Source: an uncultured bacterium (GTDB taxonomy: Bacteria; UBP6; UBA1177). From it: a stretch of DNA of 64,000 nucleotides. Shown piece after piece: positions 1 through 64,000 of this stretch (position 1 is its first letter; every line of letters begins with the position of its first letter). The position numbers were made by a program, and so were the translations under genes. Under the pieces are notes generated by a model. It was not told where the DNA came from and made no database searches. It was given only the letters and a program-made list of their open reading frames with translations. Location: assembly GCA_905233945.1 (NCBI GenBank), contig CAJOFY010000006.1:1-64000 (forward strand). Direction: 5' to 3'.

Positions 1-120
1 ATAAGGTTTTGTTTCATAACCGACAGGCTGCCAGTATACTTCCTTGCAGAAATCGTGAAGATATTTCAAATATTTCTGATCTATAGAAATGAATTTCAGA
101 TTATTTTTCAGAGAGAACAC
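1..120 (-). CDS. Type III toxin, ToxN/AbiQ-like, N-terminal 40 aa (runs off window start)
   Basis: Manual translation from GTG at 120: MFSLKNNLKFISIDQKYLKYLHDFCKEVYWQPVGYETKPY; matches the KFxxIxxKYIKYLKEFDxxV pattern of ToxN N-termini; RBS GAGGAAAACT upstream. Confidence 0.62.
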   Translation of the reverse strand, partial: MFSLKNNLKFISIDQKYLKYLHDFCKEVYWQPVGYETKPY

Positions 121-130
121 AGTTTTCCTC

Positions 131-160
131 AAAAAAAATAGGCTGCCCGAAAGCAGCCCT
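131..160 (-). terminator. Rho-independent terminator upstream of the toxN-like gene
   Basis: Minus strand AGGGCTGC-TTTCGG-GCAGCC-TATTTTTTTT. Confidence 0.75.
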
Positions 161-218
161 CGTTAATCTTCATCTCTTTGCGGAAATCCGCAGGTTAATG
201 GAGACCTTCCGACCAAGA

Positions 219-246
219 AGTATAGAGATGAAAATAAAAATGTCAA
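219..246 (-). promoter_or_regulatory. Sigma70-like promoter for a short RNA upstream of the toxN-like gene
   Basis: Minus strand TTGACA - 16 nt - TATACT, followed ~60 nt later by the terminator. Confidence 0.65.
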
Positions 247-311
247 GATAAAATGAAAAATTTTTCTAATTTATTTTTTATTTTTCTTGAATGCGTTTGC
301 TGCGAAACTTT

Positions 312-413
312 GACCTCACCTCTTTGAATTCCCCTCTCCAGTGTGGCGAGGGGAGTCGTCATGTTGAGCGAAGCGAAACATCTCTGACCTTGAACGGAAA
401 TGGAAATTATTTT
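312..413. repeat. Direct repeat copy 1 (79 bp core 312-390 plus 21 bp 393-413)
   Basis: 78/79 identity to 1387-1465; second shared block aacggaaatggaaattatttt. Confidence 0.9.
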
Positions 414-495
414 AACGATGCATTTTCTTAATGATGAAATTTTTTGTTGATATATATTAGAAAATCAATATTCTTAATTTGCAAAAACTGTTCAA

Positions 496-1376
496 TTGGA
501 TAATGATATGCAAAACAACACAACTAATCAATTTGATTTTAAAGAAAATGAAATAGTTTTGTATCAGCCGAATGATGCTGTTCATTTGGAAGTCAGAATG
601 GCAGACGAAACCGTTTGGCTCAGCCGTATTCAAATGGCAGAGTTGTTTGACCGTGACATCAAAACAATAGGAAAACATATCGCTAATGCACGACATGAAG
701 AATTGAAAGGACAAGTGGTGGTCGCAAAATTTGCGACTACCACTCAGCACGGAGCAATTCAAGGTAAAACACAGACACACTTGACGGAATATTACAATCT
801 TGATGTCATTATTTCCGTCGGTTACCGCGTCAAATCAAATCGGGGCGTAGAGTTTAGAAAGTGGGCAACCAGCGTTTTGAAGGACTATCTTCTTAAAGGT
901 TATTCCATAAACCAAAGGATTGAACGCCTTGAAAACCGTGTAAGCAAGACGGAAGAGAAAATAGATTTTTTGTCCGCACCTCGTTGCCGCCGGCAGAAGG
1001 AATTTTCTTCAACGGTCAGATTTTCGATGCCTATACATTTGTGTGCGACCTGATCCGCAGTGCGAAAAAACAGATAATATTGTTCGATAATTACATCGAT
1101 GACAGCGTTCTTAAAATGCTCGACAAACATAGTGACGGTGTTGATGTCAGCATTCTGACCAAAAGCGTTTCACCGCAGCTGCAGCTTGATATTGAGAAGC
1201 ACAATTCCCAATATTCTCCAATAAAATTACAAGTTTTCACAAATTCTCACGACCGCTTTCTATGCATTGATGAGACGGTTTATCACATCGGGGCATCGCT
1301 CAAAGATTTGGGCAAAAAGTGGTTCGCTTTCAATAAAATGGAAATCGATACCGAGAGCTTGATGAAAAAATTATGA
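496..1376 (+). pseudogene. RhuM family protein with PLD-like C-terminal region, split by a -1 frame change
   Basis: ORF 496-1053 carries the RhuM N-terminal region; ORF 984-1376 continues as FFVRTSLPPAEGIFFNGQIFDAYTF...HIGASLKDLGKKW in the -1 frame; T TTT TTG at 966-972. Confidence 0.75.
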
Positions 1377-1386
1377 TGGCGGCTCA

Positions 1387-1556
1387 GACCTCACCTCTTT
1401 GGATTCCCCTCTCCAGTGTGGCGAGGGGAGTCGTCATGTTGAGCGAAGCGAAACATCTCTGACCTCTCCGTCACTGCGTGACACCTCCCCTGCCTCAGGG
1501 GAGACAAGAAGCGGTAGAAATATCTTATAACTTTAAACGGAAATGGAAATTATTTT
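1387..1556. repeat. Direct repeat copy 2 with an extra 70 bp carrying hairpins
   Basis: 1387-1465 matches copy 1; 1466-1535 contains GTCACTGCGTGAC and CTCCCCTGCCTCAGGGGAG; 1536-1556 matches 393-413. Confidence 0.9.
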
Positions 1557-1735
1557 GGGGAGTAGGAGACTTCCGGTTCCGCTGCGGCGGCGAAACCGCT
1601 GTCAAGGTCGGGGTATTCGAAAGGTTTTTGCGGGTTTTTGCCGATCCGTGAGGCGATTTTCGCCATCGTTTCTTCGAAAGAGGATGATTTCAGCTCGCAT
1701 TCCCAGACAACGATCACATTCCAGCCGCTTTGTAA
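1550..1735 (-). pseudogene. Very short patch repair endonuclease (Vsr) C-terminal remnant
   Basis: Minus strand encodes SGWNVIVVWECELKSSSFEETMAKIASRIGKNPQKPFEYPDLDSGFAAAAEPEVSYSPK*, with the Vsr GW-V-VWECELK motif; no N-terminal part upstream. Confidence 0.65.
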
Positions 1736-2470
1736 TTAAGCTCTACCAAGAAAAATGACATCTTGATGATATTTTAGGTTCGAGAGTAAATCTGCAGAGA
1801 TTTTTAAATCGAATTTTTTGTTTTGATCTATCTTTAACAAATCTATGTTTTGGTTTTCAAATTCTTTGGAACAAACAATTCTTCCTTCATCGCTGAAAGT
1901 TATCAGTCCGACATCAAACAGTTTGTCGTAAAGCGGTGAAAGAAGAAATCCGTTTTCTGAACTTAAACGCTGCTCATTAGTGCTGACAGCCCACGGTTTT
2001 ATATGGCTGGCAAGAAGTATTCTTCTATCATTAACGCCTGTTACAATGCAGCGACCGTCATATTTTTCGATCAATTTTTCACGAAAAATACCTTGTCCAA
2101 TTCTTGCACTGATAATGGCTTTACGTTCTGTTTCGGTAATTGTTTTAGGAGTCTCTATAAACTGTTCGTATGAGGTGTCGAGTAAAAGCGCATCATTAGC
2201 AGCAAGGAAATTACGATATTGCTTTAAAGAATTGCTGTACATATTGTTGCCACGGCTATTTTTTTCCACAAATAGACTGCTTAAAAACGCTTTTTGTATA
2301 GCAATATCGAGTTCACTTAAAGTCATTTCGGTTAAAGGCTTTTCGGTTAATTTCCAAACAATAAAATCTTTTGAGCAAGCATTTAATCCGCTTTTATAAT
2401 GCTGAGCGGTAGAATCACTTTTTAGAGCTGATAAAATCATCCAATCTTTAAAGGTTTGCAGATCTTGCAT
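1736..2470 (-). CDS. HNH endonuclease domain protein
   Basis: REKLIEKYDGRCIVTGVNDRRILLASHIKPWA...NGFLLSPLYDKLFDVGLITF. Confidence 0.8.
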   Translation of the reverse strand: MQDLQTFKDWMILSALKSDSTAQHYKSGLNACSKDFIVWKLTEKPLTEMTLSELDIAIQKAFLSSLFVEKNSRGNNMYSNSLKQYRNFLAANDALLLDTSYEQFIETPKTITETERKAIISARIGQGIFREKLIEKYDGRCIVTGVNDRRILLASHIKPWAVSTNEQRLSSENGFLLSPLYDKLFDVGLITFSDEGRIVCSKEFENQNIDLLKIDQNKKFDLKISADLLSNLKYHQDVIFLGRA

Positions 2471-2753
2471 TTTTTACTCCTTTCAAACAAAAACCTGAAA
2501 ACATATTTTTTTTTACGCGGAAATCAATTCTGAAGTTGCAAAAAGTCGACAGACTATAAGTATCAAAATTCCCCTGCGGTTATTGTCGCTGACGGCGGGG
2601 CGGGAAGGTGCGCCGCGCGGCGGCTTTTAAATAAGCTCACTTCAAACTGTGCGCTTGAAGCGCAAACTTTGCACAGACATATATCTGGAACTTGAATTTT
2701 GATAAAATTCTGATAAAATACTGATAACTTTTTGCATTTTTTAGGAGGAAATT

Positions 2754-3017
2754 ATGCAAATTCGCCCAGTCTCAGATCTACGCAACAAATTCTCTGACAT
2801 AGAGAGTTTGGTTTTTTCAAAGAAAGAGCCGGTTTTCCTGACAAAAAACGGTTACGGTTCTATGGTGGTGATGAGCCTTGATATGTATGAAAGCCTTACC
2901 GAAAATATCGAGGCAAAACTTGACGCTGCGGATATTCAGGCTGAAGAGAGCCCGGAACGTCTTTCCCATGATGAAGTTTTTGATGCTGTCCGAGCACGCA
3001 TAGGGTCAACTAAATGA
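2754..3017 (+). CDS. Type II antitoxin, Phd/YefM family
   Basis: MQIRPVSDLRNKFSDIESLV...EPVFLTKNGYGSMVVMSLDMYESL. Confidence 0.85.
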   Translation: MQIRPVSDLRNKFSDIESLVFSKKEPVFLTKNGYGSMVVMSLDMYESLTENIEAKLDAADIQAEESPERLSHDEVFDAVRARIGSTK

Positions 3018-3043
3018 GCTACAAGTTACGTTATCTTCCCGTT
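3014..3043 (+). pseudogene. RelE/ParE-type toxin 5' stub
   Basis: ATG overlaps the antitoxin stop (ATGA); reads MSYKLRYLPV, then runs into the 3' end of a convergent gene. Confidence 0.5.
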
Positions 3044-3236
3044 ACAGATCTTCCAGGGCTTTCTTTTCCTTTTCTTCGACTGTTTTGACGGCGTCGTTGA
3101 GTTTCTTTTCAGCTTCCTGCTTCATTTCGATCATTTTCTGCGCTTCAGTTGCGGGGGTCGGCGGCTGTTTCCCGCATGAGGAGAGAAGAAGCGAGAACAA
3201 AAGGGCAAAAATTGCGATAATTGATGATCTTTTCAT
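3042..3236 (-). CDS. Small lipoprotein
   Basis: Signal peptide with LLLSSCGK lipobox, helical charged tail. Confidence 0.65.
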   Translation of the reverse strand: MKRSSIIAIFALLFSLLLSSCGKQPPTPATEAQKMIEMKQEAEKKLNDAVKTVEEKEKKALEDL

Positions 3237-3248
3237 TTATGCCTCCTG

Positions 3249-3764
3249 TTACAGATACTTTACTGTCGCTTCCAGCGGTTTCTTTTCGGTGTGTCTGGGC
3301 GATGGTTCCGCATCCGCAGCCGCGTAGCCGAGATCCATGAAAAGGACTGATCTTTCGTTTGCCGGGAGGTCGAACGCCTTTTCGAGCGCAGTGTTTCCGA
3401 ACATGTTGCACCAGGTCGTGCCGAGCCCGAGTTCAGCCGCCTGAAGCATGATGTGGGTCGCGACGATGCTGACATCCTCGATCCCGGCGTGGATCCCTTC
3501 TTCATTCGGGTTTTTCCAATCTTCATCAGTATTGTAGGTGAAAATGAGAACTGTCGGCGCGTTGTAGCGGCACGGAGTCAGAGTGTCGAGTTTTGCGAGC
3601 AGGGCTGCGTCCTCAATGACGTAAATCCTCTGCGGCTGCTGGTTTTTCGCGGTCGGAGCGATGTTTCCTGCTTCAAGAATTTTGTCGAGGATCTCCTTTT
3701 CCACTTTTTTGTCCGAATAACTCCTGACAGAGTAGCGTTTTTTCGCGAGTTCGATGAAATCCAT
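3249..3764 (-). CDS. Nitroreductase family protein
   Basis: MDFIELAKKRYSVRSYSDKKVEKEILDKILEAGNIAPTAKNQQPQRIYVI. Confidence 0.9.
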   Translation of the reverse strand: MDFIELAKKRYSVRSYSDKKVEKEILDKILEAGNIAPTAKNQQPQRIYVIEDAALLAKLDTLTPCRYNAPTVLIFTYNTDEDWKNPNEEGIHAGIEDVSIVATHIMLQAAELGLGTTWCNMFGNTALEKAFDLPANERSVLFMDLGYAAADAEPSPRHTEKKPLEATVKYL

Positions 3765-3773
3765 GTTTCCTCC

Positions 3774-6005
3774 TTAGTTGTAGATTATTTCTGCGCCGAA
3801 TGGTTCGAGCGTGATCTCGATTTTGTTTTTCGCTTCTATTTCCTCGCCGGAAAAGAGCGTTTCAAGCTTGCCGCTCAGTTTCAGTGCCGACAAGTCGAGG
3901 GTGATTTTCTCCTCGTCTTCTCCGTTGTTGAAGACGGCGATTACAGTGTCATCTCCCTGAACCATTGCGAAAGCGTAGATATTTTCCGAAACAGCGAGGT
4001 TTTTCCTCATTCCGTGCATGAGTGCCGGATGGTTTTTGCGGAAGTTACCGAGAATTTGAGTGTGCGAAAGGTTTTCCTTCTGGTTTTCGCTCAGATCGTC
4101 GCCGAAAAGAGCCATTCTTCTGTTGTCGGGATCGTTCGCGCCCGGCATTCCGAATTCGTCGCCCTGATAGATTATCGGGATCCCGGGGTGGGTGAACATG
4201 AACGTCAAAGCGTTGCGCATTTTTTTGAACGGAAGCTCCTCTTCAGGCAGCTCCGGAGAGTTTTCCCACACTTTCTGGTCAGCTTCTGCGCCTCCCTGCG
4301 ACGAAACACCGTCAAAATCCTTGTTCGCAAGGCTCAGAGCCCTCGCAACATCGTGATTTCCGATGAAATTGCCCATGATCGAGCCTTTGTAAAAGTCGTT
4401 CTGATAGCGGTAGTCGTTGGTTTTGAGGAATTTAGAGAAAGTCTCAAAATCCTCGCTCTGCAGGAGGAATGTCCGCACGATGTGGTGGTAAAGCGGGAAG
4501 TCGAACTGACCGTCGAGCTTGTTTTCGCCAAGGTAGTAGCCGATCTCGTCCCAGCCCATATCTCCTGTGAAAGTCTCGCCGATCATGTAGAAAAGGATTC
4601 CAGTCGTTGTGACCCTGCGCTGGATCGCAGTTTTCAGAGTTGTTGTAAAGTCGAGTTCCATGAGCCGTATCGCGTCAAGACGCAGGCCGTCGATGTCGAA
4701 TTCCTGAATGAGCCAGATCAAGTGATTGATGACCGCTTCCATCGCCTCGTCGCTGCGGTAGTTTATGTCGGCGAGATAATCGGTGAACCAGCAGTCGATC
4801 GGTCTTTCCCAGCCGCATGAATAGCCGCCGTTCGAATTTGCCGGAAGACCATCTTTTGCCATATTGAACCAGCCGCGGTTTTTGTATGTTTTCCAGAGAT
4901 ATGAATCGGTGTGGACGTGATTTGGCACGAAGTCAAACATTACTCTTATTCCCTTTTTATGCGCTTTCTGAATGAGCTCGTGCAGCTTTTCCTCGCTTCC
5001 GAAGTGCTTTTCAATTGGCGAATCGAGTCCAGGAATGTGAAGTTCGTTCGTCCAGCCCGTCGCAATAGGCCAGTATGAGTGGTAAGCCGCGTAGTAACGG
5101 CTGTCTCCGCCCATTCCCTTGCCGGGATTTTCTGTATTTGCTATGGGAGAGCTGATCCACAGGACGTTTACACCCATGCCGGAAAAGTAGTTGTCGTCGA
5201 TTTTGTCGATGATCCCCTGAAAATCGCCCCCCTGCCAGTTCGCTTTTTCGTCGATGTCTGAAAACGGATTGTCGTTGCTTTCGTCGCCGTTTTTGAAGCG
5301 GTCTGTCATAAGCTGGTACATGAAGGAATCCTGCCATTCAAACGGCGTTTTCTCGATCCATACCGGCACCGTGAGAACTTCCGAGGCAAAACCGTCGGTA
5401 TCGAAAATTTTGAAGAACCATGTGAACTTTCCGCTTTCTTTTGCTTCGTAATCTATAGAAATCATTCCTGTTTTCTTATCAAACGAATAATCGGCCCCGT
5501 CTCTTCCGAGCAGAATCTCCGATTTTTTGAAATCGGGGTCTTTGCCTGAAATTCCGGCAGTGAACCGGATCTGGAACTTTATGTTTTTTCCGGAAATTTC
5601 AGGCCTTCCGGCAAGTTCTATTTTCGGATAGCGGCAGTCTTTCACCTCGAGTTTGCTGTACCGGATGTCTTTGTCGAACATCGTGAGCGGATTTGCGGGA
5701 TCGAGGAACGATTTCGAGTTTTTTGCCGAGAAAAAACTGTACGGGTAGTTCCCGGGAGCGAGAAAAAGTTCAGTGCTCCAGACTCCGTCCTTGTAGGTCA
5801 TCGGGGTCGAGAGCGACCAGTTGTTGAACGAACTTTTGATGTAGAGATCATCCTCGGCGCGTCCGTTTACCGAAAGTATTACTCCGCGGCAGTAGTTACC
5901 CTGAGACTCGCTGCCGCCGCAGGAAATGAAGATTGACATGAGAGCCGATAATATCAGCGCTGTAAGCGCTTTTACATGGTTGAAAGGAATACATGAATTG
6001 TCCAT
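3774..6005 (-). CDS. GH13 alpha-amylase-family lipoprotein with N-terminal E-set/CBM-like region
   Basis: QLMTDRFKNGD, FDFVPNH, DGLRLDAIR, MIGETFTG, GNHD motifs; ISCGG lipobox; RBS gaaggag. Confidence 0.92.
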   Translation of the reverse strand: MDNSCIPFNHVKALTALILSALMSIFISCGGSESQGNYCRGVILSVNGRAEDDLYIKSSFNNWSLSTPMTYKDGVWSTELFLAPGNYPYSFFSAKNSKSFLDPANPLTMFDKDIRYSKLEVKDCRYPKIELAGRPEISGKNIKFQIRFTAGISGKDPDFKKSEILLGRDGADYSFDKKTGMISIDYEAKESGKFTWFFKIFDTDGFASEVLTVPVWIEKTPFEWQDSFMYQLMTDRFKNGDESNDNPFSDIDEKANWQGGDFQGIIDKIDDNYFSGMGVNVLWISSPIANTENPGKGMGGDSRYYAAYHSYWPIATGWTNELHIPGLDSPIEKHFGSEEKLHELIQKAHKKGIRVMFDFVPNHVHTDSYLWKTYKNRGWFNMAKDGLPANSNGGYSCGWERPIDCWFTDYLADINYRSDEAMEAVINHLIWLIQEFDIDGLRLDAIRLMELDFTTTLKTAIQRRVTTTGILFYMIGETFTGDMGWDEIGYYLGENKLDGQFDFPLYHHIVRTFLLQSEDFETFSKFLKTNDYRYQNDFYKGSIMGNFIGNHDVARALSLANKDFDGVSSQGGAEADQKVWENSPELPEEELPFKKMRNALTFMFTHPGIPIIYQGDEFGMPGANDPDNRRMALFGDDLSENQKENLSHTQILGNFRKNHPALMHGMRKNLAVSENIYAFAMVQGDDTVIAVFNNGEDEEKITLDLSALKLSGKLETLFSGEEIEAKNKIEITLEPFGAEIIYN

Positions 6006-8902
6006 GTGTTTTCTCCTTCATGTGGTTTTAAATTAAATCCTGCCTGAGCCGTTATTGAGCCGATAGGCGATGCGTAGAGCAGACCTCCGCCGGAAGCATA
6101 GCGGAAAAGCTCTCCTTCACCGACGTGAGAGGCTTCTTCCCAGAGGTTGCCGATGTCGCAGAACCCGACGAAATAAAGGTCCGTAACTATTTTGACCCGA
6201 AGCTCGTTACGCATAAACATATAAAATTTGCCTTCAGCCATTTCCCCTTTCTGGTCGATTGGAAGGAGCTCGTTCGTGTAAAATCCGCGCATTGTCGAGT
6301 TTCCGCCGAGTTTCAGGACATCATCGGAAGAAAGTTCGCCGGAGTGGGGAAGGAGATAGGCCGAAGAGAGGTACGCGTGGTAGATCAGCCTGTCTGTCGA
6401 TAAGATATCGCCTGCGAAGTTGGTTCTGTAATGGAGCGGGATATATATCGCAAGTCCGCCTTCAAAGAGCGAATACTGGTTCGTGTCACCGGCTACAGAT
6501 GAGGTGTTCTGATATCTCAGCGAAAGTTTCCACCCTTTTGTCGGGAAGAAAATCGAATCGCGGAAGTCGATATATCCTCTGATTTCAGGCGAAATCACGA
6601 GTCTCTGCAGGATTTCATAGCTGACATCGCCTCCTTCAGCGACTTCATAGTCTTTTTCGTATCTGTAGGCGAGCTCGAAACCGGTCGAGATGTAGTAACG
6701 GTTGCTGAAACGCCGGAAAATACTGAAATATAAACCGTTTTTGTCAATCATGTAGGGAAGACCGCCGTTGCTTCTGATATCATGGACATGGAAAGCGTCG
6801 ATCTGCGAGGAAAGAGGGACTTTCGGAATGTATGTGTCCTGAAAAAGGAATGTCAGGGTTATCTTTCTTTCAGTCTTCTGCCAGTCTGTGAAGTCTTCAG
6901 AGTAGTATTTTTTGAAGCGGTCGTTCATAAAAAGTTCGATTTTTCTTGAAACTTTGATGCTGATTTTTGACGAGATGCCCGATTTTCCCATGTTTTTCCA
7001 CTCGAATATGCCGAGAGCTCTCACACCTTCATCCGTGCTTACTCCGACGCCGGGCGTGATTTTAAATCGTTCCGCCTCGCTCACAGTGACTACAAGATCC
7101 TTTTCTTCGTTCGGGAACTCGGGGTCGATGAAGTCGATGTCGACAGACTGGAAAATGCCGGTTTGAAGCATATTCCTGCGGCTGTACTGGAACGAGTCGC
7201 CTTCAAGGACATCTCCCGGGTCGATTCTCAGAATATGTCTTACGACCCACGGCGATGTCAGGTAATTGCCGGCGATTACGACCTCTGTGACTTTGACTTT
7301 GAAAAGGTATTCGACATTGAAAGTGATGAAAACTTTGTCCGCTTTTGTCACTTTTTCATGAGTTATGAGGTGAAAAATGTAGCCTTCGTTGTTAAGGAAG
7401 TCAGTTATTCTCTTCTGGTAGGCCTGAACAATTCTTTCGTTGAAAGGAACCGGTTTCGGCAGCTTGATTTTCTTTTTTATGGCCTTGTCAAGCTTTTCGT
7501 CGCCGGTGAAAGCCTCGACTCCAGAAAGAAAATACTGCGTTTTTTCGGCTATGTTTATGTCGAGAGTAAGTTTTCCGTCGCTTTCAGTTATAGAAACATC
7601 CGAAACATCGACATCGGCATAACCTCCGTTCTGGTAGATTTTTTCGGTCATTTCCCTGATTTCTTCGAGGTATGCCTTGGGGACGGCGTTGGGGGAGTCC
7701 GGTTTGCCGATTTTGTCTTTTCTGCTGTCCTTCAGTGTTCTTTCTCGGGAGCCGTCGGTGTCAGTGTAGCCGCCGCCGGTGTGGGTTCTGTTGATCATGA
7801 TTCTTGGAAAATTTTCCTCTTCGATCCTGTCGGCTATGAAGTCGGTGAGCCTTGCGGTCACGATTTTCCGGTTTCTCTCGTTGCTCGTGCCGTTAAGGAC
7901 GATTCCGTTGATGAAGCGTCTTTCGTTCTCCTTGATTTTGACGCTGATAGTGCTTTCTGCCTCGTTCATCACTGATTTTTCCAGAATTTCCACTTTGATT
8001 TCGGCATCGTGGAATGCGTAGGCCTGATAGAGTATTTCGAGTTTTTTCTGCACTTTTACTGTGTCGAAGTGGTAGTTCGGAACATCTTTTACTACCTTTG
8101 CGATTGTGTCCGGCGAAAACCAGTAAGCCCCTTCGATATTTATTGAAAAGTGGCTCCCTTTTTTGACAGTGAGCGCAAGAACGCCGTTTGGGCGCTTGTC
8201 CGATGTCACAGCAATGTTCAGATAGCCTTCATTTTTGTATCTGTCAATGATGAAATACTCGATTTCAGTTATGTTTTTGTCGGTGTAAGGCTGTCCTTTG
8301 AAAGAGGATTCAAGGTCGAATTTCAGCTTTTTGAACTCAGTTCTGTTGAACTCTCCGTTAAGTTTGAAGTGCTTGATTTTTTCCTGAGGTCCCTCTTTTA
8401 TGTCGATTGTCATTTTAATCGCTGTCGGCGAGATTTTTTCGGTCGCGATGCTTACACGGGCTGAAAAATAGCCGTTTTCGCGGTAGTAGTAGATGATTTC
8501 TTCCCGTATTTTCGCGATGTTGTCTTCGTAGTATAACGAGTTGAGCCCGATTCCCGATGCGAGTTTGAGCTCTCTGTCGGTCAGGTGATAGTTGCCCCTG
8601 ATTTTTATGTTTTCAATGATGAGCTGAGGAATGCCGGTGATTTTTATTCTGACTTTGTCCTTTCCCGATTTTTCGGAAGTCACGATTATCTGCTCGAACT
8701 TTTTCGAAGCGTATAGCAGTTTTACTGTCCGTCTGACTTTTTTGATCGACAAAGGCTCGTTTTTCTTGATTTTTATCCAGCGCGAAAAGTCTGATTTCGG
8801 CAGCGGGCTCTCCCAGACAACTTCGGATACAATATCAGCCCCGTAAATCGGAAAAAACAGTAAAATTGAAAAAAGTAATAATAAAAACCGATACTTGATC
8901 AA
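5972..8902 (-). CDS. Omp85/BamA-family outer membrane protein with many POTRA repeats
   Basis: Repeated POTRA-like segments and C-terminal D15/surface-antigen barrel (LGGNSTMRGFYTNELLP...GFCDIGNLWEEAS). Confidence 0.88.
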   Translation of the reverse strand: MIKYRFLLLLFSILLFFPIYGADIVSEVVWESPLPKSDFSRWIKIKKNEPLSIKKVRRTVKLLYASKKFEQIIVTSEKSGKDKVRIKITGIPQLIIENIKIRGNYHLTDRELKLASGIGLNSLYYEDNIAKIREEIIYYYRENGYFSARVSIATEKISPTAIKMTIDIKEGPQEKIKHFKLNGEFNRTEFKKLKFDLESSFKGQPYTDKNITEIEYFIIDRYKNEGYLNIAVTSDKRPNGVLALTVKKGSHFSINIEGAYWFSPDTIAKVVKDVPNYHFDTVKVQKKLEILYQAYAFHDAEIKVEILEKSVMNEAESTISVKIKENERRFINGIVLNGTSNERNRKIVTARLTDFIADRIEEENFPRIMINRTHTGGGYTDTDGSRERTLKDSRKDKIGKPDSPNAVPKAYLEEIREMTEKIYQNGGYADVDVSDVSITESDGKLTLDINIAEKTQYFLSGVEAFTGDEKLDKAIKKKIKLPKPVPFNERIVQAYQKRITDFLNNEGYIFHLITHEKVTKADKVFITFNVEYLFKVKVTEVVIAGNYLTSPWVVRHILRIDPGDVLEGDSFQYSRRNMLQTGIFQSVDIDFIDPEFPNEEKDLVVTVSEAERFKITPGVGVSTDEGVRALGIFEWKNMGKSGISSKISIKVSRKIELFMNDRFKKYYSEDFTDWQKTERKITLTFLFQDTYIPKVPLSSQIDAFHVHDIRSNGGLPYMIDKNGLYFSIFRRFSNRYYISTGFELAYRYEKDYEVAEGGDVSYEILQRLVISPEIRGYIDFRDSIFFPTKGWKLSLRYQNTSSVAGDTNQYSLFEGGLAIYIPLHYRTNFAGDILSTDRLIYHAYLSSAYLLPHSGELSSDDVLKLGGNSTMRGFYTNELLPIDQKGEMAEGKFYMFMRNELRVKIVTDLYFVGFCDIGNLWEEASHVGEGELFRYASGGGLLYASPIGSITAQAGFNLKPHEGENTWTIHVFLSTM

Positions 8903-8924
8903 TATTTAAACCGGCGGAAAATCA

Positions 8925-9221
8925 TTAAAACTCTATCTTTCTTTTTGTCGGATCTTCATTTTGTCTGAAAAAAGTGAAAGTGTGTCCTATCGAACCGCAG
9001 CACTCGCAGTGAAGCTCTTCCTCTATTTTTGCAGCTATCTCTTTTTTCTCGTCAATGTAGTCGATGAATTTGATTTTTATGAGCTCGTGCGCAGTCAGTG
9101 CCTCGTCAATCTGTGATATGACCTGTTCCGTGCATCCGTTTCTGCCGATTATTACGACCGGACTGAGCGCGTGAGCAAGCCCTCTGAGATATTTTTTCGC
9201 TTTTCCAGTAAGTTTTTCCAT
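8925..9221 (-). CDS. yhbY: YhbY family RNA-binding (CRM) protein
   Basis: LTGKAKKYLRGLAHALSPVVIIGRNGCTEQVISQIDEALTAHELIKIKF. Confidence 0.93.
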   Translation of the reverse strand: MEKLTGKAKKYLRGLAHALSPVVIIGRNGCTEQVISQIDEALTAHELIKIKFIDYIDEKKEIAAKIEEELHCECCGSIGHTFTFFRQNEDPTKRKIEF

Positions 9222-9680
9222 CTAGATCTCCATAAAAATTTCCTTCAGTTTTTTAAAATCGGCAGTTTCCATGAATCTTCCGAGGATTACTGCGGCAGCC
9301 GCCGAGTCTATAACGCCCGACTGTTTCTTTGCGCGGTAGTTCTTCGCATTGACTTTTTTTATTTCAAGCGCCTCTTCAGACGAATGGAACTCATCCACGC
9401 CGAAAAAGGGGATGTTTTCGTAAATTTCCTTCAGTCTCCGCTCAAAACCGCGTACAACCGGCATGAAACTGCTCTCTTCACCGTTCGCGCGGAGAGGATG
9501 GCCGACTGCAAATGCCGCGATATCGAAATCGAGCATGTTTTTCAGTCTTTCAAGATCGTCGTTTATCGAGTCTTTTCTTTTCAAAGTACCGATAACTACG
9601 GGAAAGTTCCATGTAGGATCGGTTGCCGCGACCCCGACGAACTTCATTCCGACATCGAGCGAGACGACTCTTTTAGTCAT
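9222..9680 (-). CDS. ruvX: Holliday junction resolvase-like RuvX/YqgF
   Basis: VVSLDVGMKFVGVAATDP...AVGHPLRANGEES...DSAAAAVIL. Confidence 0.85.
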   Translation of the reverse strand: MTKRVVSLDVGMKFVGVAATDPTWNFPVVIGTLKRKDSINDDLERLKNMLDFDIAAFAVGHPLRANGEESSFMPVVRGFERRLKEIYENIPFFGVDEFHSSEEALEIKKVNAKNYRAKKQSGVIDSAAAAVILGRFMETADFKKLKEIFMEI

Positions 9681-10653
9681 TGTTTTTCCCTGAAAGCGAG
9701 GCGAGCTGCTCAAGTACAGTCTCTTTTATAATACTCCTCGCATTTTTTTCCATCCACTCGAAAACAGCGGCTTTTACCGCCGATTCATCCGGAATCGCTG
9801 CCTGAGCCTGCGGTTTGTCATACGTCGGTTCTTCCGCCGGAGCCGGTGTTACGAAAGGTCTGCTTTCTTCCTCTTCTTCTTTTTCGTTGTTTCTTTCAAG
9901 TGAAAGCAAACTTACAAAATCATCTATTCCGCTCATGTTTTCGTTGAAATCTTCGAATGAGGGCGGTGCCTGGAAAACGGTTTCTTTGTTTTCCATGGTT
10001 TCAGGTTCCGGTTTTTCCGGTTCAGCAGCCGGTTCCTGAGCTGTTTCCGGAGCCGGTGTTTCCTGCGGCTGAGGCTGTATTTCTGCATCGTTTCCGCTGC
10101 CGGAAAGCCCGTTTTCCTCGTTCGGAAAATCTCCGAAAAGGTCTGTTTCAGCGGAATTGTCGCTGAAAAGATCATCGATGTCCGCTTCTTCGTTCTGCGG
10201 AGCTTTAGGTTCAGCTATAACTGCGTCTGAAGAAAGCTCAAACGGTTCCTCTTCGTCCTCAAGCCCTCCCAGAAGCTCTGTCACCGTGTTGTCTTCGCCT
10301 TCGCTGCTGTCCGGAAGATCATTTTTTACAGCCGAATCGGGAACAAGCCGGTCGAAAACCGTGAGAAGTTCGGTCCGGTTGAAGTTCCTCGGCAGAGTCT
10401 GAATCTGCGGATTTTTTGTGTTTGTCGCAAGCAGCAGCGGCGTGCCGGTCGATTTCAGCATTGCTATTATCCCCTGCGGCACAATCGATTCCTCAGCCAC
10501 TATGAGGTTGAATTTTTCGTGCTGAAGTTTTTCGAGAAAGCCGTTGAGAGTGTCTTTCAGCATTATTCTCCACGACGAATCGTGGGTGTAGTTGAGATAC
10601 CTTTCGGTGATTACCGGATTTGTTTCCAGTACCAGAGCTGTTTTTGTTGCCAT
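9673..10653 (-). CDS. Degenerate receiver-like N-terminus, acidic P/E-rich linker, C-terminal helix
   Basis: KTALVLETNPVITERYL...LIVAEESIVPQGIIAML...TPLLLATN; linker PQPQETPAPETAQEPAAEPEKPEPE. Confidence 0.6.
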   Translation of the reverse strand: MATKTALVLETNPVITERYLNYTHDSSWRIMLKDTLNGFLEKLQHEKFNLIVAEESIVPQGIIAMLKSTGTPLLLATNTKNPQIQTLPRNFNRTELLTVFDRLVPDSAVKNDLPDSSEGEDNTVTELLGGLEDEEEPFELSSDAVIAEPKAPQNEEADIDDLFSDNSAETDLFGDFPNEENGLSGSGNDAEIQPQPQETPAPETAQEPAAEPEKPEPETMENKETVFQAPPSFEDFNENMSGIDDFVSLLSLERNNEKEEEEESRPFVTPAPAEEPTYDKPQAQAAIPDESAVKAAVFEWMEKNARSIIKETVLEQLASLSGKNND

Positions 10654-10654
10654 T

Positions 10655-11635
10655 TTATCCTCCTGAAATTCTTTCAAAATACTGCCTGATAGTCTTCATA
10701 TCGTCCGGAAGCGGCGAGTGAAAGAGAAAATCTTCGCCGGACAGGCTGAAACCGAGAGTCCCTGCGTGCAGAAGCTGTCTTCCTGAAGTCGAAAGTAGTT
10801 TGTTGAGCGCTGCGTCCGGTGTTTTCTGCATTCCGCCGTAGAGCTCGTCGTTCAGAATCGGGTGTCCGAGACAGTTCATGTGCATTCTTATCTGGTGTGT
10901 GCGTCCTGTTTCGAGCGTTATTCGTAAAAATGAAGCATACTTGAACTCGTCAACGACTTCGTAGTGCGTCACGGCTTTTCTTCCGTTTCTGACATCGGGA
11001 GAGAAGCGCAGACGGTTTCTGGGATCCCTGCCGTGAAAAGTCGAAACTGTTCCCGTTTTTTCCTTCAGTTTTCCCCATACGAAGCAGAAATACTCGCGGT
11101 TTATATCGTGACGCGAGAACTTTTCCTGAAGTTCCGTCAGAGTTTTTTCGTTTTTTGCGACGACGAGAAGTCCTGAAGTGTCCTTGTCTATCCTGTGGAC
11201 AAGCCCCGCTCTGAAATCCGGGTTGTTTCTGGATTTTTCATGCAGGTTCAGATAATTGACCAGACCGTTAAGCAGAGTGCCTTTAGGATGGCCGTTCCCA
11301 GGATGAACCAGAAGTCCCGCCGGTTTGTTGACAATTAGGAAGTCGCTGTTTTCGAAAACTATGTCGAGCGGGATGTTTTCAGGTTCCGCGGAAACCTGTT
11401 CCGGTTCTTCAGCCTCGAATTCGATGAGATCTCCTTTCGAAAATTTGGAAAAACTGCATTTTGTGACGATTTTTCCGTTGACGGATAGGTTTTCGCAGCG
11501 GATGTTTCTCTGCGCTGCGGCTCTTGAAATTCCGAGCATCGACGAGATGAGAACATCCGCTCTCACGTTTTCGTCGGTTAAAAGTGAAAAAGCTGTGCAG
11601 CAGCCGTAAAAATCCAAAACAGCACCTTCATACAA
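10655..11635 (-). CDS. RluA/RluD family pseudouridine synthase
   Basis: VNKPAGLLVHPGNG...AGLVHRIDKDTSGLLVVAKN...GRTHQIRMHM. Confidence 0.95.
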   Translation of the reverse strand: MYEGAVLDFYGCCTAFSLLTDENVRADVLISSMLGISRAAAQRNIRCENLSVNGKIVTKCSFSKFSKGDLIEFEAEEPEQVSAEPENIPLDIVFENSDFLIVNKPAGLLVHPGNGHPKGTLLNGLVNYLNLHEKSRNNPDFRAGLVHRIDKDTSGLLVVAKNEKTLTELQEKFSRHDINREYFCFVWGKLKEKTGTVSTFHGRDPRNRLRFSPDVRNGRKAVTHYEVVDEFKYASFLRITLETGRTHQIRMHMNCLGHPILNDELYGGMQKTPDAALNKLLSTSGRQLLHAGTLGFSLSGEDFLFHSPLPDDMKTIRQYFERISGG

Positions 11636-11723
11636 AAATCAACTGTAAATTATGGTTTCTATACTGATAAAGGCAAGAATTTTTTATATTTAGATGATGC
11701 TCAGGATTAAAAATCGATGGAAA

Positions 11724-14700
11724 CTATTTCTTTGAAGCGAAAAGTTTTGCCGCTGCAAGGGCAAGCATTGAAGCTACAGCCGCGAGAACAACGTAAATCA
11801 TGCTGTTAGACGAGGTTTCCGGAAGTGCCGAAACAGCGCAGCCGCTGCCGTCATCGTCACCGCTGCCGCAGGATGCGGAATCGTTTTCGTTGCATTCGTA
11901 AGCGAACTCTTTCGAGGTTACGGGAAGCTCAACGATTTCTTTGCCGCTGGAAATTTTTACGCCGTTTGACGGAATCTGGATTTTAGCCTTTTCGCCTTTC
12001 GACATTTTGAACTCGACTTTGAAGATAAGGTATTTTTCTTCACCGGCAGCATATTTGAGAACGTCTTTGAGTCCGTCAATCGTGACAGTTGTTGCGTTTT
12101 CGAACTCGGCAACCTTCTTTATGAGTGCGTCGCCTGCCGATTCAATGCCGTTTTTGTCGTTATCTGCGATAAGGGATATTGATTTGATTCCTTCACCGAA
12201 TTTCGCGTAGTTCGACGGAATTTTTACCTTGATCGAGCTGATAGCATCGTCGGAACCGATTGATTTTGTTCTGACCTGAAGGATTTCGTGATTGCCGTTG
12301 AACTCTTTGTATGAGGGAACTTTCGGATCGCTGTCACCTTTGGTGAAAACGAAACCGTCGGTTGGTTCGAATCTGTAGGATGCAAAGTTGACTTTTGAGC
12401 CTTTTGCATTGACATCTCCGGCTGCATCCTTAAAGGTGAATGCTCCGCTGTCTTCGATTACCATATTGAATTTGCCGGATCTTCCGCCATCGTTCAGTTT
12501 AACATCAGCTGTTACGAGGAAGTGAGCCGTGTCACCGGTTTCTATGAGTCTGTTCGCGGGATCGGTGATCGAAAAGTCGAAGAAATATGAGTTGGTGATT
12601 GCATCTGCAGTTGCAATCAGAACGTCACCTTCGTTGACCTGACCGTCTGCGCTGTTTTTACCTTCTTTGTAGAGCTTGAAGTTTACTGCGTTGACATCCG
12701 AGTCTTTTTCGAGCTTGAGTGCGACTTTATGGAACTCATAGTATTTGCCTTTGTCACCGTCAGCAAAAAGATAGAACTGACCGAGAACAAGGTCGTAGGT
12801 CGGAGACGGAATGATTATCGAAGCAGAACCGCTGTCCGGAGAGTTTGTATCGATGTCGTATTTTACTTCGGAAACGTTTGTGAGGTCGGCATTTGCGTCA
12901 AAAACACACTCGTTGTTCTTGCATTTTTTGCCGTCTTTGCAGTCTTTGTCTTCAGTGCAGTAGTTGTCGTTGCCTTCAACTCTGACACCGCCGCACTCCA
13001 TTTTCGGAGGAAGTTCGCACTCGGTAACAGGTTTGCATTTTCCGATTTTGAGTCTGAGCGGAATGTTACTGTTCGAGTAGTATTTAGCGCCGCCTTCGGA
13101 ACTGATGACAGCCGAGTTTCTGATGACTTCGTTTTTCGAAAGGCCCGATTTCGGTCTGACTACGAATCTGACCCAAGCAGTGGTGTTTTCACCGCATACT
13201 CCGCCGTTGCAGTGTTCCATTGCATCAGAGATCAGCTGAGGGTTCGAGTACGGGAAGCCGCCTGCAACATCAGGAACTGCAGTCCAGTCGGTTCCAAGAC
13301 CGGCATCATTGAACTTCGTTGCGATTTCGGTTGTTCCTGGAACATATTCAACCTGGGACGGAAGTGAGTCCTGAAGCTGAACATCGCGGGCTACATTCTG
13401 GCCGTGGTTCTGGATTTTGATTGTGTAGTAGAAAGGTCTGTCTTCGCAGAAAGTATCGGCATCATCCGCGCACGAGCAGTAGTCTTTTTCTCTTTCATCA
13501 GGAATATCGAAATCGGGAAGTTTGGTATCGACGCTGACGATAAGAAGGTTTGTGTAAACCTGATCCTGGTTAGCACCGATCTGAAGGTTAAGGCTCTTTT
13601 CGCCTTTGACGAATTTCTGGTAGAAAGGTCCCTCGGGGCTTGCGTCGATCATAAGGATATCGGCATCGATCGCATATTCGAGAGGATTGGTCGTATCCAT
13701 AGGCCAGAGCTGGTTCGGGTTGCCGACGCACCAGTAGCTGGTGTCCTCCCATCCGAAAACTGAAGAAATCGAGTTGTACATTTCAGTGTATGAAACAGGC
13801 TGGCCCATCATCGATGGGTGAGAAGCCTGCGGGTTGCAGTCGTTGAAAATGGGAAGTAATTCTCCAGGATTGGATTCGCTGCTTATTGAAAGTCCCTCTT
13901 CATGCGAGAAAAGATATGACGCAAGACCGGGGTCGCCTTCAAAAACGACGAGACCGAGTTTGATGATTGCTTCGTCAGGAAGTTCGAAACCTGAAACATT
14001 GATGTTGGTCGAAGCGTCTCTGTAAGCAGCAAGACCGTTGTAAACATAGATTTTTTTTGCACTAATATGCTGCGAAGTGTAGACGAAAGGAAGGAACCAT
14101 CCGCCGACAAGACCGCTTGTTTCGAGATAGTTCGTATGGTTCGAACCGTCCATGCCGCTGACAGTGTATTCACCGTAAAGGGCTTCACCGGAGTTCATTC
14201 CGTTGGCTTCGCCCATTGCAATGATTTCTTTCATAAAGTCTGAAACCTCGACACGGTAGGTGAAAACGCCAGTTGTTCCGTCGTTCAGTGCCTCGTATTC
14301 GAAGTTTCCGATTGTCGTTGTTGCAAGGTTGCCCTGGAAAGAAGCGGTGATTTCTTTCTGAAGCGCTATTTCAGGATTCGTTGAATTTTTAAAAGAGAGC
14401 GTTACCGAATTGTCAGTAGGACCTGCGAGATTGCTGGGATCCTGAGTCGAAAGCCATGCAAGAAAAGCTCTGTCAATGTTTGCATCCGGCGGAATGTGTT
14501 TTTGAGTAAGAGTGTAGGTCGAATGGTCGATAAAAGTATCGCCCTGGGGGTTTGTGGCGGTATTGTCCTGACCGTTACTTGTGTTTGCTTCACCTGTGAC
14601 ACGGTCAATAAGTGTTTTGTGCATGATAAAGAAGTCCCATGCACCTTCCTCCCATTTGAGAAGAGTTCCGTCAGGAGCCATAGAGATACCGTTCTGGCCA

Positions 14701-14759
14701 AGATCGGCAAAAAGAAAAAAAGGAACCAAAAACATAAAAACCAATAAGAATTTTTTCAT
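11724..14759 (-). CDS. Large secreted/cell-surface protein with DUF11-like region and C-terminal sorting-type tail
   Basis: Signal peptide MKKFLLVFMFLVPFFLFADL; FYYTIKIQNHGQNVARDVQLQDSLPSQVEYVPGT; C-terminus SGCAVSALPE-TM-SKK. Confidence 0.7.
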   Translation of the reverse strand: MKKFLLVFMFLVPFFLFADLGQNGISMAPDGTLLKWEEGAWDFFIMHKTLIDRVTGEANTSNGQDNTATNPQGDTFIDHSTYTLTQKHIPPDANIDRAFLAWLSTQDPSNLAGPTDNSVTLSFKNSTNPEIALQKEITASFQGNLATTTIGNFEYEALNDGTTGVFTYRVEVSDFMKEIIAMGEANGMNSGEALYGEYTVSGMDGSNHTNYLETSGLVGGWFLPFVYTSQHISAKKIYVYNGLAAYRDASTNINVSGFELPDEAIIKLGLVVFEGDPGLASYLFSHEEGLSISSESNPGELLPIFNDCNPQASHPSMMGQPVSYTEMYNSISSVFGWEDTSYWCVGNPNQLWPMDTTNPLEYAIDADILMIDASPEGPFYQKFVKGEKSLNLQIGANQDQVYTNLLIVSVDTKLPDFDIPDEREKDYCSCADDADTFCEDRPFYYTIKIQNHGQNVARDVQLQDSLPSQVEYVPGTTEIATKFNDAGLGTDWTAVPDVAGGFPYSNPQLISDAMEHCNGGVCGENTTAWVRFVVRPKSGLSKNEVIRNSAVISSEGGAKYYSNSNIPLRLKIGKCKPVTECELPPKMECGGVRVEGNDNYCTEDKDCKDGKKCKNNECVFDANADLTNVSEVKYDIDTNSPDSGSASIIIPSPTYDLVLGQFYLFADGDKGKYYEFHKVALKLEKDSDVNAVNFKLYKEGKNSADGQVNEGDVLIATADAITNSYFFDFSITDPANRLIETGDTAHFLVTADVKLNDGGRSGKFNMVIEDSGAFTFKDAAGDVNAKGSKVNFASYRFEPTDGFVFTKGDSDPKVPSYKEFNGNHEILQVRTKSIGSDDAISSIKVKIPSNYAKFGEGIKSISLIADNDKNGIESAGDALIKKVAEFENATTVTIDGLKDVLKYAAGEEKYLIFKVEFKMSKGEKAKIQIPSNGVKISSGKEIVELPVTSKEFAYECNENDSASCGSGDDDGSGCAVSALPETSSNSMIYVVLAAVASMLALAAAKLFASKK

Positions 14760-14954
14760 CGTCTCCTCCGAAAAGTTTAACAAAAAAACGGTAGATTATA
14801 GACTTTTTGAAAGAGGAGTCAATAAAGATTTTTCTCCACCGGAAAATTTTGCTGTTTTATTTTCCTTGCTAAAACAAATTCAAGTTTTATACTCGCGCAA
14901 AAATTGTTCTTTAATTGTTTTGAACTTTTAATAACTTTTTTGAAGGAGAAAAAA

Positions 14955-15950
14955 ATGAATTTTATCGAAACGTTGCGCGAAAAGGCAATCAAAGTCCAGA
15001 AAACGATAGTTCTTCCGGAAGGAACCGAACCGAGAACTCTCAAGGCGACCCAGATCATTCTTGAGCAGAAGATCGCGAAGCCGATCCTCATCGGAAACCC
15101 TGACAAAATCGCTGCAGCGGCAAAAGAACTCGGCGTAAAAATCGACGGTGCAAGAATAGTTGACCCGGTAAACAGCGAATACTACGAAGATTTCGTCAAT
15201 ACTTTCTACGAAATGAGAAAGGCTAAAGGCGTCGATATGGAAAAAGCACGCAAAATGATGGCTGACGAAGTTTACTTCGCAACGATGATGGTCAAGAAAG
15301 ATGTCGCAGACGGTCTTGTAAGCGGTGCCATCCACTCCACCGGCGACACGATCCGTCCGGCACTTCAGATCATAAAGACGAAACCCGGCATCAAATCGGT
15401 TTCCAGCGCCTTCGTTATGATAGTTCCGAACTGCGAAATGGGCAGCAACGGAATGTTCCTTTTCGGCGACTGCGCAGTCAACCCGAACCCGACTTCGGCA
15501 GAACTTGCAGAGAGTGCAATTCTCACCGCTCAGACTGCAAAATCTTTCTGCGACATGGATCCGAAAGTCGCACTTCTCAGCTTCTCGACCTACGGCAGCG
15601 CAAAACACGAATTCGTCGACAAGGTAGTCGAGGCAGTAAAAATCGTTCACGAAACAGCTCCCGACCTCAAGGCTGACGGCGAGATCCAGGCTGACGCAGC
15701 CATGGTCGCAAGCGTAGGCAAGACGAAATGCCCGAACAGTCCGATCGCAGGACAGGCTAACGTCATGATTTTCCCCGACCTTCAGAGCGGAAACATCGGT
15801 TACAAACTCGTTCAGAGACTTGCAAAGGCGGAAGCAGTCGGTCCTTTCCTTCAGGGAATTGCAAAACCGGTCAACGACCTTTCGAGAGGCTGCTCGGTTG
15901 ACGATATCGTAAACGTAGTCGCTGCAACTGCAATCCAGGCTGCAAACTAA
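14955..15950 (+). CDS. pta: Phosphate acetyltransferase
   Basis: MNFIETLREKAIKVQKTIVLPEGTEPRTLKATQIIL...DGEIQADAAMV...PNSPIAGQANVMIFPDLQSGNIGYKLVQRL; RBS aaggag. Confidence 0.93.
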   Translation: MNFIETLREKAIKVQKTIVLPEGTEPRTLKATQIILEQKIAKPILIGNPDKIAAAAKELGVKIDGARIVDPVNSEYYEDFVNTFYEMRKAKGVDMEKARKMMADEVYFATMMVKKDVADGLVSGAIHSTGDTIRPALQIIKTKPGIKSVSSAFVMIVPNCEMGSNGMFLFGDCAVNPNPTSAELAESAILTAQTAKSFCDMDPKVALLSFSTYGSAKHEFVDKVVEAVKIVHETAPDLKADGEIQADAAMVASVGKTKCPNSPIAGQANVMIFPDLQSGNIGYKLVQRLAKAEAVGPFLQGIAKPVNDLSRGCSVDDIVNVVAATAIQAAN

Positions 15951-16090
15951 TCAAAACAAGTTCTGAAAAATTAAATCTCAACACCATAGGGAACGTCCTT
16001 GTGTGCTTCCGTTTTTGTTTGAAAAAAACCTCTTGTTTTCAATCCGTTTTTCACTATAATTCACTGATGTAACTTCAATTGGAGGCGAAT

Positions 16091-16330
16091 ATGAGTTACG
16101 AAGCACTTTTGGAACAGATAAAAGCCGCGCCGGAAGAGTGTCTTGATGAAATTTCAAACTATGTAAATTATGTGATCTATCGTTATGAAAAACAGAAAAC
16201 AGCGGCTGAGCGTTTTGACGATGAATGTGCGAAAGCGCAGGCTTGGGCAAAAGAAACCGGGCTTAGCGAACAGGATATTTTAGTCACATTGAAAGAAATC
16301 AGATCTGAAAACCAGAGAGTCGCTGAATGA
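16091..16330 (+). CDS. Putative antitoxin for the PIN toxin
   Basis: MSYEALLEQIKAAPEECLDEISNYVNYVIYRYEKQK; 4-bp ATGA overlap with the PIN gene. Confidence 0.65.
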   Translation: MSYEALLEQIKAAPEECLDEISNYVNYVIYRYEKQKTAAERFDDECAKAQAWAKETGLSEQDILVTLKEIRSENQRVAE

Positions 16331-16725
16331 AAATCGTTATAGATACGAATGTCGTTGTTTCGGCGTTGTTCTTCGGCGGAAAACCGCAGAAACTTCTTCA
16401 TTGTGCGATTACAGGAGCGCTTGAAGTAGTTGTTTCGAAAGAAATTATTGAAGAATACAACGAACTTATTGAAAGAATCTCCGACAAATATTCGGGAAGA
16501 AAAGAAAATTTTTCCATAAATGAATTTATTTCGATATGCCGTCTTGTCACTCCGACACGCAAGATTGATGTCTGCCGCGACCGCGATGATAACAAATTTT
16601 TGGAATGCGCTGCTGAAGCGAAATGCCTGTATGTTGTCAGCGGAGACAACGATTTGCTTGCTTTGAAACAGTTCGAAGATATAGAAATTATGACAGTCGC
16701 AGAATTTTTTGACCGATTTTTTTAA
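16327..16725 (+). CDS. Putative toxin, PIN family
   Basis: MKIVIDTNVVVSALFFGGKPQKLLHCAITGALEVVVSKEIIEEY...CRDRDDNKFLECAAEA. Confidence 0.9.
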   Translation: MKIVIDTNVVVSALFFGGKPQKLLHCAITGALEVVVSKEIIEEYNELIERISDKYSGRKENFSINEFISICRLVTPTRKIDVCRDRDDNKFLECAAEAKCLYVVSGDNDLLALKQFEDIEIMTVAEFFDRFF

Positions 16726-16730
16726 ATCTT

Positions 16731-18305
16731 ATGACTCAAAAATCCCCGTCAATCTTCAAAAAAAGTTCCGATCTGGCAATTTTGACAATAATTTCGCGTG
16801 TTTTAGGTTTGGTGCGCGAATCTGTCACGGCAGCTTTTTTGGGAACAGGGGCTTTAGCGGACGCTTTTGCTGTTGCTTTTACGATTCCCAATGTCGTGCG
16901 GAGGCTTTTTGCCGACGGAGTCATTTCATCGGCTTTCATTCCGCGCTTCAAAGGGCTTCTCGCCGAAAATAAAAGAGGTGAGGCTGCCGAATTTCTGAGT
17001 GCGCTTTTTACGATTGTTAGCCTTGTTTCGTTTGTTTTTGTCGCAGTTGCGTTCGTTTTTTCGGGCGGCATAACTGCGATTCTGGCCCCGACGCTTGAAG
17101 AAAACGCGGCGGCTGAGGCTGCGCTTCTTGCAAAAATAATGTTTCCTTACGTTTTTTTCATTTCGCTTGCAGCACTTACGCAGAGTGTCCTCAACAGTTC
17201 TGGGATCTTCAGGCCGAGCGGAGCTTCTCCTATAGTTTTCAACATCGCTTTCATCACGGCGGCTTTTCTGATCGCGCCGCTTACTGAAAATCCGGCGAGA
17301 GCTCTTGCTGTCGGAGTTTTTGCAGGGGGATTTTTGCAGCTTGCGATACAGCTTCCTTTCATGGCGAAAACGCTTTTCCGCTTTACTTTTACGAGCCTTA
17401 AAAAAGCGTTTGCGAACCCCAATATTGCGAAATCGGGAAAGATGGTTTTAGCCGCGCTTTTTGGTACCGGCGCATACCAGCTGAATGTTCTTCTCACGAC
17501 AAACATGGCTAACAGAGCAGGGGAAGGCGTTGTCAGCAGCCTTAGATTTTCGGCGCGGATCGAAGAACTTGTGATCGGCGTTTTTGTCGTAACTTTGAGC
17601 ACAGTGATTCTTCCGGAACTGGTTGAAAACGCGAAAAGCAGGAATTTCGCAAAACTTACGGAAAACCTTGATTCAGCCTTGAAGTTCGTCGCTTTCGTAT
17701 CTATCCCTGCGGTAGTTTTCACGCTCGTAAATTCGACTGAAATGGTGCGACTTCTTTTCGGATTCGGCAAATTTGACGAAAAATCGGTCGGACTCACAGC
17801 TTTCGCCCTCGATTTCAGGATTGCGGGGCTCTTTTTCCTCGCACTTTCAAGGATTTTGAACTCGTTTTTCTACGCGCTTGAAAAAACAAAACTTCCGGTT
17901 TTCGCGGGTCTTGTTTCGATTGCCGTGAACTTCATCACCGCATATTTTCTCGTTGACACCCTTGCCGGAGGCGGCATCGCGCTTGCATCGTCGCTTGCAT
18001 CGCTTGCGGCGGCGGTCATACTTTTTGCCGCAGTGCTCAAATTCTTCAAAGGCGGTTCCAATTTCGGAAAAGCGGTTCTTTATTTTGCAAAAATATCAAT
18101 AATTTCAATTGTTTCCGTTTTGCCGTTGTTCTTCTTGAAATCACCGGTTTCCGCGTTTTTTACTTCTCTTTTCACGAGCGCCAAAATATGTGAACTTTGC
18201 TCATTTTCAGTCTCGGCAGCTGTTTTCGGATTGCTTTTCATCACGATTTCTGCTGTTCTGAAAGACGAAACGCTTGCGGTTGTGAAAGGGATTTTCAGGA
18301 AATAA
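16731..18305 (+). CDS. murJ: Lipid II flippase MurJ/MviN
   Basis: SRVLGLVRESVTAAFLGTGALADAFAVAFTIPNVVRRLFADGVISSAFIPRF, multi-TM. Confidence 0.95.
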   Translation: MTQKSPSIFKKSSDLAILTIISRVLGLVRESVTAAFLGTGALADAFAVAFTIPNVVRRLFADGVISSAFIPRFKGLLAENKRGEAAEFLSALFTIVSLVSFVFVAVAFVFSGGITAILAPTLEENAAAEAALLAKIMFPYVFFISLAALTQSVLNSSGIFRPSGASPIVFNIAFITAAFLIAPLTENPARALAVGVFAGGFLQLAIQLPFMAKTLFRFTFTSLKKAFANPNIAKSGKMVLAALFGTGAYQLNVLLTTNMANRAGEGVVSSLRFSARIEELVIGVFVVTLSTVILPELVENAKSRNFAKLTENLDSALKFVAFVSIPAVVFTLVNSTEMVRLLFGFGKFDEKSVGLTAFALDFRIAGLFFLALSRILNSFFYALEKTKLPVFAGLVSIAVNFITAYFLVDTLAGGGIALASSLASLAAAVILFAAVLKFFKGGSNFGKAVLYFAKISIISIVSVLPLFFLKSPVSAFFTSLFTSAKICELCSFSVSAAVFGLLFITISAVLKDETLAVVKGIFRK

Positions 18306-18346
18306 AAAATCTGTTTAAGTTTCATATTAAATTGAAAAATTGCTTT

Positions 18347-18389
18347 TTAGGGAACTTTCTGCTATGAAAATCATGGAAAAGTTCCCTAA
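18347..18389. promoter_or_regulatory. 12-bp perfect inverted repeat upstream of fic (possible operator or hairpin)
   Basis: TTAGGGAACTTT - 19 nt - AAAGTTCCCTAA. Confidence 0.7.
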
Positions 18390-18401
18390 CTGGAGAGCGC
18401 G

Positions 18402-19340
18402 ATGAGTGAAACTTTTGATGAAATAAGGATCCTGCTTCAGCAAAAAGCCGAATGTCAGGCGCGTCTGAATCTTCTGCCTTACGACGGAACGCCTGAAATC
18501 AAGGAGCAGAAAGGCGAAAAGTATATCTATGTGCGGAAGCGTATCGGCAGCAGGCTGACATCAACGTATGTCGGAGTTTATTCCGACGAGCTTTTTCAGC
18601 TTCTTCTTCGGAACACGAAAGAAGCCCGCGAGCTAAAAAAACAGATGCGTCACATCGACAAAAAGCTTGCCGAACTCGGATACGAAGACAGCGAGCTTCC
18701 GCTTTCAGTGCAGAAAAACCTTGATTTTGCCCGTGTGAACATGAAAGCCAACATTTACGATCAGGCGGTTCTTGAAGGAGTCGCGACGTCGTTTCCGCAG
18801 ACGGAAGAAATCATTGAAAACGGCAAAGTTTCCGGAATGACGGCAACCGATGTTCAGAAAATTCTTAATTTGAAGCACGCATGGGAGTTTATTCTCGACC
18901 GCAATGTCATCCAGAGCAAAACTGATTATTATCTGCTCTGCCATGTCGCGCGCCTTGTGAATGAAGGTTTTTTCTTTGATGCCGGCAGAATCCGCGGGAT
19001 TCCGGTGAGTATAGGCGGCAGTTCCTACATTCCTCCGATACCGGTAGAATCAGTTGTAAGGGAGCGGATTGCCGAAATACTTGCTTCAAAGCAGGATGAA
19101 ATCGATATCGCGATCGAACTCTGCATGTATTGCATGAAAACCCAAGTCTTTACTGACGGCAACAAACGCGCATCCGTGATTTTTGCAAACCATTACATCA
19201 TTTCTCACGGACTCGGACTGCTTGTTATCCCGGAAAAGGAAGTACCGGAATTCAAAAAACTCCTTGTTGCTTTTTACGAGGGCGAAAATATTGAAATTAT
19301 TAAAAATTTCCTGAAAAAACGCTGCTGGAAGAGATTGTGA
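18402..19340 (+). CDS. Fic family protein (motif QVFTDGNKR)
   Basis: GRIRGIPVSIGGSSYIPPIP...YCMKTQVFTDGNKRASVIFANHY. Confidence 0.85.
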   Translation: MSETFDEIRILLQQKAECQARLNLLPYDGTPEIKEQKGEKYIYVRKRIGSRLTSTYVGVYSDELFQLLLRNTKEARELKKQMRHIDKKLAELGYEDSELPLSVQKNLDFARVNMKANIYDQAVLEGVATSFPQTEEIIENGKVSGMTATDVQKILNLKHAWEFILDRNVIQSKTDYYLLCHVARLVNEGFFFDAGRIRGIPVSIGGSSYIPPIPVESVVRERIAEILASKQDEIDIAIELCMYCMKTQVFTDGNKRASVIFANHYIISHGLGLLVIPEKEVPEFKKLLVAFYEGENIEIIKNFLKKRCWKRL

Positions 19341-19410
19341 GGAAGTTTTGTGAAAAATTACAGCTTTCTGCAAAAAAATGGTATATTGCCGCGCTTTTGC
19401 TGGAGGAAAA

Positions 19411-20040
19411 ATGAACGGAAGAAAATGCTACATTCTTGATTTTGACGGCACGGTGACGGCGCTTGACACTCTCGTCGTCGCGTTCGACAAATACTGCATC
19501 GTTGACTGGCGCGAGCTCGAAAACGAGATGCGTGCCGGCAGAAAGGAGCGCCATCAGACGCTGGTAGACGAAGTCGATTCGATGAAAGCCGGAAAAGAGG
19601 AGCTTTTCGATTTTATTAAAAAAAATGTTCCTGTCCGTGAAGGATTTTTCGATTTTGTGAAAAAAGTCCGCGAAAACGGTGATGAAATCGTGATTTTAAG
19701 CGGTGGTTTCAGGAGTTTTGCCGAACTTTTCATGGGAAACACGGAAGTCGAGGCTTATATCAACGATATCAAATACTTAGGTGACAAAAACTGGGAGCTG
19801 GTTCCGTGTCAGAACGCACTTGCTCCGCTCTGCGACAGAAACTGCTCAAACTGCAAGCGGGCAGTCGTCGAAAAGTATAAAAACGAAGGTTTCGAGACGA
19901 TTTATTTCGGTGACGGCGAGACCGATTTCTGCGGCTCGAGATATGCCGACAGAATCTATGCGACAGACGAACTGGCCGAGAAACTGGCATTGGAAAACGT
20001 TAAATTCACTTATTTTAAGGATTACAAAAATATTTTGTGA
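19411..20040 (+). CDS. HAD-IB family phosphatase (MtnX/SerB-like)
   Basis: CYILDFDGTVTALDTL...VILSGGFRSFAE...TIYFGDGETD. Confidence 0.85.
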   Translation: MNGRKCYILDFDGTVTALDTLVVAFDKYCIVDWRELENEMRAGRKERHQTLVDEVDSMKAGKEELFDFIKKNVPVREGFFDFVKKVRENGDEIVILSGGFRSFAELFMGNTEVEAYINDIKYLGDKNWELVPCQNALAPLCDRNCSNCKRAVVEKYKNEGFETIYFGDGETDFCGSRYADRIYATDELAEKLALENVKFTYFKDYKNIL

Positions 20041-20047
20041 GGTGATT

Positions 20048-21241
20048 ATGGGCAGAGTTATGGTTGGAGACAGGCTCCACATTTCGATTTTCGGCAGGAG
20101 AAACGCCGGTAAATCGTCGCTGATAAACGCTTTTACCGGGCAGAAAGTCGCGATAGTTTCCGATGTTCCCGGAACGACGACAGATCCTGTGATGAAGGCG
20201 ATCGAACTTTTTCCGGTAGGTCCTGCAGTGCTTATAGATACTGCTGGAATTGATGACACGAATGATGCTTTAGGTCTTGAAAGAGTAAAAAAATCAAGAA
20301 GTTATCTCGATAAGTCCGACATGGTGCTTCTTGTTGTCGATGCTTCGGGCAAAGCAGGTGATTTCGAGGATGAAATAATTGCAAAATGCGAAGAAAAGCA
20401 GGTTCCGTTTATCGTTGTCCTCAACAAATCAGACCTTGCAATATCCGAAAGCGTTAAAAAATGGCTTGATGGCAAGGAATTTGTCGCGATAAGTGCCGCA
20501 AACAGCACCGGAATCACTGATCTTACCAAAAAAATCACCGAAAAATCGCCTAACGAATGGGAACCGCCGTTCCTGCGCGATCTCATAAAGCCGGGCGATA
20601 TCGTTCTGATGATCACGCCTATTGATTCAAGCGCGCCGAAAGGAAGAATGATCATGCCGCAGGTCCGTGCTTGGCGAGACATCCTTGACGGCGGCGGAAT
20701 AGCCCTTTCGTGCGAACCGGCTAATTTGCAGAAGACCCTTGAATCACTAAGCGTGAAACCGGCTCTTGCTGTCACCGATTCGCAGGTTTTTTCAAAGGTC
20801 GCGCCGATAATTCCCGAAGATATCCCGTTCACATCTTTTTCGATCCTTTCGATCAGACAGAAAGGAAACCTTGCAGAAATGGTGAAGGCTGTAAAAACGG
20901 TCGATACTTTGAAAGCTGGCGACAAAGTACTTATAGCCGAAAGCTGCTCGCACCATTCGCAGGATGACGACATCGCACGAGTCAAGATACCGAAATGGCT
21001 TAACGACAAAGTTGGCGGCGGGCTCATAATCGAAACTTCGGCTGGCCGCGATTACCCGGAAAATCTCAGCGACTACAAACTGATAGTTCATTGCGGCGCA
21101 TGCACTCTGAACCGTCGCGAAATGCTTCTCAGACAGGCGATCCCCGCTGAAAAAGGGATCCCGATGACAAATTTTGGAGTTCTCATAAGCTATCTGCACG
21201 GTGTTTTTCCGCGTGCGCTCAAACCTTTCGGGATTGAGTAA
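20048..21241 (+). CDS. hydF: [FeFe] hydrogenase H-cluster maturation GTPase HydF
   Basis: GRRNAGKSSLINAFTGQKVAIVSDVPGTTTDPV; AESCSHHSQDDDIARVKIPKWL; VHCGACTLNRREMLLRQ. Confidence 0.96.
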   Translation: MGRVMVGDRLHISIFGRRNAGKSSLINAFTGQKVAIVSDVPGTTTDPVMKAIELFPVGPAVLIDTAGIDDTNDALGLERVKKSRSYLDKSDMVLLVVDASGKAGDFEDEIIAKCEEKQVPFIVVLNKSDLAISESVKKWLDGKEFVAISAANSTGITDLTKKITEKSPNEWEPPFLRDLIKPGDIVLMITPIDSSAPKGRMIMPQVRAWRDILDGGGIALSCEPANLQKTLESLSVKPALAVTDSQVFSKVAPIIPEDIPFTSFSILSIRQKGNLAEMVKAVKTVDTLKAGDKVLIAESCSHHSQDDDIARVKIPKWLNDKVGGGLIIETSAGRDYPENLSDYKLIVHCGACTLNRREMLLRQAIPAEKGIPMTNFGVLISYLHGVFPRALKPFGIE

Positions 21242-21306
21242 ATCTAGGTAAATGTTTTAATATTAAGCGGTTGTGATCTGAATTTTGATTGGATTAAACT
21301 GAAATT

Positions 21307-23427
21307 TTAATGTCTGACGCAGACAACTTTATTTGATGCACTTGAATCCAAGAAACCGGTTCCGTTGCTGCAATACAATATCTCAGCGGTTTTAAAAGAA
21401 ATATACCAAGAATAAGTATTGTCTGAAGAATCAAGCTGTGAAGTCCAGTAGTTTGCGCTGAAACCTAACTTGCTGTAATAGCCTTGAGTGTCATTCTGTT
21501 CGCATGAACACTCTGCTTTTTTATAATCATTGTTGTAATTTCTGTGGGAATCTGTTACTCGGCATGTTCCGTCTGTTTCTGTGTTTTCGCAATTGATTAT
21601 AACGGTTCTGAGTTCGTCGATCCCAGGCAGTTTCCAGTCGTTTTTGCCGCCGTCGGTAACGCTGTTGCAGTGTGTTTGTGCAGAAGACCAGCCCATTGTA
21701 TTGTCCGACGGTCTTGACCAGAAATAGCCGGTAGCAGGATCTACGCACGGAAGGGATTCAGAACTGCCGTCACATTCTTTAAAACCTTCAACACATTCGC
21801 TTCCGCTCCAGCCGTAGCCGTCTTCGCATTTGAAGACGCATTCGGTTGTACTGGGAGTTTTGTTGAAACTTCCTTCTGTTGTCGGCTGCCAGCCTGTTTC
21901 TTCATCCCAGGTCTGTTGTATTTTGTCTGTTTTGTTCCATTTTGCGTGTTCGGGAAGTCCCGTGCATTCGGAAACGCGTGAATTTGATTCGCTATCGCTG
22001 TTGGCAAGTGTTTTTACGAAATCCTTGCCTGCTTCTTTCATCTTTTCAAATTCATTGCCCAAAGATGTCGTGCAGTCAAGAACAAGCATAATAAGGGCGC
22101 TGTTTTTCTTTTCATCAAGTTTACTGGAATTGTCACGCTTGAACTCTGTCTCATGATCCCAGATGCTGTTGCTGCTCATTTTCCACAGATTTATCTTCTG
22201 ATAGTCTTTATTCAGCAGCGGGTCGTTGTTGTCGGCATATTTAATGTCTTCAAACACGAAACGGTAGGTGACTTCCTCCAAAGTGCCGGGGATTGTTGCC
22301 AAACCATCTGTAAAACCGTGGTAGGTGATCTCTTCAAGATTTCTTCCGCCGTCTTCCGATTTGCGGAATGTGCCCTCGATGTAAAGGTGTGAATCTGTTG
22401 CCTGTCCGTCGCAGGAATTTGAATCGGAATCACAGTTGATGTCGAAAGTGAAGCGCAGTTTCTGCCCGTCTTTGTATCCGCCAGGGACTGAGACATTAAG
22501 GCTTACCGATTTGGAGAATGAATTCAGGCTTTTTGCTATAATATCGAAAGAATTCATAACATCTTCCATGTTCTCGGTATAAAAAACAAATTTCTCTTTC
22601 GGCTCGCTTGCCAGCTTTTCCAATGTGGTCTTGAACTCGTTTGTATCGTTGACATCATTGCCTTTCAGACCGATTGTGTAGGCCGCAACTTCGGTGTCGT
22701 GGATTTTATCGTTTACAATCTTTTCGTGAAGAGTATCGCGGTAAACATCGGGATCGCCGTCGCCGTAGTTTTCAGGATCGTAGCTCTCTTTGACTGTCGA
22801 TATATTGTCGAGACCGTCGGTAAAGGTGACTAATGCAACATTGTTCAGTTCCGGCGGCTCGTCGTAGTCGCGCATCATTTTCAATGCAGTGTAGTCGGCG
22901 AAGTAGAGGCCGGTGTAGTCAGCTTTGTTAAGGCTGTCGATAAAACTTGTGTAATCATCTATGGTTGATTTGTTTAAGAAACCGATCTTTTTGATATACT
23001 GATCTTTGTTGAATCCGATAATGCCGAGATAAATGCCTTCCTTAGGCTCGGTACTGATCTCTGTGTCATCATCCGACTCAGTGTCATCATTGTCATCCGT
23101 TGCCGAATCATCGTCTTCCTGTGTTGCGTCGGTATCATCCGTTGTCGAATCGGCATCATCAGTTGTCGAATCGCCGTTGTCAGGCTGTTCAGGTGTTGAA
23201 TCGCCGTTGTCGGGCTGTTCAGGTGTCGAATCACCGTTGTCGGGCTGTTCATTATCACTCTGCTCGGTGTCTGTCGGTTCAGTGTCTTGAGAATCGTCAC
23301 CGGATGAATCTTCGTCTGTAACGGTAATGCCGTTGTCAGGTTCCTCGTTTTCTTTTTTCGAGCTGCCGCAGCTGACTACAAACATCAAAGCTGCAAAAAG
23401 CGCGAAAACTGCAAAAAGTTTTTTCAT
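21307..23427 (-). CDS. Lipoprotein with acidic repeat linker, VWA-like region and C-terminal DUF1566-like domain
   Basis: FVVSCGSSKKENEE lipobox; EQPDNGDSTP repeats; ATGYFWSRPSDNTMGWSSAQTHCNS...DWKLPGIDEL. Confidence 0.75.
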   Translation of the reverse strand: MKKLFAVFALFAALMFVVSCGSSKKENEEPDNGITVTDEDSSGDDSQDTEPTDTEQSDNEQPDNGDSTPEQPDNGDSTPEQPDNGDSTTDDADSTTDDTDATQEDDDSATDDNDDTESDDDTEISTEPKEGIYLGIIGFNKDQYIKKIGFLNKSTIDDYTSFIDSLNKADYTGLYFADYTALKMMRDYDEPPELNNVALVTFTDGLDNISTVKESYDPENYGDGDPDVYRDTLHEKIVNDKIHDTEVAAYTIGLKGNDVNDTNEFKTTLEKLASEPKEKFVFYTENMEDVMNSFDIIAKSLNSFSKSVSLNVSVPGGYKDGQKLRFTFDINCDSDSNSCDGQATDSHLYIEGTFRKSEDGGRNLEEITYHGFTDGLATIPGTLEEVTYRFVFEDIKYADNNDPLLNKDYQKINLWKMSSNSIWDHETEFKRDNSSKLDEKKNSALIMLVLDCTTSLGNEFEKMKEAGKDFVKTLANSDSESNSRVSECTGLPEHAKWNKTDKIQQTWDEETGWQPTTEGSFNKTPSTTECVFKCEDGYGWSGSECVEGFKECDGSSESLPCVDPATGYFWSRPSDNTMGWSSAQTHCNSVTDGGKNDWKLPGIDELRTVIINCENTETDGTCRVTDSHRNYNNDYKKAECSCEQNDTQGYYSKLGFSANYWTSQLDSSDNTYSWYISFKTAEILYCSNGTGFLDSSASNKVVCVRH
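23161..23250. repeat. 3 x 30-bp tandem repeat in the lipoprotein linker
   Basis: aggtgttgaatcgccgttgtcgggctgttc-type unit at 23161, 23191 and 23221. Confidence 0.92.
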
Positions 23428-23562
23428 TTTTTCCTCCTTATTTTAAACAACTTCTAAAAAACAGCGGTATTTTAGGAGATTCCGTAAATATGGCAAGGTT
23501 TTAGTTCAAATTGACAAGTTTTTCCAAAAATATAAGATGCGGCGCTTTCTGTGAGGTGGAAA

Positions 23563-23778
23563 ATGGTTACTGAAACAATGGTTATAATCGCTATCAGGCA
23601 GAAAAACTGGGAAGCTGCGGCTGAAATGGCGAGAGAACTTGCCGGAAAAAAGCCAGGAAGCGAGATCGCAAGAATCGCTCCGGCGGTCGAAACAGCTGAA
23701 AAATCGGTCGAGGCTGCGTGGCTGCTTTCAGTTTTTTCCGAAATAAAATGGCGTGAAATGAATGAGGTGGAAATATGA
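23563..23778 (+). CDS. Small hypothetical protein
   Basis: Short ORF, 4-bp overlap with aroQ. Confidence 0.5.
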   Translation: MVTETMVIIAIRQKNWEAAAEMARELAGKKPGSEIARIAPAVETAEKSVEAAWLLSVFSEIKWREMNEVEI

Positions 23779-24206
23779 AAATTCTGCTTATTGAAGGGCC
23801 TATGCTTGATAAAATCGGAGAACGTGAGCCGCAGATTTACGGAGAAAAGGGAACGCGGGAGAAACTTCTGGGTGCATTTTACGAAAAAGCGAAGTCTCTC
23901 GGGATCGAAGCCGAGGCGGTAAGCGACTATGTCGAAGGAAATCTCGCAAAAATCATCGTGAACGCTGAATGCGACGGAATTGTAATAAATCCCGGTGCTT
24001 ACACACACACCAGCGTTCTGTTGCGCGATGCTTTGCTCTGCTCGAAAATTCCGTTCGTGGAAGCGCATATTTCCAATATTTTCGCAAGAGAGGATTTCCG
24101 CAGAAAATCGTATCTCAGCGATGCTGCTCTCGGCGTTGTGACAGGCTTTGGAAGCGCGACTTATGCCGCTGCGCTCGAAGGTCTGGCTGCTTTTCTGAAA
24201 AAATAA
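23775..24206 (+). CDS. aroQ: Type II 3-dehydroquinate dehydratase
   Basis: IGEREPQIYG...VINPGAYTHTSVLLRDAL...VEAHISNIFAREDFRRKSYLS. Confidence 0.93.
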   Translation: MKILLIEGPMLDKIGEREPQIYGEKGTREKLLGAFYEKAKSLGIEAEAVSDYVEGNLAKIIVNAECDGIVINPGAYTHTSVLLRDALLCSKIPFVEAHISNIFAREDFRRKSYLSDAALGVVTGFGSATYAAALEGLAAFLKK

Positions 24207-24215
24207 TCTGTAAAA

Positions 24216-24716
24216 TTACGGTTTTTTTATCAGAATTATTTTTCCGTCTTCAAGTTCGAAAAAGTTTTCGGTGAAAGGAATGAATTCGGAATTTCCGCTT
24301 TCGTTTTCCATTTCGGCGAGAGAATATGCCGGAGTAGGGGTGAAAGCCTCGATTTTTCCCAAAATTTTACCTGACTTGTCAAAAACTGCGGCTCCGATAA
24401 GCAAGTCCTGGGACTTCCCGAAAATCTCGCCTTCTGGGAGTGCGAATTTTTCTCCGATGAGAAATTCCGCTTTTTTGAACGAATCAACTCCGGCTAAGCG
24501 TATCAGAAAGCCTTTTGCAGTTTTTGTAATGGACTCGATTTTCCACTTTGTCTTAAAATTAAAATGGTAAAGACAGTCAAAATCCAATAAAAAGTCACTG
24601 TCTTTAAATTCCGGCTTGAAAAGAAGATAACCGTCTTTTTTAAGAACTTTTGAAAAAGTTCCTACGACTTTCAAAGATGAAATTTCGTTCAGTCGTCGAT
24701 TATCTCGAGAGTGCAC
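24216..24716 (-). CDS. rimM: Ribosome maturation factor RimM
   Basis: KAEFLIGEKFALPEGEIF...LIGAAVFDKSGKILGKIEAF, position after rpsP-khpA; 5' boundary uncertain. Confidence 0.75.
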   Translation of the reverse strand: MHSRDNRRLNEISSLKVVGTFSKVLKKDGYLLFKPEFKDSDFLLDFDCLYHFNFKTKWKIESITKTAKGFLIRLAGVDSFKKAEFLIGEKFALPEGEIFGKSQDLLIGAAVFDKSGKILGKIEAFTPTPAYSLAEMENESGNSEFIPFTENFFELEDGKIILIKKP

Positions 24717-24925
24717 TTTTTCTGTCCGTGTGAAGAAGTCGCCGCACTGAGAAGAACCCTCATAGCCTTTGCAATTCTGCCTTCTTTGCCGATAACTTTT
24801 CCAAGATCTGATTTCGCAACTCTGAGTTCAAGAACGATCGAATTTTCTGTTTCTACTTCTGTAACTGAAACTTGTTCAGGATAATCAACTAAACGTGCTG
24901 CAATTTGTTCAATGAGTTCTTTCAT
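24689..24925 (-). CDS. khpA: KH-domain RNA-binding protein
   Basis: LELRVAKSDLGKVIGKEGRIAKAMRVLLSAA. Confidence 0.93.
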   Translation of the reverse strand: MKELIEQIAARLVDYPEQVSVTEVETENSIVLELRVAKSDLGKVIGKEGRIAKAMRVLLSAATSSHGQKKCTLEIIDD

Positions 24926-24946
24926 AAAATCCTCCGGAAAGCAGAT

Positions 24947-25198
24947 TTATTTTCTTACTTTTTTTACGAGAGAAGCAACTGTGTCCGAGCTCTGAGCACC
25001 TTTTTTGATCCATTCGTCATATTTTTCGACATCGATAACGATCTCAGCCGGATTGACGCACGGATTGTAGTGTCCGAGTCTTTCAAGATAATCGCTGTCT
25101 CTTTTCTTTCTGCTGTCAAGAACAACAACTCTGTAAGAAGGTTTCTTTTTAGAACCGCCTCTGGTCAGTCTGATACTTACGCTCATTAAATCCTCCAA
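24947..25198 (-). CDS. rpsP: Ribosomal protein bS16
   Basis: MSVSIRLTRGGSKKKPSYRVVVLDSRKKRDSDYLERLGHYNP. Confidence 0.96.
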   Translation of the reverse strand: MEDLMSVSIRLTRGGSKKKPSYRVVVLDSRKKRDSDYLERLGHYNPCVNPAEIVIDVEKYDEWIKKGAQSSDTVASLVKKVRK

Positions 25199-25203
25199 AA
25201 AAA

Positions 25204-26556
25204 TTATTTGACTAAGTTGCCTAAACCCTTGAATTTTTTCATAAGCCCGCCCAAACCGAGCTTGTTTATGCTTTTCATCATTTTTTTCATTTCAAGGTAT
25301 TGTTTCATAAACTGGTTTATATCCTGCACTTTTGTTCCGCTTCCGTTCGCGATTCTTCTGCGGCGCGAAGCGTTGAGAATCTCCGGTCTTCTGCGTTCCT
25401 CTTTGGTCATTGAGAAAATCATCGCCTCGATTTTGGAAAGCTCTTTCTCGAAGTTGACTTTCCCTTCCATCTGTTTCATCGCTTTGCCCATTCCCGGAAT
25501 CATCTCGAGCATGTTTTCCATCGGGCCCATATTTTTGAGCATCTTCATCTGTGCGAGGAAATCTTCGAGGTCAAACTCGTTCTTTCCCATTTTTTTGCGC
25601 AGACGTTCCGCTTCTTCCGCGTCTATTTTCTCGGTCGCCTTTTCGACAAGCGAGAGAACATCGCCTAAACCGACGATCCTGCCTGCGATTCTTTCAGGAT
25701 GGAAAACCTCGAACTGGTCGATTTTTTCGCCCATACCGACGAATTTGAGCGGAGCGCCTGTCGCAGCGTTGATCGAAAGGGCCGCACCGCCTCTTGCGTC
25801 GCCGTCCATCTTTGTAAGGACGACGCCTGTAATAGAAAGCCTTTTATGGAATTCCGCAGCGACGTTGACCGCTTCCTGACCGGTCATTGCGTCAGCTACG
25901 AAAAGGATTTCGGAAGGTTCGACAGCCTTTTTGATGTTTTCGATCTCATCCATCATCTCTTCATCGACCTGCAGGCGGCCCGCGGTATCGATTATGATGA
26001 CGTCGGCAACGTTGTTTTTGCCGTATTCGACCGATTTTACTGCGATATCGACAGGGTCCATCCCGACTTCCGACGGATAGACGTCAACGTCTATTTTTGC
26101 TGCAAGAGTTTTGAGCTGATCGATTGCGGCAGGTCTGTAAACGTCGGCGGGAACAAGAAGAACGCGTTTTTTCATCTTGTTTTTGAGAAGGAACGCCAGT
26201 TTTCCTGCGGTTGTCGTTTTACCGCTTCCCTGAAGACCGGCCATAAGGATTATCGCAGGCGGTCTGACATTCAGATTGAGCGAATGATCGCCTTCCCCGA
26301 GCATCGCGACAAGCTCCTCGTGGAAGATTTTGATGAACATCTGACCCGGATTTATGCTTTTTGCCACTTCCGTGCCAAGTGCTCTTTCCTTAACCTTTTC
26401 AACGAGTTCCTTGACGACTTTGAAGTTTACGTCGGCTTCGAGAAGCGATAATTTAAGCTCTCTGATCCCGTCTTTGATATTGTCTTCGGTGAGTTTACCG
26501 ACGCCGCGAAGTTTCTTAAAAGTGGCTTCGAGTTTGTCGGTGAGCTGGTCGAACAT
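25204..26556 (-). CDS. ffh: Signal recognition particle protein Ffh
   Basis: GLQGSGKTTTAGKLA...VIIDTAGRLQVDEEMM...M-rich C-terminus. Confidence 0.98.
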   Translation of the reverse strand: MFDQLTDKLEATFKKLRGVGKLTEDNIKDGIRELKLSLLEADVNFKVVKELVEKVKERALGTEVAKSINPGQMFIKIFHEELVAMLGEGDHSLNLNVRPPAIILMAGLQGSGKTTTAGKLAFLLKNKMKKRVLLVPADVYRPAAIDQLKTLAAKIDVDVYPSEVGMDPVDIAVKSVEYGKNNVADVIIIDTAGRLQVDEEMMDEIENIKKAVEPSEILFVADAMTGQEAVNVAAEFHKRLSITGVVLTKMDGDARGGAALSINAATGAPLKFVGMGEKIDQFEVFHPERIAGRIVGLGDVLSLVEKATEKIDAEEAERLRKKMGKNEFDLEDFLAQMKMLKNMGPMENMLEMIPGMGKAMKQMEGKVNFEKELSKIEAMIFSMTKEERRRPEILNASRRRRIANGSGTKVQDINQFMKQYLEMKKMMKSINKLGLGGLMKKFKGLGNLVK

Positions 26557-26683
26557 TTCTCCCTCTCAAAAAAAAGCCGTACGATTATAGTGAAAATCTT
26601 TTTATAGTCAAGAATTTAGTGAGTTTTTGTTGTCGCCGGAACGCTTTCCCGTACCGGCATTTCAGAGCGTTTTGCACAGATTG

Positions 26684-28087
26684 TCATTCTTCGCCGTTCA
26701 GTCTGTCGAAAATGAATTTTTTGATTTTCGTTATGTCGTCGGAATCGAATGCGTCATAAAAGAAGCCGTTTCTGAGCGGATGCTTGATTTTTATTCGGCT
26801 TTTTTTGGAGAAAAGGGAAATGATGCTCCGTTTGTCACAGCCGTTTTCGAGAAGCAGATTATCGACGAATTTTTTTCTTTCTTCCCATCCTTTTTCGGTG
26901 GAATCGATGATGTGAAGAATAAGATCCGATGCGGCTATTTCGGAAAAAGTGGAATTAAATGCGTCAGTTATGTTATTCGACATGTTCGAGATGAATCCGA
27001 CGGTGTCAAGCAGGAAAACCGGTTTCCCGAAAAGGCTGAATTTCCTGATTTTAGGGTCGATCGAGCTGAAAAATCTGTCGCTTTCCTTTGTCGCCTCTTC
27101 GTTGAGAAGTGCATTGAAAAGTGTCGATTTTCCGGCATTTGTGTAGCCGACGACGGCAACTGTCGCTATCCTGCTTCTTTTTCTGAATTTACGCTGGAAC
27201 TCAAGGCGTGAGAACTCGTTTTCAAGCTGTTTGCGAACGTTCTTTTCCTTGTTTTTTAGGATTCGTTTCCGTTCTTCCTCTTTTGTTTCTCCGGGACCTT
27301 TAAGTCCTATTCCCCCTTTGATTCTGCTTAAACCTGTGATTTTGTTGCGGAAAACGGCTTTTTCCTTGGACAGGACGGCGCTTGCAAGTTTGAGTTTTCC
27401 GCCTGTTCCCTCCGCTCTGGCGTTAAAGATTGAAATGATAAGGTCTTCGCGCGAAAGAACGGTCATGTCTGTCGCTTTTTCAAGTTTTGAGATAAAAGAG
27501 GCTTTTGTATCGGAAAAGAGAATTATGTTTTCCGCTTCCGCTGCTGTTTTAAGCAGTTCCAGAATGCGGTTCGTCCCGTTTTTAAGGGACTGCTCCGACA
27601 CGATAAACGAATCTGTTACTGAAAATCCGGCGTCTTCGGCAAGTTTTATGTTTTCTGCAATGTTTGCCGATGTGCTTTCGGAGGAAAAAAAGGCAGCTGT
27701 CGGATTTTCCGGAAGCTCTTTTTTTTCCGGTTCTTTAAAGAGGAAAAACGGAGCCGAAATTTTTTGGACTTTTGAGGCGGTTTTGTAAAAAAGTGTAATA
27801 ATTGCAGGTATTTTTTCTTCGTCATGCTCGATTATTCCAAGATATTCTATGAGCTTTCCGTCCATAAAATTTTTGATTTCGACTATTTTTGGGGCGGTTT
27901 TTGCAGCAATCAGAATCGTGTCGAAGTCGTTGGATGCTTTTAGTTTTTCCAGAAAATCAAAAAGATCCCAGTTCGAGATAAAAATGGAAGTTTGTGCCGC
28001 AACACCTTTTGAAAGAAGTATGAGCTTTATTGCGTTTAAAGGCTTTTCTTTAATAATTTTAAGAACTTGATTCTGGTCGAAAATCAA
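26684..28087 (-). CDS. hflX: GTPase HflX
   Basis: GIGLKGPGETKEEERKRIL...VAVVGYTNAGKSTLFNALL...LLDTVGFI. Confidence 0.93.
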   Translation of the reverse strand: MIFDQNQVLKIIKEKPLNAIKLILLSKGVAAQTSIFISNWDLFDFLEKLKASNDFDTILIAAKTAPKIVEIKNFMDGKLIEYLGIIEHDEEKIPAIITLFYKTASKVQKISAPFFLFKEPEKKELPENPTAAFFSSESTSANIAENIKLAEDAGFSVTDSFIVSEQSLKNGTNRILELLKTAAEAENIILFSDTKASFISKLEKATDMTVLSREDLIISIFNARAEGTGGKLKLASAVLSKEKAVFRNKITGLSRIKGGIGLKGPGETKEEERKRILKNKEKNVRKQLENEFSRLEFQRKFRKRSRIATVAVVGYTNAGKSTLFNALLNEEATKESDRFFSSIDPKIRKFSLFGKPVFLLDTVGFISNMSNNITDAFNSTFSEIAASDLILHIIDSTEKGWEERKKFVDNLLLENGCDKRSIISLFSKKSRIKIKHPLRNGFFYDAFDSDDITKIKKFIFDRLNGEE

Positions 28088-29259
28088 TCGTATATCCTGA
28101 AATCTTTGAATTGTTCTTCAAAATTATTTTCGCATTCTGTTAAATACGAGTCGATTTCGCCGGCTGATGCGAAGTTATAGAACATATCGATCAGCGTTTT
28201 ATCGCCCAAAAGAAGCTCTATTGCCGGAATTTTATCAATAAATTCGTATGGTTTCGCGCGGAAAAAACCGTCGTCTCCGAACATCCTGCGGAAGACTTGT
28301 ATTATTGCGATGTAGGCCCTGAGCGGTTTGACTTTTTCGCGGTCGGTGAGAGCGATATAGACTCCGCCGCAGCGTTTCATGGCAAGTTTCTGGAACATCG
28401 GGCGGAATTCCATCGGAATGAATGTGATTCCGGGGATATTTTCTCTGTCAAGCTCTTTTTTCAGCTTAAAGGGATCGATTTTTTGTGTTCCGGCAAGAAG
28501 AAAGGGCATTGTCGTGCCGCGTCCTTCGGAAAGTTCCGTTCCTTCAAGAAGGCAGCCTCCGGGATAAAGGATCGCAGTGTCGATAGCCGGCATGTTCGGC
28601 GAAGTCGGAAGCCACGGATAGTCGTAATCGTCACAGAAAGAGCTCCTCGTCCAGCCTTGTAACTTTGCAATTTTAAAAGGAAAATCGTATTTTTTCAGCT
28701 TGTAGTAATATGCCGCGATCTCCCCCGAAGTCATTCCGTGACGGTGGAAAAGCGGGACATAGCCGACGAAACTTTTGTAATTCATGTCGTCGAGAAGCGA
28801 GCCTTCAAACGTGCCGCCGATAGGATTCATTCTGTCCAGAACGATGAGCTCGCGCGGATTTTCCTGAAGTTTGTCCATGAACATCGCAAGAGTAGCGAGG
28901 TAAGTGTAATAGCGCGAACCAATGTCCTGAATGTCGTAAATTACGGTATCGAAAAGGTCGAAAAGCTCGTTCTTCGGTGCAAGTGTCTCAACTGATGAGC
29001 CGTAGAGTGAAAAAACTGGTATGTTGTTGATTTTATTCTCGGTTCCCACACATTCCATATCCTGTGCAACCGGAAAATATCCGTGCTCAGGGCTGAAAAT
29101 TGCGGTGATGTTCAATCCGGAATCAACCATTTTTTCAATCAGTGAGACGCCGTTTCTGTCAATCGAAGTGAAATTCGCGATGACGGCGGTTCTTTTGCCT
29201 TTAAGTGCGGAAAAATCGAAAGTATCGATTCCCTGAAGCAGTTTTTTGCGGGCGCTCAA
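28084..29259 (-). CDS. DUF1343 / NamZ-like exo-beta-N-acetylmuramidase
   Basis: FSPEHGYFPVAQDMECVG...VYDIQDIGSRYYTYLATL...LDRMNPIGG...LLEGTELSEGRGTTMPF. Confidence 0.92.
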   Translation of the reverse strand: MSARKKLLQGIDTFDFSALKGKRTAVIANFTSIDRNGVSLIEKMVDSGLNITAIFSPEHGYFPVAQDMECVGTENKINNIPVFSLYGSSVETLAPKNELFDLFDTVIYDIQDIGSRYYTYLATLAMFMDKLQENPRELIVLDRMNPIGGTFEGSLLDDMNYKSFVGYVPLFHRHGMTSGEIAAYYYKLKKYDFPFKIAKLQGWTRSSFCDDYDYPWLPTSPNMPAIDTAILYPGGCLLEGTELSEGRGTTMPFLLAGTQKIDPFKLKKELDRENIPGITFIPMEFRPMFQKLAMKRCGGVYIALTDREKVKPLRAYIAIIQVFRRMFGDDGFFRAKPYEFIDKIPAIELLLGDKTLIDMFYNFASAGEIDSYLTECENNFEEQFKDFRIYD

Positions 29260-30026
29260 TTCTGCTCCTCCTGTTTTTCAGGATTGAAATCGGTCGGATT
29301 GTTGAGCGAAACGGCGATTTTGCGTGTTTTGAGAAAACCGAGCAGAACAAAAAGAACGCCTGAAATCCAAAGCATCCAGGGAAGACGGCGCATGAAAATC
29401 AGACCGCAGAGAAAAAGGAAATATATAATGAAGAAGATCCTTGCGATCTTGTTTTTCGGCATTTTTACTTTTGGATATTTGAACGGAAGAAGCATGAGGC
29501 ATGCCTGGATCAGCATCATTCCTGCAACGATATCGGTTGAAAGCAGAAACTTGAAACTCGGATTTTCTATTGCGAAAACCATGTATGCAGCAAGCATTCC
29601 GCCGGACTGAGTCGAAGTGAGACCGCTGAAATAGTCGTGGTCTTCGCTCTGGAAAGAATTGTATCTGGCGAGACGCACCGCACAGAAAATGACGTAAAGA
29701 GGAACAACAGCGACAAAGTAGGGGTATTCCAGTATTTTTCCGCCGGGAATCTCTTTGCTGAAGTATGAAAAAACAAGGATGGCGGGAGCCAACGAAAATG
29801 AAACAAAATCGGAAAAGGAGTCAAATTCAACGCCGAAATCGCTTGAAGCGTTGAAAAGACGCGCCGTCGTGCCGTCGAGTTTGTCCAGCACTGTCGAAAG
29901 AAGAATGAGCCACGCCGCGTTTATATAATCTCCGCTTATCGAATAAAAAACGGAAACCAGACCGATCAGCATATTCGTTCCGGTAAAGAAATTGGGGATT
30001 AGTATTTTCGGATTTCCCTTCAGCAT
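29256..30026 (-). CDS. pssA: CDP-diacylglycerol-serine O-phosphatidyltransferase
   Basis: PNFFTGTNMLIG...LDKLDGTTARLFNASSDFGVEFDSFSDFVSF. Confidence 0.94.
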   Translation of the reverse strand: MLKGNPKILIPNFFTGTNMLIGLVSVFYSISGDYINAAWLILLSTVLDKLDGTTARLFNASSDFGVEFDSFSDFVSFSLAPAILVFSYFSKEIPGGKILEYPYFVAVVPLYVIFCAVRLARYNSFQSEDHDYFSGLTSTQSGGMLAAYMVFAIENPSFKFLLSTDIVAGMMLIQACLMLLPFKYPKVKMPKNKIARIFFIIYFLFLCGLIFMRRLPWMLWISGVLFVLLGFLKTRKIAVSLNNPTDFNPEKQEEQN

Positions 30027-30251
30027 AAAAACCTCAATTAAAAGTTGTTAAAAGCGCAAAAACGTGAAAACTATGCTCAAATAAAGATTTTTGTCAATTA
30101 GAGCCGCTTTCTTTGACAAATTGTCAAATTGCCGAAATGACATAGTTTTTGCTTTTTTTAAGTCTTTGTAATCATTACATGAATTTTCTGGCACTTGAGT
30201 TGCTTTAATTATAGGTTTTATGTTTTTTCAGTTCTATTTTTGGAGGTTTTT

Positions 30252-30683
30252 ATGTTGAAAAGTTTTTTCAAGGCTTTGATCAAAGCAGACGCAAAGGAAA
30301 CGTCAAAAGGTTTTTCGCTTCTCGAAATCATGGTAACGATCACGATTATGACGATGATTATGGGCGCTGTCGGCGTCGGCGTCATGGGTTATCTCGACAA
30401 ATCGAAAATCAAACAGGCAAAAATCGACATCGGCACGATTTCAAATGCGCTTGACCTCTATAAAACCGAGTTCGGACGCTATCCTGACAGCGACGACGGT
30501 CTTTCGAGACTCGTTGAGGAAAAAATCCTGAAAGAAAAGAAGGTTCCGCAGGATCCGTGGGGCAACGAATACGTCTACATTTATCCCGGAAGCAACAACG
30601 AGGACAGTTTCGACCTTTATTCGTTCGGACCTGACGGCAAGGAAGGCGGAAACGACGATATAACCAACTGGGAAGACGACTAA
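30252..30683 (+). CDS. gspG: Type II secretion major pseudopilin GspG
   Basis: SKGFSLLEIMVTITIM...YKTEFGRYPDSDDGL...PQDPWGNEYVY. Confidence 0.96.
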   Translation: MLKSFFKALIKADAKETSKGFSLLEIMVTITIMTMIMGAVGVGVMGYLDKSKIKQAKIDIGTISNALDLYKTEFGRYPDSDDGLSRLVEEKILKEKKVPQDPWGNEYVYIYPGSNNEDSFDLYSFGPDGKEGGNDDITNWEDD

Positions 30684-31508
30684 ATGAAAAAAACGGGATT
30701 TTCCATGGTCGAAATGCTCGCAGTCGCTGCGATAGCGATTGTCATTGCGGGCTTTTCCGTTGCCGGAGTGAACCGTTTCGGACGCTATCAGGCAACTGCC
30801 GACATGGGCGGATTCAACTCTTTCCTCCGCTACAGTTTCATGCATGCGGTGAGAAACAAAGAGTATATCCGGATTGTCGTCGATCTGGAAAAGGGGAGTT
30901 ACTGGACTGAAAAAAGCGAGACTCCGTTCTATCTTTTCACCGGTGAGGCTGCGGCGGCCAAGGACGAGGAGAACGAAAAGCTCATAGAAAGGATGGAAAG
31001 CGGCAAAACGAGCGATCCTTTCGCCGGAAAGGGCTCGGCTCTCGATGCCGAAACCCTGCTTCAGAAGGCAAAACTTCTCACTTCGGAGGAAGAACTGGAA
31101 AATTCCGACTACTACAACTATGAAAATTTCATTCCGGACAGGCGTTCGCTGAAAGCGATACTCAAGCCTGAGTTCACGAAAAACTCGGATGAGAAAAAGT
31201 TCTCGAAAAGCCTCGTCGTAACGGGCTTCTTTGCGTATCATACCCCGGAAATCGTGCGTAGAAGCGACTTCCTTGATTCAGACAACAAAGGGAAAGAGCC
31301 CAAAGTCTTCATTTATATTTTCCCGGAGGGGAGAATCGAGCCTTTTTATCTTTCCATCGGCGAGGAGACCGATGACGGCGAGGAGAGCTACGCCTACATC
31401 ACTTCAGATATGTTTCTCAACATCAAAATCGAGTCAGGCGGCTTCGAGGATGTCATCGAGGATATGAGAGAACTGCTGAAAGACCAGGATGCGGAGGGAA
31501 AATCGTGA
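30684..31508 (+). CDS. gspH: Type II secretion pseudopilin GspH-like
   Basis: TGFSMVEMLAVAAIAIVIAGF; position between gspG and gspI. Confidence 0.85.
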   Translation: MKKTGFSMVEMLAVAAIAIVIAGFSVAGVNRFGRYQATADMGGFNSFLRYSFMHAVRNKEYIRIVVDLEKGSYWTEKSETPFYLFTGEAAAAKDEENEKLIERMESGKTSDPFAGKGSALDAETLLQKAKLLTSEEELENSDYYNYENFIPDRRSLKAILKPEFTKNSDEKKFSKSLVVTGFFAYHTPEIVRRSDFLDSDNKGKEPKVFIYIFPEGRIEPFYLSIGEETDDGEESYAYITSDMFLNIKIESGGFEDVIEDMRELLKDQDAEGKS

Positions 31509-32302
31509 TGAGATTCTTCACTTCGCTCAGTTTTGATTCCACCGCTAAGCTAGAGGGGGTGGCACGGAGTGCCGGGGGCGTGTGTGAAAATAACCCCTCA
31601 GCCTATGCTTCGACAAGCTCAACAACCGGCAGCTCCCCTGCATCAGGGGAGCCTGAAAGAGGTTTTTCGCTTATCGAAGTTCTTGCGGCTATAACAATCC
31701 TTTCCGGTGTTTTGTTTGCGGCTTCGCGGATAATTTCAGCGAGTTACATCTATGCGTCTAAGGTGCACAACATCTATTTGGGAACCGAGCTCTGCCGCCT
31801 GAAACTGCACGATGTCGAAGAGATAATCAAGGAAGACGGTCTTCCTGACGACGAAACAGAAGAGGAAGGTGATTTCGAAGACCGCGAATACGAAGGTTTC
31901 CGCTGGAAATATTCTGTTAAGCGCGTTTTTATCCCGCTTCCCGATTTTTCGACCAGTTCCGACGATGATTCATACCTTTCGCAGAGTGCTTCGATGCTCT
32001 CTCTGGCAAAGGGAAACATCGAGGATTTCTTCAAAGACAGGATCCGCAAACTCACAGTTTCGGTTTTCTGGGGCGAAGGTGTAAAAGAGTCTGAAAAAGT
32101 TGTTTTTACCGTTTTTCTGACGACTGACGGCACAGTCAAGACTTTCCAGCAGTATACCGGCGGAAACAACGGAGGCAAAGGAGGAAAGGGCGGAAAAGGC
32201 GGCAACGCACCGAAAAACCGCTTCGAAGGCTTGAACAAAGGCGGAAACAACCTTCAGAACAACCCGATGTTCAAAGGAGGCGGTCTGCCTAAGGGGAAAT
32301 GA
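31508..32302 (+). CDS. gspI: Type II secretion pseudopilin GspI with repeat-extended leader
   Basis: ERGFSLIEVLAAITILSGVLFAASR preceded by repeat-encoded residues; TGATG overlap with gspH. Confidence 0.85.
   Translation: MRFFTSLSFDSTAKLEGVARSAGGVCENNPSAYASTSSTTGSSPASGEPERGFSLIEVLAAITILSGVLFAASRIISASYIYASKVHNIYLGTELCRLKLHDVEEIIKEDGLPDDETEEEGDFEDREYEGFRWKYSVKRVFIPLPDFSTSSDDDSYLSQSASMLSLAKGNIEDFFKDRIRKLTVSVFWGEGVKESEKVVFTVFLTTDGTVKTFQQYTGGNNGGKGGKGGKGGNAPKNRFEGLNKGGNNLQNNPMFKGGGLPKGK
31525..31656. repeat. REP/MITE-like hairpin repeat within the gspI leader
   Basis: GGCAC-GGA-GTGCC and CTCCCCTG-CAT-CAGGGGAG hairpins; shares the latter with 1485-1503; boundaries approximate. Confidence 0.75.
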
Positions 32303-32952
32303 TGAGGAAAGGCTTCACTCTCATAGAAGTGCTGCTCGCTATGAGCATAACGGCGATTCTTGTCGCTTCTGTCTATTTCTCGTTTTCCAACCTGCTTAAC
32401 GGCAGGTCCAAAATAAAGGCTGTCACCGAGAGGGAGCGCGGTATTTATTTTACTCTTGAACTGATAAGGACAGATCTGAAGAACGCATACCTTACGGTGA
32501 ACAAAGGGGCGCCTGAAGAGACGCACAAGACTATTTTCAAAAGCGAAGACGACGACCCGGTGAGCCATCTTACCTTTACTGCGATAAACCACGTAAAAAT
32601 GTCGGCTGAGGCAAAACAGTGCGATCAGACCGAGATTGAATATTACGGCGAGAACATTGACGGCGAAAACGTCCTTATGCGCAGGGAAAGCCTGTGGGTC
32701 GACGAGGATCCTGAGCGCGGAGGCAACGTTTACCCGGTACTGAAGGGTTTCGAAAGCATAAAATTTGAATACTGGCATACGGCAACGAAAGAGTGGGTCG
32801 ACCACTGGAATACCGAAAGTATCGACAATGTAAACTCTCTTCCGCCGAAAGTGAAGATAACGATGATTGTCGAAGAGGGGGATTTCGGCAAGGAAGACTA
32901 CAAGATAGAAACAGTCGTAAACCTTAAAATGACAAAACCGTTTAGTTTTTAA
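32299..32952 (+). CDS. gspJ: Type II secretion pseudopilin GspJ
   Basis: KGFTLIEVLLAMSITAILVASVYFSFSNL. Confidence 0.88.
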   Translation: MMRKGFTLIEVLLAMSITAILVASVYFSFSNLLNGRSKIKAVTERERGIYFTLELIRTDLKNAYLTVNKGAPEETHKTIFKSEDDDPVSHLTFTAINHVKMSAEAKQCDQTEIEYYGENIDGENVLMRRESLWVDEDPERGGNVYPVLKGFESIKFEYWHTATKEWVDHWNTESIDNVNSLPPKVKITMIVEEGDFGKEDYKIETVVNLKMTKPFSF

Positions 32953-32953
32953 G

Positions 32954-34189
32954 ATGCTGAAACTGCTGGAAAAAATAAAGTCAAGGCTGCGCTTTGAAAA
33001 GAACGCTGAAAATGATGTGAAAGGGAAAAAGCGCGGTTTTGCCCTTGTTCTTGTCCTTGTCATGATTGCGGTGATGCTGCCGATAGTGAGCGATATGAAC
33101 TACGAGGCGAAAACAGAGTTCGACCTTGCTATGAACTACAAGCACAAGGCCGAGGCACAGGCTCTCGCTTCAAGCGCCGTCAATTTCGCTGTTGTCATTT
33201 TTGATCTCCAGAAGCAGGTGGAAAGCCTTCTGAAGCAGTTCAAACTCTCCAACCAGATAGAAATCTGGGATATTATTCCGATGGATACTGCGCTTCTGCG
33301 TACTTTTACCGATGCCGGCCCGTTTGTGGACCTCGAGGATGTCGTATCGAAAACCGAGGCCGACAAACCTGCCGGAGCTGCTTCAAACGATGAAGCCGGC
33401 GAAAACACATACACCGAAACGGGAGACCCGATATTCCAGTTCCCCGGCGATTTTAAGGTCGAATTCAAGAGCGAGGACACGAAAATCAACCTCAACCAGC
33501 TGGCTTACGGCACGAAAGGATCTGTTGTAAAGATGCTCGAAGCGCTGATTGAGCCTGAGTTCTACGACTTTATTTTCCTCGAAAACACTTCGAGACCAGA
33601 ACATGTCGACCGCGATGAGCTGATTCAGAATATCGTCGACTGGGTTGATATGGGTGACGACAAATACACTGACGGCGTGAAGTATCTGACCGGCGGTGAC
33701 GAGCAGTCGAACTACGACAATTTCGACCCTGAATACAAGGTCAAGAACGCCAAATTCGACACGCTTCAGGAACTCATGATGGTTTACGGCGTGGATGATC
33801 TGATTTTTAAGATTCTTGAGCCGCATGTCACAATATATTCGACCGGAAAAATCAACGTGAACAAGGCGAACCACGAGATGCTTGAAGGGGTGATAAGGGC
33901 TTATGCGGTCGATAAGGCGCTTACTGTTTTTTACAACGAGGATGCGATGCGCGAACTGCTGGGAAAAGTGCTTGCAAAAAGGGCGCAGTACGGTTTTTCA
34001 AAGCTCGACGATTTCATTCAGGCATGTGCCGACGAGGGTGTCAATCTCGACAAGTCTGTTTCCGAAATCGCCGACACGACCGGCAGCGTTTACCGCATCA
34101 AGGCTGTAGGAATCAAGGAAGGAATTGAAAGCTGGGTCGAGATGATTGTCGACCGTGAGGGTAACATTTATTATTACAGGGAAGGATAA
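32954..34189 (+). CDS. gspK: Type II secretion minor pseudopilin GspK
   Basis: KRGFALVLVLVMIAVMLPIVSDMNYEA; KINVNKANHEMLEGV HhH-like motif. Confidence 0.9.
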   Translation: MLKLLEKIKSRLRFEKNAENDVKGKKRGFALVLVLVMIAVMLPIVSDMNYEAKTEFDLAMNYKHKAEAQALASSAVNFAVVIFDLQKQVESLLKQFKLSNQIEIWDIIPMDTALLRTFTDAGPFVDLEDVVSKTEADKPAGAASNDEAGENTYTETGDPIFQFPGDFKVEFKSEDTKINLNQLAYGTKGSVVKMLEALIEPEFYDFIFLENTSRPEHVDRDELIQNIVDWVDMGDDKYTDGVKYLTGGDEQSNYDNFDPEYKVKNAKFDTLQELMMVYGVDDLIFKILEPHVTIYSTGKINVNKANHEMLEGVIRAYAVDKALTVFYNEDAMRELLGKVLAKRAQYGFSKLDDFIQACADEGVNLDKSVSEIADTTGSVYRIKAVGIKEGIESWVEMIVDREGNIYYYREG

Positions 34190-34220
34190 GTTTAATTAAA
34201 TCAATAACTTGGAGTAAAAA

Positions 34221-35699
34221 ATGAAATTTGCTTCGTGCAGAGCAGTCAGCTGCGGGTTTCTGATTGACACTTTTTCAAGGGAATACAACAAAACAGCCTT
34301 TGAAAAGAGTGAGTTTGCGGAAAAAAGTGCCGCGTCTGAGATTTTCAAGGGGGTCGACTACATAGATTTTGTATGTTCCGGCAAGGAAACGCTTTACTAC
34401 GCGAGGAACTATCCGCCGGTAAAACACGCATATCTGAGGAAGATCGTTGCTCAGGACATCGAGTCTGAAACCCCGTTCAAAGAAGACGAAATGCTGATCG
34501 AGGTCAAAAATTTCCAGAAGGGGGGCGGCGACATGAATGTTTTTGCCGTCAGAAAAGAGGAGATCCGCAGCGCACTGGCCGCTTTCGACGATTCGGCGAG
34601 GGAAAAAGTCCGCAGCATCGTTCCGGAGGAGGTTTTGTTTTTCAAGTCGGAAACTCCGCTGAAAAAGGCGATATTTGTGAATGACGACTATTCCGTGATG
34701 GTAATGCCGGACGGTCAGATTGTGCAGAACGGCGGTCTGAATGATCTCAGAAGCGACATGCTTGCCATTTTCGGCGGCGAAAACCCGCAGGAAGAGCTTG
34801 ATTCATGGCTCAGAGTTGCGGTCGATCTCAGCACTCCCGACGGCCTCAGCGACATAGAAGTGAGAATCCGCAAGACGATAATCTCGTTTTTTGAGAAAAC
34901 ATTTGCTTTTTTTGCCCCTTTTGCCGGCGAAATAGGCGAAACGGCGGTCTTTTTGGGAGGAGTTCTTCCCGAAGGCGCGGTGAAAATAATTGAGGAAACC
35001 GATTCATCGGTTTTTTCGGATTCGCAGTTTATCGTCTATGATTACGCAAAACAGCTTGAAATGGTTTCTGAAGCTGTTGACAACGACAGCGCGGTCAATT
35101 TCGCTGTCGGCGACTTCGCGTATAAAGGAGGCTTTGCATTCCTGAAAAAGAGGGCAATCATCGCCTTTCTTCTTTATCTGGCGGCAATTGTCATGCTGAT
35201 TGTAGGCATGGAAGCAAGGATTAAATATCTCGACGAAAGGATATCTGCGGGCGAAGCGCGGACAAAACAGCTTATGAAAGAGGTCATCGGCAAAGAAATG
35301 CCTTCTCTGCGGCAGGCTTTGTCAATAATGGACAAGTCAATAAAGGGCGAGGCCGGAATTGCCGATAAAAAGTCGGTTTATCCTTACAGTGCGCTCTATA
35401 TCATGGAAATCATCTTTCCGTATTTTACGTTTGAGAACAGCACGATCGAGGTTTCCGAAATTTCGATCAAGGAAGAAGGGAAAATCAGGGTCGTAGGCAC
35501 AAGCAATACTCTTGACGACATCAACAAATTCACCGATCTATTAGAGCAGGATCCGCTGATTGACGAAATCAACCGCGGCCAGATAAACACCAGGGGTGAC
35601 AAGAGTTCATTCAATATTTCCTTTAACTACGCGGGGCCGAAAAAAGAGGATCCGAAAGCGAAAAAAGGAAAGAAAAAAGGAAAGGAAAACAACGATTAG
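34221..35699 (+). CDS. gspL: Type II secretion protein GspL
   Basis: Position after gspK, cytoplasmic domain, single TM, periplasmic domain. Confidence 0.75.
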   Translation: MKFASCRAVSCGFLIDTFSREYNKTAFEKSEFAEKSAASEIFKGVDYIDFVCSGKETLYYARNYPPVKHAYLRKIVAQDIESETPFKEDEMLIEVKNFQKGGGDMNVFAVRKEEIRSALAAFDDSAREKVRSIVPEEVLFFKSETPLKKAIFVNDDYSVMVMPDGQIVQNGGLNDLRSDMLAIFGGENPQEELDSWLRVAVDLSTPDGLSDIEVRIRKTIISFFEKTFAFFAPFAGEIGETAVFLGGVLPEGAVKIIEETDSSVFSDSQFIVYDYAKQLEMVSEAVDNDSAVNFAVGDFAYKGGFAFLKKRAIIAFLLYLAAIVMLIVGMEARIKYLDERISAGEARTKQLMKEVIGKEMPSLRQALSIMDKSIKGEAGIADKKSVYPYSALYIMEIIFPYFTFENSTIEVSEISIKEEGKIRVVGTSNTLDDINKFTDLLEQDPLIDEINRGQINTRGDKSSFNISFNYAGPKKEDPKAKKGKKKGKENND

Positions 35700-35708
35700 G
35701 AGAGCGGG

Positions 35709-36254
35709 ATGAAAGAAAAACTGATAGAGGCGTTAAGTAATTTCAGCGAAAGGGAACGCGTGATTCTTGTCGGATTCCTCACTTTCGTGATGATTTTTAT
35801 CTTTGTCGCGGTCTGGTTTTTTATGAGTTCCGCGATTGACGACCGCAAGGACACGATTGTCGAGCAGGAAAAGATGATCCAGGAGATGGTTTCCAAGAAG
35901 GAACTTTTCAAAAAGGCACAGGCTAAGGCTTCCCAGATGCAGGACAGCATTGATTCAAGCAACGTGAACCTCAATTCCGACATTTCGGCTGTAAAGGAGA
36001 GCGTCGGTATTCCTATAAGTTCGATAAAGGAGATCAAACCGCGCAAAAAAGGTGACATCAATATCGAAAGAATCGAGCTCAATCTCCGTGAAGTGCCGCT
36101 TGACCAGACACTGACCTTCCTTTACGGTCTTGAAAACAAGGGGCGCTATGTTTTTGTCGATTCGATAACGATAAAAAAGCGTTTCAACAAGCAGAATTAC
36201 GATGTTTCCCTTGTTGTTGCGGCAATGAAGAAGGAGAACGCAAATGGAGAATAA
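35709..36254 (+). CDS. gspM: Type II secretion protein GspM
   Basis: N-terminal SERERVILVGFLTFVMIFIFVAVWFF TM and small periplasmic domain; position. Confidence 0.72.
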   Translation: MKEKLIEALSNFSERERVILVGFLTFVMIFIFVAVWFFMSSAIDDRKDTIVEQEKMIQEMVSKKELFKKAQAKASQMQDSIDSSNVNLNSDISAVKESVGIPISSIKEIKPRKKGDINIERIELNLREVPLDQTLTFLYGLENKGRYVFVDSITIKKRFNKQNYDVSLVVAAMKKENANGE

Positions 36255-37680
36255 ATTTTCTAAAGTACTTGGCAGAATCAGGAACCTGCCGATTCCCGGA
36301 AAGGTGCAGGCTGCAATTAAGGCGGTGCTTTTTGTGGATATCGCCGTTCTTATAGGATTGTGGCTCGGCATAAAGATATTTTTCCCCGACGATTTTGTCA
36401 TTTCCAAGATAAACGAGCAGCTTTTTGTCAAGGATCTCGCTCTGCTGGCTGACAATGTCGAGATTTCGCTTTTAGGAAACGTCACCTTTGAGGACGGTAC
36501 TCTCATGCAGAAAGGGAACAAAGTCCTTACTTTTTCTGAATTTTCGTTTTCGCCGTCGATTTTTGCCACTTTGGGCGGTCATCCGGCAGGGAAAGTCCAT
36601 GTCGAGGACGTAAATGCACAGGGAGGCGGACTGGACGCAACCTTTGATACGAGTGAAACGCCGTGCTATTCGCTTGATGCTTCGGAAGTTCCTCTTTCAG
36701 TTTTCAAGCCGTTTATGGGCGAGGTCGTTCTGACCGGTGCAATGAGCGGAGGAGGCAATCTCTGCATGAAAGAGGGAAAATACAGCGGAAAAATCGATGT
36801 GAAAGGTGACGATGTAGTGCTGCGCGGCAAGGTTCCGACACCAATGGGCGATTTCGATGTCGGAAAAATAGTTCTGGGTGAAATCGAACTGCTTGCGGAT
36901 GTCGTCGAAAACAAAGTCGAGATTGAACGTCTTTCCCTGAAAGGCATTTTCGAGCTTGACGCGACCGGAAAAATCAGCGTAAACACGAAAGTTCCGCAGT
37001 CTTCGAGAGTCGATCTGGAAATTGCGGCAAAAGTTCCGGATCCGGCGAAAGTTGCGGAAAACGTGGCGCTGAACCTTCTTTTGAGCCAGCTTTCACAATA
37101 TAAAGGAGCAGAGGAAAACTCTTACGCTTTTTCCTTGAAAGGGTTCTTTAACAAACCGCAGCTTGGAAAAGCGCAGAAGAAAGACCGTGAAACAAAAGGG
37201 GACGCACGCCAGCAGAAGAAACCTGCGGCAAAACCGCAGAAGCCGCAGCGTCCGACGAGACCTGAAAGACTTCCGCAGAGAGAAACCTCGCCTGTGAAAC
37301 CTGTGCAGCCTGTTCCCGTAGCAACTGAAAACGCACCGCAGCAGAATGACGACCTGAAGAAAAAAGAGGACGAACTCAAGCGCAAGGAAGAGGAACTCAG
37401 ACGAAAAGAAGAGGCGGCAAAAGAGCGTGAGGAAAAGATGCGCGAAGAACGCGAACAGCGTGAAAAAGAGGAGAATGAGCGCAAGGAAGAAGAAGAGAGA
37501 CGGCGCATGGAGGAAGAGGCGAGAATTCATGCCGCTCAGGAAGAGGCCATGAACGAAATCCGCAAAGTCCGCGAAGAGATGGAAGCGGAAAAAATGGCGC
37601 GTGAAAAACAGCGGGAGGAGGGGGAAACAGAACCTCCGAAACCAGCGGCTGACGAAAAAATTGACGGTGAAGAGGAATAA
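36244..37680 (+). CDS. gspN: Type II secretion protein GspN-like with long K/E-rich C-terminal coiled-coil extension
   Basis: Position after gspM, AsmA/GspN-like beta domain, then low-complexity KKKEDELKRKEEELRRKEE tail. Confidence 0.7.
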   Translation: MENKFSKVLGRIRNLPIPGKVQAAIKAVLFVDIAVLIGLWLGIKIFFPDDFVISKINEQLFVKDLALLADNVEISLLGNVTFEDGTLMQKGNKVLTFSEFSFSPSIFATLGGHPAGKVHVEDVNAQGGGLDATFDTSETPCYSLDASEVPLSVFKPFMGEVVLTGAMSGGGNLCMKEGKYSGKIDVKGDDVVLRGKVPTPMGDFDVGKIVLGEIELLADVVENKVEIERLSLKGIFELDATGKISVNTKVPQSSRVDLEIAAKVPDPAKVAENVALNLLLSQLSQYKGAEENSYAFSLKGFFNKPQLGKAQKKDRETKGDARQQKKPAAKPQKPQRPTRPERLPQRETSPVKPVQPVPVATENAPQQNDDLKKKEDELKRKEEELRRKEEAAKEREEKMREEREQREKEENERKEEEERRRMEEEARIHAAQEEAMNEIRKVREEMEAEKMAREKQREEGETEPPKPAADEKIDGEEE

Positions 37681-37701
37681 ATCTGATTTTTGGAGGAACA
37701 A

Positions 37702-38220
37702 ATGAAAAAATTGACGATGCTTTTGATTGTTTTTTCGATGTTTATGACGGTTGCATGCAGCCCAAAGATGATCAAGGGGACGAATATCGAGGAAACGCCT
37801 GATTCAAAGGAGATCCTGACGGTTTTCGGCTATTACATCAAAGGTTTTAAGGAGCAGAATCCGGAGATTTTTCTTGAATATATTTCGAAGGATTACTACG
37901 ACACGAACGGAACTGACGAAGCTGTCGATGACATCGATTACGACAAACTTATCGAAATTCTTAATTCCGATATGTATCACAGCCTTGAAAAGGTCAGCAT
38001 CACACCGATAATCAAGGATCTCTTCTTTAATGACGCTGAGGACAAGGCTGAGCTTATCTATTTCTATGAGGTGCGTTTCAAGATGAAAAGTTCGATTCCT
38101 ACGACGGAGGAAAACGCCTTTATACAGCCTGACGGCATGACAAACCAGAAGGTTTCCGACAACAACAAGATGAAATTCGTCAAGGAAGACGGAAAGTGGA
38201 AGATCGTGAGCGGTCTTTAG
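37702..38220 (+). CDS. Lipoprotein, hypothetical
   Basis: FMTVACSPK lipobox; RBS ggagg. Confidence 0.7.
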   Translation: MKKLTMLLIVFSMFMTVACSPKMIKGTNIEETPDSKEILTVFGYYIKGFKEQNPEIFLEYISKDYYDTNGTDEAVDDIDYDKLIEILNSDMYHSLEKVSITPIIKDLFFNDAEDKAELIYFYEVRFKMKSSIPTTEENAFIQPDGMTNQKVSDNNKMKFVKEDGKWKIVSGL

Positions 38221-39137
38221 ACAAAAACTCTATTTCTGAAAATTATTCCTAATATCAAAACGAGCGAAACCGAAGCGAACAACATCGGAAAAAAGCGTCC
38301 TCCCGGCAGATTCGTTCCTTTTTTCAATGAAACGGCCGATATTACAAGTGCCGTCCAGACAACGGAGAGGAGAATAAAATCGGCGATATTAAGCGGTTTG
38401 AACTTAAACGAAATAACGAAAAGTACGGCGAGTGCGGAAACAATTCCAACTGTCAAAGCTATTCCCAGAGGCTTGAGATCGCGTTTTACAAGTGTCTTTA
38501 TTTCAGGAAAGAAACATATCGAAAAAGCAATAATCACGGCTGTGAAATAAACGAGAGAAAGCAGAATGTGGTTTCTGAAAACCGTATTCAGCGGAAAGTA
38601 TGCTTTTGTACGCGGTGCGACCCCGAAGAACTGAAATCCGGCGAGGAACATACTGCCGTAAAAACCTACAATTATGTTGAGAACTGTCCTCAAGACGCTG
38701 CGTGAGACGACGTAGCTCAAAACGGCGAAAATAACGAGAAGTGCAAGCATTTCGAAAAAGAAAAAGCTGTCCTGTTCGCTGAATTTGTAGAGTGTGAGAA
38801 TGTCGAAAAGCGCTTTGGAAAAGTCGCCGCGTATATACTGCAGTTTAAGTTTTGAACCGGAAATCAATGCGTGGAGAAGCGGAATGAAAATCACCGGACT
38901 GAAAAGTGATAGATAGGGGATTTTTTCGGGTTTTAAGCCTAAAATATAGCGTGCGCAGAGTGCAAAATAAAAGAAGACGAAGGTAAACCACGCACTGTGG
39001 TGTGTTGCCACGAAATATGAGAAGTAAGGTATCTTTGCAAAAATTGCGGTTTCAAGAAAAACTCTTGAAAATATTACAAAAAATAAAAAAATAAAAAGTA
39101 AGATCTCTATGATTTTCCTGGTTTTTTCGTTTTTCAT
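38217..39137 (-). CDS. Multi-TM membrane protein, unknown
   Basis: About 8 hydrophobic segments; last gene of the VTC/DUF4956 operon. Confidence 0.7.
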   Translation of the reverse strand: MKNEKTRKIIEILLFIFLFFVIFSRVFLETAIFAKIPYFSYFVATHHSAWFTFVFFYFALCARYILGLKPEKIPYLSLFSPVIFIPLLHALISGSKLKLQYIRGDFSKALFDILTLYKFSEQDSFFFFEMLALLVIFAVLSYVVSRSVLRTVLNIIVGFYGSMFLAGFQFFGVAPRTKAYFPLNTVFRNHILLSLVYFTAVIIAFSICFFPEIKTLVKRDLKPLGIALTVGIVSALAVLFVISFKFKPLNIADFILLSVVWTALVISAVSLKKGTNLPGGRFFPMLFASVSLVLILGIIFRNRVFV

Positions 39138-39141
39138 CTTT

Positions 39142-39828
39142 TTAAAGCTCTACTGTTGTTTCCTGTAAAAGAAGCGAGACGTTGTTCATTGCCGGAATCT
39201 CTTTTTTAAGCTCGTTCACAAGCTCTTCCGAAGTCGATTTCGGCTTCATTTTGATGTGGTATGCGTATTCAAGCCTTTCGCCGACCGCGATTTCCTTTAA
39301 AGTTATAAGGGCGAAAACTCTGCAGTGCTTTTTGAGAATTTCAGCCATTTTCTGAATGTCAAGTTCATCGGTGCTGATGTTGAAGCGCAGGATTCCGTCG
39401 AAGTAGGAGACTTTGCTGAGCTGCGAGAGATAGAGGACGAAAGCTGCGATATTGAAAAGGAGAATACCGATAAAAGCCATGAAATATGCGCCGACTCCGC
39501 ATGCAATACCGCTTGAAAGCGCCGCGAACATGAAGACGATGTCGCGCGGATCCTTGAGGTTCGTTCTGAAACGGATGATGGAAAGCGCGCCCAGAGTTCC
39601 GATTCCGATTGCGACGCTGTCGCCGATTGCGTGAATAACCATTGAAGTGATTATCGAGCAGAGCATGATTGCCTGAACGAAGTTACGCGAGTAGGAAAGT
39701 CCGCGGAAAGTCTTGATGTAGGTGAGGCCGATTGAAACAGAGAGAATGAAAGCTAGGGCCGCCGAAAAAATCACGCTCAGCGAAGAAAGCGAGGATGAAG
39801 AGAGGTTGTTTGTCAGAAAATCACTCAT
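39142..39828 (-). CDS. DUF4956 membrane protein
   Basis: YSRNFVQAIMLCSIITSMVIHAIGDSVAIGIGTLGALSIIRFRTNLKDPRDIVFMFAALSSGIACG. Confidence 0.88.
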   Translation of the reverse strand: MSDFLTNNLSSSSLSSLSVIFSAALAFILSVSIGLTYIKTFRGLSYSRNFVQAIMLCSIITSMVIHAIGDSVAIGIGTLGALSIIRFRTNLKDPRDIVFMFAALSSGIACGVGAYFMAFIGILLFNIAAFVLYLSQLSKVSYFDGILRFNISTDELDIQKMAEILKKHCRVFALITLKEIAVGERLEYAYHIKMKPKSTSEELVNELKKEIPAMNNVSLLLQETTVEL

Positions 39829-40642
39829 ATATTTCTCCTTGGTCAAAAACGTTGAACCAGATATTGTCGGGATGGTTGTTTCTTAAAACACGCAGCATGC
39901 CGTATCTGAACTTCGAGAATGCGGCGCGTTTGAGGTCGAAAGTCTTTACAAGATCGACCATCCAGAGCGGAAGGTGTGAAACCTGCCCTTTAAGTTCGAG
40001 TATGCAGTGGGCATCGTGCCTGAAAATCGTGGTTGTATCGTAACTTTCCATTTTAGCCGGGTCAGGATGAACATTGAAAGTGTGTTCTTCGGCGCACTGG
40101 AGATTTGCATCGAAAGTGACGCGTGCATATTCGTCCGTTTCGCTTATCCACGCCATTCTGTCGTACTGCGTGATGATCTGCGGTTCGGCGTTGTATGAAA
40201 GGGCGAGCGACTGGAAAAAATCCATGTTCTGCGCGTCTGTTCCGGAAAAACCGAGTTCATCTGAGGCGCGCGGCGAATAGAAAAGTTTCTCGATTGCGTC
40301 AGATTTAACTTTTGCCCTGAATTTCTGCCTGTTCTCGCCCAGTTTGCACTTGATTTCCCAGAAATATGGCGGTTCCGGATTCTCGCCGTAAGAGCGGATT
40401 CTCATGTTGAAACGCCTTTCTTTCCTTTCCAGCCTGTTATTCAGAAAAGTGTGGAAAGGTGAGTCAAAGTAAAGGTTGTTTATACGGTAAAATCCGGTCG
40501 GCGACATTTCCGAATATTTGTCAAGAAAGCAGTAAGCCTTGACGAAGTCGGAAATCGGACCAATCATCGAGCGCGGAATGTGGTATTTAAACTCAAACCT
40601 CTGGAGAACTGAAGGAATTTCGGTTTGAGTGTGTGCAGCCAT
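39821..40642 (-). CDS. VTC-domain (polyphosphate polymerase-like) protein
   Basis: LQRFEFKYHIPRSMIGPISDFVK...YRINNLYFDSP...KERRFNMRIRSYGE...FWEIKCKLGENRQKFRAKV. Confidence 0.88.
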   Translation of the reverse strand: MAAHTQTEIPSVLQRFEFKYHIPRSMIGPISDFVKAYCFLDKYSEMSPTGFYRINNLYFDSPFHTFLNNRLERKERRFNMRIRSYGENPEPPYFWEIKCKLGENRQKFRAKVKSDAIEKLFYSPRASDELGFSGTDAQNMDFFQSLALSYNAEPQIITQYDRMAWISETDEYARVTFDANLQCAEEHTFNVHPDPAKMESYDTTTIFRHDAHCILELKGQVSHLPLWMVDLVKTFDLKRAAFSKFRYGMLRVLRNNHPDNIWFNVFDQGEIYE

Positions 40643-41880
40643 TATTCACTTTTCCCGCTGAGAAAGTTGCCCGTTGACTCGTCTTCGTAAATGCCGAGAA
40701 GGTATGCCAGATTTATGTATTTTTCGTAGATTTTGAGCTCCAGTTCAGCCAGTTTCAGATCTTTTTTTAGGATTTTCTCCTTCAGTTTTATGACCATCAT
40801 CGGGTTTACACCTTCAATTGAGGAATATTTCTGGAGAATCCCGCTTTTTTCGATGTTTTCCTTTCTTTCGGCAAGAGTTTTATACTGCCTTATCTCTCTT
40901 TTCAGCAACAGAAGGGCAGTGCGGACTTCGGTTTTTTTGAGGCGGTTTTCGGATTCGAAATCAGCATTGTCCTCGAAAGCTTTTATTCTCTTTTTTACAA
41001 GAGAGGCCTGGTTGTTTCTGAAACCGGGAATCGAGATTGCGAAACCTATCGAGAATCCGCGTGAAGGCCTGTCGTTACGGTTGTCTGTGTCATATTCGAG
41101 CGCGATGTATTTAAGCCAGTCACGGTCTTTTGCCTCTTCGAGGGCGATTTCGTTCTGCGCGACTATCGAACGCAGAGTCTGGTAGTCGCTCTCAGCTTTC
41201 GATGCGCCGTGGATTTCAGTCAGAGATTCAGCAAATTTCTCGATATCATCAACTGAAACGATTTTTTCTCTCTCGAAAACAAGGGTTTTGTCTTCTCCCA
41301 TATCGCTTTTAACAGCGGCTTCTATTGATTCTACCGCCGATTCCGCCTCAATCCTGCGCATCTCGATCTCGGTTATTTTGTCTTCTATGTCCATTTTGTC
41401 GATTTCGGTGGTTTCTCCGGTGATTTCACCCATTTTTTCTGTTACAGAGAGCTTGTCGTCAAGGAGTTCCCGCATCGAATTGATTATTTCAAGCTCTTTT
41501 TTGTGCATTATATAGGTGACAATCGCGCTGTATCTTTCAAAGAGGACATCGGAACGGGCCGATGTGTATTCGAGTTTGTGGAGATTCTGCATGTTTTTTA
41601 TAAATTCACGCGATGATTTTGTCTCGCCGAACCCTTTAAAATAGAGCCTGAGAGCGTATTTTTGCTCCATAATGTCGAAATTTCCTGTTTCGCTTCTGAA
41701 CTCAAGTCCTTTTATTCCCGGCGTGTCTGCTGAATTTTCAATTGAATCGGTCATTGCCTTTTTTGATGTCAGGCGAGGGTCGTTTTTCGCTGCTTCGATA
41801 TATTCTGCAATTGTCAGATCGTCGCAAAAAAGAATGAACGGAATGAAAAATATGAAAAAAATTGAGAAAAACTTTTTCAT
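40642..41880 (-). CDS. TolC-family outer membrane factor
   Basis: Signal peptide, long amphipathic helices, LTIAEYIEAAKNDPRL, SIGFAISIPGFRNNQASLVKKRIKAFE. Confidence 0.78.
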   Translation of the reverse strand: MKKFFSIFFIFFIPFILFCDDLTIAEYIEAAKNDPRLTSKKAMTDSIENSADTPGIKGLEFRSETGNFDIMEQKYALRLYFKGFGETKSSREFIKNMQNLHKLEYTSARSDVLFERYSAIVTYIMHKKELEIINSMRELLDDKLSVTEKMGEITGETTEIDKMDIEDKITEIEMRRIEAESAVESIEAAVKSDMGEDKTLVFEREKIVSVDDIEKFAESLTEIHGASKAESDYQTLRSIVAQNEIALEEAKDRDWLKYIALEYDTDNRNDRPSRGFSIGFAISIPGFRNNQASLVKKRIKAFEDNADFESENRLKKTEVRTALLLLKREIRQYKTLAERKENIEKSGILQKYSSIEGVNPMMVIKLKEKILKKDLKLAELELKIYEKYINLAYLLGIYEDESTGNFLSGKSE

Positions 41881-43910
41881 ATTCTGCCCAGATTCATGAA
41901 TTTTGAATTTTCCTGCTGACCGAGGTCAAAAAATATGAAGAAATTTCCGCTCTCGTCGATTGCGATTCCTTCCGGTTTCAGTTCCGGAAAGTCTTTGACG
42001 AGTCCGCTTTTCCCGTTTTCGGAGAGGTAGAGTCCGCCGCACTTTTCACTGTTGCACGAAGCGGTAAAGTAGAATTTATCAGAAGAGAGCATGTAAATAT
42101 CTGAAATTCTTCTTTCATGAGGCACATCGACAAATATCGTTTTTAACTGGTTTTCGGAGATCCTTTTCTCTGCAAAAACGGTTTCGTAGCCGTCTATCTC
42201 AAAAATAACGCCGTTTTCATGAAAAAGAGGATTTTTGAAAGCGATGAAAAGCGAATTTTCGAGGACGAACATTCCTTCAATGTCGATTGTTTTTTCAGCT
42301 ATTCCTTTTTTGAGGAACTTCGCCGCTTCCGAACCTGATTCGTCTGCGAAATTTTTGAGAATTTCATAAAAATCAACCGCTTTTTCAAGTTGTGCAGCAC
42401 CGTCTGAAAAAGTGATCCTCGCCAGGATCCTTCTTTCAGGTTTGAGTTTTCCTTTTTTGGAATAACTGAGAGAAGACATAACGAGATAAGAGTTTTCACT
42501 TTCTTTTGCTATTGATTCCAAATCATTGATTTTGTTGAAATTATTTATCTCGATTTTTGTTGTTCCGCCGTCTTTATTGACCTCGAAAAGAAGCGGTGTT
42601 TTCTTTTCCGTTTCATCTGAAACGACAAGAAATTTCCCCGTTTCCGTAACAAAAACAGCGCCTGAAGCCTCGATTTTAACCTTGCCGTTCCACTGTATTG
42701 GCGTGGTGCCTGACAGAGGTTTGTTTTCCCCGTCGCCATTCCGTAGAGACGTTTCATGAAACGTCTCTACAACGGTTTGTTGCCGTGATTTATTCAGTTT
42801 TTTTTTATCCCTTTCCTTTGCGGAAAGTTTCGACTGTGTGATTGAAAACGCTTTTGCCAGATTGTCCCAGACATTGCTGCCGCAGGTTATCGAGACTTTT
42901 TCGCCGAGGATGAATCCGTTGTTTTCGGGGATTTTGACAACAATTTCTCTTCCCCAGAGAGCGATGTTCGGGTTTTTTAAAAGCCTTGCCGGAAGCGGGA
43001 TTATTCTGCCGCCGAGTCCTGTTACAACGCCGGTTATCTGCTGAGGAGACTGAGAATTCGATATTGTAAGCTCGTCACCGATTTCTATAACCGAGAACTG
43101 TGATTCGGGAATGTAACCTTTTACTAACGACGGTTCTTTGTTGACAATTGAAAGAATAGGACTGTATGCCGCGATTTTCTCGCCGCCTTTGAAGAAAACC
43201 TTTTCGCCGTTTCCGTTTTTGATAAAAACGCTGCCGACGATTCCTTCAAAAGGTGCGTAGATAGCCATGTTCGAGTTCTGTTCTTCAAGTGAAGCAAGTT
43301 CGGCTCTCAGTTTTTCCGCCTGGGCTTCTTCAGGATTTTCGCCGCTTTCGAGCATTTTGGTGTACATGCGGTTGATTTCGGCGAATTCTTTTCTGCGGTC
43401 AACTATGGCTGATTCAAGCGACTCGATCTGGATTTCTATCGGATTTTTGACTGAATCGGAGATTTTCACGCTTTTCAGCCCGCCGGAAAGTTCTTTGTTG
43501 ATTTTGAGCTGGTTTTCAAGAGTCTGTATCTGCGCCCTGAGTTCGCTTATTACTGCGCGTTCAGCCGCTTTGTTCTGCAGGATTTTCGATTTGATTTCCT
43601 TTTCGCTCAGTCCGCGTTTCGTCTCGATCTGAAGCAGCTGGCTGCGGATTTCGGCGATGCGGATGGAAAGTTCCTGACTTTCAAGTTCGGCGAGTTTCTG
43701 TCCTTTGTAGACAGTGTCGCCTTCCATTACCAGAATTTTTTTGATACTGACCGGAGTCTCTGAATTTATTATGGTTTCATTCGATTCCGCGAACCCTTGG
43801 AAAGTTGTTGTTTCGCCGCCTGAATAAAGGATTATGCCGATAACCGTTGCTATCAAAAGAGTAATGAATGTGAAAAGCAGGCCTAAACCGCGGATTTTGT
43901 CGTTATACAA
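41877..43910 (-). CDS. HlyD-like periplasmic adaptor fused to a C-terminal propeller/SdiA-regulated-like region
   Basis: TTG start with GAGGTG RBS; N-terminal TM, PVSIKKILVMEGDTVYKGQKLAELESQELSIRIAEIRSQL; C-terminal IDIEGMFVLENSLFIAFKNPL...PEGIAIDESGNFFIFFD. Confidence 0.78.
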   Translation of the reverse strand: MYNDKIRGLGLLFTFITLLIATVIGIILYSGGETTTFQGFAESNETIINSETPVSIKKILVMEGDTVYKGQKLAELESQELSIRIAEIRSQLLQIETKRGLSEKEIKSKILQNKAAERAVISELRAQIQTLENQLKINKELSGGLKSVKISDSVKNPIEIQIESLESAIVDRRKEFAEINRMYTKMLESGENPEEAQAEKLRAELASLEEQNSNMAIYAPFEGIVGSVFIKNGNGEKVFFKGGEKIAAYSPILSIVNKEPSLVKGYIPESQFSVIEIGDELTISNSQSPQQITGVVTGLGGRIIPLPARLLKNPNIALWGREIVVKIPENNGFILGEKVSITCGSNVWDNLAKAFSITQSKLSAKERDKKKLNKSRQQTVVETFHETSLRNGDGENKPLSGTTPIQWNGKVKIEASGAVFVTETGKFLVVSDETEKKTPLLFEVNKDGGTTKIEINNFNKINDLESIAKESENSYLVMSSLSYSKKGKLKPERRILARITFSDGAAQLEKAVDFYEILKNFADESGSEAAKFLKKGIAEKTIDIEGMFVLENSLFIAFKNPLFHENGVIFEIDGYETVFAEKRISENQLKTIFVDVPHERRISDIYMLSSDKFYFTASCNSEKCGGLYLSENGKSGLVKDFPELKPEGIAIDESGNFFIFFDLGQQENSKFMNLGRI
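42743..42770. repeat. 28-bp perfect palindrome inside the HlyD-like CDS
   Basis: GTAGAGACGTTTCATGAAACGTCTCTAC. Confidence 0.97.
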
Positions 43911-44088
43911 GTAAACACCTCGAATCAAAACAGCAAAAGACCTGAAATTATAATGGAAAACTGTCAGTTGTAAAGATATTTTTTTGCTGCTTCTGAGGCA
44001 AAAAATCACTCTCGAAAAGCGTTGATAATATTTCCGAAATGAATAAAATATAAAGGTTGGTTTGTTAATTTCCGAATGGAGGTAATAA

Positions 44089-45201
44089 ATGCGAAAGATT
44101 TTGCTGATTGCGGCTCTTCTGGTTTTTGTCTCATGCAGCGGAGAAGCTGTGAGAAGGCTTGTTCCGGTGGCTGAGGAGACTCCTGATGCCGGCAATGAAA
44201 TTACTGACGTGGAAAACAGCGGAAAAACGGATGATGACATCGTGCCGGCTGAAGAAACCGGCGATTCCGGTGAAGTCAATGACCAGGAAGAGCCTGCTGT
44301 GAACGATGAAACACCTGTTGCACCTGATGAAACACCTGTAACAGACGATGAGACGCCTGAAACGGACGATGAAATGCCTGAAATTCCAGATTCCGAAGAA
44401 GAACCTGTAAACGATGAAATACCTGAAACTCCGGATGAGGATGAAGACAACGAGCCGGAACTCCCTGATATCGAATATCCAGAGTGCGGTATAGCTTTTA
44501 ACGGTTCCAACTGCAGTGCTGCCTACTGCCACACGATAGATGACTGCTGCGAAGGTGATGTCTGTGTCGCAACGGACGGATGCGGCGGTTATAAAGTTTG
44601 CAGGAGTGCATTTTTCAAGGAAAATTTTGATTCTTACACGGCAGGGTCTTTTCCTCCGAACAGTTCCGGCTGGAAGTTGAAGTACGCGGGGCAAGGTCAG
44701 TGGTATCAGATGGTTACTTCGGAACAATATATATCGCCTGAAAACAGCATGCACCTTCTTGGAAGCAAAAACTACAACAATTCAGCTGTCATGACGGCTG
44801 TCCTGCCTCAGGTTCCCGATGTGATCAATGTAGAAATGAAGATGATTACGCAGGGAGACAATGTTTCCTTTTCGCTGTGTACTTTCGAGAACGAGGCGAG
44901 CGGCAAAAACTGGGGCAACTATGATATGAAAGTCGAATTTGCTGACGGAAAGCTCCGCTATCAGATCCCTGAATGGACTGCTTACGATATTCTGCCTTCC
45001 TACGAAGCGAATGTGTGGTATAAAATCCGTTTGAAATTTAATAAGACGAGTAAAACCGTTTCAGTCTGGGTCAACGATGAACTCAAAGTCGACAAGCAGA
45101 GCGCGTCTTTCGATTCCATTTCTATTCCGAATCTCTGTCTTACATCTGATAAAAACGACAAAAAAGTTTGGTTCGACGATATCTTTGTATGGGGTGAATA
45201 A
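44089..45201 (+). CDS. Lipoprotein with acidic DETP repeat linker and C-terminal LamG-like domain
   Basis: LVFVSCSGEA lipobox; DETPVAPDETPVTDDETPETDDE; FKENFDSYTAGSFP...WYKIRLKFNKTSKTVSVWVNDELK. Confidence 0.75.
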   Translation: MRKILLIAALLVFVSCSGEAVRRLVPVAEETPDAGNEITDVENSGKTDDDIVPAEETGDSGEVNDQEEPAVNDETPVAPDETPVTDDETPETDDEMPEIPDSEEEPVNDEIPETPDEDEDNEPELPDIEYPECGIAFNGSNCSAAYCHTIDDCCEGDVCVATDGCGGYKVCRSAFFKENFDSYTAGSFPPNSSGWKLKYAGQGQWYQMVTSEQYISPENSMHLLGSKNYNNSAVMTAVLPQVPDVINVEMKMITQGDNVSFSLCTFENEASGKNWGNYDMKVEFADGKLRYQIPEWTAYDILPSYEANVWYKIRLKFNKTSKTVSVWVNDELKVDKQSASFDSISIPNLCLTSDKNDKKVWFDDIFVWGE

Positions 45202-45329
45202 TGATTGTATGCCATAAATGGATTTGCATTTACGGCAACCGTCTGACGATTTTTCTGGATATTTAAGTGAATATTCCTAAAATAACGCGTTTTTTTGATT
45301 CAATGTTTTTTTTGATAAAGAGGTGAAAA

Positions 45330-46058
45330 ATGAAAAAAGTTCTTGTTATCGTCATTATCGTTGTAATAGTCGCCCTTTTGCTGGCCTACAAATGCAGCAG
45401 AAGCCGCGGTGATGAAGGTGTAGAGACGTTGCCTGAAACGTCTCAGCCGGAACCTGCACCAGCTCAGGAACCTGAACCTGCTCCTGCAGCTGAACCGGAA
45501 CCGGCAGCCGAAGAAGCAGCCCCTGCTGAAGAAGTAAAGGAAGAACCGGCTCCAGCACCTGCACCAGCGCCGGCACCTGTAAAAAAAGAGAAAAAAGAGC
45601 CGAGACCTGAAAAAGTTGAGAGTCCGAAACCGGAAAAAGTTGAAAAACCTGCTGAAAAACCAGCTCCGCAGGCAGCTCCGGAAGAGAAAAAGCCTGTCGC
45701 AAGAGATGAAAAAGTGCTTCCTGAAAGGCAGACACCCTCTTTGAACCGTGCTCCGTCCGATGCCGGCATTGATTCCGCCGCTGCGACAAAAGTCATTAAT
45801 GTCAGCAAAGCAGCCATCAAAAGATGCTACGACAAGGCTTTGACATCGAATCCTATGCTTAAAGGCAAAATGTCCGTAAAAATCACAATAAACGATCAGG
45901 GAAGAGTTTCCAACACCGAAGTTGTCGAAGATTCTCTTCGCGATGCCGAAGTCGCAAAGTGCGTTAAAGGCGTCATCGGAAGACTTCGTTTCCCGAAACC
46001 TGCCGGCGGAACTGCTTCAGTCACGTTCCCGTTCGCTTTTGACCCGAAAAACCAGTAG
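45330..46058 (+). CDS. AgmX/PglI C-terminal domain (TonB-like) protein
   Basis: N-terminal TM, P/A/E-rich linker, AAIKRCYDKALTSNPMLKGKMSVKITINDQGRVSNTEVVEDSL...VTFPFAFDPKNQ. Confidence 0.85.
   Translation: MKKVLVIVIIVVIVALLLAYKCSRSRGDEGVETLPETSQPEPAPAQEPEPAPAAEPEPAAEEAAPAEEVKEEPAPAPAPAPAPVKKEKKEPRPEKVESPKPEKVEKPAEKPAPQAAPEEKKPVARDEKVLPERQTPSLNRAPSDAGIDSAAATKVINVSKAAIKRCYDKALTSNPMLKGKMSVKITINDQGRVSNTEVVEDSLRDAEVAKCVKGVIGRLRFPKPAGGTASVTFPFAFDPKNQ
45420..45445. repeat. Second copy of the GTAGAGACGTT...AACGTCTC palindrome, in CDS
   Basis: GTAGAGACGTTGCCTGAAACGTCTCA. Confidence 0.9.
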
Positions 46059-46265
46059 TGCTTCTGCCGCTGCTGTCCATGCAAATGAGGTGAATCCCGA
46101 CGGAAACCTCCTTAGGTTCGGCATAGAAATTCCGGAAAAAACTTTCGAAAAATTCTCAAAAAATTAAAAATTTTTTCTAGATTGTTGCCTTAAAAATGCG
46201 TATAGCGTTCTGTGCTTATTTTTGTGAGTGAGCAGAGGTAACATAAGTAAAAAATAAAAACGGAG

Positions 46266-49200
46266 ATGAAGATGAAGATGAAGAAAGTCATGTTTTTGAT
46301 TTCAGTGTTTTTTATGGTTTTTCTTTTTGTTTCGACTGATTTTGCCGAACCGGTTTCGGGAGACAATTTTACCAAAGAGAAAAATGAAATGATGGTGGAA
46401 TCATTGAAAATAGCGGCGGAAGGCGGCAATGTCGAATCTCAAATGAACCTGGGAGAGATATATTATTACGGCTTGGGTGTGAAAGCTGATCCGAATGAAG
46501 CCGCAAAATGGTACCTTAAAGCAGCAGAACAGGGTGACGTGAAATCTCAGAGTATGCTGGCATCCATGTATATGGCCGGATTCGGCGTAAAACAGGACAC
46601 GGGTACGGGCTTGAAATGGCTGAAAAAAGCGGCTGAACAGGGTGATGAGATCTCTCAGTTCGGGCTTGGAATAATGCATCTGCTCGGTTCAGATGATCCA
46701 AAAATGCCGCAGGATGACAAGGAAGCTGCAAAATGGTTCAAAAAGGCGGCAGAAAAAGATTTTTACCCTGCTATGGTCAAGCTGGCTGAAATGTATTCTG
46801 CCGGTGTCGGAGTTGATAAGGACGAAAAAGAGGCTGCAAAATGGCGTGAGAAGGCCAAAAAAGTAGAAGGAAACTATACGGAAAGTCAGCGGGCTTTGGC
46901 AAAAGGGGATATGTCAGGAGCTTTTAAAGGCTGGATAAAAGAAACCGAAGCAGGTGATGTCGCAGCTAATTCAAATTTGAATATGTTGAAGAAAATGGGA
47001 CATTGGGACGGAAAATCCAAAGACCAGGAATTCGCCGTAACAGGTAAAATGGATCCGGAAGAAATGAGGGCGGCACTCAAGTATGTGTCGGAAGGAAAAT
47101 ATGATGAGGCGTTGAAATTATACGGAAAAGCGGCTGCTAAAGGCGATACTATCGCTAAAGAAAATGTCGAGTGGCTTAAATGGAAATCGAAAACATTGGA
47201 CGAGGTGCTGGAAGCTGCTGAAAACGGTGATGCCGGAGCGCAGTTCGATGCCGGTATGAGATATTGGGAGAAAGAAGATTCCAAAGAAGCTATGAAATGG
47301 TTCTTAAAATCGATGAAACAGGGATTTCTGCTTGCACGGGGTATCCTTAGATTTATGGCGGACGGAATAGTAAATCTGGACAAAATAGTAAAGATTTCCG
47401 GTTATGAATCAAATGCAGAAATTGCGAGAGATCCTTACGGAAATCCGCTGAATAAAGTTTCCGATAGAGAAGAAGTGAAGTCGGAAGATAAGAAAAAGCT
47501 GCTGGAAGCTGCTGAAAACGGGGATGCTGACGCTCAGTCAAAATTGGGAATCATATATTTTCATGATGAAAACAATCCTGAGGAAGCGATAAGGTGGTAT
47601 CTGAAAGCTGCAGAACAGGGAAATGTCACGGCGCAGGTAAATCTGGCAGCATCATATTTTGAAGGCTGGGGTGTAGAGAGAGACCTCAGGGAAGCCTTTA
47701 AATGGTATCTGAAAGCAGCCGAGCAGGGGAATGATATAGCCGAGGATCGCGTCGGATCAATGTATGCTTTAGGAGCTATCGGCGATCCCGATTATGAAGA
47801 AGCAAAAAAGTGGCTCGAAAAGGCGGCAGCAAAAGGATTCGCACATTCCCAGTATCTTCTCGGCAGAATGTATATTAGAGGCGACGGGGTCGAGCGTGAT
47901 GTCAAAAAAGGAATGGTGCTGGTTCGTGAAGCTGTTGAGAAAGGAGAAATTGAGGCTTCAAGATATTTATTAGATTCAGTAAGTTTTTCGGCTGATGCAA
48001 AACTGAAGTCTGAATTGTTTCTGCTTATGGCAAAAGCAGGTTTTTCTGAAGCGCAGTATGCTGTCGGTTATATGTATTACAAAGGCGAGGGGGTAGAAAA
48101 GAATTTCGATGAGGCAATGAAATGGTTTTATGCCGCATCGTATGCCGGTCATGAACAGTCTGTAAAGATAATTAACGAATTTCTTGCGTCGGAAGAAGAT
48201 GGTGATACAAAAGCTCTGAATGATCTTGTAAAAAATCCTTTTAATGCATTGTCTGAAGAAGAATTGCGGCTGAAATTCGAGAAATTTAAGAAGGATGCTT
48301 TGTCGGGGAATGTTAAGGCTCAAACCGCATTGGGAACAGCCTATGCTCTCGGTAAAGGAACTGAAAGAAATTTGGAAGAAGCTGCAAAATGGTATAAAAA
48401 AGCTGCTGAAAACGGTGATGAAGCTGCCTCGGAGCTGTTAAGTAGATTGGAGGAACAACAGAGGAAAGACACGGAAAGCAATGCCGGAGAGCCTCTGAAA
48501 TCAACAGAAAAGAAAAGCAAAAACCCTAAGAAATTTCTGATTGTTTTAATAGCTTTGATAGCTTTGATAGCTCTGGTTGTTGTAAGTAGAAATTCGAAAA
48601 TTAAAGCCAAAACGCAATACAGTATCGGCGAAAATTATGAAAAAGAACATAATTTTGAAGAAGCATTAAATTGCTATAAAAAAGCGGCGGAGCTGGGTTT
48701 GCCCGAGGCGCAGCATAAACTGGGCTCTATTTATTACTCAGCAAAAAGTTTCGAAGAAGCCTTCGAATGGTATAAGAAAGCTGCTGAACATGACAATGCC
48801 GAAGCACAGGCCGGTTTGGGACTCATGTATTACAACGGCGAAGGTGTAGAAAAGAACATTGAAGAAGCGCTCAAATGGCTGAAAAAAGCGGCTGAAAACG
48901 GAGTGGTTGAAGCGCAGAGCAGTTTGGGTGATATTTATTTCAACGAAGAAGACGGCATGCAGGACTATAAAGAAGCGTTCAACTGGTTCTATAGTGCCGC
49001 ACAGAAGAATGACGCACATGCCCAGTACTGTCTCGCAGGCATGTACTACAACGGAACTTTTGTGGATAAAAACTACAACGATGCTTTCAAATGGTTTCTC
49101 AGAGCGGCGGAACGTGATAATGCGGCTGCCCAGTTTGAATTGGGAAGAATGTTTGAAAACGGCGAAGGTGTCGAGCAAAACTGGGGCGGAGCCTTGAAAT

Positions 49201-49640
49201 GGTATAGAATGGCAGCAAAGAACGGAGAAGAAAGAGCTGCTGAAAAATTAAAGGAACTTGGCGAAGCTGCTGCAGCGCATGACGAAGGGATTCGTACCGT
49301 GGAATACAGCGGCAGCGAACAGGTTCCGTCAGCTCAGGAAGTATTGAAAACGCTGGTAGAAGCTGCTGAAAACGGAGACGAATTTGCTAAAGAAATTCTG
49401 AAATCCATAGAAAAGAAAGGTTTCTTTGAATCTAATGATGATGAGGAGCTGTATGAAGATGCGGAGGAGCCTGATTCCGAGACTGAACCTGAAGATGCAG
49501 TGACGGATGAAGCCGTGGCAAAAGAGAGTGAAATTGTGCAGGAAGCCGATGAAACGGAAAAACGCGGTTCGCTTTCTGATGCAGTGCATAAAGTCACGAC
49601 GGAGCACTCGGAAGAGCAAAAAACCGCAAAGAAGCCCTGA
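46266..49640 (+). CDS. Sel1-repeat protein with signal peptide and internal TM helix
   Basis: Many A..G...AQ..LG.(M/I)Y..G.GV.....EA.KW..KAAE units; TM FLIVLIALIALIALVVVS. Confidence 0.92.
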   Translation: MKMKMKKVMFLISVFFMVFLFVSTDFAEPVSGDNFTKEKNEMMVESLKIAAEGGNVESQMNLGEIYYYGLGVKADPNEAAKWYLKAAEQGDVKSQSMLASMYMAGFGVKQDTGTGLKWLKKAAEQGDEISQFGLGIMHLLGSDDPKMPQDDKEAAKWFKKAAEKDFYPAMVKLAEMYSAGVGVDKDEKEAAKWREKAKKVEGNYTESQRALAKGDMSGAFKGWIKETEAGDVAANSNLNMLKKMGHWDGKSKDQEFAVTGKMDPEEMRAALKYVSEGKYDEALKLYGKAAAKGDTIAKENVEWLKWKSKTLDEVLEAAENGDAGAQFDAGMRYWEKEDSKEAMKWFLKSMKQGFLLARGILRFMADGIVNLDKIVKISGYESNAEIARDPYGNPLNKVSDREEVKSEDKKKLLEAAENGDADAQSKLGIIYFHDENNPEEAIRWYLKAAEQGNVTAQVNLAASYFEGWGVERDLREAFKWYLKAAEQGNDIAEDRVGSMYALGAIGDPDYEEAKKWLEKAAAKGFAHSQYLLGRMYIRGDGVERDVKKGMVLVREAVEKGEIEASRYLLDSVSFSADAKLKSELFLLMAKAGFSEAQYAVGYMYYKGEGVEKNFDEAMKWFYAASYAGHEQSVKIINEFLASEEDGDTKALNDLVKNPFNALSEEELRLKFEKFKKDALSGNVKAQTALGTAYALGKGTERNLEEAAKWYKKAAENGDEAASELLSRLEEQQRKDTESNAGEPLKSTEKKSKNPKKFLIVLIALIALIALVVVSRNSKIKAKTQYSIGENYEKEHNFEEALNCYKKAAELGLPEAQHKLGSIYYSAKSFEEAFEWYKKAAEHDNAEAQAGLGLMYYNGEGVEKNIEEALKWLKKAAENGVVEAQSSLGDIYFNEEDGMQDYKEAFNWFYSAAQKNDAHAQYCLAGMYYNGTFVDKNYNDAFKWFLRAAERDNAAAQFELGRMFENGEGVEQNWGGALKWYRMAAKNGEERAAEKLKELGEAAAAHDEGIRTVEYSGSEQVPSAQEVLKTLVEAAENGDEFAKEILKSIEKKGFFESNDDEELYEDAEEPDSETEPEDAVTDEAVAKESEIVQEADETEKRGSLSDAVHKVTTEHSEEQKTAKKP

Positions 49641-49820
49641 AATGGCTGAAAAAAGCAGCGGAACAGGATGATGATGATGCTGAAACAGTATTGGAGTCGC
49701 ACGGAAAGGCAGCACCGGAAACAATGACTGATATTGTTGAGAGAATCTTTAAAAGTCCGCATTTCTAATCAGTTCGGCAGGCTGTTTTTTATTGTTTCAA
49801 AGCCGGAAAAATGAAAGAAA

Positions 49821-50255
49821 TTATCTTTTCAGTTTTTTTACCGCTTCAATTGCGGCTGAGGTTGAAAATCCGCGTGAAATAAGTTTTGGAACGAGTTTTT
49901 CCTTCTCACAGTTTCCAAGTTTCATGAGAGCTTTTTCTGCTGCTGCGAGTTCTTCTTCAAAAGGGTAGAAATCGCTCAGGTTTTTTGATGAAATGATGGC
50001 TGAACACCCTTTTTCGTAGAGTTTCTGCTTTAAATAGTTGATTCCTTTTCCTTTTGCCGCTATTTCTGCAACATATCTGCGGAGAACTTTTTCGTCATCC
50101 AAGTATTTGAATTTGTTTAGCTTTTCAATTGCTGAAGCTGTTTCTTCAGTAGTTGCTCCCTTTGCAATGATTTTCTGCCTGATTTCTTCAGAAAAATAGT
50201 CTCTTCTTGCAAGAAGTCTGCACGCGAAATCGAAAAATTTAGCTGTGGAATCCAT
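49821..50255 (-). CDS. recX: Regulatory protein RecX
   Basis: ACRLLARRDYFSEEIRQKIIAKGAT...FKYLDDEKVLRRYVAE...KGKGINYLKQKLYEKG. Confidence 0.88.
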   Translation of the reverse strand: MDSTAKFFDFACRLLARRDYFSEEIRQKIIAKGATTEETASAIEKLNKFKYLDDEKVLRRYVAEIAAKGKGINYLKQKLYEKGCSAIISSKNLSDFYPFEEELAAAEKALMKLGNCEKEKLVPKLISRGFSTSAAIEAVKKLKR

Positions 50256-50257
50256 GA

Positions 50258-50827
50258 TTAAAGTTTTCCAAGCCCCAATTCTTCGGAACTTTCCTTCATT
50301 CCTTCAAGAACTATCGTGATGAAATCTTCAAGCGAAAGCGGGAAGTTTTCGGTCGCGGTCGCAATCTGATCACGGTTTGCACCTGCGGCGAAACGTTTTT
50401 CCTTGAAGCGTTTCATGACAAAACCCATATCTAAAAAATGGATGTTTTTTGTCGGCGACATGAGGACGCATGCGGTAATGAAGCCGGTCGTCGGATCGAC
50501 TGCGTAAAGCGCTTTTCCCATATTTGTCGTTGCGGGAATATTGCCGGAGTGCATGACTATCGCGTCAAGGATTTCGCTGTCGTCAAAACCGAGTTTCCGC
50601 AGGATTTCACCCGTGAGAAGCCCGTGTTTCGGAAAGTTGTCCTTGGTTTCTTCGTAGTCGAGGTCGTGGAGAAGCCCTGACATCGCCCATCTTTCCTCAT
50701 CTTTTTCGCCTAAAAACTGAGCCATTTTTCTCATTCCGGCTTCGACGGCGATGCTGTGTTTTATGAGATTTTTGTTCGGCAGATGCTGCCCCAGAAGTTC
50801 AAGTGCTTCGTTTCTATTCATCGTCAT
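50258..50827 (-). CDS. HD-domain (HDIG) protein
   Basis: NKNLIKHSIAVEAGMRKMAQ...GLLHDLDYEETK...KHGLLTGEIL. Confidence 0.9.
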   Translation of the reverse strand: MTMNRNEALELLGQHLPNKNLIKHSIAVEAGMRKMAQFLGEKDEERWAMSGLLHDLDYEETKDNFPKHGLLTGEILRKLGFDDSEILDAIVMHSGNIPATTNMGKALYAVDPTTGFITACVLMSPTKNIHFLDMGFVMKRFKEKRFAAGANRDQIATATENFPLSLEDFITIVLEGMKESSEELGLGKL

Positions 50828-51227
50828 CCTCGTCTTTTTTGAACGGTAAAGAGTCCTTTGCAGCCTGATTTGATGCGGCGAGTATCACATTTTTCCTCGA
50901 TTTTTTCCGCTCTTCGATTTTGTGCTTCGATTCACATTCCTTGCACCAGATTTTTCCGTTTTCTCTTTTCGGAGCGTAAAACGCATGTCTGAATTCCCCG
51001 CAGATGTCGCAGATGAAGTCAAACATATATTTTTCATTTTTCGGGTCGAAAACCTTTTTGATTTTGCCCTCTTTCCGGCTTTTGTGCATTTCTTTCAGGC
51101 ATTCGTCGCAGTAATAGTCCCTGTGACCGTCGGCAACGAAGGGAACAAAATATTCCTTCCCGCATTTGGCACAGACAACTTTTGTTGCTGTTTGTGTCGT
51201 TTTTTCCTTTTTCATTGGTTCCTCCAA
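50814..51227 (-). CDS. Zinc-ribbon (CxxC repeat) protein
   Basis: VCAKCGKEY...YYCDECLKEM...FICDICGEFR...IWCKECESKH. Confidence 0.8.
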   Translation of the reverse strand: MEEPMKKEKTTQTATKVVCAKCGKEYFVPFVADGHRDYYCDECLKEMHKSRKEGKIKKVFDPKNEKYMFDFICDICGEFRHAFYAPKRENGKIWCKECESKHKIEERKKSRKNVILAASNQAAKDSLPFKKDEDDDE

Positions 51228-51382
51228 TCAAAAAAAACGGCGAATAATACGACTTTTTTAAAAATCGGCAAGGGAATTCAGGTAAAAGCGGACGTTTTAA
51301 CTTTGCGCTTACAATTTTGCGTCTAAAATTTATTTATCTGAACAAGTGTGTATAATTCCGCGTTTTTGCGGAGGAGACTGCA

Positions 51383-52177
51383 GTGAATTTTGTAGAGCGC
51401 ACAGGCTCAAAAGCGATAATTGCTTTTAAAAACGTATCTGGTTTCTGTATTTTTTGTCTGAAATGTCTCCGCGAGTTCCTGCAGGGGTCGTTCTTCAACC
51501 GCGCGGCGTTCGATGTTCTTGTTATGCAGATATTTTTCACTGCATACCAGCTTTTCGCGTTTTTTGCGCTGCTGAGCGTTGTCTGCGGCAGTATTTTCAT
51601 CGGAATTATTTTTCACGCTGTCAAAAGTCTGGGACTTGTCCAGTATCTGGGTGACATCATCATGGGCATCGTCGTTCTCGAGATTTCACCGCTGATTACA
51701 GTCGTTCTTCTTGCTCTGCGGAGTTCGTCGGCAATAAACTCAGAAATCGCCGTAATGAAGGTCAACCGCGAGATAGACGCGCTGGAATCGTTCAAAATCG
51801 ACCCTGTTGTCTATCTTTTTCTTCCGAGAATCATAAGTTTTATCATCAGTGTTACGGTTCTTTCGTCGCTTTTCGCGATTATTGTCCTTTTCAGCGGATT
51901 TTTGTTCAGCAGTGCAATGTTCGACATGAGCGGCGGTATGTTTGTTGACATGATTGCAAAATCAATTACGGTTTTTGATATAATTCTGTTTTATATAAAA
52001 AGTGTGTTCTTCGGCTTTTTTATCTCTGTTATCCCGCTTTACAACGGATGGAGAACAGAATACCGCTCAACCGATATACCGGTTTCGGTTCTGCACGGAA
52101 TGATGGGTGTTTTCATGTCGATAGTCATTGTGGAGGTGGTATCATTAGTGGCAAGATTCTTCCTCAATTCTTTGTGA
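51383..52177 (+). CDS. MlaE-family ABC transporter permease
   Basis: LEISPLITVVLLALRSSSAINSEIAVMKVNREIDALESFKIDPVVYLFLPRIISFIISV. Confidence 0.88.
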   Translation: MNFVERTGSKAIIAFKNVSGFCIFCLKCLREFLQGSFFNRAAFDVLVMQIFFTAYQLFAFFALLSVVCGSIFIGIIFHAVKSLGLVQYLGDIIMGIVVLEISPLITVVLLALRSSSAINSEIAVMKVNREIDALESFKIDPVVYLFLPRIISFIISVTVLSSLFAIIVLFSGFLFSSAMFDMSGGMFVDMIAKSITVFDIILFYIKSVFFGFFISVIPLYNGWRTEYRSTDIPVSVLHGMMGVFMSIVIVEVVSLVARFFLNSL

Positions 52178-52602
52178 GTGAAAGAGCTCTCAAAGACCGT
52201 ATCTCCGCTTTGTGCACGGAGAAAAACGTCGGTTTGGTCTCGCCTGACATCCCTCTGCTTTCAAACCTCAGCGTATATGACAACATTGCGCTTGTCTCGC
52301 GTTATCTGACTGATGAAAAAGATGAACAAATTCAAGAAGTTATTGTGCATCAGCTTGATATGCTGCAAATAGCGGATGCAAAATTGAAAAAGCCTTTTCA
52401 GCTTGATGCAGAGACGATTTTCAAGGTCAAACTGCTCCGGGCGCTGAGACTTCAGAATTCTTTCACGATCATAGACCGCCCGTTTGTAATGCTCAACACT
52501 ATCGCGGACATTTCTCCTGTCGCAAAAATGATTGAAATCCTTGCCGAATATGCGGGAGAAGGGGCATTTTTCGATTTTGAGTGGAATAAATCAAAATATT
52601 AA
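52174..52602 (+). CDS. Truncated MlaF-like ATPase homologue without P-loop
   Basis: GTG start with 4-bp GTGA overlap; LVSPDIPLLSNLSVYDNIALVSRYL resembles the MlaF Q-loop region; no GxxGxGKS. Confidence 0.6.
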   Translation: MSERALKDRISALCTEKNVGLVSPDIPLLSNLSVYDNIALVSRYLTDEKDEQIQEVIVHQLDMLQIADAKLKKPFQLDAETIFKVKLLRALRLQNSFTIIDRPFVMLNTIADISPVAKMIEILAEYAGEGAFFDFEWNKSKY

Positions 52603-52604
52603 CG

Positions 52605-52700
52605 TCACGCCGTTACGTCGTGTCGTCGTCACGTCGATGCGCCGCTGTCGATATTTCGAAATTTCGAGATTTCGATATTTCGACAAGAATTGCGGCGCGG
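52605..52700. repeat. CGATATTTCGAAATTTCGA-type palindromic intergenic element, copy 1
   Basis: tgtcgatatttcgaaatttcgagatttcgatatttcgaca flanked by CGTCACGTCGT blocks. Confidence 0.8.
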
Positions 52701-52702
52701 AA

Positions 52703-54073
52703 TTAAATGTGGATTGCTCTTCCCAAAGCGCCCAAAAGCGCTTCCAAAGATGCTTCCGAAAGGGTGGGGTGCGGATGGATAGATTCGATGATCTCTTCGG
52801 CGGTGAGACCAGCGTTCATTGCCGGAATGAATTCAGAAATGAGGTCCGTCGCGCCGTTTCCGATGATGTGGACACCGAGGATTTTATGGGTTTCCTCATC
52901 GATTATGACTTTCACGAAACCGGTCGTGTGGTTTGAAGCGACCGCTTTTCCGTTAGCGCTGAAGGGGAATTTGCCGACTTTGAACTTGAGTCCTTTTTCG
53001 GCAGCCTGAGCCTCTTTGAGACCCATCGACGCGATCGAGGGAGTGCAGTAGATGCAAGCCGGATTGTAAAGGTAGTTTATCGGTTTGAGGTCTTTCATTC
53101 CGGCGATCTGCTCGACTGCAAGGATGCCTTCGTGTTCCGCTGTGTGAGCGAGCATCGGGGTGAAGATCACGTCACCGACCGCGTATATTCCTGGAACATT
53201 CGTGCGGCAGAATTCGTCAACCGGGATGAATCCGCGTCTGTCGGGAGTGATCCCGGCAGCTTCGAGGTTGAGTTTTGCCGTGTTCGGAGAACGTCCGACG
53301 CATGAAAGGACCTGCTCTGCCTCAACGACGTTTCCGTTTGCGAGGGTAAGGGTTACACCGGTATCGGTCTTTTCCGCTTTTTCGACGGAAGTGCCTGTAA
53401 TTATTTTGATTTTTTTCTTCTTAAACTCTTTCGTGAGCTCTTTGGAAACGTCGGCGTCTTCCATCGGGATTATCGTGTTCATCGCTTCGATAATCGTTAC
53501 TTCGACTCCGAAAGTGCGGTAGACGAATCCGAGCTCGACTCCGATTACGCCGCCGCCGATTATAGCGAGGCTTTTCGGCAGTTTAGCCTGGAAAAGAGCC
53601 TGGTCGGAACTGATTATTTTTCTGTTGTCGATCGAGAAATTGGGGAAATCGCGGACAACAGAACCCGTTGCGATGATGATGTTTTCCGCCTCAAACTCGG
53701 TTTCTCCTGCTTTTACGGTGTGCGGAGAAGTGAAGACAGCCTCTGCCTGAACGTGGCGGACATTGTTTTTCTTGAAGAGATAGGCGATCCCCATTCTGTT
53801 CTTTGCCGCCGCGTTTTTCGCGTGCTCGTTTACTTTTGTCCAGTCAAATTCAGCATTTGCGGTGATTCCAAACGCTTCTGCGCTCAGAATCGAATTGAAA
53901 GTTTCAGCAGCCGAAATGAGCGCTTTCGTCGGGATGCAGCCGCGGTTGAGGCATGTTCCGCCAAGAAATCCGCGTTCGATGACAACTGGTTCAAGACCGA
54001 GCTGAGCCGCTCTGATTGCAGCCACGTATCCGCCGGGACCTGCGCCGATGATGAGAAGTTTTACTTTTTCCAT
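52703..54073 (-). CDS. lpdA: Dihydrolipoyl dehydrogenase
   Basis: GAGPGGYVAAIRAAQLG...GGTCLNRGCIPTKALI...CVGRSPNT...GVHIIGNGATDLISE...HPHPTLSE. Confidence 0.96.
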   Translation of the reverse strand: MEKVKLLIIGAGPGGYVAAIRAAQLGLEPVVIERGFLGGTCLNRGCIPTKALISAAETFNSILSAEAFGITANAEFDWTKVNEHAKNAAAKNRMGIAYLFKKNNVRHVQAEAVFTSPHTVKAGETEFEAENIIIATGSVVRDFPNFSIDNRKIISSDQALFQAKLPKSLAIIGGGVIGVELGFVYRTFGVEVTIIEAMNTIIPMEDADVSKELTKEFKKKKIKIITGTSVEKAEKTDTGVTLTLANGNVVEAEQVLSCVGRSPNTAKLNLEAAGITPDRRGFIPVDEFCRTNVPGIYAVGDVIFTPMLAHTAEHEGILAVEQIAGMKDLKPINYLYNPACIYCTPSIASMGLKEAQAAEKGLKFKVGKFPFSANGKAVASNHTTGFVKVIIDEETHKILGVHIIGNGATDLISEFIPAMNAGLTAEEIIESIHPHPTLSEASLEALLGALGRAIHI

Positions 54074-54150
54074 ATTTCCCTCCTTAAAAATAAAAAAGAA
54101 TCAACAAATTGCGTGCAATGTTAGGAAAAAGCGGGGAAAAGGCAACTTTT

Positions 54151-54242
54151 ATTGCCGCCGAATATTTGTCGATATTTCGATATTTCGATATTCGAAATTT
54201 CGACGGCGGCATCGTGACGACGAAACGATGTGACGACGGAAG
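54151..54242. repeat. CGATATTTCGAAATTTCGA-type element, copy 2
   Basis: gccgccg...tcgatatttcgatatttcgatattcgaaatttcgacggcggc plus cgtgacgacgaaacgatgtgacgacgg. Confidence 0.85.
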
Positions 54243-54323
54243 AAAAATTTGCCTTTTTTATTTCAGGTATTACAATGCCAAAGACTTTGTTTTTTTAAGG
54301 TTTGATTTGTTTGGTGCTGTTTT

Positions 54324-55571
54324 ATGGAACTTATTGAAAAACTTGAGATTTTGGGTGCGGCGGCAAAGTTTGACGCAAGCTGTTCTTCAAGCGGGAGCGA
54401 CCGAAAGGGAACCTTTGGCGGTATAGGCAGCGGGCACAAATCCGGGATCTGTCACAGCTGGTCTGCTGACGGAAGGTGCATAAGCCTGCTCAAAGTGCTT
54501 TTCACGAACTACTGCATAAACGACTGCGCATACTGCATAAACAGGCGCAGCAACGACGTGAAGCGGGCAACTTTCACTGTTGACGAACTTGTTCAGCTCA
54601 CGATGAATTTTTACAAAAGAAACTATATCGAAGGGCTTTTTCTGAGTTCAGGAATTATAAAAAATGCCGATTTTACGATGGAAAAGCTGATTGCGGTGGC
54701 GAAAAAACTGCGGACTGAGGAGAATTTCAACGGCTATATTCATTTAAAAGTTATTCCGGGAGCGAGCGATATTCTGATAAAAGAGGCGGGGCTCTATGCC
54801 GACAGAGTTTCTGTAAATATCGAACTTCCCTCGGAAAAAAGTCTGAAACTTCTTACCGAAAAAAGCAGGGAGTCGATCATAAAACCTATGGGTGAAATCT
54901 GCGGAGACATTGTCGAAAACCGCGAGGAGAGGAAAAAAACAAAAAAACTTCCGGTTTTTGCTCCGGCCGGACAGACAACGCAGCTTATTGTCGGCGCGAC
55001 GCCCGAAACCGACCGCAAAATAGTTAAGCTGACGGAGGCTTTCTACAAAAAATTCAGCATGAAAAGGGTCTATTATTCCGCTTTCGTGCCGGTAAATTCC
55101 GACAATCGTCTGCCGGTCGTTTCTCTGCCGCCGCTCGACCGCGAACACAGGCTCTATCAGGCAGACTGGCTCATGCGTTTTTACGGTTTTCAGGCTGACG
55201 AGATCGTGACTGACGAGAATCCGTTTCTCTCTGAAGACATAGATCCGAAGGCGGTATGGGCGATGCGGAACATGCACCTTTTTCCGCTGGAAGTGAACAC
55301 GACCGCTTTTGAAATGATTCTCCGCGTTCCCGGAATAGGGCGGCAGTCGGCAGTCAGAATAGTTTCGGCAAGAAGAAACGGTTCCCTTGATTTCGACGAT
55401 CTCAAACGGATCGGCGTGGTTCTGAAAAGGGCCCGCTATTTCATCACCTGCAAAGGAAAAATGATGTCCGACACTGACCTTTCCGAAAAAAATATTTTCG
55501 AGGCAATGAAATCTACAAGCACGAGAGCGGGAGCGCCAGACCACACAATTGAGCAGCTTTCGTTGTTTTGA
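54324..55571 (+). CDS. Radical SAM protein, putative DNA modification/repair type (TIGR03916-like)
   Basis: LLKVLFTNYCINDCAYCINRRSNDVKRATFTVDELV; C-terminal HhH FEMILRVPGIGRQSAVRIVSARR. Confidence 0.9.
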   Translation: MELIEKLEILGAAAKFDASCSSSGSDRKGTFGGIGSGHKSGICHSWSADGRCISLLKVLFTNYCINDCAYCINRRSNDVKRATFTVDELVQLTMNFYKRNYIEGLFLSSGIIKNADFTMEKLIAVAKKLRTEENFNGYIHLKVIPGASDILIKEAGLYADRVSVNIELPSEKSLKLLTEKSRESIIKPMGEICGDIVENREERKKTKKLPVFAPAGQTTQLIVGATPETDRKIVKLTEAFYKKFSMKRVYYSAFVPVNSDNRLPVVSLPPLDREHRLYQADWLMRFYGFQADEIVTDENPFLSEDIDPKAVWAMRNMHLFPLEVNTTAFEMILRVPGIGRQSAVRIVSARRNGSLDFDDLKRIGVVLKRARYFITCKGKMMSDTDLSEKNIFEAMKSTSTRAGAPDHTIEQLSLF

Positions 55572-55615
55572 ATTTTTTTTAATTTGTGCTATAAATCACG
55601 GCTTTTGTTGATTTA

Positions 55616-56194
55616 TTGGAGAATACAATGGCGGAAGGAATGTTGAGAAGGGACCCGCTCAATAAAATCTGGGTGATTTTTGCTCCTGAAAAGGTGAAAA
55701 CGCTGATTTCTGGAAGTTCTGAAAACGATGCCAAGTTTGATGTAGACCCTTTTGTGCCGGGGCTTGAGTCTGCGACAGGGCCTGATATTCTGAGGCACAA
55801 CGACCCGCTTTATGCAGTCGGCGGATGGTCTTCACGCGTTTTTCCTGCGAAAAATCCTATACTCAGAGTCGAAAACGAAAAAAACGGAAAAGGACACGGG
55901 CTTTATGATTCGATGTCGAGGCTGGGAGCTCACGAAGTCGTTGTCGAAACACCGAAAAGCGGCATAGGTCTCGACCAGCTTTCTGTCGAAGAGATTGCCG
56001 ACGGGATCAAAATCATTTTCGACCGCATCGCTGACCTCAGAAAAGACACGCGTTTCCGCTATATTTCGGTGATAAAAAGCCGCGGCGCCGCAGCCGGCGG
56101 GACTATTGACCACAATTATTCCGAAATAAAGGCCTATCCTTTCATTCCGCCGTTTGTCCGCAATAAACTCGACAACTGCCTTGAATATTCATGA
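55616..56194 (+). CDS. GalT-like N-terminal half
   Basis: MLRRDPLNKIWVIFAPEK...GAHEVVVETPKS...YISVIKSRGAAAGGTIDHNYSEIKAYPFIPP. Confidence 0.75.
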   Translation: MENTMAEGMLRRDPLNKIWVIFAPEKVKTLISGSSENDAKFDVDPFVPGLESATGPDILRHNDPLYAVGGWSSRVFPAKNPILRVENEKNGKGHGLYDSMSRLGAHEVVVETPKSGIGLDQLSVEEIADGIKIIFDRIADLRKDTRFRYISVIKSRGAAAGGTIDHNYSEIKAYPFIPPFVRNKLDNCLEYS

Positions 56195-56634
56195 AAGAGC
56201 GCTGCCTGCTCTGCGACATCATCGATCAGGAACTTTCCGAGAGAAAAAGGATAGTCTGCGAACACGACAACTTTGTTGCAGTCTGCCCCTATGCAAGCCG
56301 CTTTCCCTTTGAAATAATGGTCCTTCCGAAAAAACACGGCAGGATTTTAAGTGACAATCCCGCTTCGGCGATAGGCGATTTTGCGAAGATTCTTAAACCG
56401 GTTATGACAAAGTTGAGACTCGGGCTCAATTCGCCTGCCTACAACATGGTTTTCCACTATCTTCCGGTAAACAGCGGCAGCGATGCCGAAGCCGAAAGTC
56501 TGGCATATCACTGGCATCTTGAAATAATTCCGCGGATTTCCGTGATAACTGCCGACAGTTTTGAAAACGGCATTTTTGTAAATCCGACACTGCCGGAGGA
56601 CGCGGCCGAATTTTTGAGAAACATAAGGGAGTAG
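56191..56634 (+). CDS. GalT-like C-terminal half
   Basis: CLLCDIIDQELSERKRIVCEHDNFVAVCPYASRFPFEIMVLPKKH...YHWHLEIIPR; ATGA overlap. Confidence 0.75.
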   Translation: MKERCLLCDIIDQELSERKRIVCEHDNFVAVCPYASRFPFEIMVLPKKHGRILSDNPASAIGDFAKILKPVMTKLRLGLNSPAYNMVFHYLPVNSGSDAEAESLAYHWHLEIIPRISVITADSFENGIFVNPTLPEDAAEFLRNIRE

Positions 56635-56637
56635 GTT

Positions 56638-57498
56638 ATGAAGTATTCGATTATTCCTGCTGCAGGGCTCGCGACCCGTTTTCTTCCGGCGTCAAAGTGT
56701 ATTCCTAAGGAGCTTTTCCCCGTTCTGGACAAACCTGTGATACAGTATATCGTCGAAGAGTCGATTGAGGCGGGTGCAACGAACGTCGTTTTTGTCTCTG
56801 GCAGCGGAAAAGAGGCGATTCTCGACCATTTCGATAAGATAAATCCTAAATTTTCGGCCAAAAACCTCAAAGAAGACGTCCGCGAGAAGGTTGAGACTCT
56901 CGATGACATGATTGAAGTCATCTCCGTTCGCCAGAAATCCCCGCAAGGACTCGGTCACGCAGTAATGAAAGGAACTTTCGTAGTTCCGAAAGAGGAATCC
57001 TTCGCCGTAATGCTTCCAGATATGCTCATTTTTTCTGAAGGTGAAAGCACCGTCATGCAGGAAATGAGCCGTATCAGTGAAAAATACTGCTGCTCGGTCA
57101 TCGCCCTCATGGAAGTTCCGGCGGAATCGCGCGGAATGTACGGCATCGCGGAGGGAACGAAAGTTGAAAACGGAGTCATCGATATAAAAAAACTTATCGA
57201 AAAACCGTCTGCCGGCGAAACCGAATCGAATCTTGCAATTTTGGGAAGATATATTTTCACGCCGCGGATCGCAGAAATTTTGAGAACCGTAAAACCCGGT
57301 AGAGGCGGTGAGATCCAGCTTACCGACGCGATGGTCTCACTCCTTGCCGAAGAGCGGATTTTGGGTTACGTCATCGATTCCCAAACCCGCGTTTTCGATA
57401 CCGGAAATATGGAAGGATTTGCCCTTGCAAACGCTTATGCCGCGCTTTGCAGAGTCCCTGATTTCGACAGAAAGATAGCTAATTTAATCAAGAAATAA
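56638..57498 (+). CDS. galU: UTP-glucose-1-phosphate uridylyltransferase
   Basis: IIPAAGLATRFLPASKCIPKELFPVLDKPVIQYIVEESIEAG. Confidence 0.96.
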   Translation: MKYSIIPAAGLATRFLPASKCIPKELFPVLDKPVIQYIVEESIEAGATNVVFVSGSGKEAILDHFDKINPKFSAKNLKEDVREKVETLDDMIEVISVRQKSPQGLGHAVMKGTFVVPKEESFAVMLPDMLIFSEGESTVMQEMSRISEKYCCSVIALMEVPAESRGMYGIAEGTKVENGVIDIKKLIEKPSAGETESNLAILGRYIFTPRIAEILRTVKPGRGGEIQLTDAMVSLLAEERILGYVIDSQTRVFDTGNMEGFALANAYAALCRVPDFDRKIANLIKK

Positions 57499-57500
57499 TT

Positions 57501-57645
57501 CGTGACGGCGTTTCATCGTGCCGCCGTCGGTCGTTTTTGTCGACGCCGCCTTCGATATATCGTTGCGCCGCCGTGTCGATATATCGTTGCCGCCTTCGAT
57601 ATTTCGAAAATTCGAAATTTCGTTATTTCGAAATGACTTTGGCGG
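57501..57645. repeat. CGATATTTCGAAATTTCGA-type element, copy 3 (overlaps the clpB stop)
   Basis: cgatatatcgttgcgccgccgtgtcgatatatcgttgccgcc ... cgatatttcgaaaattcgaaatttcgttatttcgaaat. Confidence 0.8.
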
Positions 57646-59773
57646 CGTTGAGTTTGAATTTTCCGTTCTCGACTGTGATGACGGCTTTTGTCTTTGGCGG
57701 CAGATTGCCTTTCAGGATTTCTGTTGCAAGAAGCGTTTCGACATTCTTTTCAAGGTAACGTCTGACCGGTCTTGCGCCGTATTCGGTGTTGAAGGATTCG
57801 TCGATGACTTTCTGCATTGCTTTGTCATCAAGGTCGAGGTGGAGCTCCTTGTCCTCAAGGATCTTGTTGATGTTCTTGAGAAGAAGGGCTGTTATCTCCT
57901 TCAGGTTGTCGGTCGAAAGCGGGTTGAAGACCACGATATCGTCGATACGGTTGATAAATTCAGGTTTGAACCTTCCTTTTATCGTCTGCATTACGGCATC
58001 GAGTTCTGCTTCGGAAAGTTTTCCGTCCTTTCCTTCGATCATGTCGCTTCCGAGGTTGGAAGTCATGATTATTATTGTGTTTTTGAAGGAAACAGTCCTT
58101 CCCTGGTTGTCTGTGAGCCTGCCGTCTTCAAGTATCTGGAGCAGAATGTTGAAGACATCCTCGTGCGCTTTCTCGATCTCATCAAGCAGGACGATGGAGT
58201 AGGGTTTTCTTCTGACTGCTTCGGTGAGCTGTCCGCCTTCGTCGTAGCCGACATATCCTGGAGGCGCACCGATAAGACGCGAAACTGAGAATTTCTCCAT
58301 GTATTCGCTCATATCGATCCTGACCATGTTGTCAGCCGTGTCGAAAAGCTGTTCCGCCAGTTTTTTGGCAAGTTCTGTTTTGCCGACACCTGTGGGGCCT
58401 ACGAAGATGAAGGAACCGAGCGGCCTGTTCGGGTTGGTAAGGCCTGCACGCGATCTCAGGATCGCCCTCGTGATGCTTTCTATCGCCTCGTTCTGGCCGA
58501 TGATCTCCTCTTTCAATCTGTTGGAAAGATTGAGGATCCTCTCTTTTTCGGTCTGAGTCATGCTCGAAACCGGAATGCCTGTCCACTTGCTTACGACTTC
58601 GGCGATCTGCTTTTCGGTGAGGACTTCGGTGACCATGACATTTTCGTTTTTGGTGATTTCCTGAGCCTCTTTCAGTTTGGTTTCAAGAGTTCTCAGTTTG
58701 CCGTACTGGAGTTCGCCCACTTTGTTGAAGTCGCCTTCGCTCTGGGCTCTTTCGATCATGGTCTTGACCTCGTCGATCTCCTTTTTGAGCTTTTTGACCT
58801 CTTCGATCGAAGCCTTTTCCTTCTGCCAGATCTTGTACTGTTTGTCGTACTCGTCAGTCGTCTCTTTCAGACGCTCCTCGACGTTTCTGATCTCCTCTTT
58901 TGTTGCGCCCGAATCCTTTCTGCGGAAGCCCTCGAACTCGATCTGGAGCTGGAGTTTCTTACGCTTGAGATCGTCAAGCTCGGCCGGCATGCTGTCGTTG
59001 TCGGTTCTCAGCATTGCGCACGCTTCATCGATAAGGTCGATCGCTTTGTCGGGCTGGAAACGGTCTGAAATGTAACGGTTCGAAAGTTTTACCGCCGCCA
59101 CGATAGCCCCTTCCGAAATCGTGATCCCGTGATGGATCTCGAAACGCTCACGCAGACCACGAAGGATAGAGATCGTCTCGTCTTCATCCGGCGGCTGGAC
59201 GATAAGGGGCTGGAACCTTCTTTCAAGAGCGGCATCCTTTTCGATGTACTTCCTGTATTCGTCGAGAGTAGTCGCACCGATGCAGTGCAGCTCTCCTCGT
59301 GCCAGCATAGGTTTCAGCATATTCGCCGCATCCATGCTGCCGTCGGTTTTGCCGGCTCCGACGATCGTGTGGAGCTCATCGATGAAAAGGATGATTTTTC
59401 CTTCCGATTCCTTGACCGCTTTCAGGACATCTTTCAGCCTTTCCTCGAATTCGCCGCGGTATTTCGCTCCCGATATAAGGGCACCCATATCGAGCTCGAA
59501 GATCTCTTTGTTCTGAAGGCTTACAGGCACGTCGCCGCGGACGATACGCCGTGCCAGACCTTCAACGATCGCCGTCTTGCCGACACCGGGCTGACCGATG
59601 ATGACCGGGTTGTTTTTGGTCCTTCTCGAAAGAATCCTGATGATCCTTCTGATTTCGCCGTCACGCCCGATCACAGGGTCGAGTTTCCCCGCCTTGGCAA
59701 GATCGACAATGTTTCTTCCGTAGTTTTTCCACGAATCTTTGTTCGTTTCATTCTCGTTAACATTGTAATCCAT
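57623..59773 (-). CDS. clpB: ClpB/ClpC-type AAA+ disaggregase lacking the Clp-N domain
   Basis: [46 protein letters not shown]...[24 protein letters not shown] at 59773 with ggagg RBS. Confidence 0.92.
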
Positions 59774-59968
59774 AGCAAACCTCCATTTAAAATCCGGCAT
59801 CTGTTATAAACAACTTTTCGCGGTTTCAAGGGGTAAAAATCACAGTAGGGGGAAAAAATTTAAAATAAGCGGGCAGGGAATTTGGTGAGAATGCAGCTTG
59901 TTTTTTTAAGATTTTTTTCTAAAATACCGCGTTTTTTGTTAAAAAATGTTTTTTTATAGGAGGGAAAA

Positions 59969-61384
59969 ATGAAGAAATTTTTTGTGGTTTTCGCGCTTTT
60001 TATACTGTTTTTCGCAGTTTCCTGCGGAAGTTCAGGCAAAAACGAAAACAAAGACAATACCGGCACAGGCGAAACTGTGACTGACGAAGATTCGGTTTCT
60101 GAGCCTGCAGACAGACCGGATACAGACGATCCTGACACCGAACCTACGGACACAGATGATTCTGACACAATGCCTGAACAGTCAGACGGCGGCGATTCCC
60201 AGTCTGATGATATGGATACTGCACCGGATAACAGCGATTCAACTCCTGACGATGACGCTGATTCATCCGATACCACAGACACATCTGATACCTCTGACAC
60301 AGAAACAGATACCGAATACGAGCCAGACGATGATGAAGATCTGTGTAATTCCGACCCGTGTGCAGGTATTGTCAATTCGACAGGCGACTGTATTGTAAGC
60401 GGAACAAGCTATATCTGCGGCTGCAATGAAGGCTACAGATGGAGCGGTTCAGAATGCGTAACGCAGTCATTTCCTGATTCTCCATCCATAGGCAACATCT
60501 GCACTGGTCAGAAAAAGTGCTACACCGACGAAACGGAAATCTCATGTTACGCTTCCGAAAGTGCCGGTTTTTTCGGCCAGGATGCATATTATGCAAGCCT
60601 CGGTGTATGTTTACCGCATAGTTTCACCGTTCAGACTCTTTCAAACCAGAATGTTGTTCTTGACAACAATACCGGACTTATATGGCAGCAGACAATTCCA
60701 ACGGAAAAGTACACTTGGGAAAACGCCGTTTCATACTGCAGCGGATTGACTTATGGAGGATACAGCGGCGACTGGCGGATGCCGGCACTGCAGGAACTTC
60801 TGACGATTGTTGACAGCAGCAGATATGAACCTGCGATCGACACTGAATATTTTCCGGAAACCCCATCAGGTCTTTCGATTTATTTCTGGTCTTCATCTGC
60901 CACAGCAGGTTATTCGGATATCGTCTGGAATGTAGAGTTCGACCTCGGCGGTGCGAACCCCTTTGGTAAGGCGGGAAGCGCTCATATCCGTTGTGTGAGA
61001 GGTGAAGCATGGCCTGAAAGCATCTTAACATCTGATACTGTAAACGGAGATGGCATTGTGACAGACAGCGCAACAGGTTTGATGTGGCAGAAAAACTATG
61101 TGGAAAACAAAGCCTGGCAGGAGGCTCTTTCCTACTGCGCAGACCTTACTTATGCAGGATACACTGACTGGCGGCTTCCTGATAAAAATGAACTTATATC
61201 GCTTGTTAATTACGAAAAATCTGATCCGGCTTCTGATTTTCCAGATATGCCGTCAACCAAATTCTGGTCTTCATCTACTAATAACAGCTTAGATGTAGAG
61301 AGCGCATGGTCTGTAATTTTCTACTCCGGCAGTATCGGCAACGGTTCCAAGTCAAGTGCCTACTATGTCCGCTGTGTGAGGTAG
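59969..61384 (+). CDS. Lipoprotein with acidic linker and two DUF1566-like domains
   Basis: FFAVSCGSSGKNENKD; NTGLIWQQ...DWRMPALQEL; SATGLMWQKN...DWRLPDKNEL. Confidence 0.85.
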   Translation: MKKFFVVFALFILFFAVSCGSSGKNENKDNTGTGETVTDEDSVSEPADRPDTDDPDTEPTDTDDSDTMPEQSDGGDSQSDDMDTAPDNSDSTPDDDADSSDTTDTSDTSDTETDTEYEPDDDEDLCNSDPCAGIVNSTGDCIVSGTSYICGCNEGYRWSGSECVTQSFPDSPSIGNICTGQKKCYTDETEISCYASESAGFFGQDAYYASLGVCLPHSFTVQTLSNQNVVLDNNTGLIWQQTIPTEKYTWENAVSYCSGLTYGGYSGDWRMPALQELLTIVDSSRYEPAIDTEYFPETPSGLSIYFWSSSATAGYSDIVWNVEFDLGGANPFGKAGSAHIRCVRGEAWPESILTSDTVNGDGIVTDSATGLMWQKNYVENKAWQEALSYCADLTYAGYTDWRLPDKNELISLVNYEKSDPASDFPDMPSTKFWSSSTNNSLDVESAWSVIFYSGSIGNGSKSSAYYVRCVR

Positions 61385-61523
61385 GGCTTCGACCCCAACG
61401 ACCGCTCAGGAACCGGTTCAGCAACCTTAAAAAATTTCCATCCCGAAAATACTTGCTTTCCCTAAATTATAAGTCTACATTAGCCCGTTGTTTGTTTTAT
61501 CAACTTATTCCTTGGAGGAAATT

Positions 61524-62732
61524 ATGTATTCAAATCTTGACAATTACTTTTCAGACATGTCCAAAAGGGCAAAAAAATCGGCTATCAGAGAACTTCTCAA
61601 ACTCACAAAGGAACCCGGAATCATTTCTTTCGCAGGCGGTCTTCCGGCTCCGGAAACTTTCCCGGTAAAAGAACTTGAGGAAGTTACCGAAGAAGTTTTG
61701 AAGAAAGAAGCTGCTTTCGCTCTCCAGTACGGCACGACAGAAGGCGACGACCTTCTCAGAGAACAGCTTGTAAAACGCTATCAGGAAATGGGTCTCAAGA
61801 TCACGAAGGAAAACCTTGTCATCACGACCGCAAGCCAGCAGTCGCTCGACTTCCTCGGCAGAGTTTTCATCAACAAAGGCGACAAAGTCATCGTTGAGTT
61901 CCCGAGCTACCTCGGCGCACTTCAGGCTTTCAACGCTTTCGGCGCAGAACCGGTCGGCATTCCTTCCGATGATCACGGTATGGATCCGAAACTCCTCGAA
62001 GCAAAACTTGCAGAACTTCAGGCAAAGGGCGAGCAGGTAAAATTTATGTACATCATTCCTGATTTCCAGAACCCGTCAGGCGTTACGATGCCGGAATTCA
62101 GAAGAAAAGAGATCATCGAGATCGCTCACAAATATCACGTTCTCATCGTTGAGGACAGCCCCTACAGAGAACTTCGTTTTGAAGGCGAAGCTCAGCCCAC
62201 GATCTATCAGCTTGACGATCAGGGAACCACAATTACACTCGGAACCTTCTCGAAGATTTTCGTTCCGGGATTCAGAATCGGCTGGGTAATCGCAGATCCG
62301 AAGATCATCGACAAGTTCGTAACCACGAAACAGTCGGTCGACCTCTGCACACCGCCTTTCGTTCAGAGAATCGCAGGCAGATACATGGAAAGAGGCCTTT
62401 TCGCAACGAAACTCGGTGACATCATCAAACTTTACAAACACAAAAAAGACCTCATGATGGACTGCTTCGAAAAATATCTTCCGGAAGGCGTAAAATGGAC
62501 GAATCCAGAAGGCGGACTCTTCCTTTTCGTTTACCTTCCTGAGCACATGGATGCAGAGAAACTCTTCAAGATCGCGATCGCAAACAAAGTCGCATTCGTT
62601 CTCGGAACAGTTTTCTACTGCGACGGCAGCGGCAAGAACACTCTCAGAATCAACTTCTCATACTGCTCGGACGAACAGATCATCGAGGGCGTAAAGAGAC
62701 TCGGCCAGGCTATCAGAGAGTACAAAGACTAA
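61524..62732 (+). CDS. PLP-dependent aminotransferase, class I/II (2-aminoadipate transaminase-like)
   Basis: MSKRAKKSAIRELLKLTKEPGIISFAGGLPAPETFP...YIIPDFQNPSGV...EDSPYRELRF...LGTFSKIFVPGFRIGW. Confidence 0.95.
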   Translation: MYSNLDNYFSDMSKRAKKSAIRELLKLTKEPGIISFAGGLPAPETFPVKELEEVTEEVLKKEAAFALQYGTTEGDDLLREQLVKRYQEMGLKITKENLVITTASQQSLDFLGRVFINKGDKVIVEFPSYLGALQAFNAFGAEPVGIPSDDHGMDPKLLEAKLAELQAKGEQVKFMYIIPDFQNPSGVTMPEFRRKEIIEIAHKYHVLIVEDSPYRELRFEGEAQPTIYQLDDQGTTITLGTFSKIFVPGFRIGWVIADPKIIDKFVTTKQSVDLCTPPFVQRIAGRYMERGLFATKLGDIIKLYKHKKDLMMDCFEKYLPEGVKWTNPEGGLFLFVYLPEHMDAEKLFKIAIANKVAFVLGTVFYCDGSGKNTLRINFSYCSDEQIIEGVKRLGQAIREYKD

Positions 62733-62759
62733 TAAAATCAATTAGTTGTTCTTTTTGTC

Positions 62760-62787
62760 GGGCTTCCTTAGGGAAGCCCTTTTTTTA
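62760..62787 (+). terminator. Rho-independent terminator
   Basis: GGGCTTCC-TTAG-GGAAGCCC-TTTTTTT. Confidence 0.93.
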
Positions 62788-62818
62788 TTATTGTATTTTT
62801 AGTCAGTAGTTTTTAGTT

Positions 62819-63670
62819 TTATTTTACCAGAAATTCAATCTGATCCTTGTCTGCTCTCGGATTTATTATCATAAAGAACAGTTTTTTTGCATCGTCTGAG
62901 GCGACGAGAACGACTTTGTCACTCTTTTTTATGCCGATATTTGTGAAAAGAAGGATTTTTTCAGTGTGACTGAGCGAATTCATTATCGTTTCGGGAATAA
63001 ACTCAGTGTAAGTCCTTGTAAACAGCTCTTTGAATGTCGAAAGCGATTTCAGCGGGAAGCGGCTCGTCATGGTTTCTTCCTTGAAAATTACCGACTCGCT
63101 GTTTTCAAGCTCAAGTGTGTAAAATTGTTCCGAAATTTCTTTCAGTTTCTTTTTTGTTGCGATGATTTTTACTGCTTTGTCGGAGAAAAGTTCGTTGTTT
63201 GGTTCAAGCTGGAGCAGGACAGATGTGAAGCGGTCAATATCAAACAGAAAATGTTTAGCAGCAATTTTTTTGAAAGTGGAGCAGGGAATGTGGATAAAAG
63301 TGATGTCAAAACCAGGGAAAATTTTGTGAATGGTTTCTTTTATTTGGTTTATCAGAGCCGAATTTATGAAGCCAATTACGATTTCTTTGCTTTCTTTCTT
63401 GAACGAAACAGGAAGAGCCAGTAGTCTTGCAATTACGTCCGGGGTAAAGAATCTTGCAAAAAAGTCATCAGTCATGAGCCCTTTTTTCTCTTCATACATA
63501 ATGGGAAAACCTTCTTTTCCATAGAATTTGGCAAGATTTTTTTCGTCAATCATCCCTTTTGACACGGCGAACCATATCGGATCGACATTTTTTTTCATTT
63601 TCAGGATTTTGTTTGCGTTTTCCGAAGAGATTATGTTCTCCTGAACCATTTTCAGCATCAGATTTCTCAT
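62819..63670 (-). CDS. Hypothetical protein with GspE/MshE N-terminal-like domain
   Basis: DPIWFAVSKGMIDEKNLAKFYGKEGFP...PDVIARLLALPVSFKKESKEIVIGFINSA. Confidence 0.55.
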   Translation of the reverse strand: MRNLMLKMVQENIISSENANKILKMKKNVDPIWFAVSKGMIDEKNLAKFYGKEGFPIMYEEKKGLMTDDFFARFFTPDVIARLLALPVSFKKESKEIVIGFINSALINQIKETIHKIFPGFDITFIHIPCSTFKKIAAKHFLFDIDRFTSVLLQLEPNNELFSDKAVKIIATKKKLKEISEQFYTLELENSESVIFKEETMTSRFPLKSLSTFKELFTRTYTEFIPETIMNSLSHTEKILLFTNIGIKKSDKVVLVASDDAKKLFFMIINPRADKDQIEFLVK

Positions 63671-63681
63671 TGAAATCTCCG

Positions 63682-64000
63682 TTATATTTTTGCGATTATA
63701 GGAACTTTTCTTTTGTATTTCATCGAATTTATCCGCGTTTTGACAAAGCGGACGAGCTTTGCATCAAAACCTTCCGCAACAATTTCATCTTCACTCATTC
63801 CGAGATCTGATATTGCATGGATGACAGGATCCATCATCTGGTAGGAGTATCCGATTTCGCCTTCGTCTGTCTGACCTTCGAAAAGATCTGCGCTAGGCGC
63901 TTTTTCAATGACGCTTGTTGGAAGACCGAGATAGCGGGCGAACTCGAAAATATCGGTTTTGTAAAGGCTGCCGATTGGATTAAGAGCCGAAGCGCCGTCG
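63682..64000 (-). CDS. nadE: NAD+ synthetase, C-terminal part (runs off window end)
   Basis: Minus strand encodes ALNPIGSLYKTDIFEFARYLGLPTSVIEKAPSADLFEGQTDEGEIGYSYQMMDPVI... Confidence 0.85.
   Translation of the reverse strand, partial: DGASALNPIGSLYKTDIFEFARYLGLPTSVIEKAPSADLFEGQTDEGEIGYSYQMMDPVIHAISDLGMSEDEIVAEGFDAKLVRFVKTRINSMKYKRKVPIIAKI

Follow-up and report, generated by a model that had tools for sequence, protein, structure and literature searches.

A pump-less HlyD–OEP–VTC–DUF4956 gene cassette as a candidate bacterial system for polyphosphate synthesis and export

In the window, the whole stretch of 64,000 nucleotides that was analysed, five minus-strand open reading frames follow each other with overlaps of 1–8 nt or a gap of 4 nt. 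They lie exactly where a sequence-only reading of this DNA had placed them, and four of them match the families named there above the Pfam cut-off. The first gene (41877..43910, minus strand) encodes a 677-aa fusion of a HlyD-type adaptor with a propeller-like domain, assigned from its AlphaFold model and from HlyD_D23 (33.4 bits, cut-off 30) and HlyD_3, both above cut-off; its frame starts with TTG and orthologues start at an equivalent TTG, GTG or ATG. Its stop overlaps in the motif ATGA with the start of a gene for a TolC/OEP-type outer-membrane protein with signal peptide (40642..41880, minus strand), identified by the Pfam model OEP (26.3 bits, cut-off 22) and by synteny in the family. 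This frame shares 1 nt with that of a soluble 273-aa triphosphate-tunnel protein of the VTC polyphosphate-polymerase type (39821..40642, minus strand; Pfam VTC, 142.4 bits, cut-off 23), which is in turn overlapped by 8 nt by a DUF4956 gene (39142..39828, minus strand; 45.6 bits, cut-off 30.6) that also has an in-frame start upstream. The DUF4956 product is a membrane protein with five predicted helices and an ACT-like C-terminal domain. Only 4 nt further an orphan membrane protein with about nine transmembrane segments is encoded (38217..39137, minus strand), for which no match was found in Pfam, NCBIfam or the PDB. As had been claimed before, no ABC or RND pump is encoded in the operon, and Pfam recognised no MFS pump among the five genes either.

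The host genus is represented by MAGs from rumen and gut. Of 15 genus genomes 13 proved to contain VTC, as did two sister genera; the two genus genomes without a match are 72% and 77% complete. Wherever contigs allow the comparison, all VTC-positive members of the family share the syntenic order HlyD–OEP–VTC–DUF4956, at protein identities of 25–97%, and given this synteny the operon arrangement is far from chance. Conservation of the neighbourhood in relatives, on which the sequence-only reading depended, was thus found for four genes, and together with the stop/start overlaps it bears out the proposed co-expressed unit. The fifth gene does not belong to this core: the orphan is a genus-only add-on, present in all 13 genus loci (70–91% identity across the 12 other genus loci) and not found at the same position in the sister-genus loci, so that the idea of a five-gene system holds for the four-gene core but not for the orphan. 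One sister-genus genome (G016) retains the fused adaptor and carries an LTD lipoprotein gene after DUF4956; another (G018) has an adaptor without the propeller and a CotH lipoprotein gene after DUF4956. The product of the gene directly upstream of the G016 cassette (L028, 4115-6058) resembles a lipoprotein and has a pyruvate phosphate dikinase ATP-binding domain.

The VTC protein allowed the closest comparison with a characterised enzyme. A VTC profile matches Vtc4 structures at 5e-28 and ranks those of Vtc4 (3g3q, 5iiq, 8i6v, 7ytj) above Vtc2/Vtc3. In an alignment of 34 VTC proteins 13 columns are invariant, and all 13 hold the same residue in yeast Vtc4. Among the mapped tunnel positions 16 are identical in the window's protein, including R15 (R196 in Vtc4), K19 (K200), R81 (R264), R83 (R266), K98 (K281), K107 (K294), R162 (R361), R174 (R373), E216 (E426), S243 (S457) and K244 (K458). 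All ATP/polyphosphate tunnel residues of Vtc4, the basic ones and the glutamate alike, are therefore conserved, and R264 and R266 are essential for polyphosphate synthesis in yeast (PMC8749416). Judged by these residues, polymer synthesis by VTC, as had been suggested, is well supported. PPK1 and PPK2 were undetected in the 13 genus genomes searched, and VTC is thus the sole recognised polyphosphate polymerase there. The triphosphate-tunnel superfamily is functionally diverse, and the window's protein consists of the VTC domain only, with neither an SPX domain nor a transmembrane domain; it could accordingly be a tunnel enzyme of other activity (triphosphatase, nucleotide or pyrophosphate chemistry) that makes no polymer. 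With all polymerase-tunnel residues kept, among them the equivalents of R264/R266, K458 and E426, and Vtc4 as best structural relative, we regard this as very unlikely. For no bacterial member was any biochemistry found.

The AlphaFold model of the adaptor shows a transmembrane helix (residues 9-27), a hairpin and barrel reaching to about residue 345, a disordered linker (346-400) and an all-beta domain (about 400-677). In a fold search the HlyD part matches EmrA/MacA. Only adaptor structures were among the fold matches listed, and the propeller fold of the C-terminal domain (41877..42713, minus strand) therefore rests on the model and on its homologues. Its Pfam matches all stay below the cut-off (DUF6929, SdiA-regulated with 19.0 bits against 21, DUF3616, and Phytase-like with 16.1 against 27.6). 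Homologous fused domains in other phyla nevertheless agree with the propeller-like domain recognised by the sequence-only reading. In the alignment of 11 rows about 14 charged residues are conserved across three phyla, being kept in kind in every row, including E414, D432, E433, D463, E465, K486, K488, R493, E545, K559, D604, K645, E647 and D662. A propeller-only profile detected the domain in 14 genus genomes and in G016 but in none of the 45 other genomes searched; all propeller-bearing genomes also have VTC except one (G010, 72% complete, no VTC found). With the SdiA-regulated, phytase-like, DUF6929 and DUF3616 propellers the domain shares weak sequence matches and conserved acidic motifs, but it lies below their curated cut-offs and is fused to HlyD. 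In three other loci a separate gene for an SdiA-regulated/phytase-like propeller adjoins those for a HlyD-like adaptor, VTC and DUF4956, with a sequence similarity to the fused domain that is too weak to prove homology.

To take the cassette beyond the family we sampled 393 genomes, in which VTC turned up in 34 distant ones. Within 6 kb of VTC, the 36 distant loci contain DUF4956 in 33 cases, CotH in 19 and a HlyD-like adaptor in 15, the other 21 having no such adaptor. The chance of 15 in 36 is about 4e-14 if HlyD is assumed to be that near in about 3% of places, a figure that is weakened by the relatedness of the genomes. In another phylum VTC was present in 48 of 83 genomes, and a third, small phylum was examined as well. 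Since a first HlyD profile, built with iteration, also picked up proteins that the Pfam HlyD models miss, two types of adaptor were kept apart: type A, found with a strict profile that drew on no sequences beyond the window's family and was not iterated, and type B, the divergent set. The two alignments are linked by hhalign (99.0% probability, E 2.6e-18). Type B adaptors precede VTC in L048-L055, L058, L091-L109 and L124; they are very divergent and several escape the Pfam HlyD models.

With the strict profile, type A adaptors adjoin VTC in 14 loci outside the window's family. Seven of these are HlyD–propeller fusions, found in two other phyla and mostly accompanied by DUF4956, and all six of the type A loci that were put through Pfam have an OEP. 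The usual gene order is DUF4956–HlyD(propeller)–OEP–VTC, followed in several loci by a secreted LTD protein. The HlyD–OEP–VTC cassette occurs in at least four phyla, namely the window's, those of G071 and G061, and at least one more, since G116 and G218 lie outside these three. The sequence-only reading had known of no system with this composition; the locus is not unique, since the same HlyD–OEP–VTC–DUF4956 set recurs across these phyla. A VTC tree of 79 rows unites those with type A adaptor and OEP in one clade (support 98/91) spanning at least four phyla. The only other members of this clade are L118, where an OEP-like gene stands at the contig edge, and L126, where the contig ends within the neighbourhood. 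Type B adaptors, which have no recognised OEP gene alongside, mostly form a separate group. The grouping of type A rows in one clade shows that polymerase and adaptor type have been inherited together. That VTC and DUF4956 do not segregate from the conduit is true within the family but not elsewhere, where VTC–DUF4956 is also found without HlyD/TolC and then mostly accompanied by CotH; the conduit is therefore better seen as a module that joined a separable core. In L058, L104, L120 and L127 the cassette has neighbouring genes for secreted proteins with a lamin tail domain (LTD), and some of these proteins carry type IX secretion tails. Two VTC frames contain internal stops (G292:C5:3770-4414 one TGA, G447:C219:3545-4198 two TAG), reflecting decay, sequencing error or a different code. 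A plasmid search for VTC gave three distant matches with no usable neighbourhood.

The adaptor has an EmrA/MacA-like fold, and in many bacteria OEPs are shared between pumps. The two proteins might thus be an ordinary efflux adaptor and channel borrowing a pump, of the RND or another kind, from elsewhere in the genome, with VTC as an incidental neighbour. A survey of RND pumps in the window's genome found two that are full-length, each with its own adjacent adaptor, and here too the sequence-only reading withstood, within the family, a check that it had named as able to refute it. Taken with the synteny and the co-clading with VTC across phyla, this survey of RND pumps makes borrowed efflux extremely unlikely.

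The DUF4956 protein was modelled with a pLDDT of 79.7. Its C-terminal fold resembles the C-terminal domain of MgtC (PDB 7qa5), at weak fold-search E-values of which the best is 2.3e-3. R86 and R88 are the sole invariant positions in the alignment of 35 rows. If the C-terminal domain is cytosolic, both would lie at the end of helix 3 that faces the cytosol, in a position to meet a chain coming from VTC. It is already known that VTC–DUF4956(–CotH) is an accessory module of exopolysaccharide loci: the three genes accompany Gram-positive Pel loci (PMC7112168), and in Streptococcus intermedius deletions of DUF4956 and CotH altered Pel amount and aggregation, while no effect on either was reported for the VTC deletion (PMC12345266). 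The sole CotH detected in the window's genome is encoded on another contig within a Wzx/Wzy/Wzz polysaccharide operon that also encodes a DUF7033 protein (L083 258-8734, G000:C1).

These data, including the MgtC/ACT-like domain, would also fit a role of VTC–DUF4956 in making cytosolic polyphosphate or a phosphate signal by which a pathway of the envelope or of exopolysaccharide is regulated, with HlyD–OEP carrying another molecule such as a glycan, a peptide or a surface protein. However, the cassette contains neither glycan genes nor genes for protein export, its loci were not seen to share any, and across phyla VTC and the type A adaptor are found together in a single clade; we consider this reading unlikely. 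A second possibility is that an exported phosphate chain acts as phosphoryl donor for secreted CotH-type kinases and for LTD or other surface substrates, which have no ATP available outside the cell. The proximity of CotH to VTC in 19 of the 36 distant loci, its place after DUF4956 in a sister genus (g4) and the LTD proteins next to the cassette in L028, L058, L060, L104, L120 and L127 point in this direction. On the other hand, CotH enzymes are known to use ATP, none was found beside the cassette in the genus, and CotH was undetected in four VTC-positive genus genomes that are 93–99% complete (G001, G008, G012, G013). A donor function is decidedly unlikely for these reasons.

Our preferred reading is a pump-less, polymerase-coupled envelope system for polyphosphate or a similar phosphate chain, which we propose tentatively, with nearly as much reason to believe it as to doubt it. 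Cytosolic VTC would make polyphosphate from ATP like yeast Vtc4, as homology and the observed residues suggest, and DUF4956 might receive the chain and let it across the inner membrane, by analogy with the membrane channel of the yeast VTC complex. The HlyD adaptor and OEP, both present in the operon, may assemble into a periplasmic conduit dedicated to the VTC product, and each adaptor subunit would hold its propeller close to the inner membrane, where the domain could bind, trim or hand on the chain with its conserved acidic and basic residues. The polymer may then be exported or anchored, the driving force being supplied by its synthesis and not by a pump. Alg44, whose MFP-like domain is thought to link the alginate polymerase to the secretion path, offers a precedent for coupling such a domain to a polymerase (PMC3815931). 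The resemblance of DUF4956 to MgtC, a regulator and not a proven channel, has to be counted against this route, and so has the VTC deletion in Streptococcus intermedius, for which no effect on Pel or aggregation was reported (PMC12345266). Transport of polyphosphate is not known for channels of the TolC type, and as 21 of the 36 distant loci have no HlyD-like adaptor, export via TolC is not intrinsic to the VTC–DUF4956 core. The most specific version, a dedicated diderm machine for polyphosphate synthesis and export with a polymerase-driven, pump-less HlyD–TolC conduit and chain-handling periplasmic propellers in at least four phyla, we regard as possible and hold with considerable doubt.

Each part of the cassette has a known counterpart. 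With the eukaryotic VTC complex (Vtc4 with the Vtc1/2/3 membrane channel) it shares the catalytic tunnel domain with all key residues and a membrane partner as a possible carrier of the chain, but its VTC protein lacks SPX and fused transmembrane domains, its partner DUF4956 is another Pfam family and an outer-membrane conduit is added. The Pel module (PMC7112168; PMC12345266) likewise has adjacent VTC and DUF4956 genes, whereas the cassette has neither Pel genes nor adjacent CotH and adds HlyD adaptor, OEP and propeller. Tripartite pumps (EmrAB-TolC, MacAB-TolC, AcrAB-TolC) combine a HlyD-type adaptor with an OEP; in contrast, the cassette has no pump, bears a propeller on its adaptor and includes a gene for a polymerase. 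Alginate synthase Alg8-Alg44 also carries an MFP-like periplasmic domain on a polymer synthase without a pump, but there the product is a glycan, made by a GT2 polymerase with PilZ, none of which is present in the five cassette proteins. Neither a pump-less HlyD–TolC form with fused propeller nor a bacterial polyphosphate exporter with VTC was found described in our literature search, which left most subscription papers outside, and the novelty of the pump-less HlyD–TolC–VTC form is provisional.

For the gonococcal pseudo-capsule it has been considered that other gene products may act in outer-membrane translocation (PMC10237660). The cassette is a concrete and testable candidate route for placing polyphosphate on the bacterial surface and, if the proposal is true, would represent a tripartite conduit driven by polymerisation instead of a pump. 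It also gives three uncharacterised domains, DUF4956, bacterial VTC and the DUF6929-like propeller, a common context.

A role in anti-phage defence is unsupported, as a PADLOC search found nothing. Convergent to the cassette, type II secretion genes (GspK, a PilN-like GspL candidate and GspM) lie on the plus strand at 32954-36254 of the window, and such genes stand beside the cassette in several genus loci. The 1124-aa product of a plus-strand gene on its other side (46266-49640) contains 15 or more Sel1 repeats.
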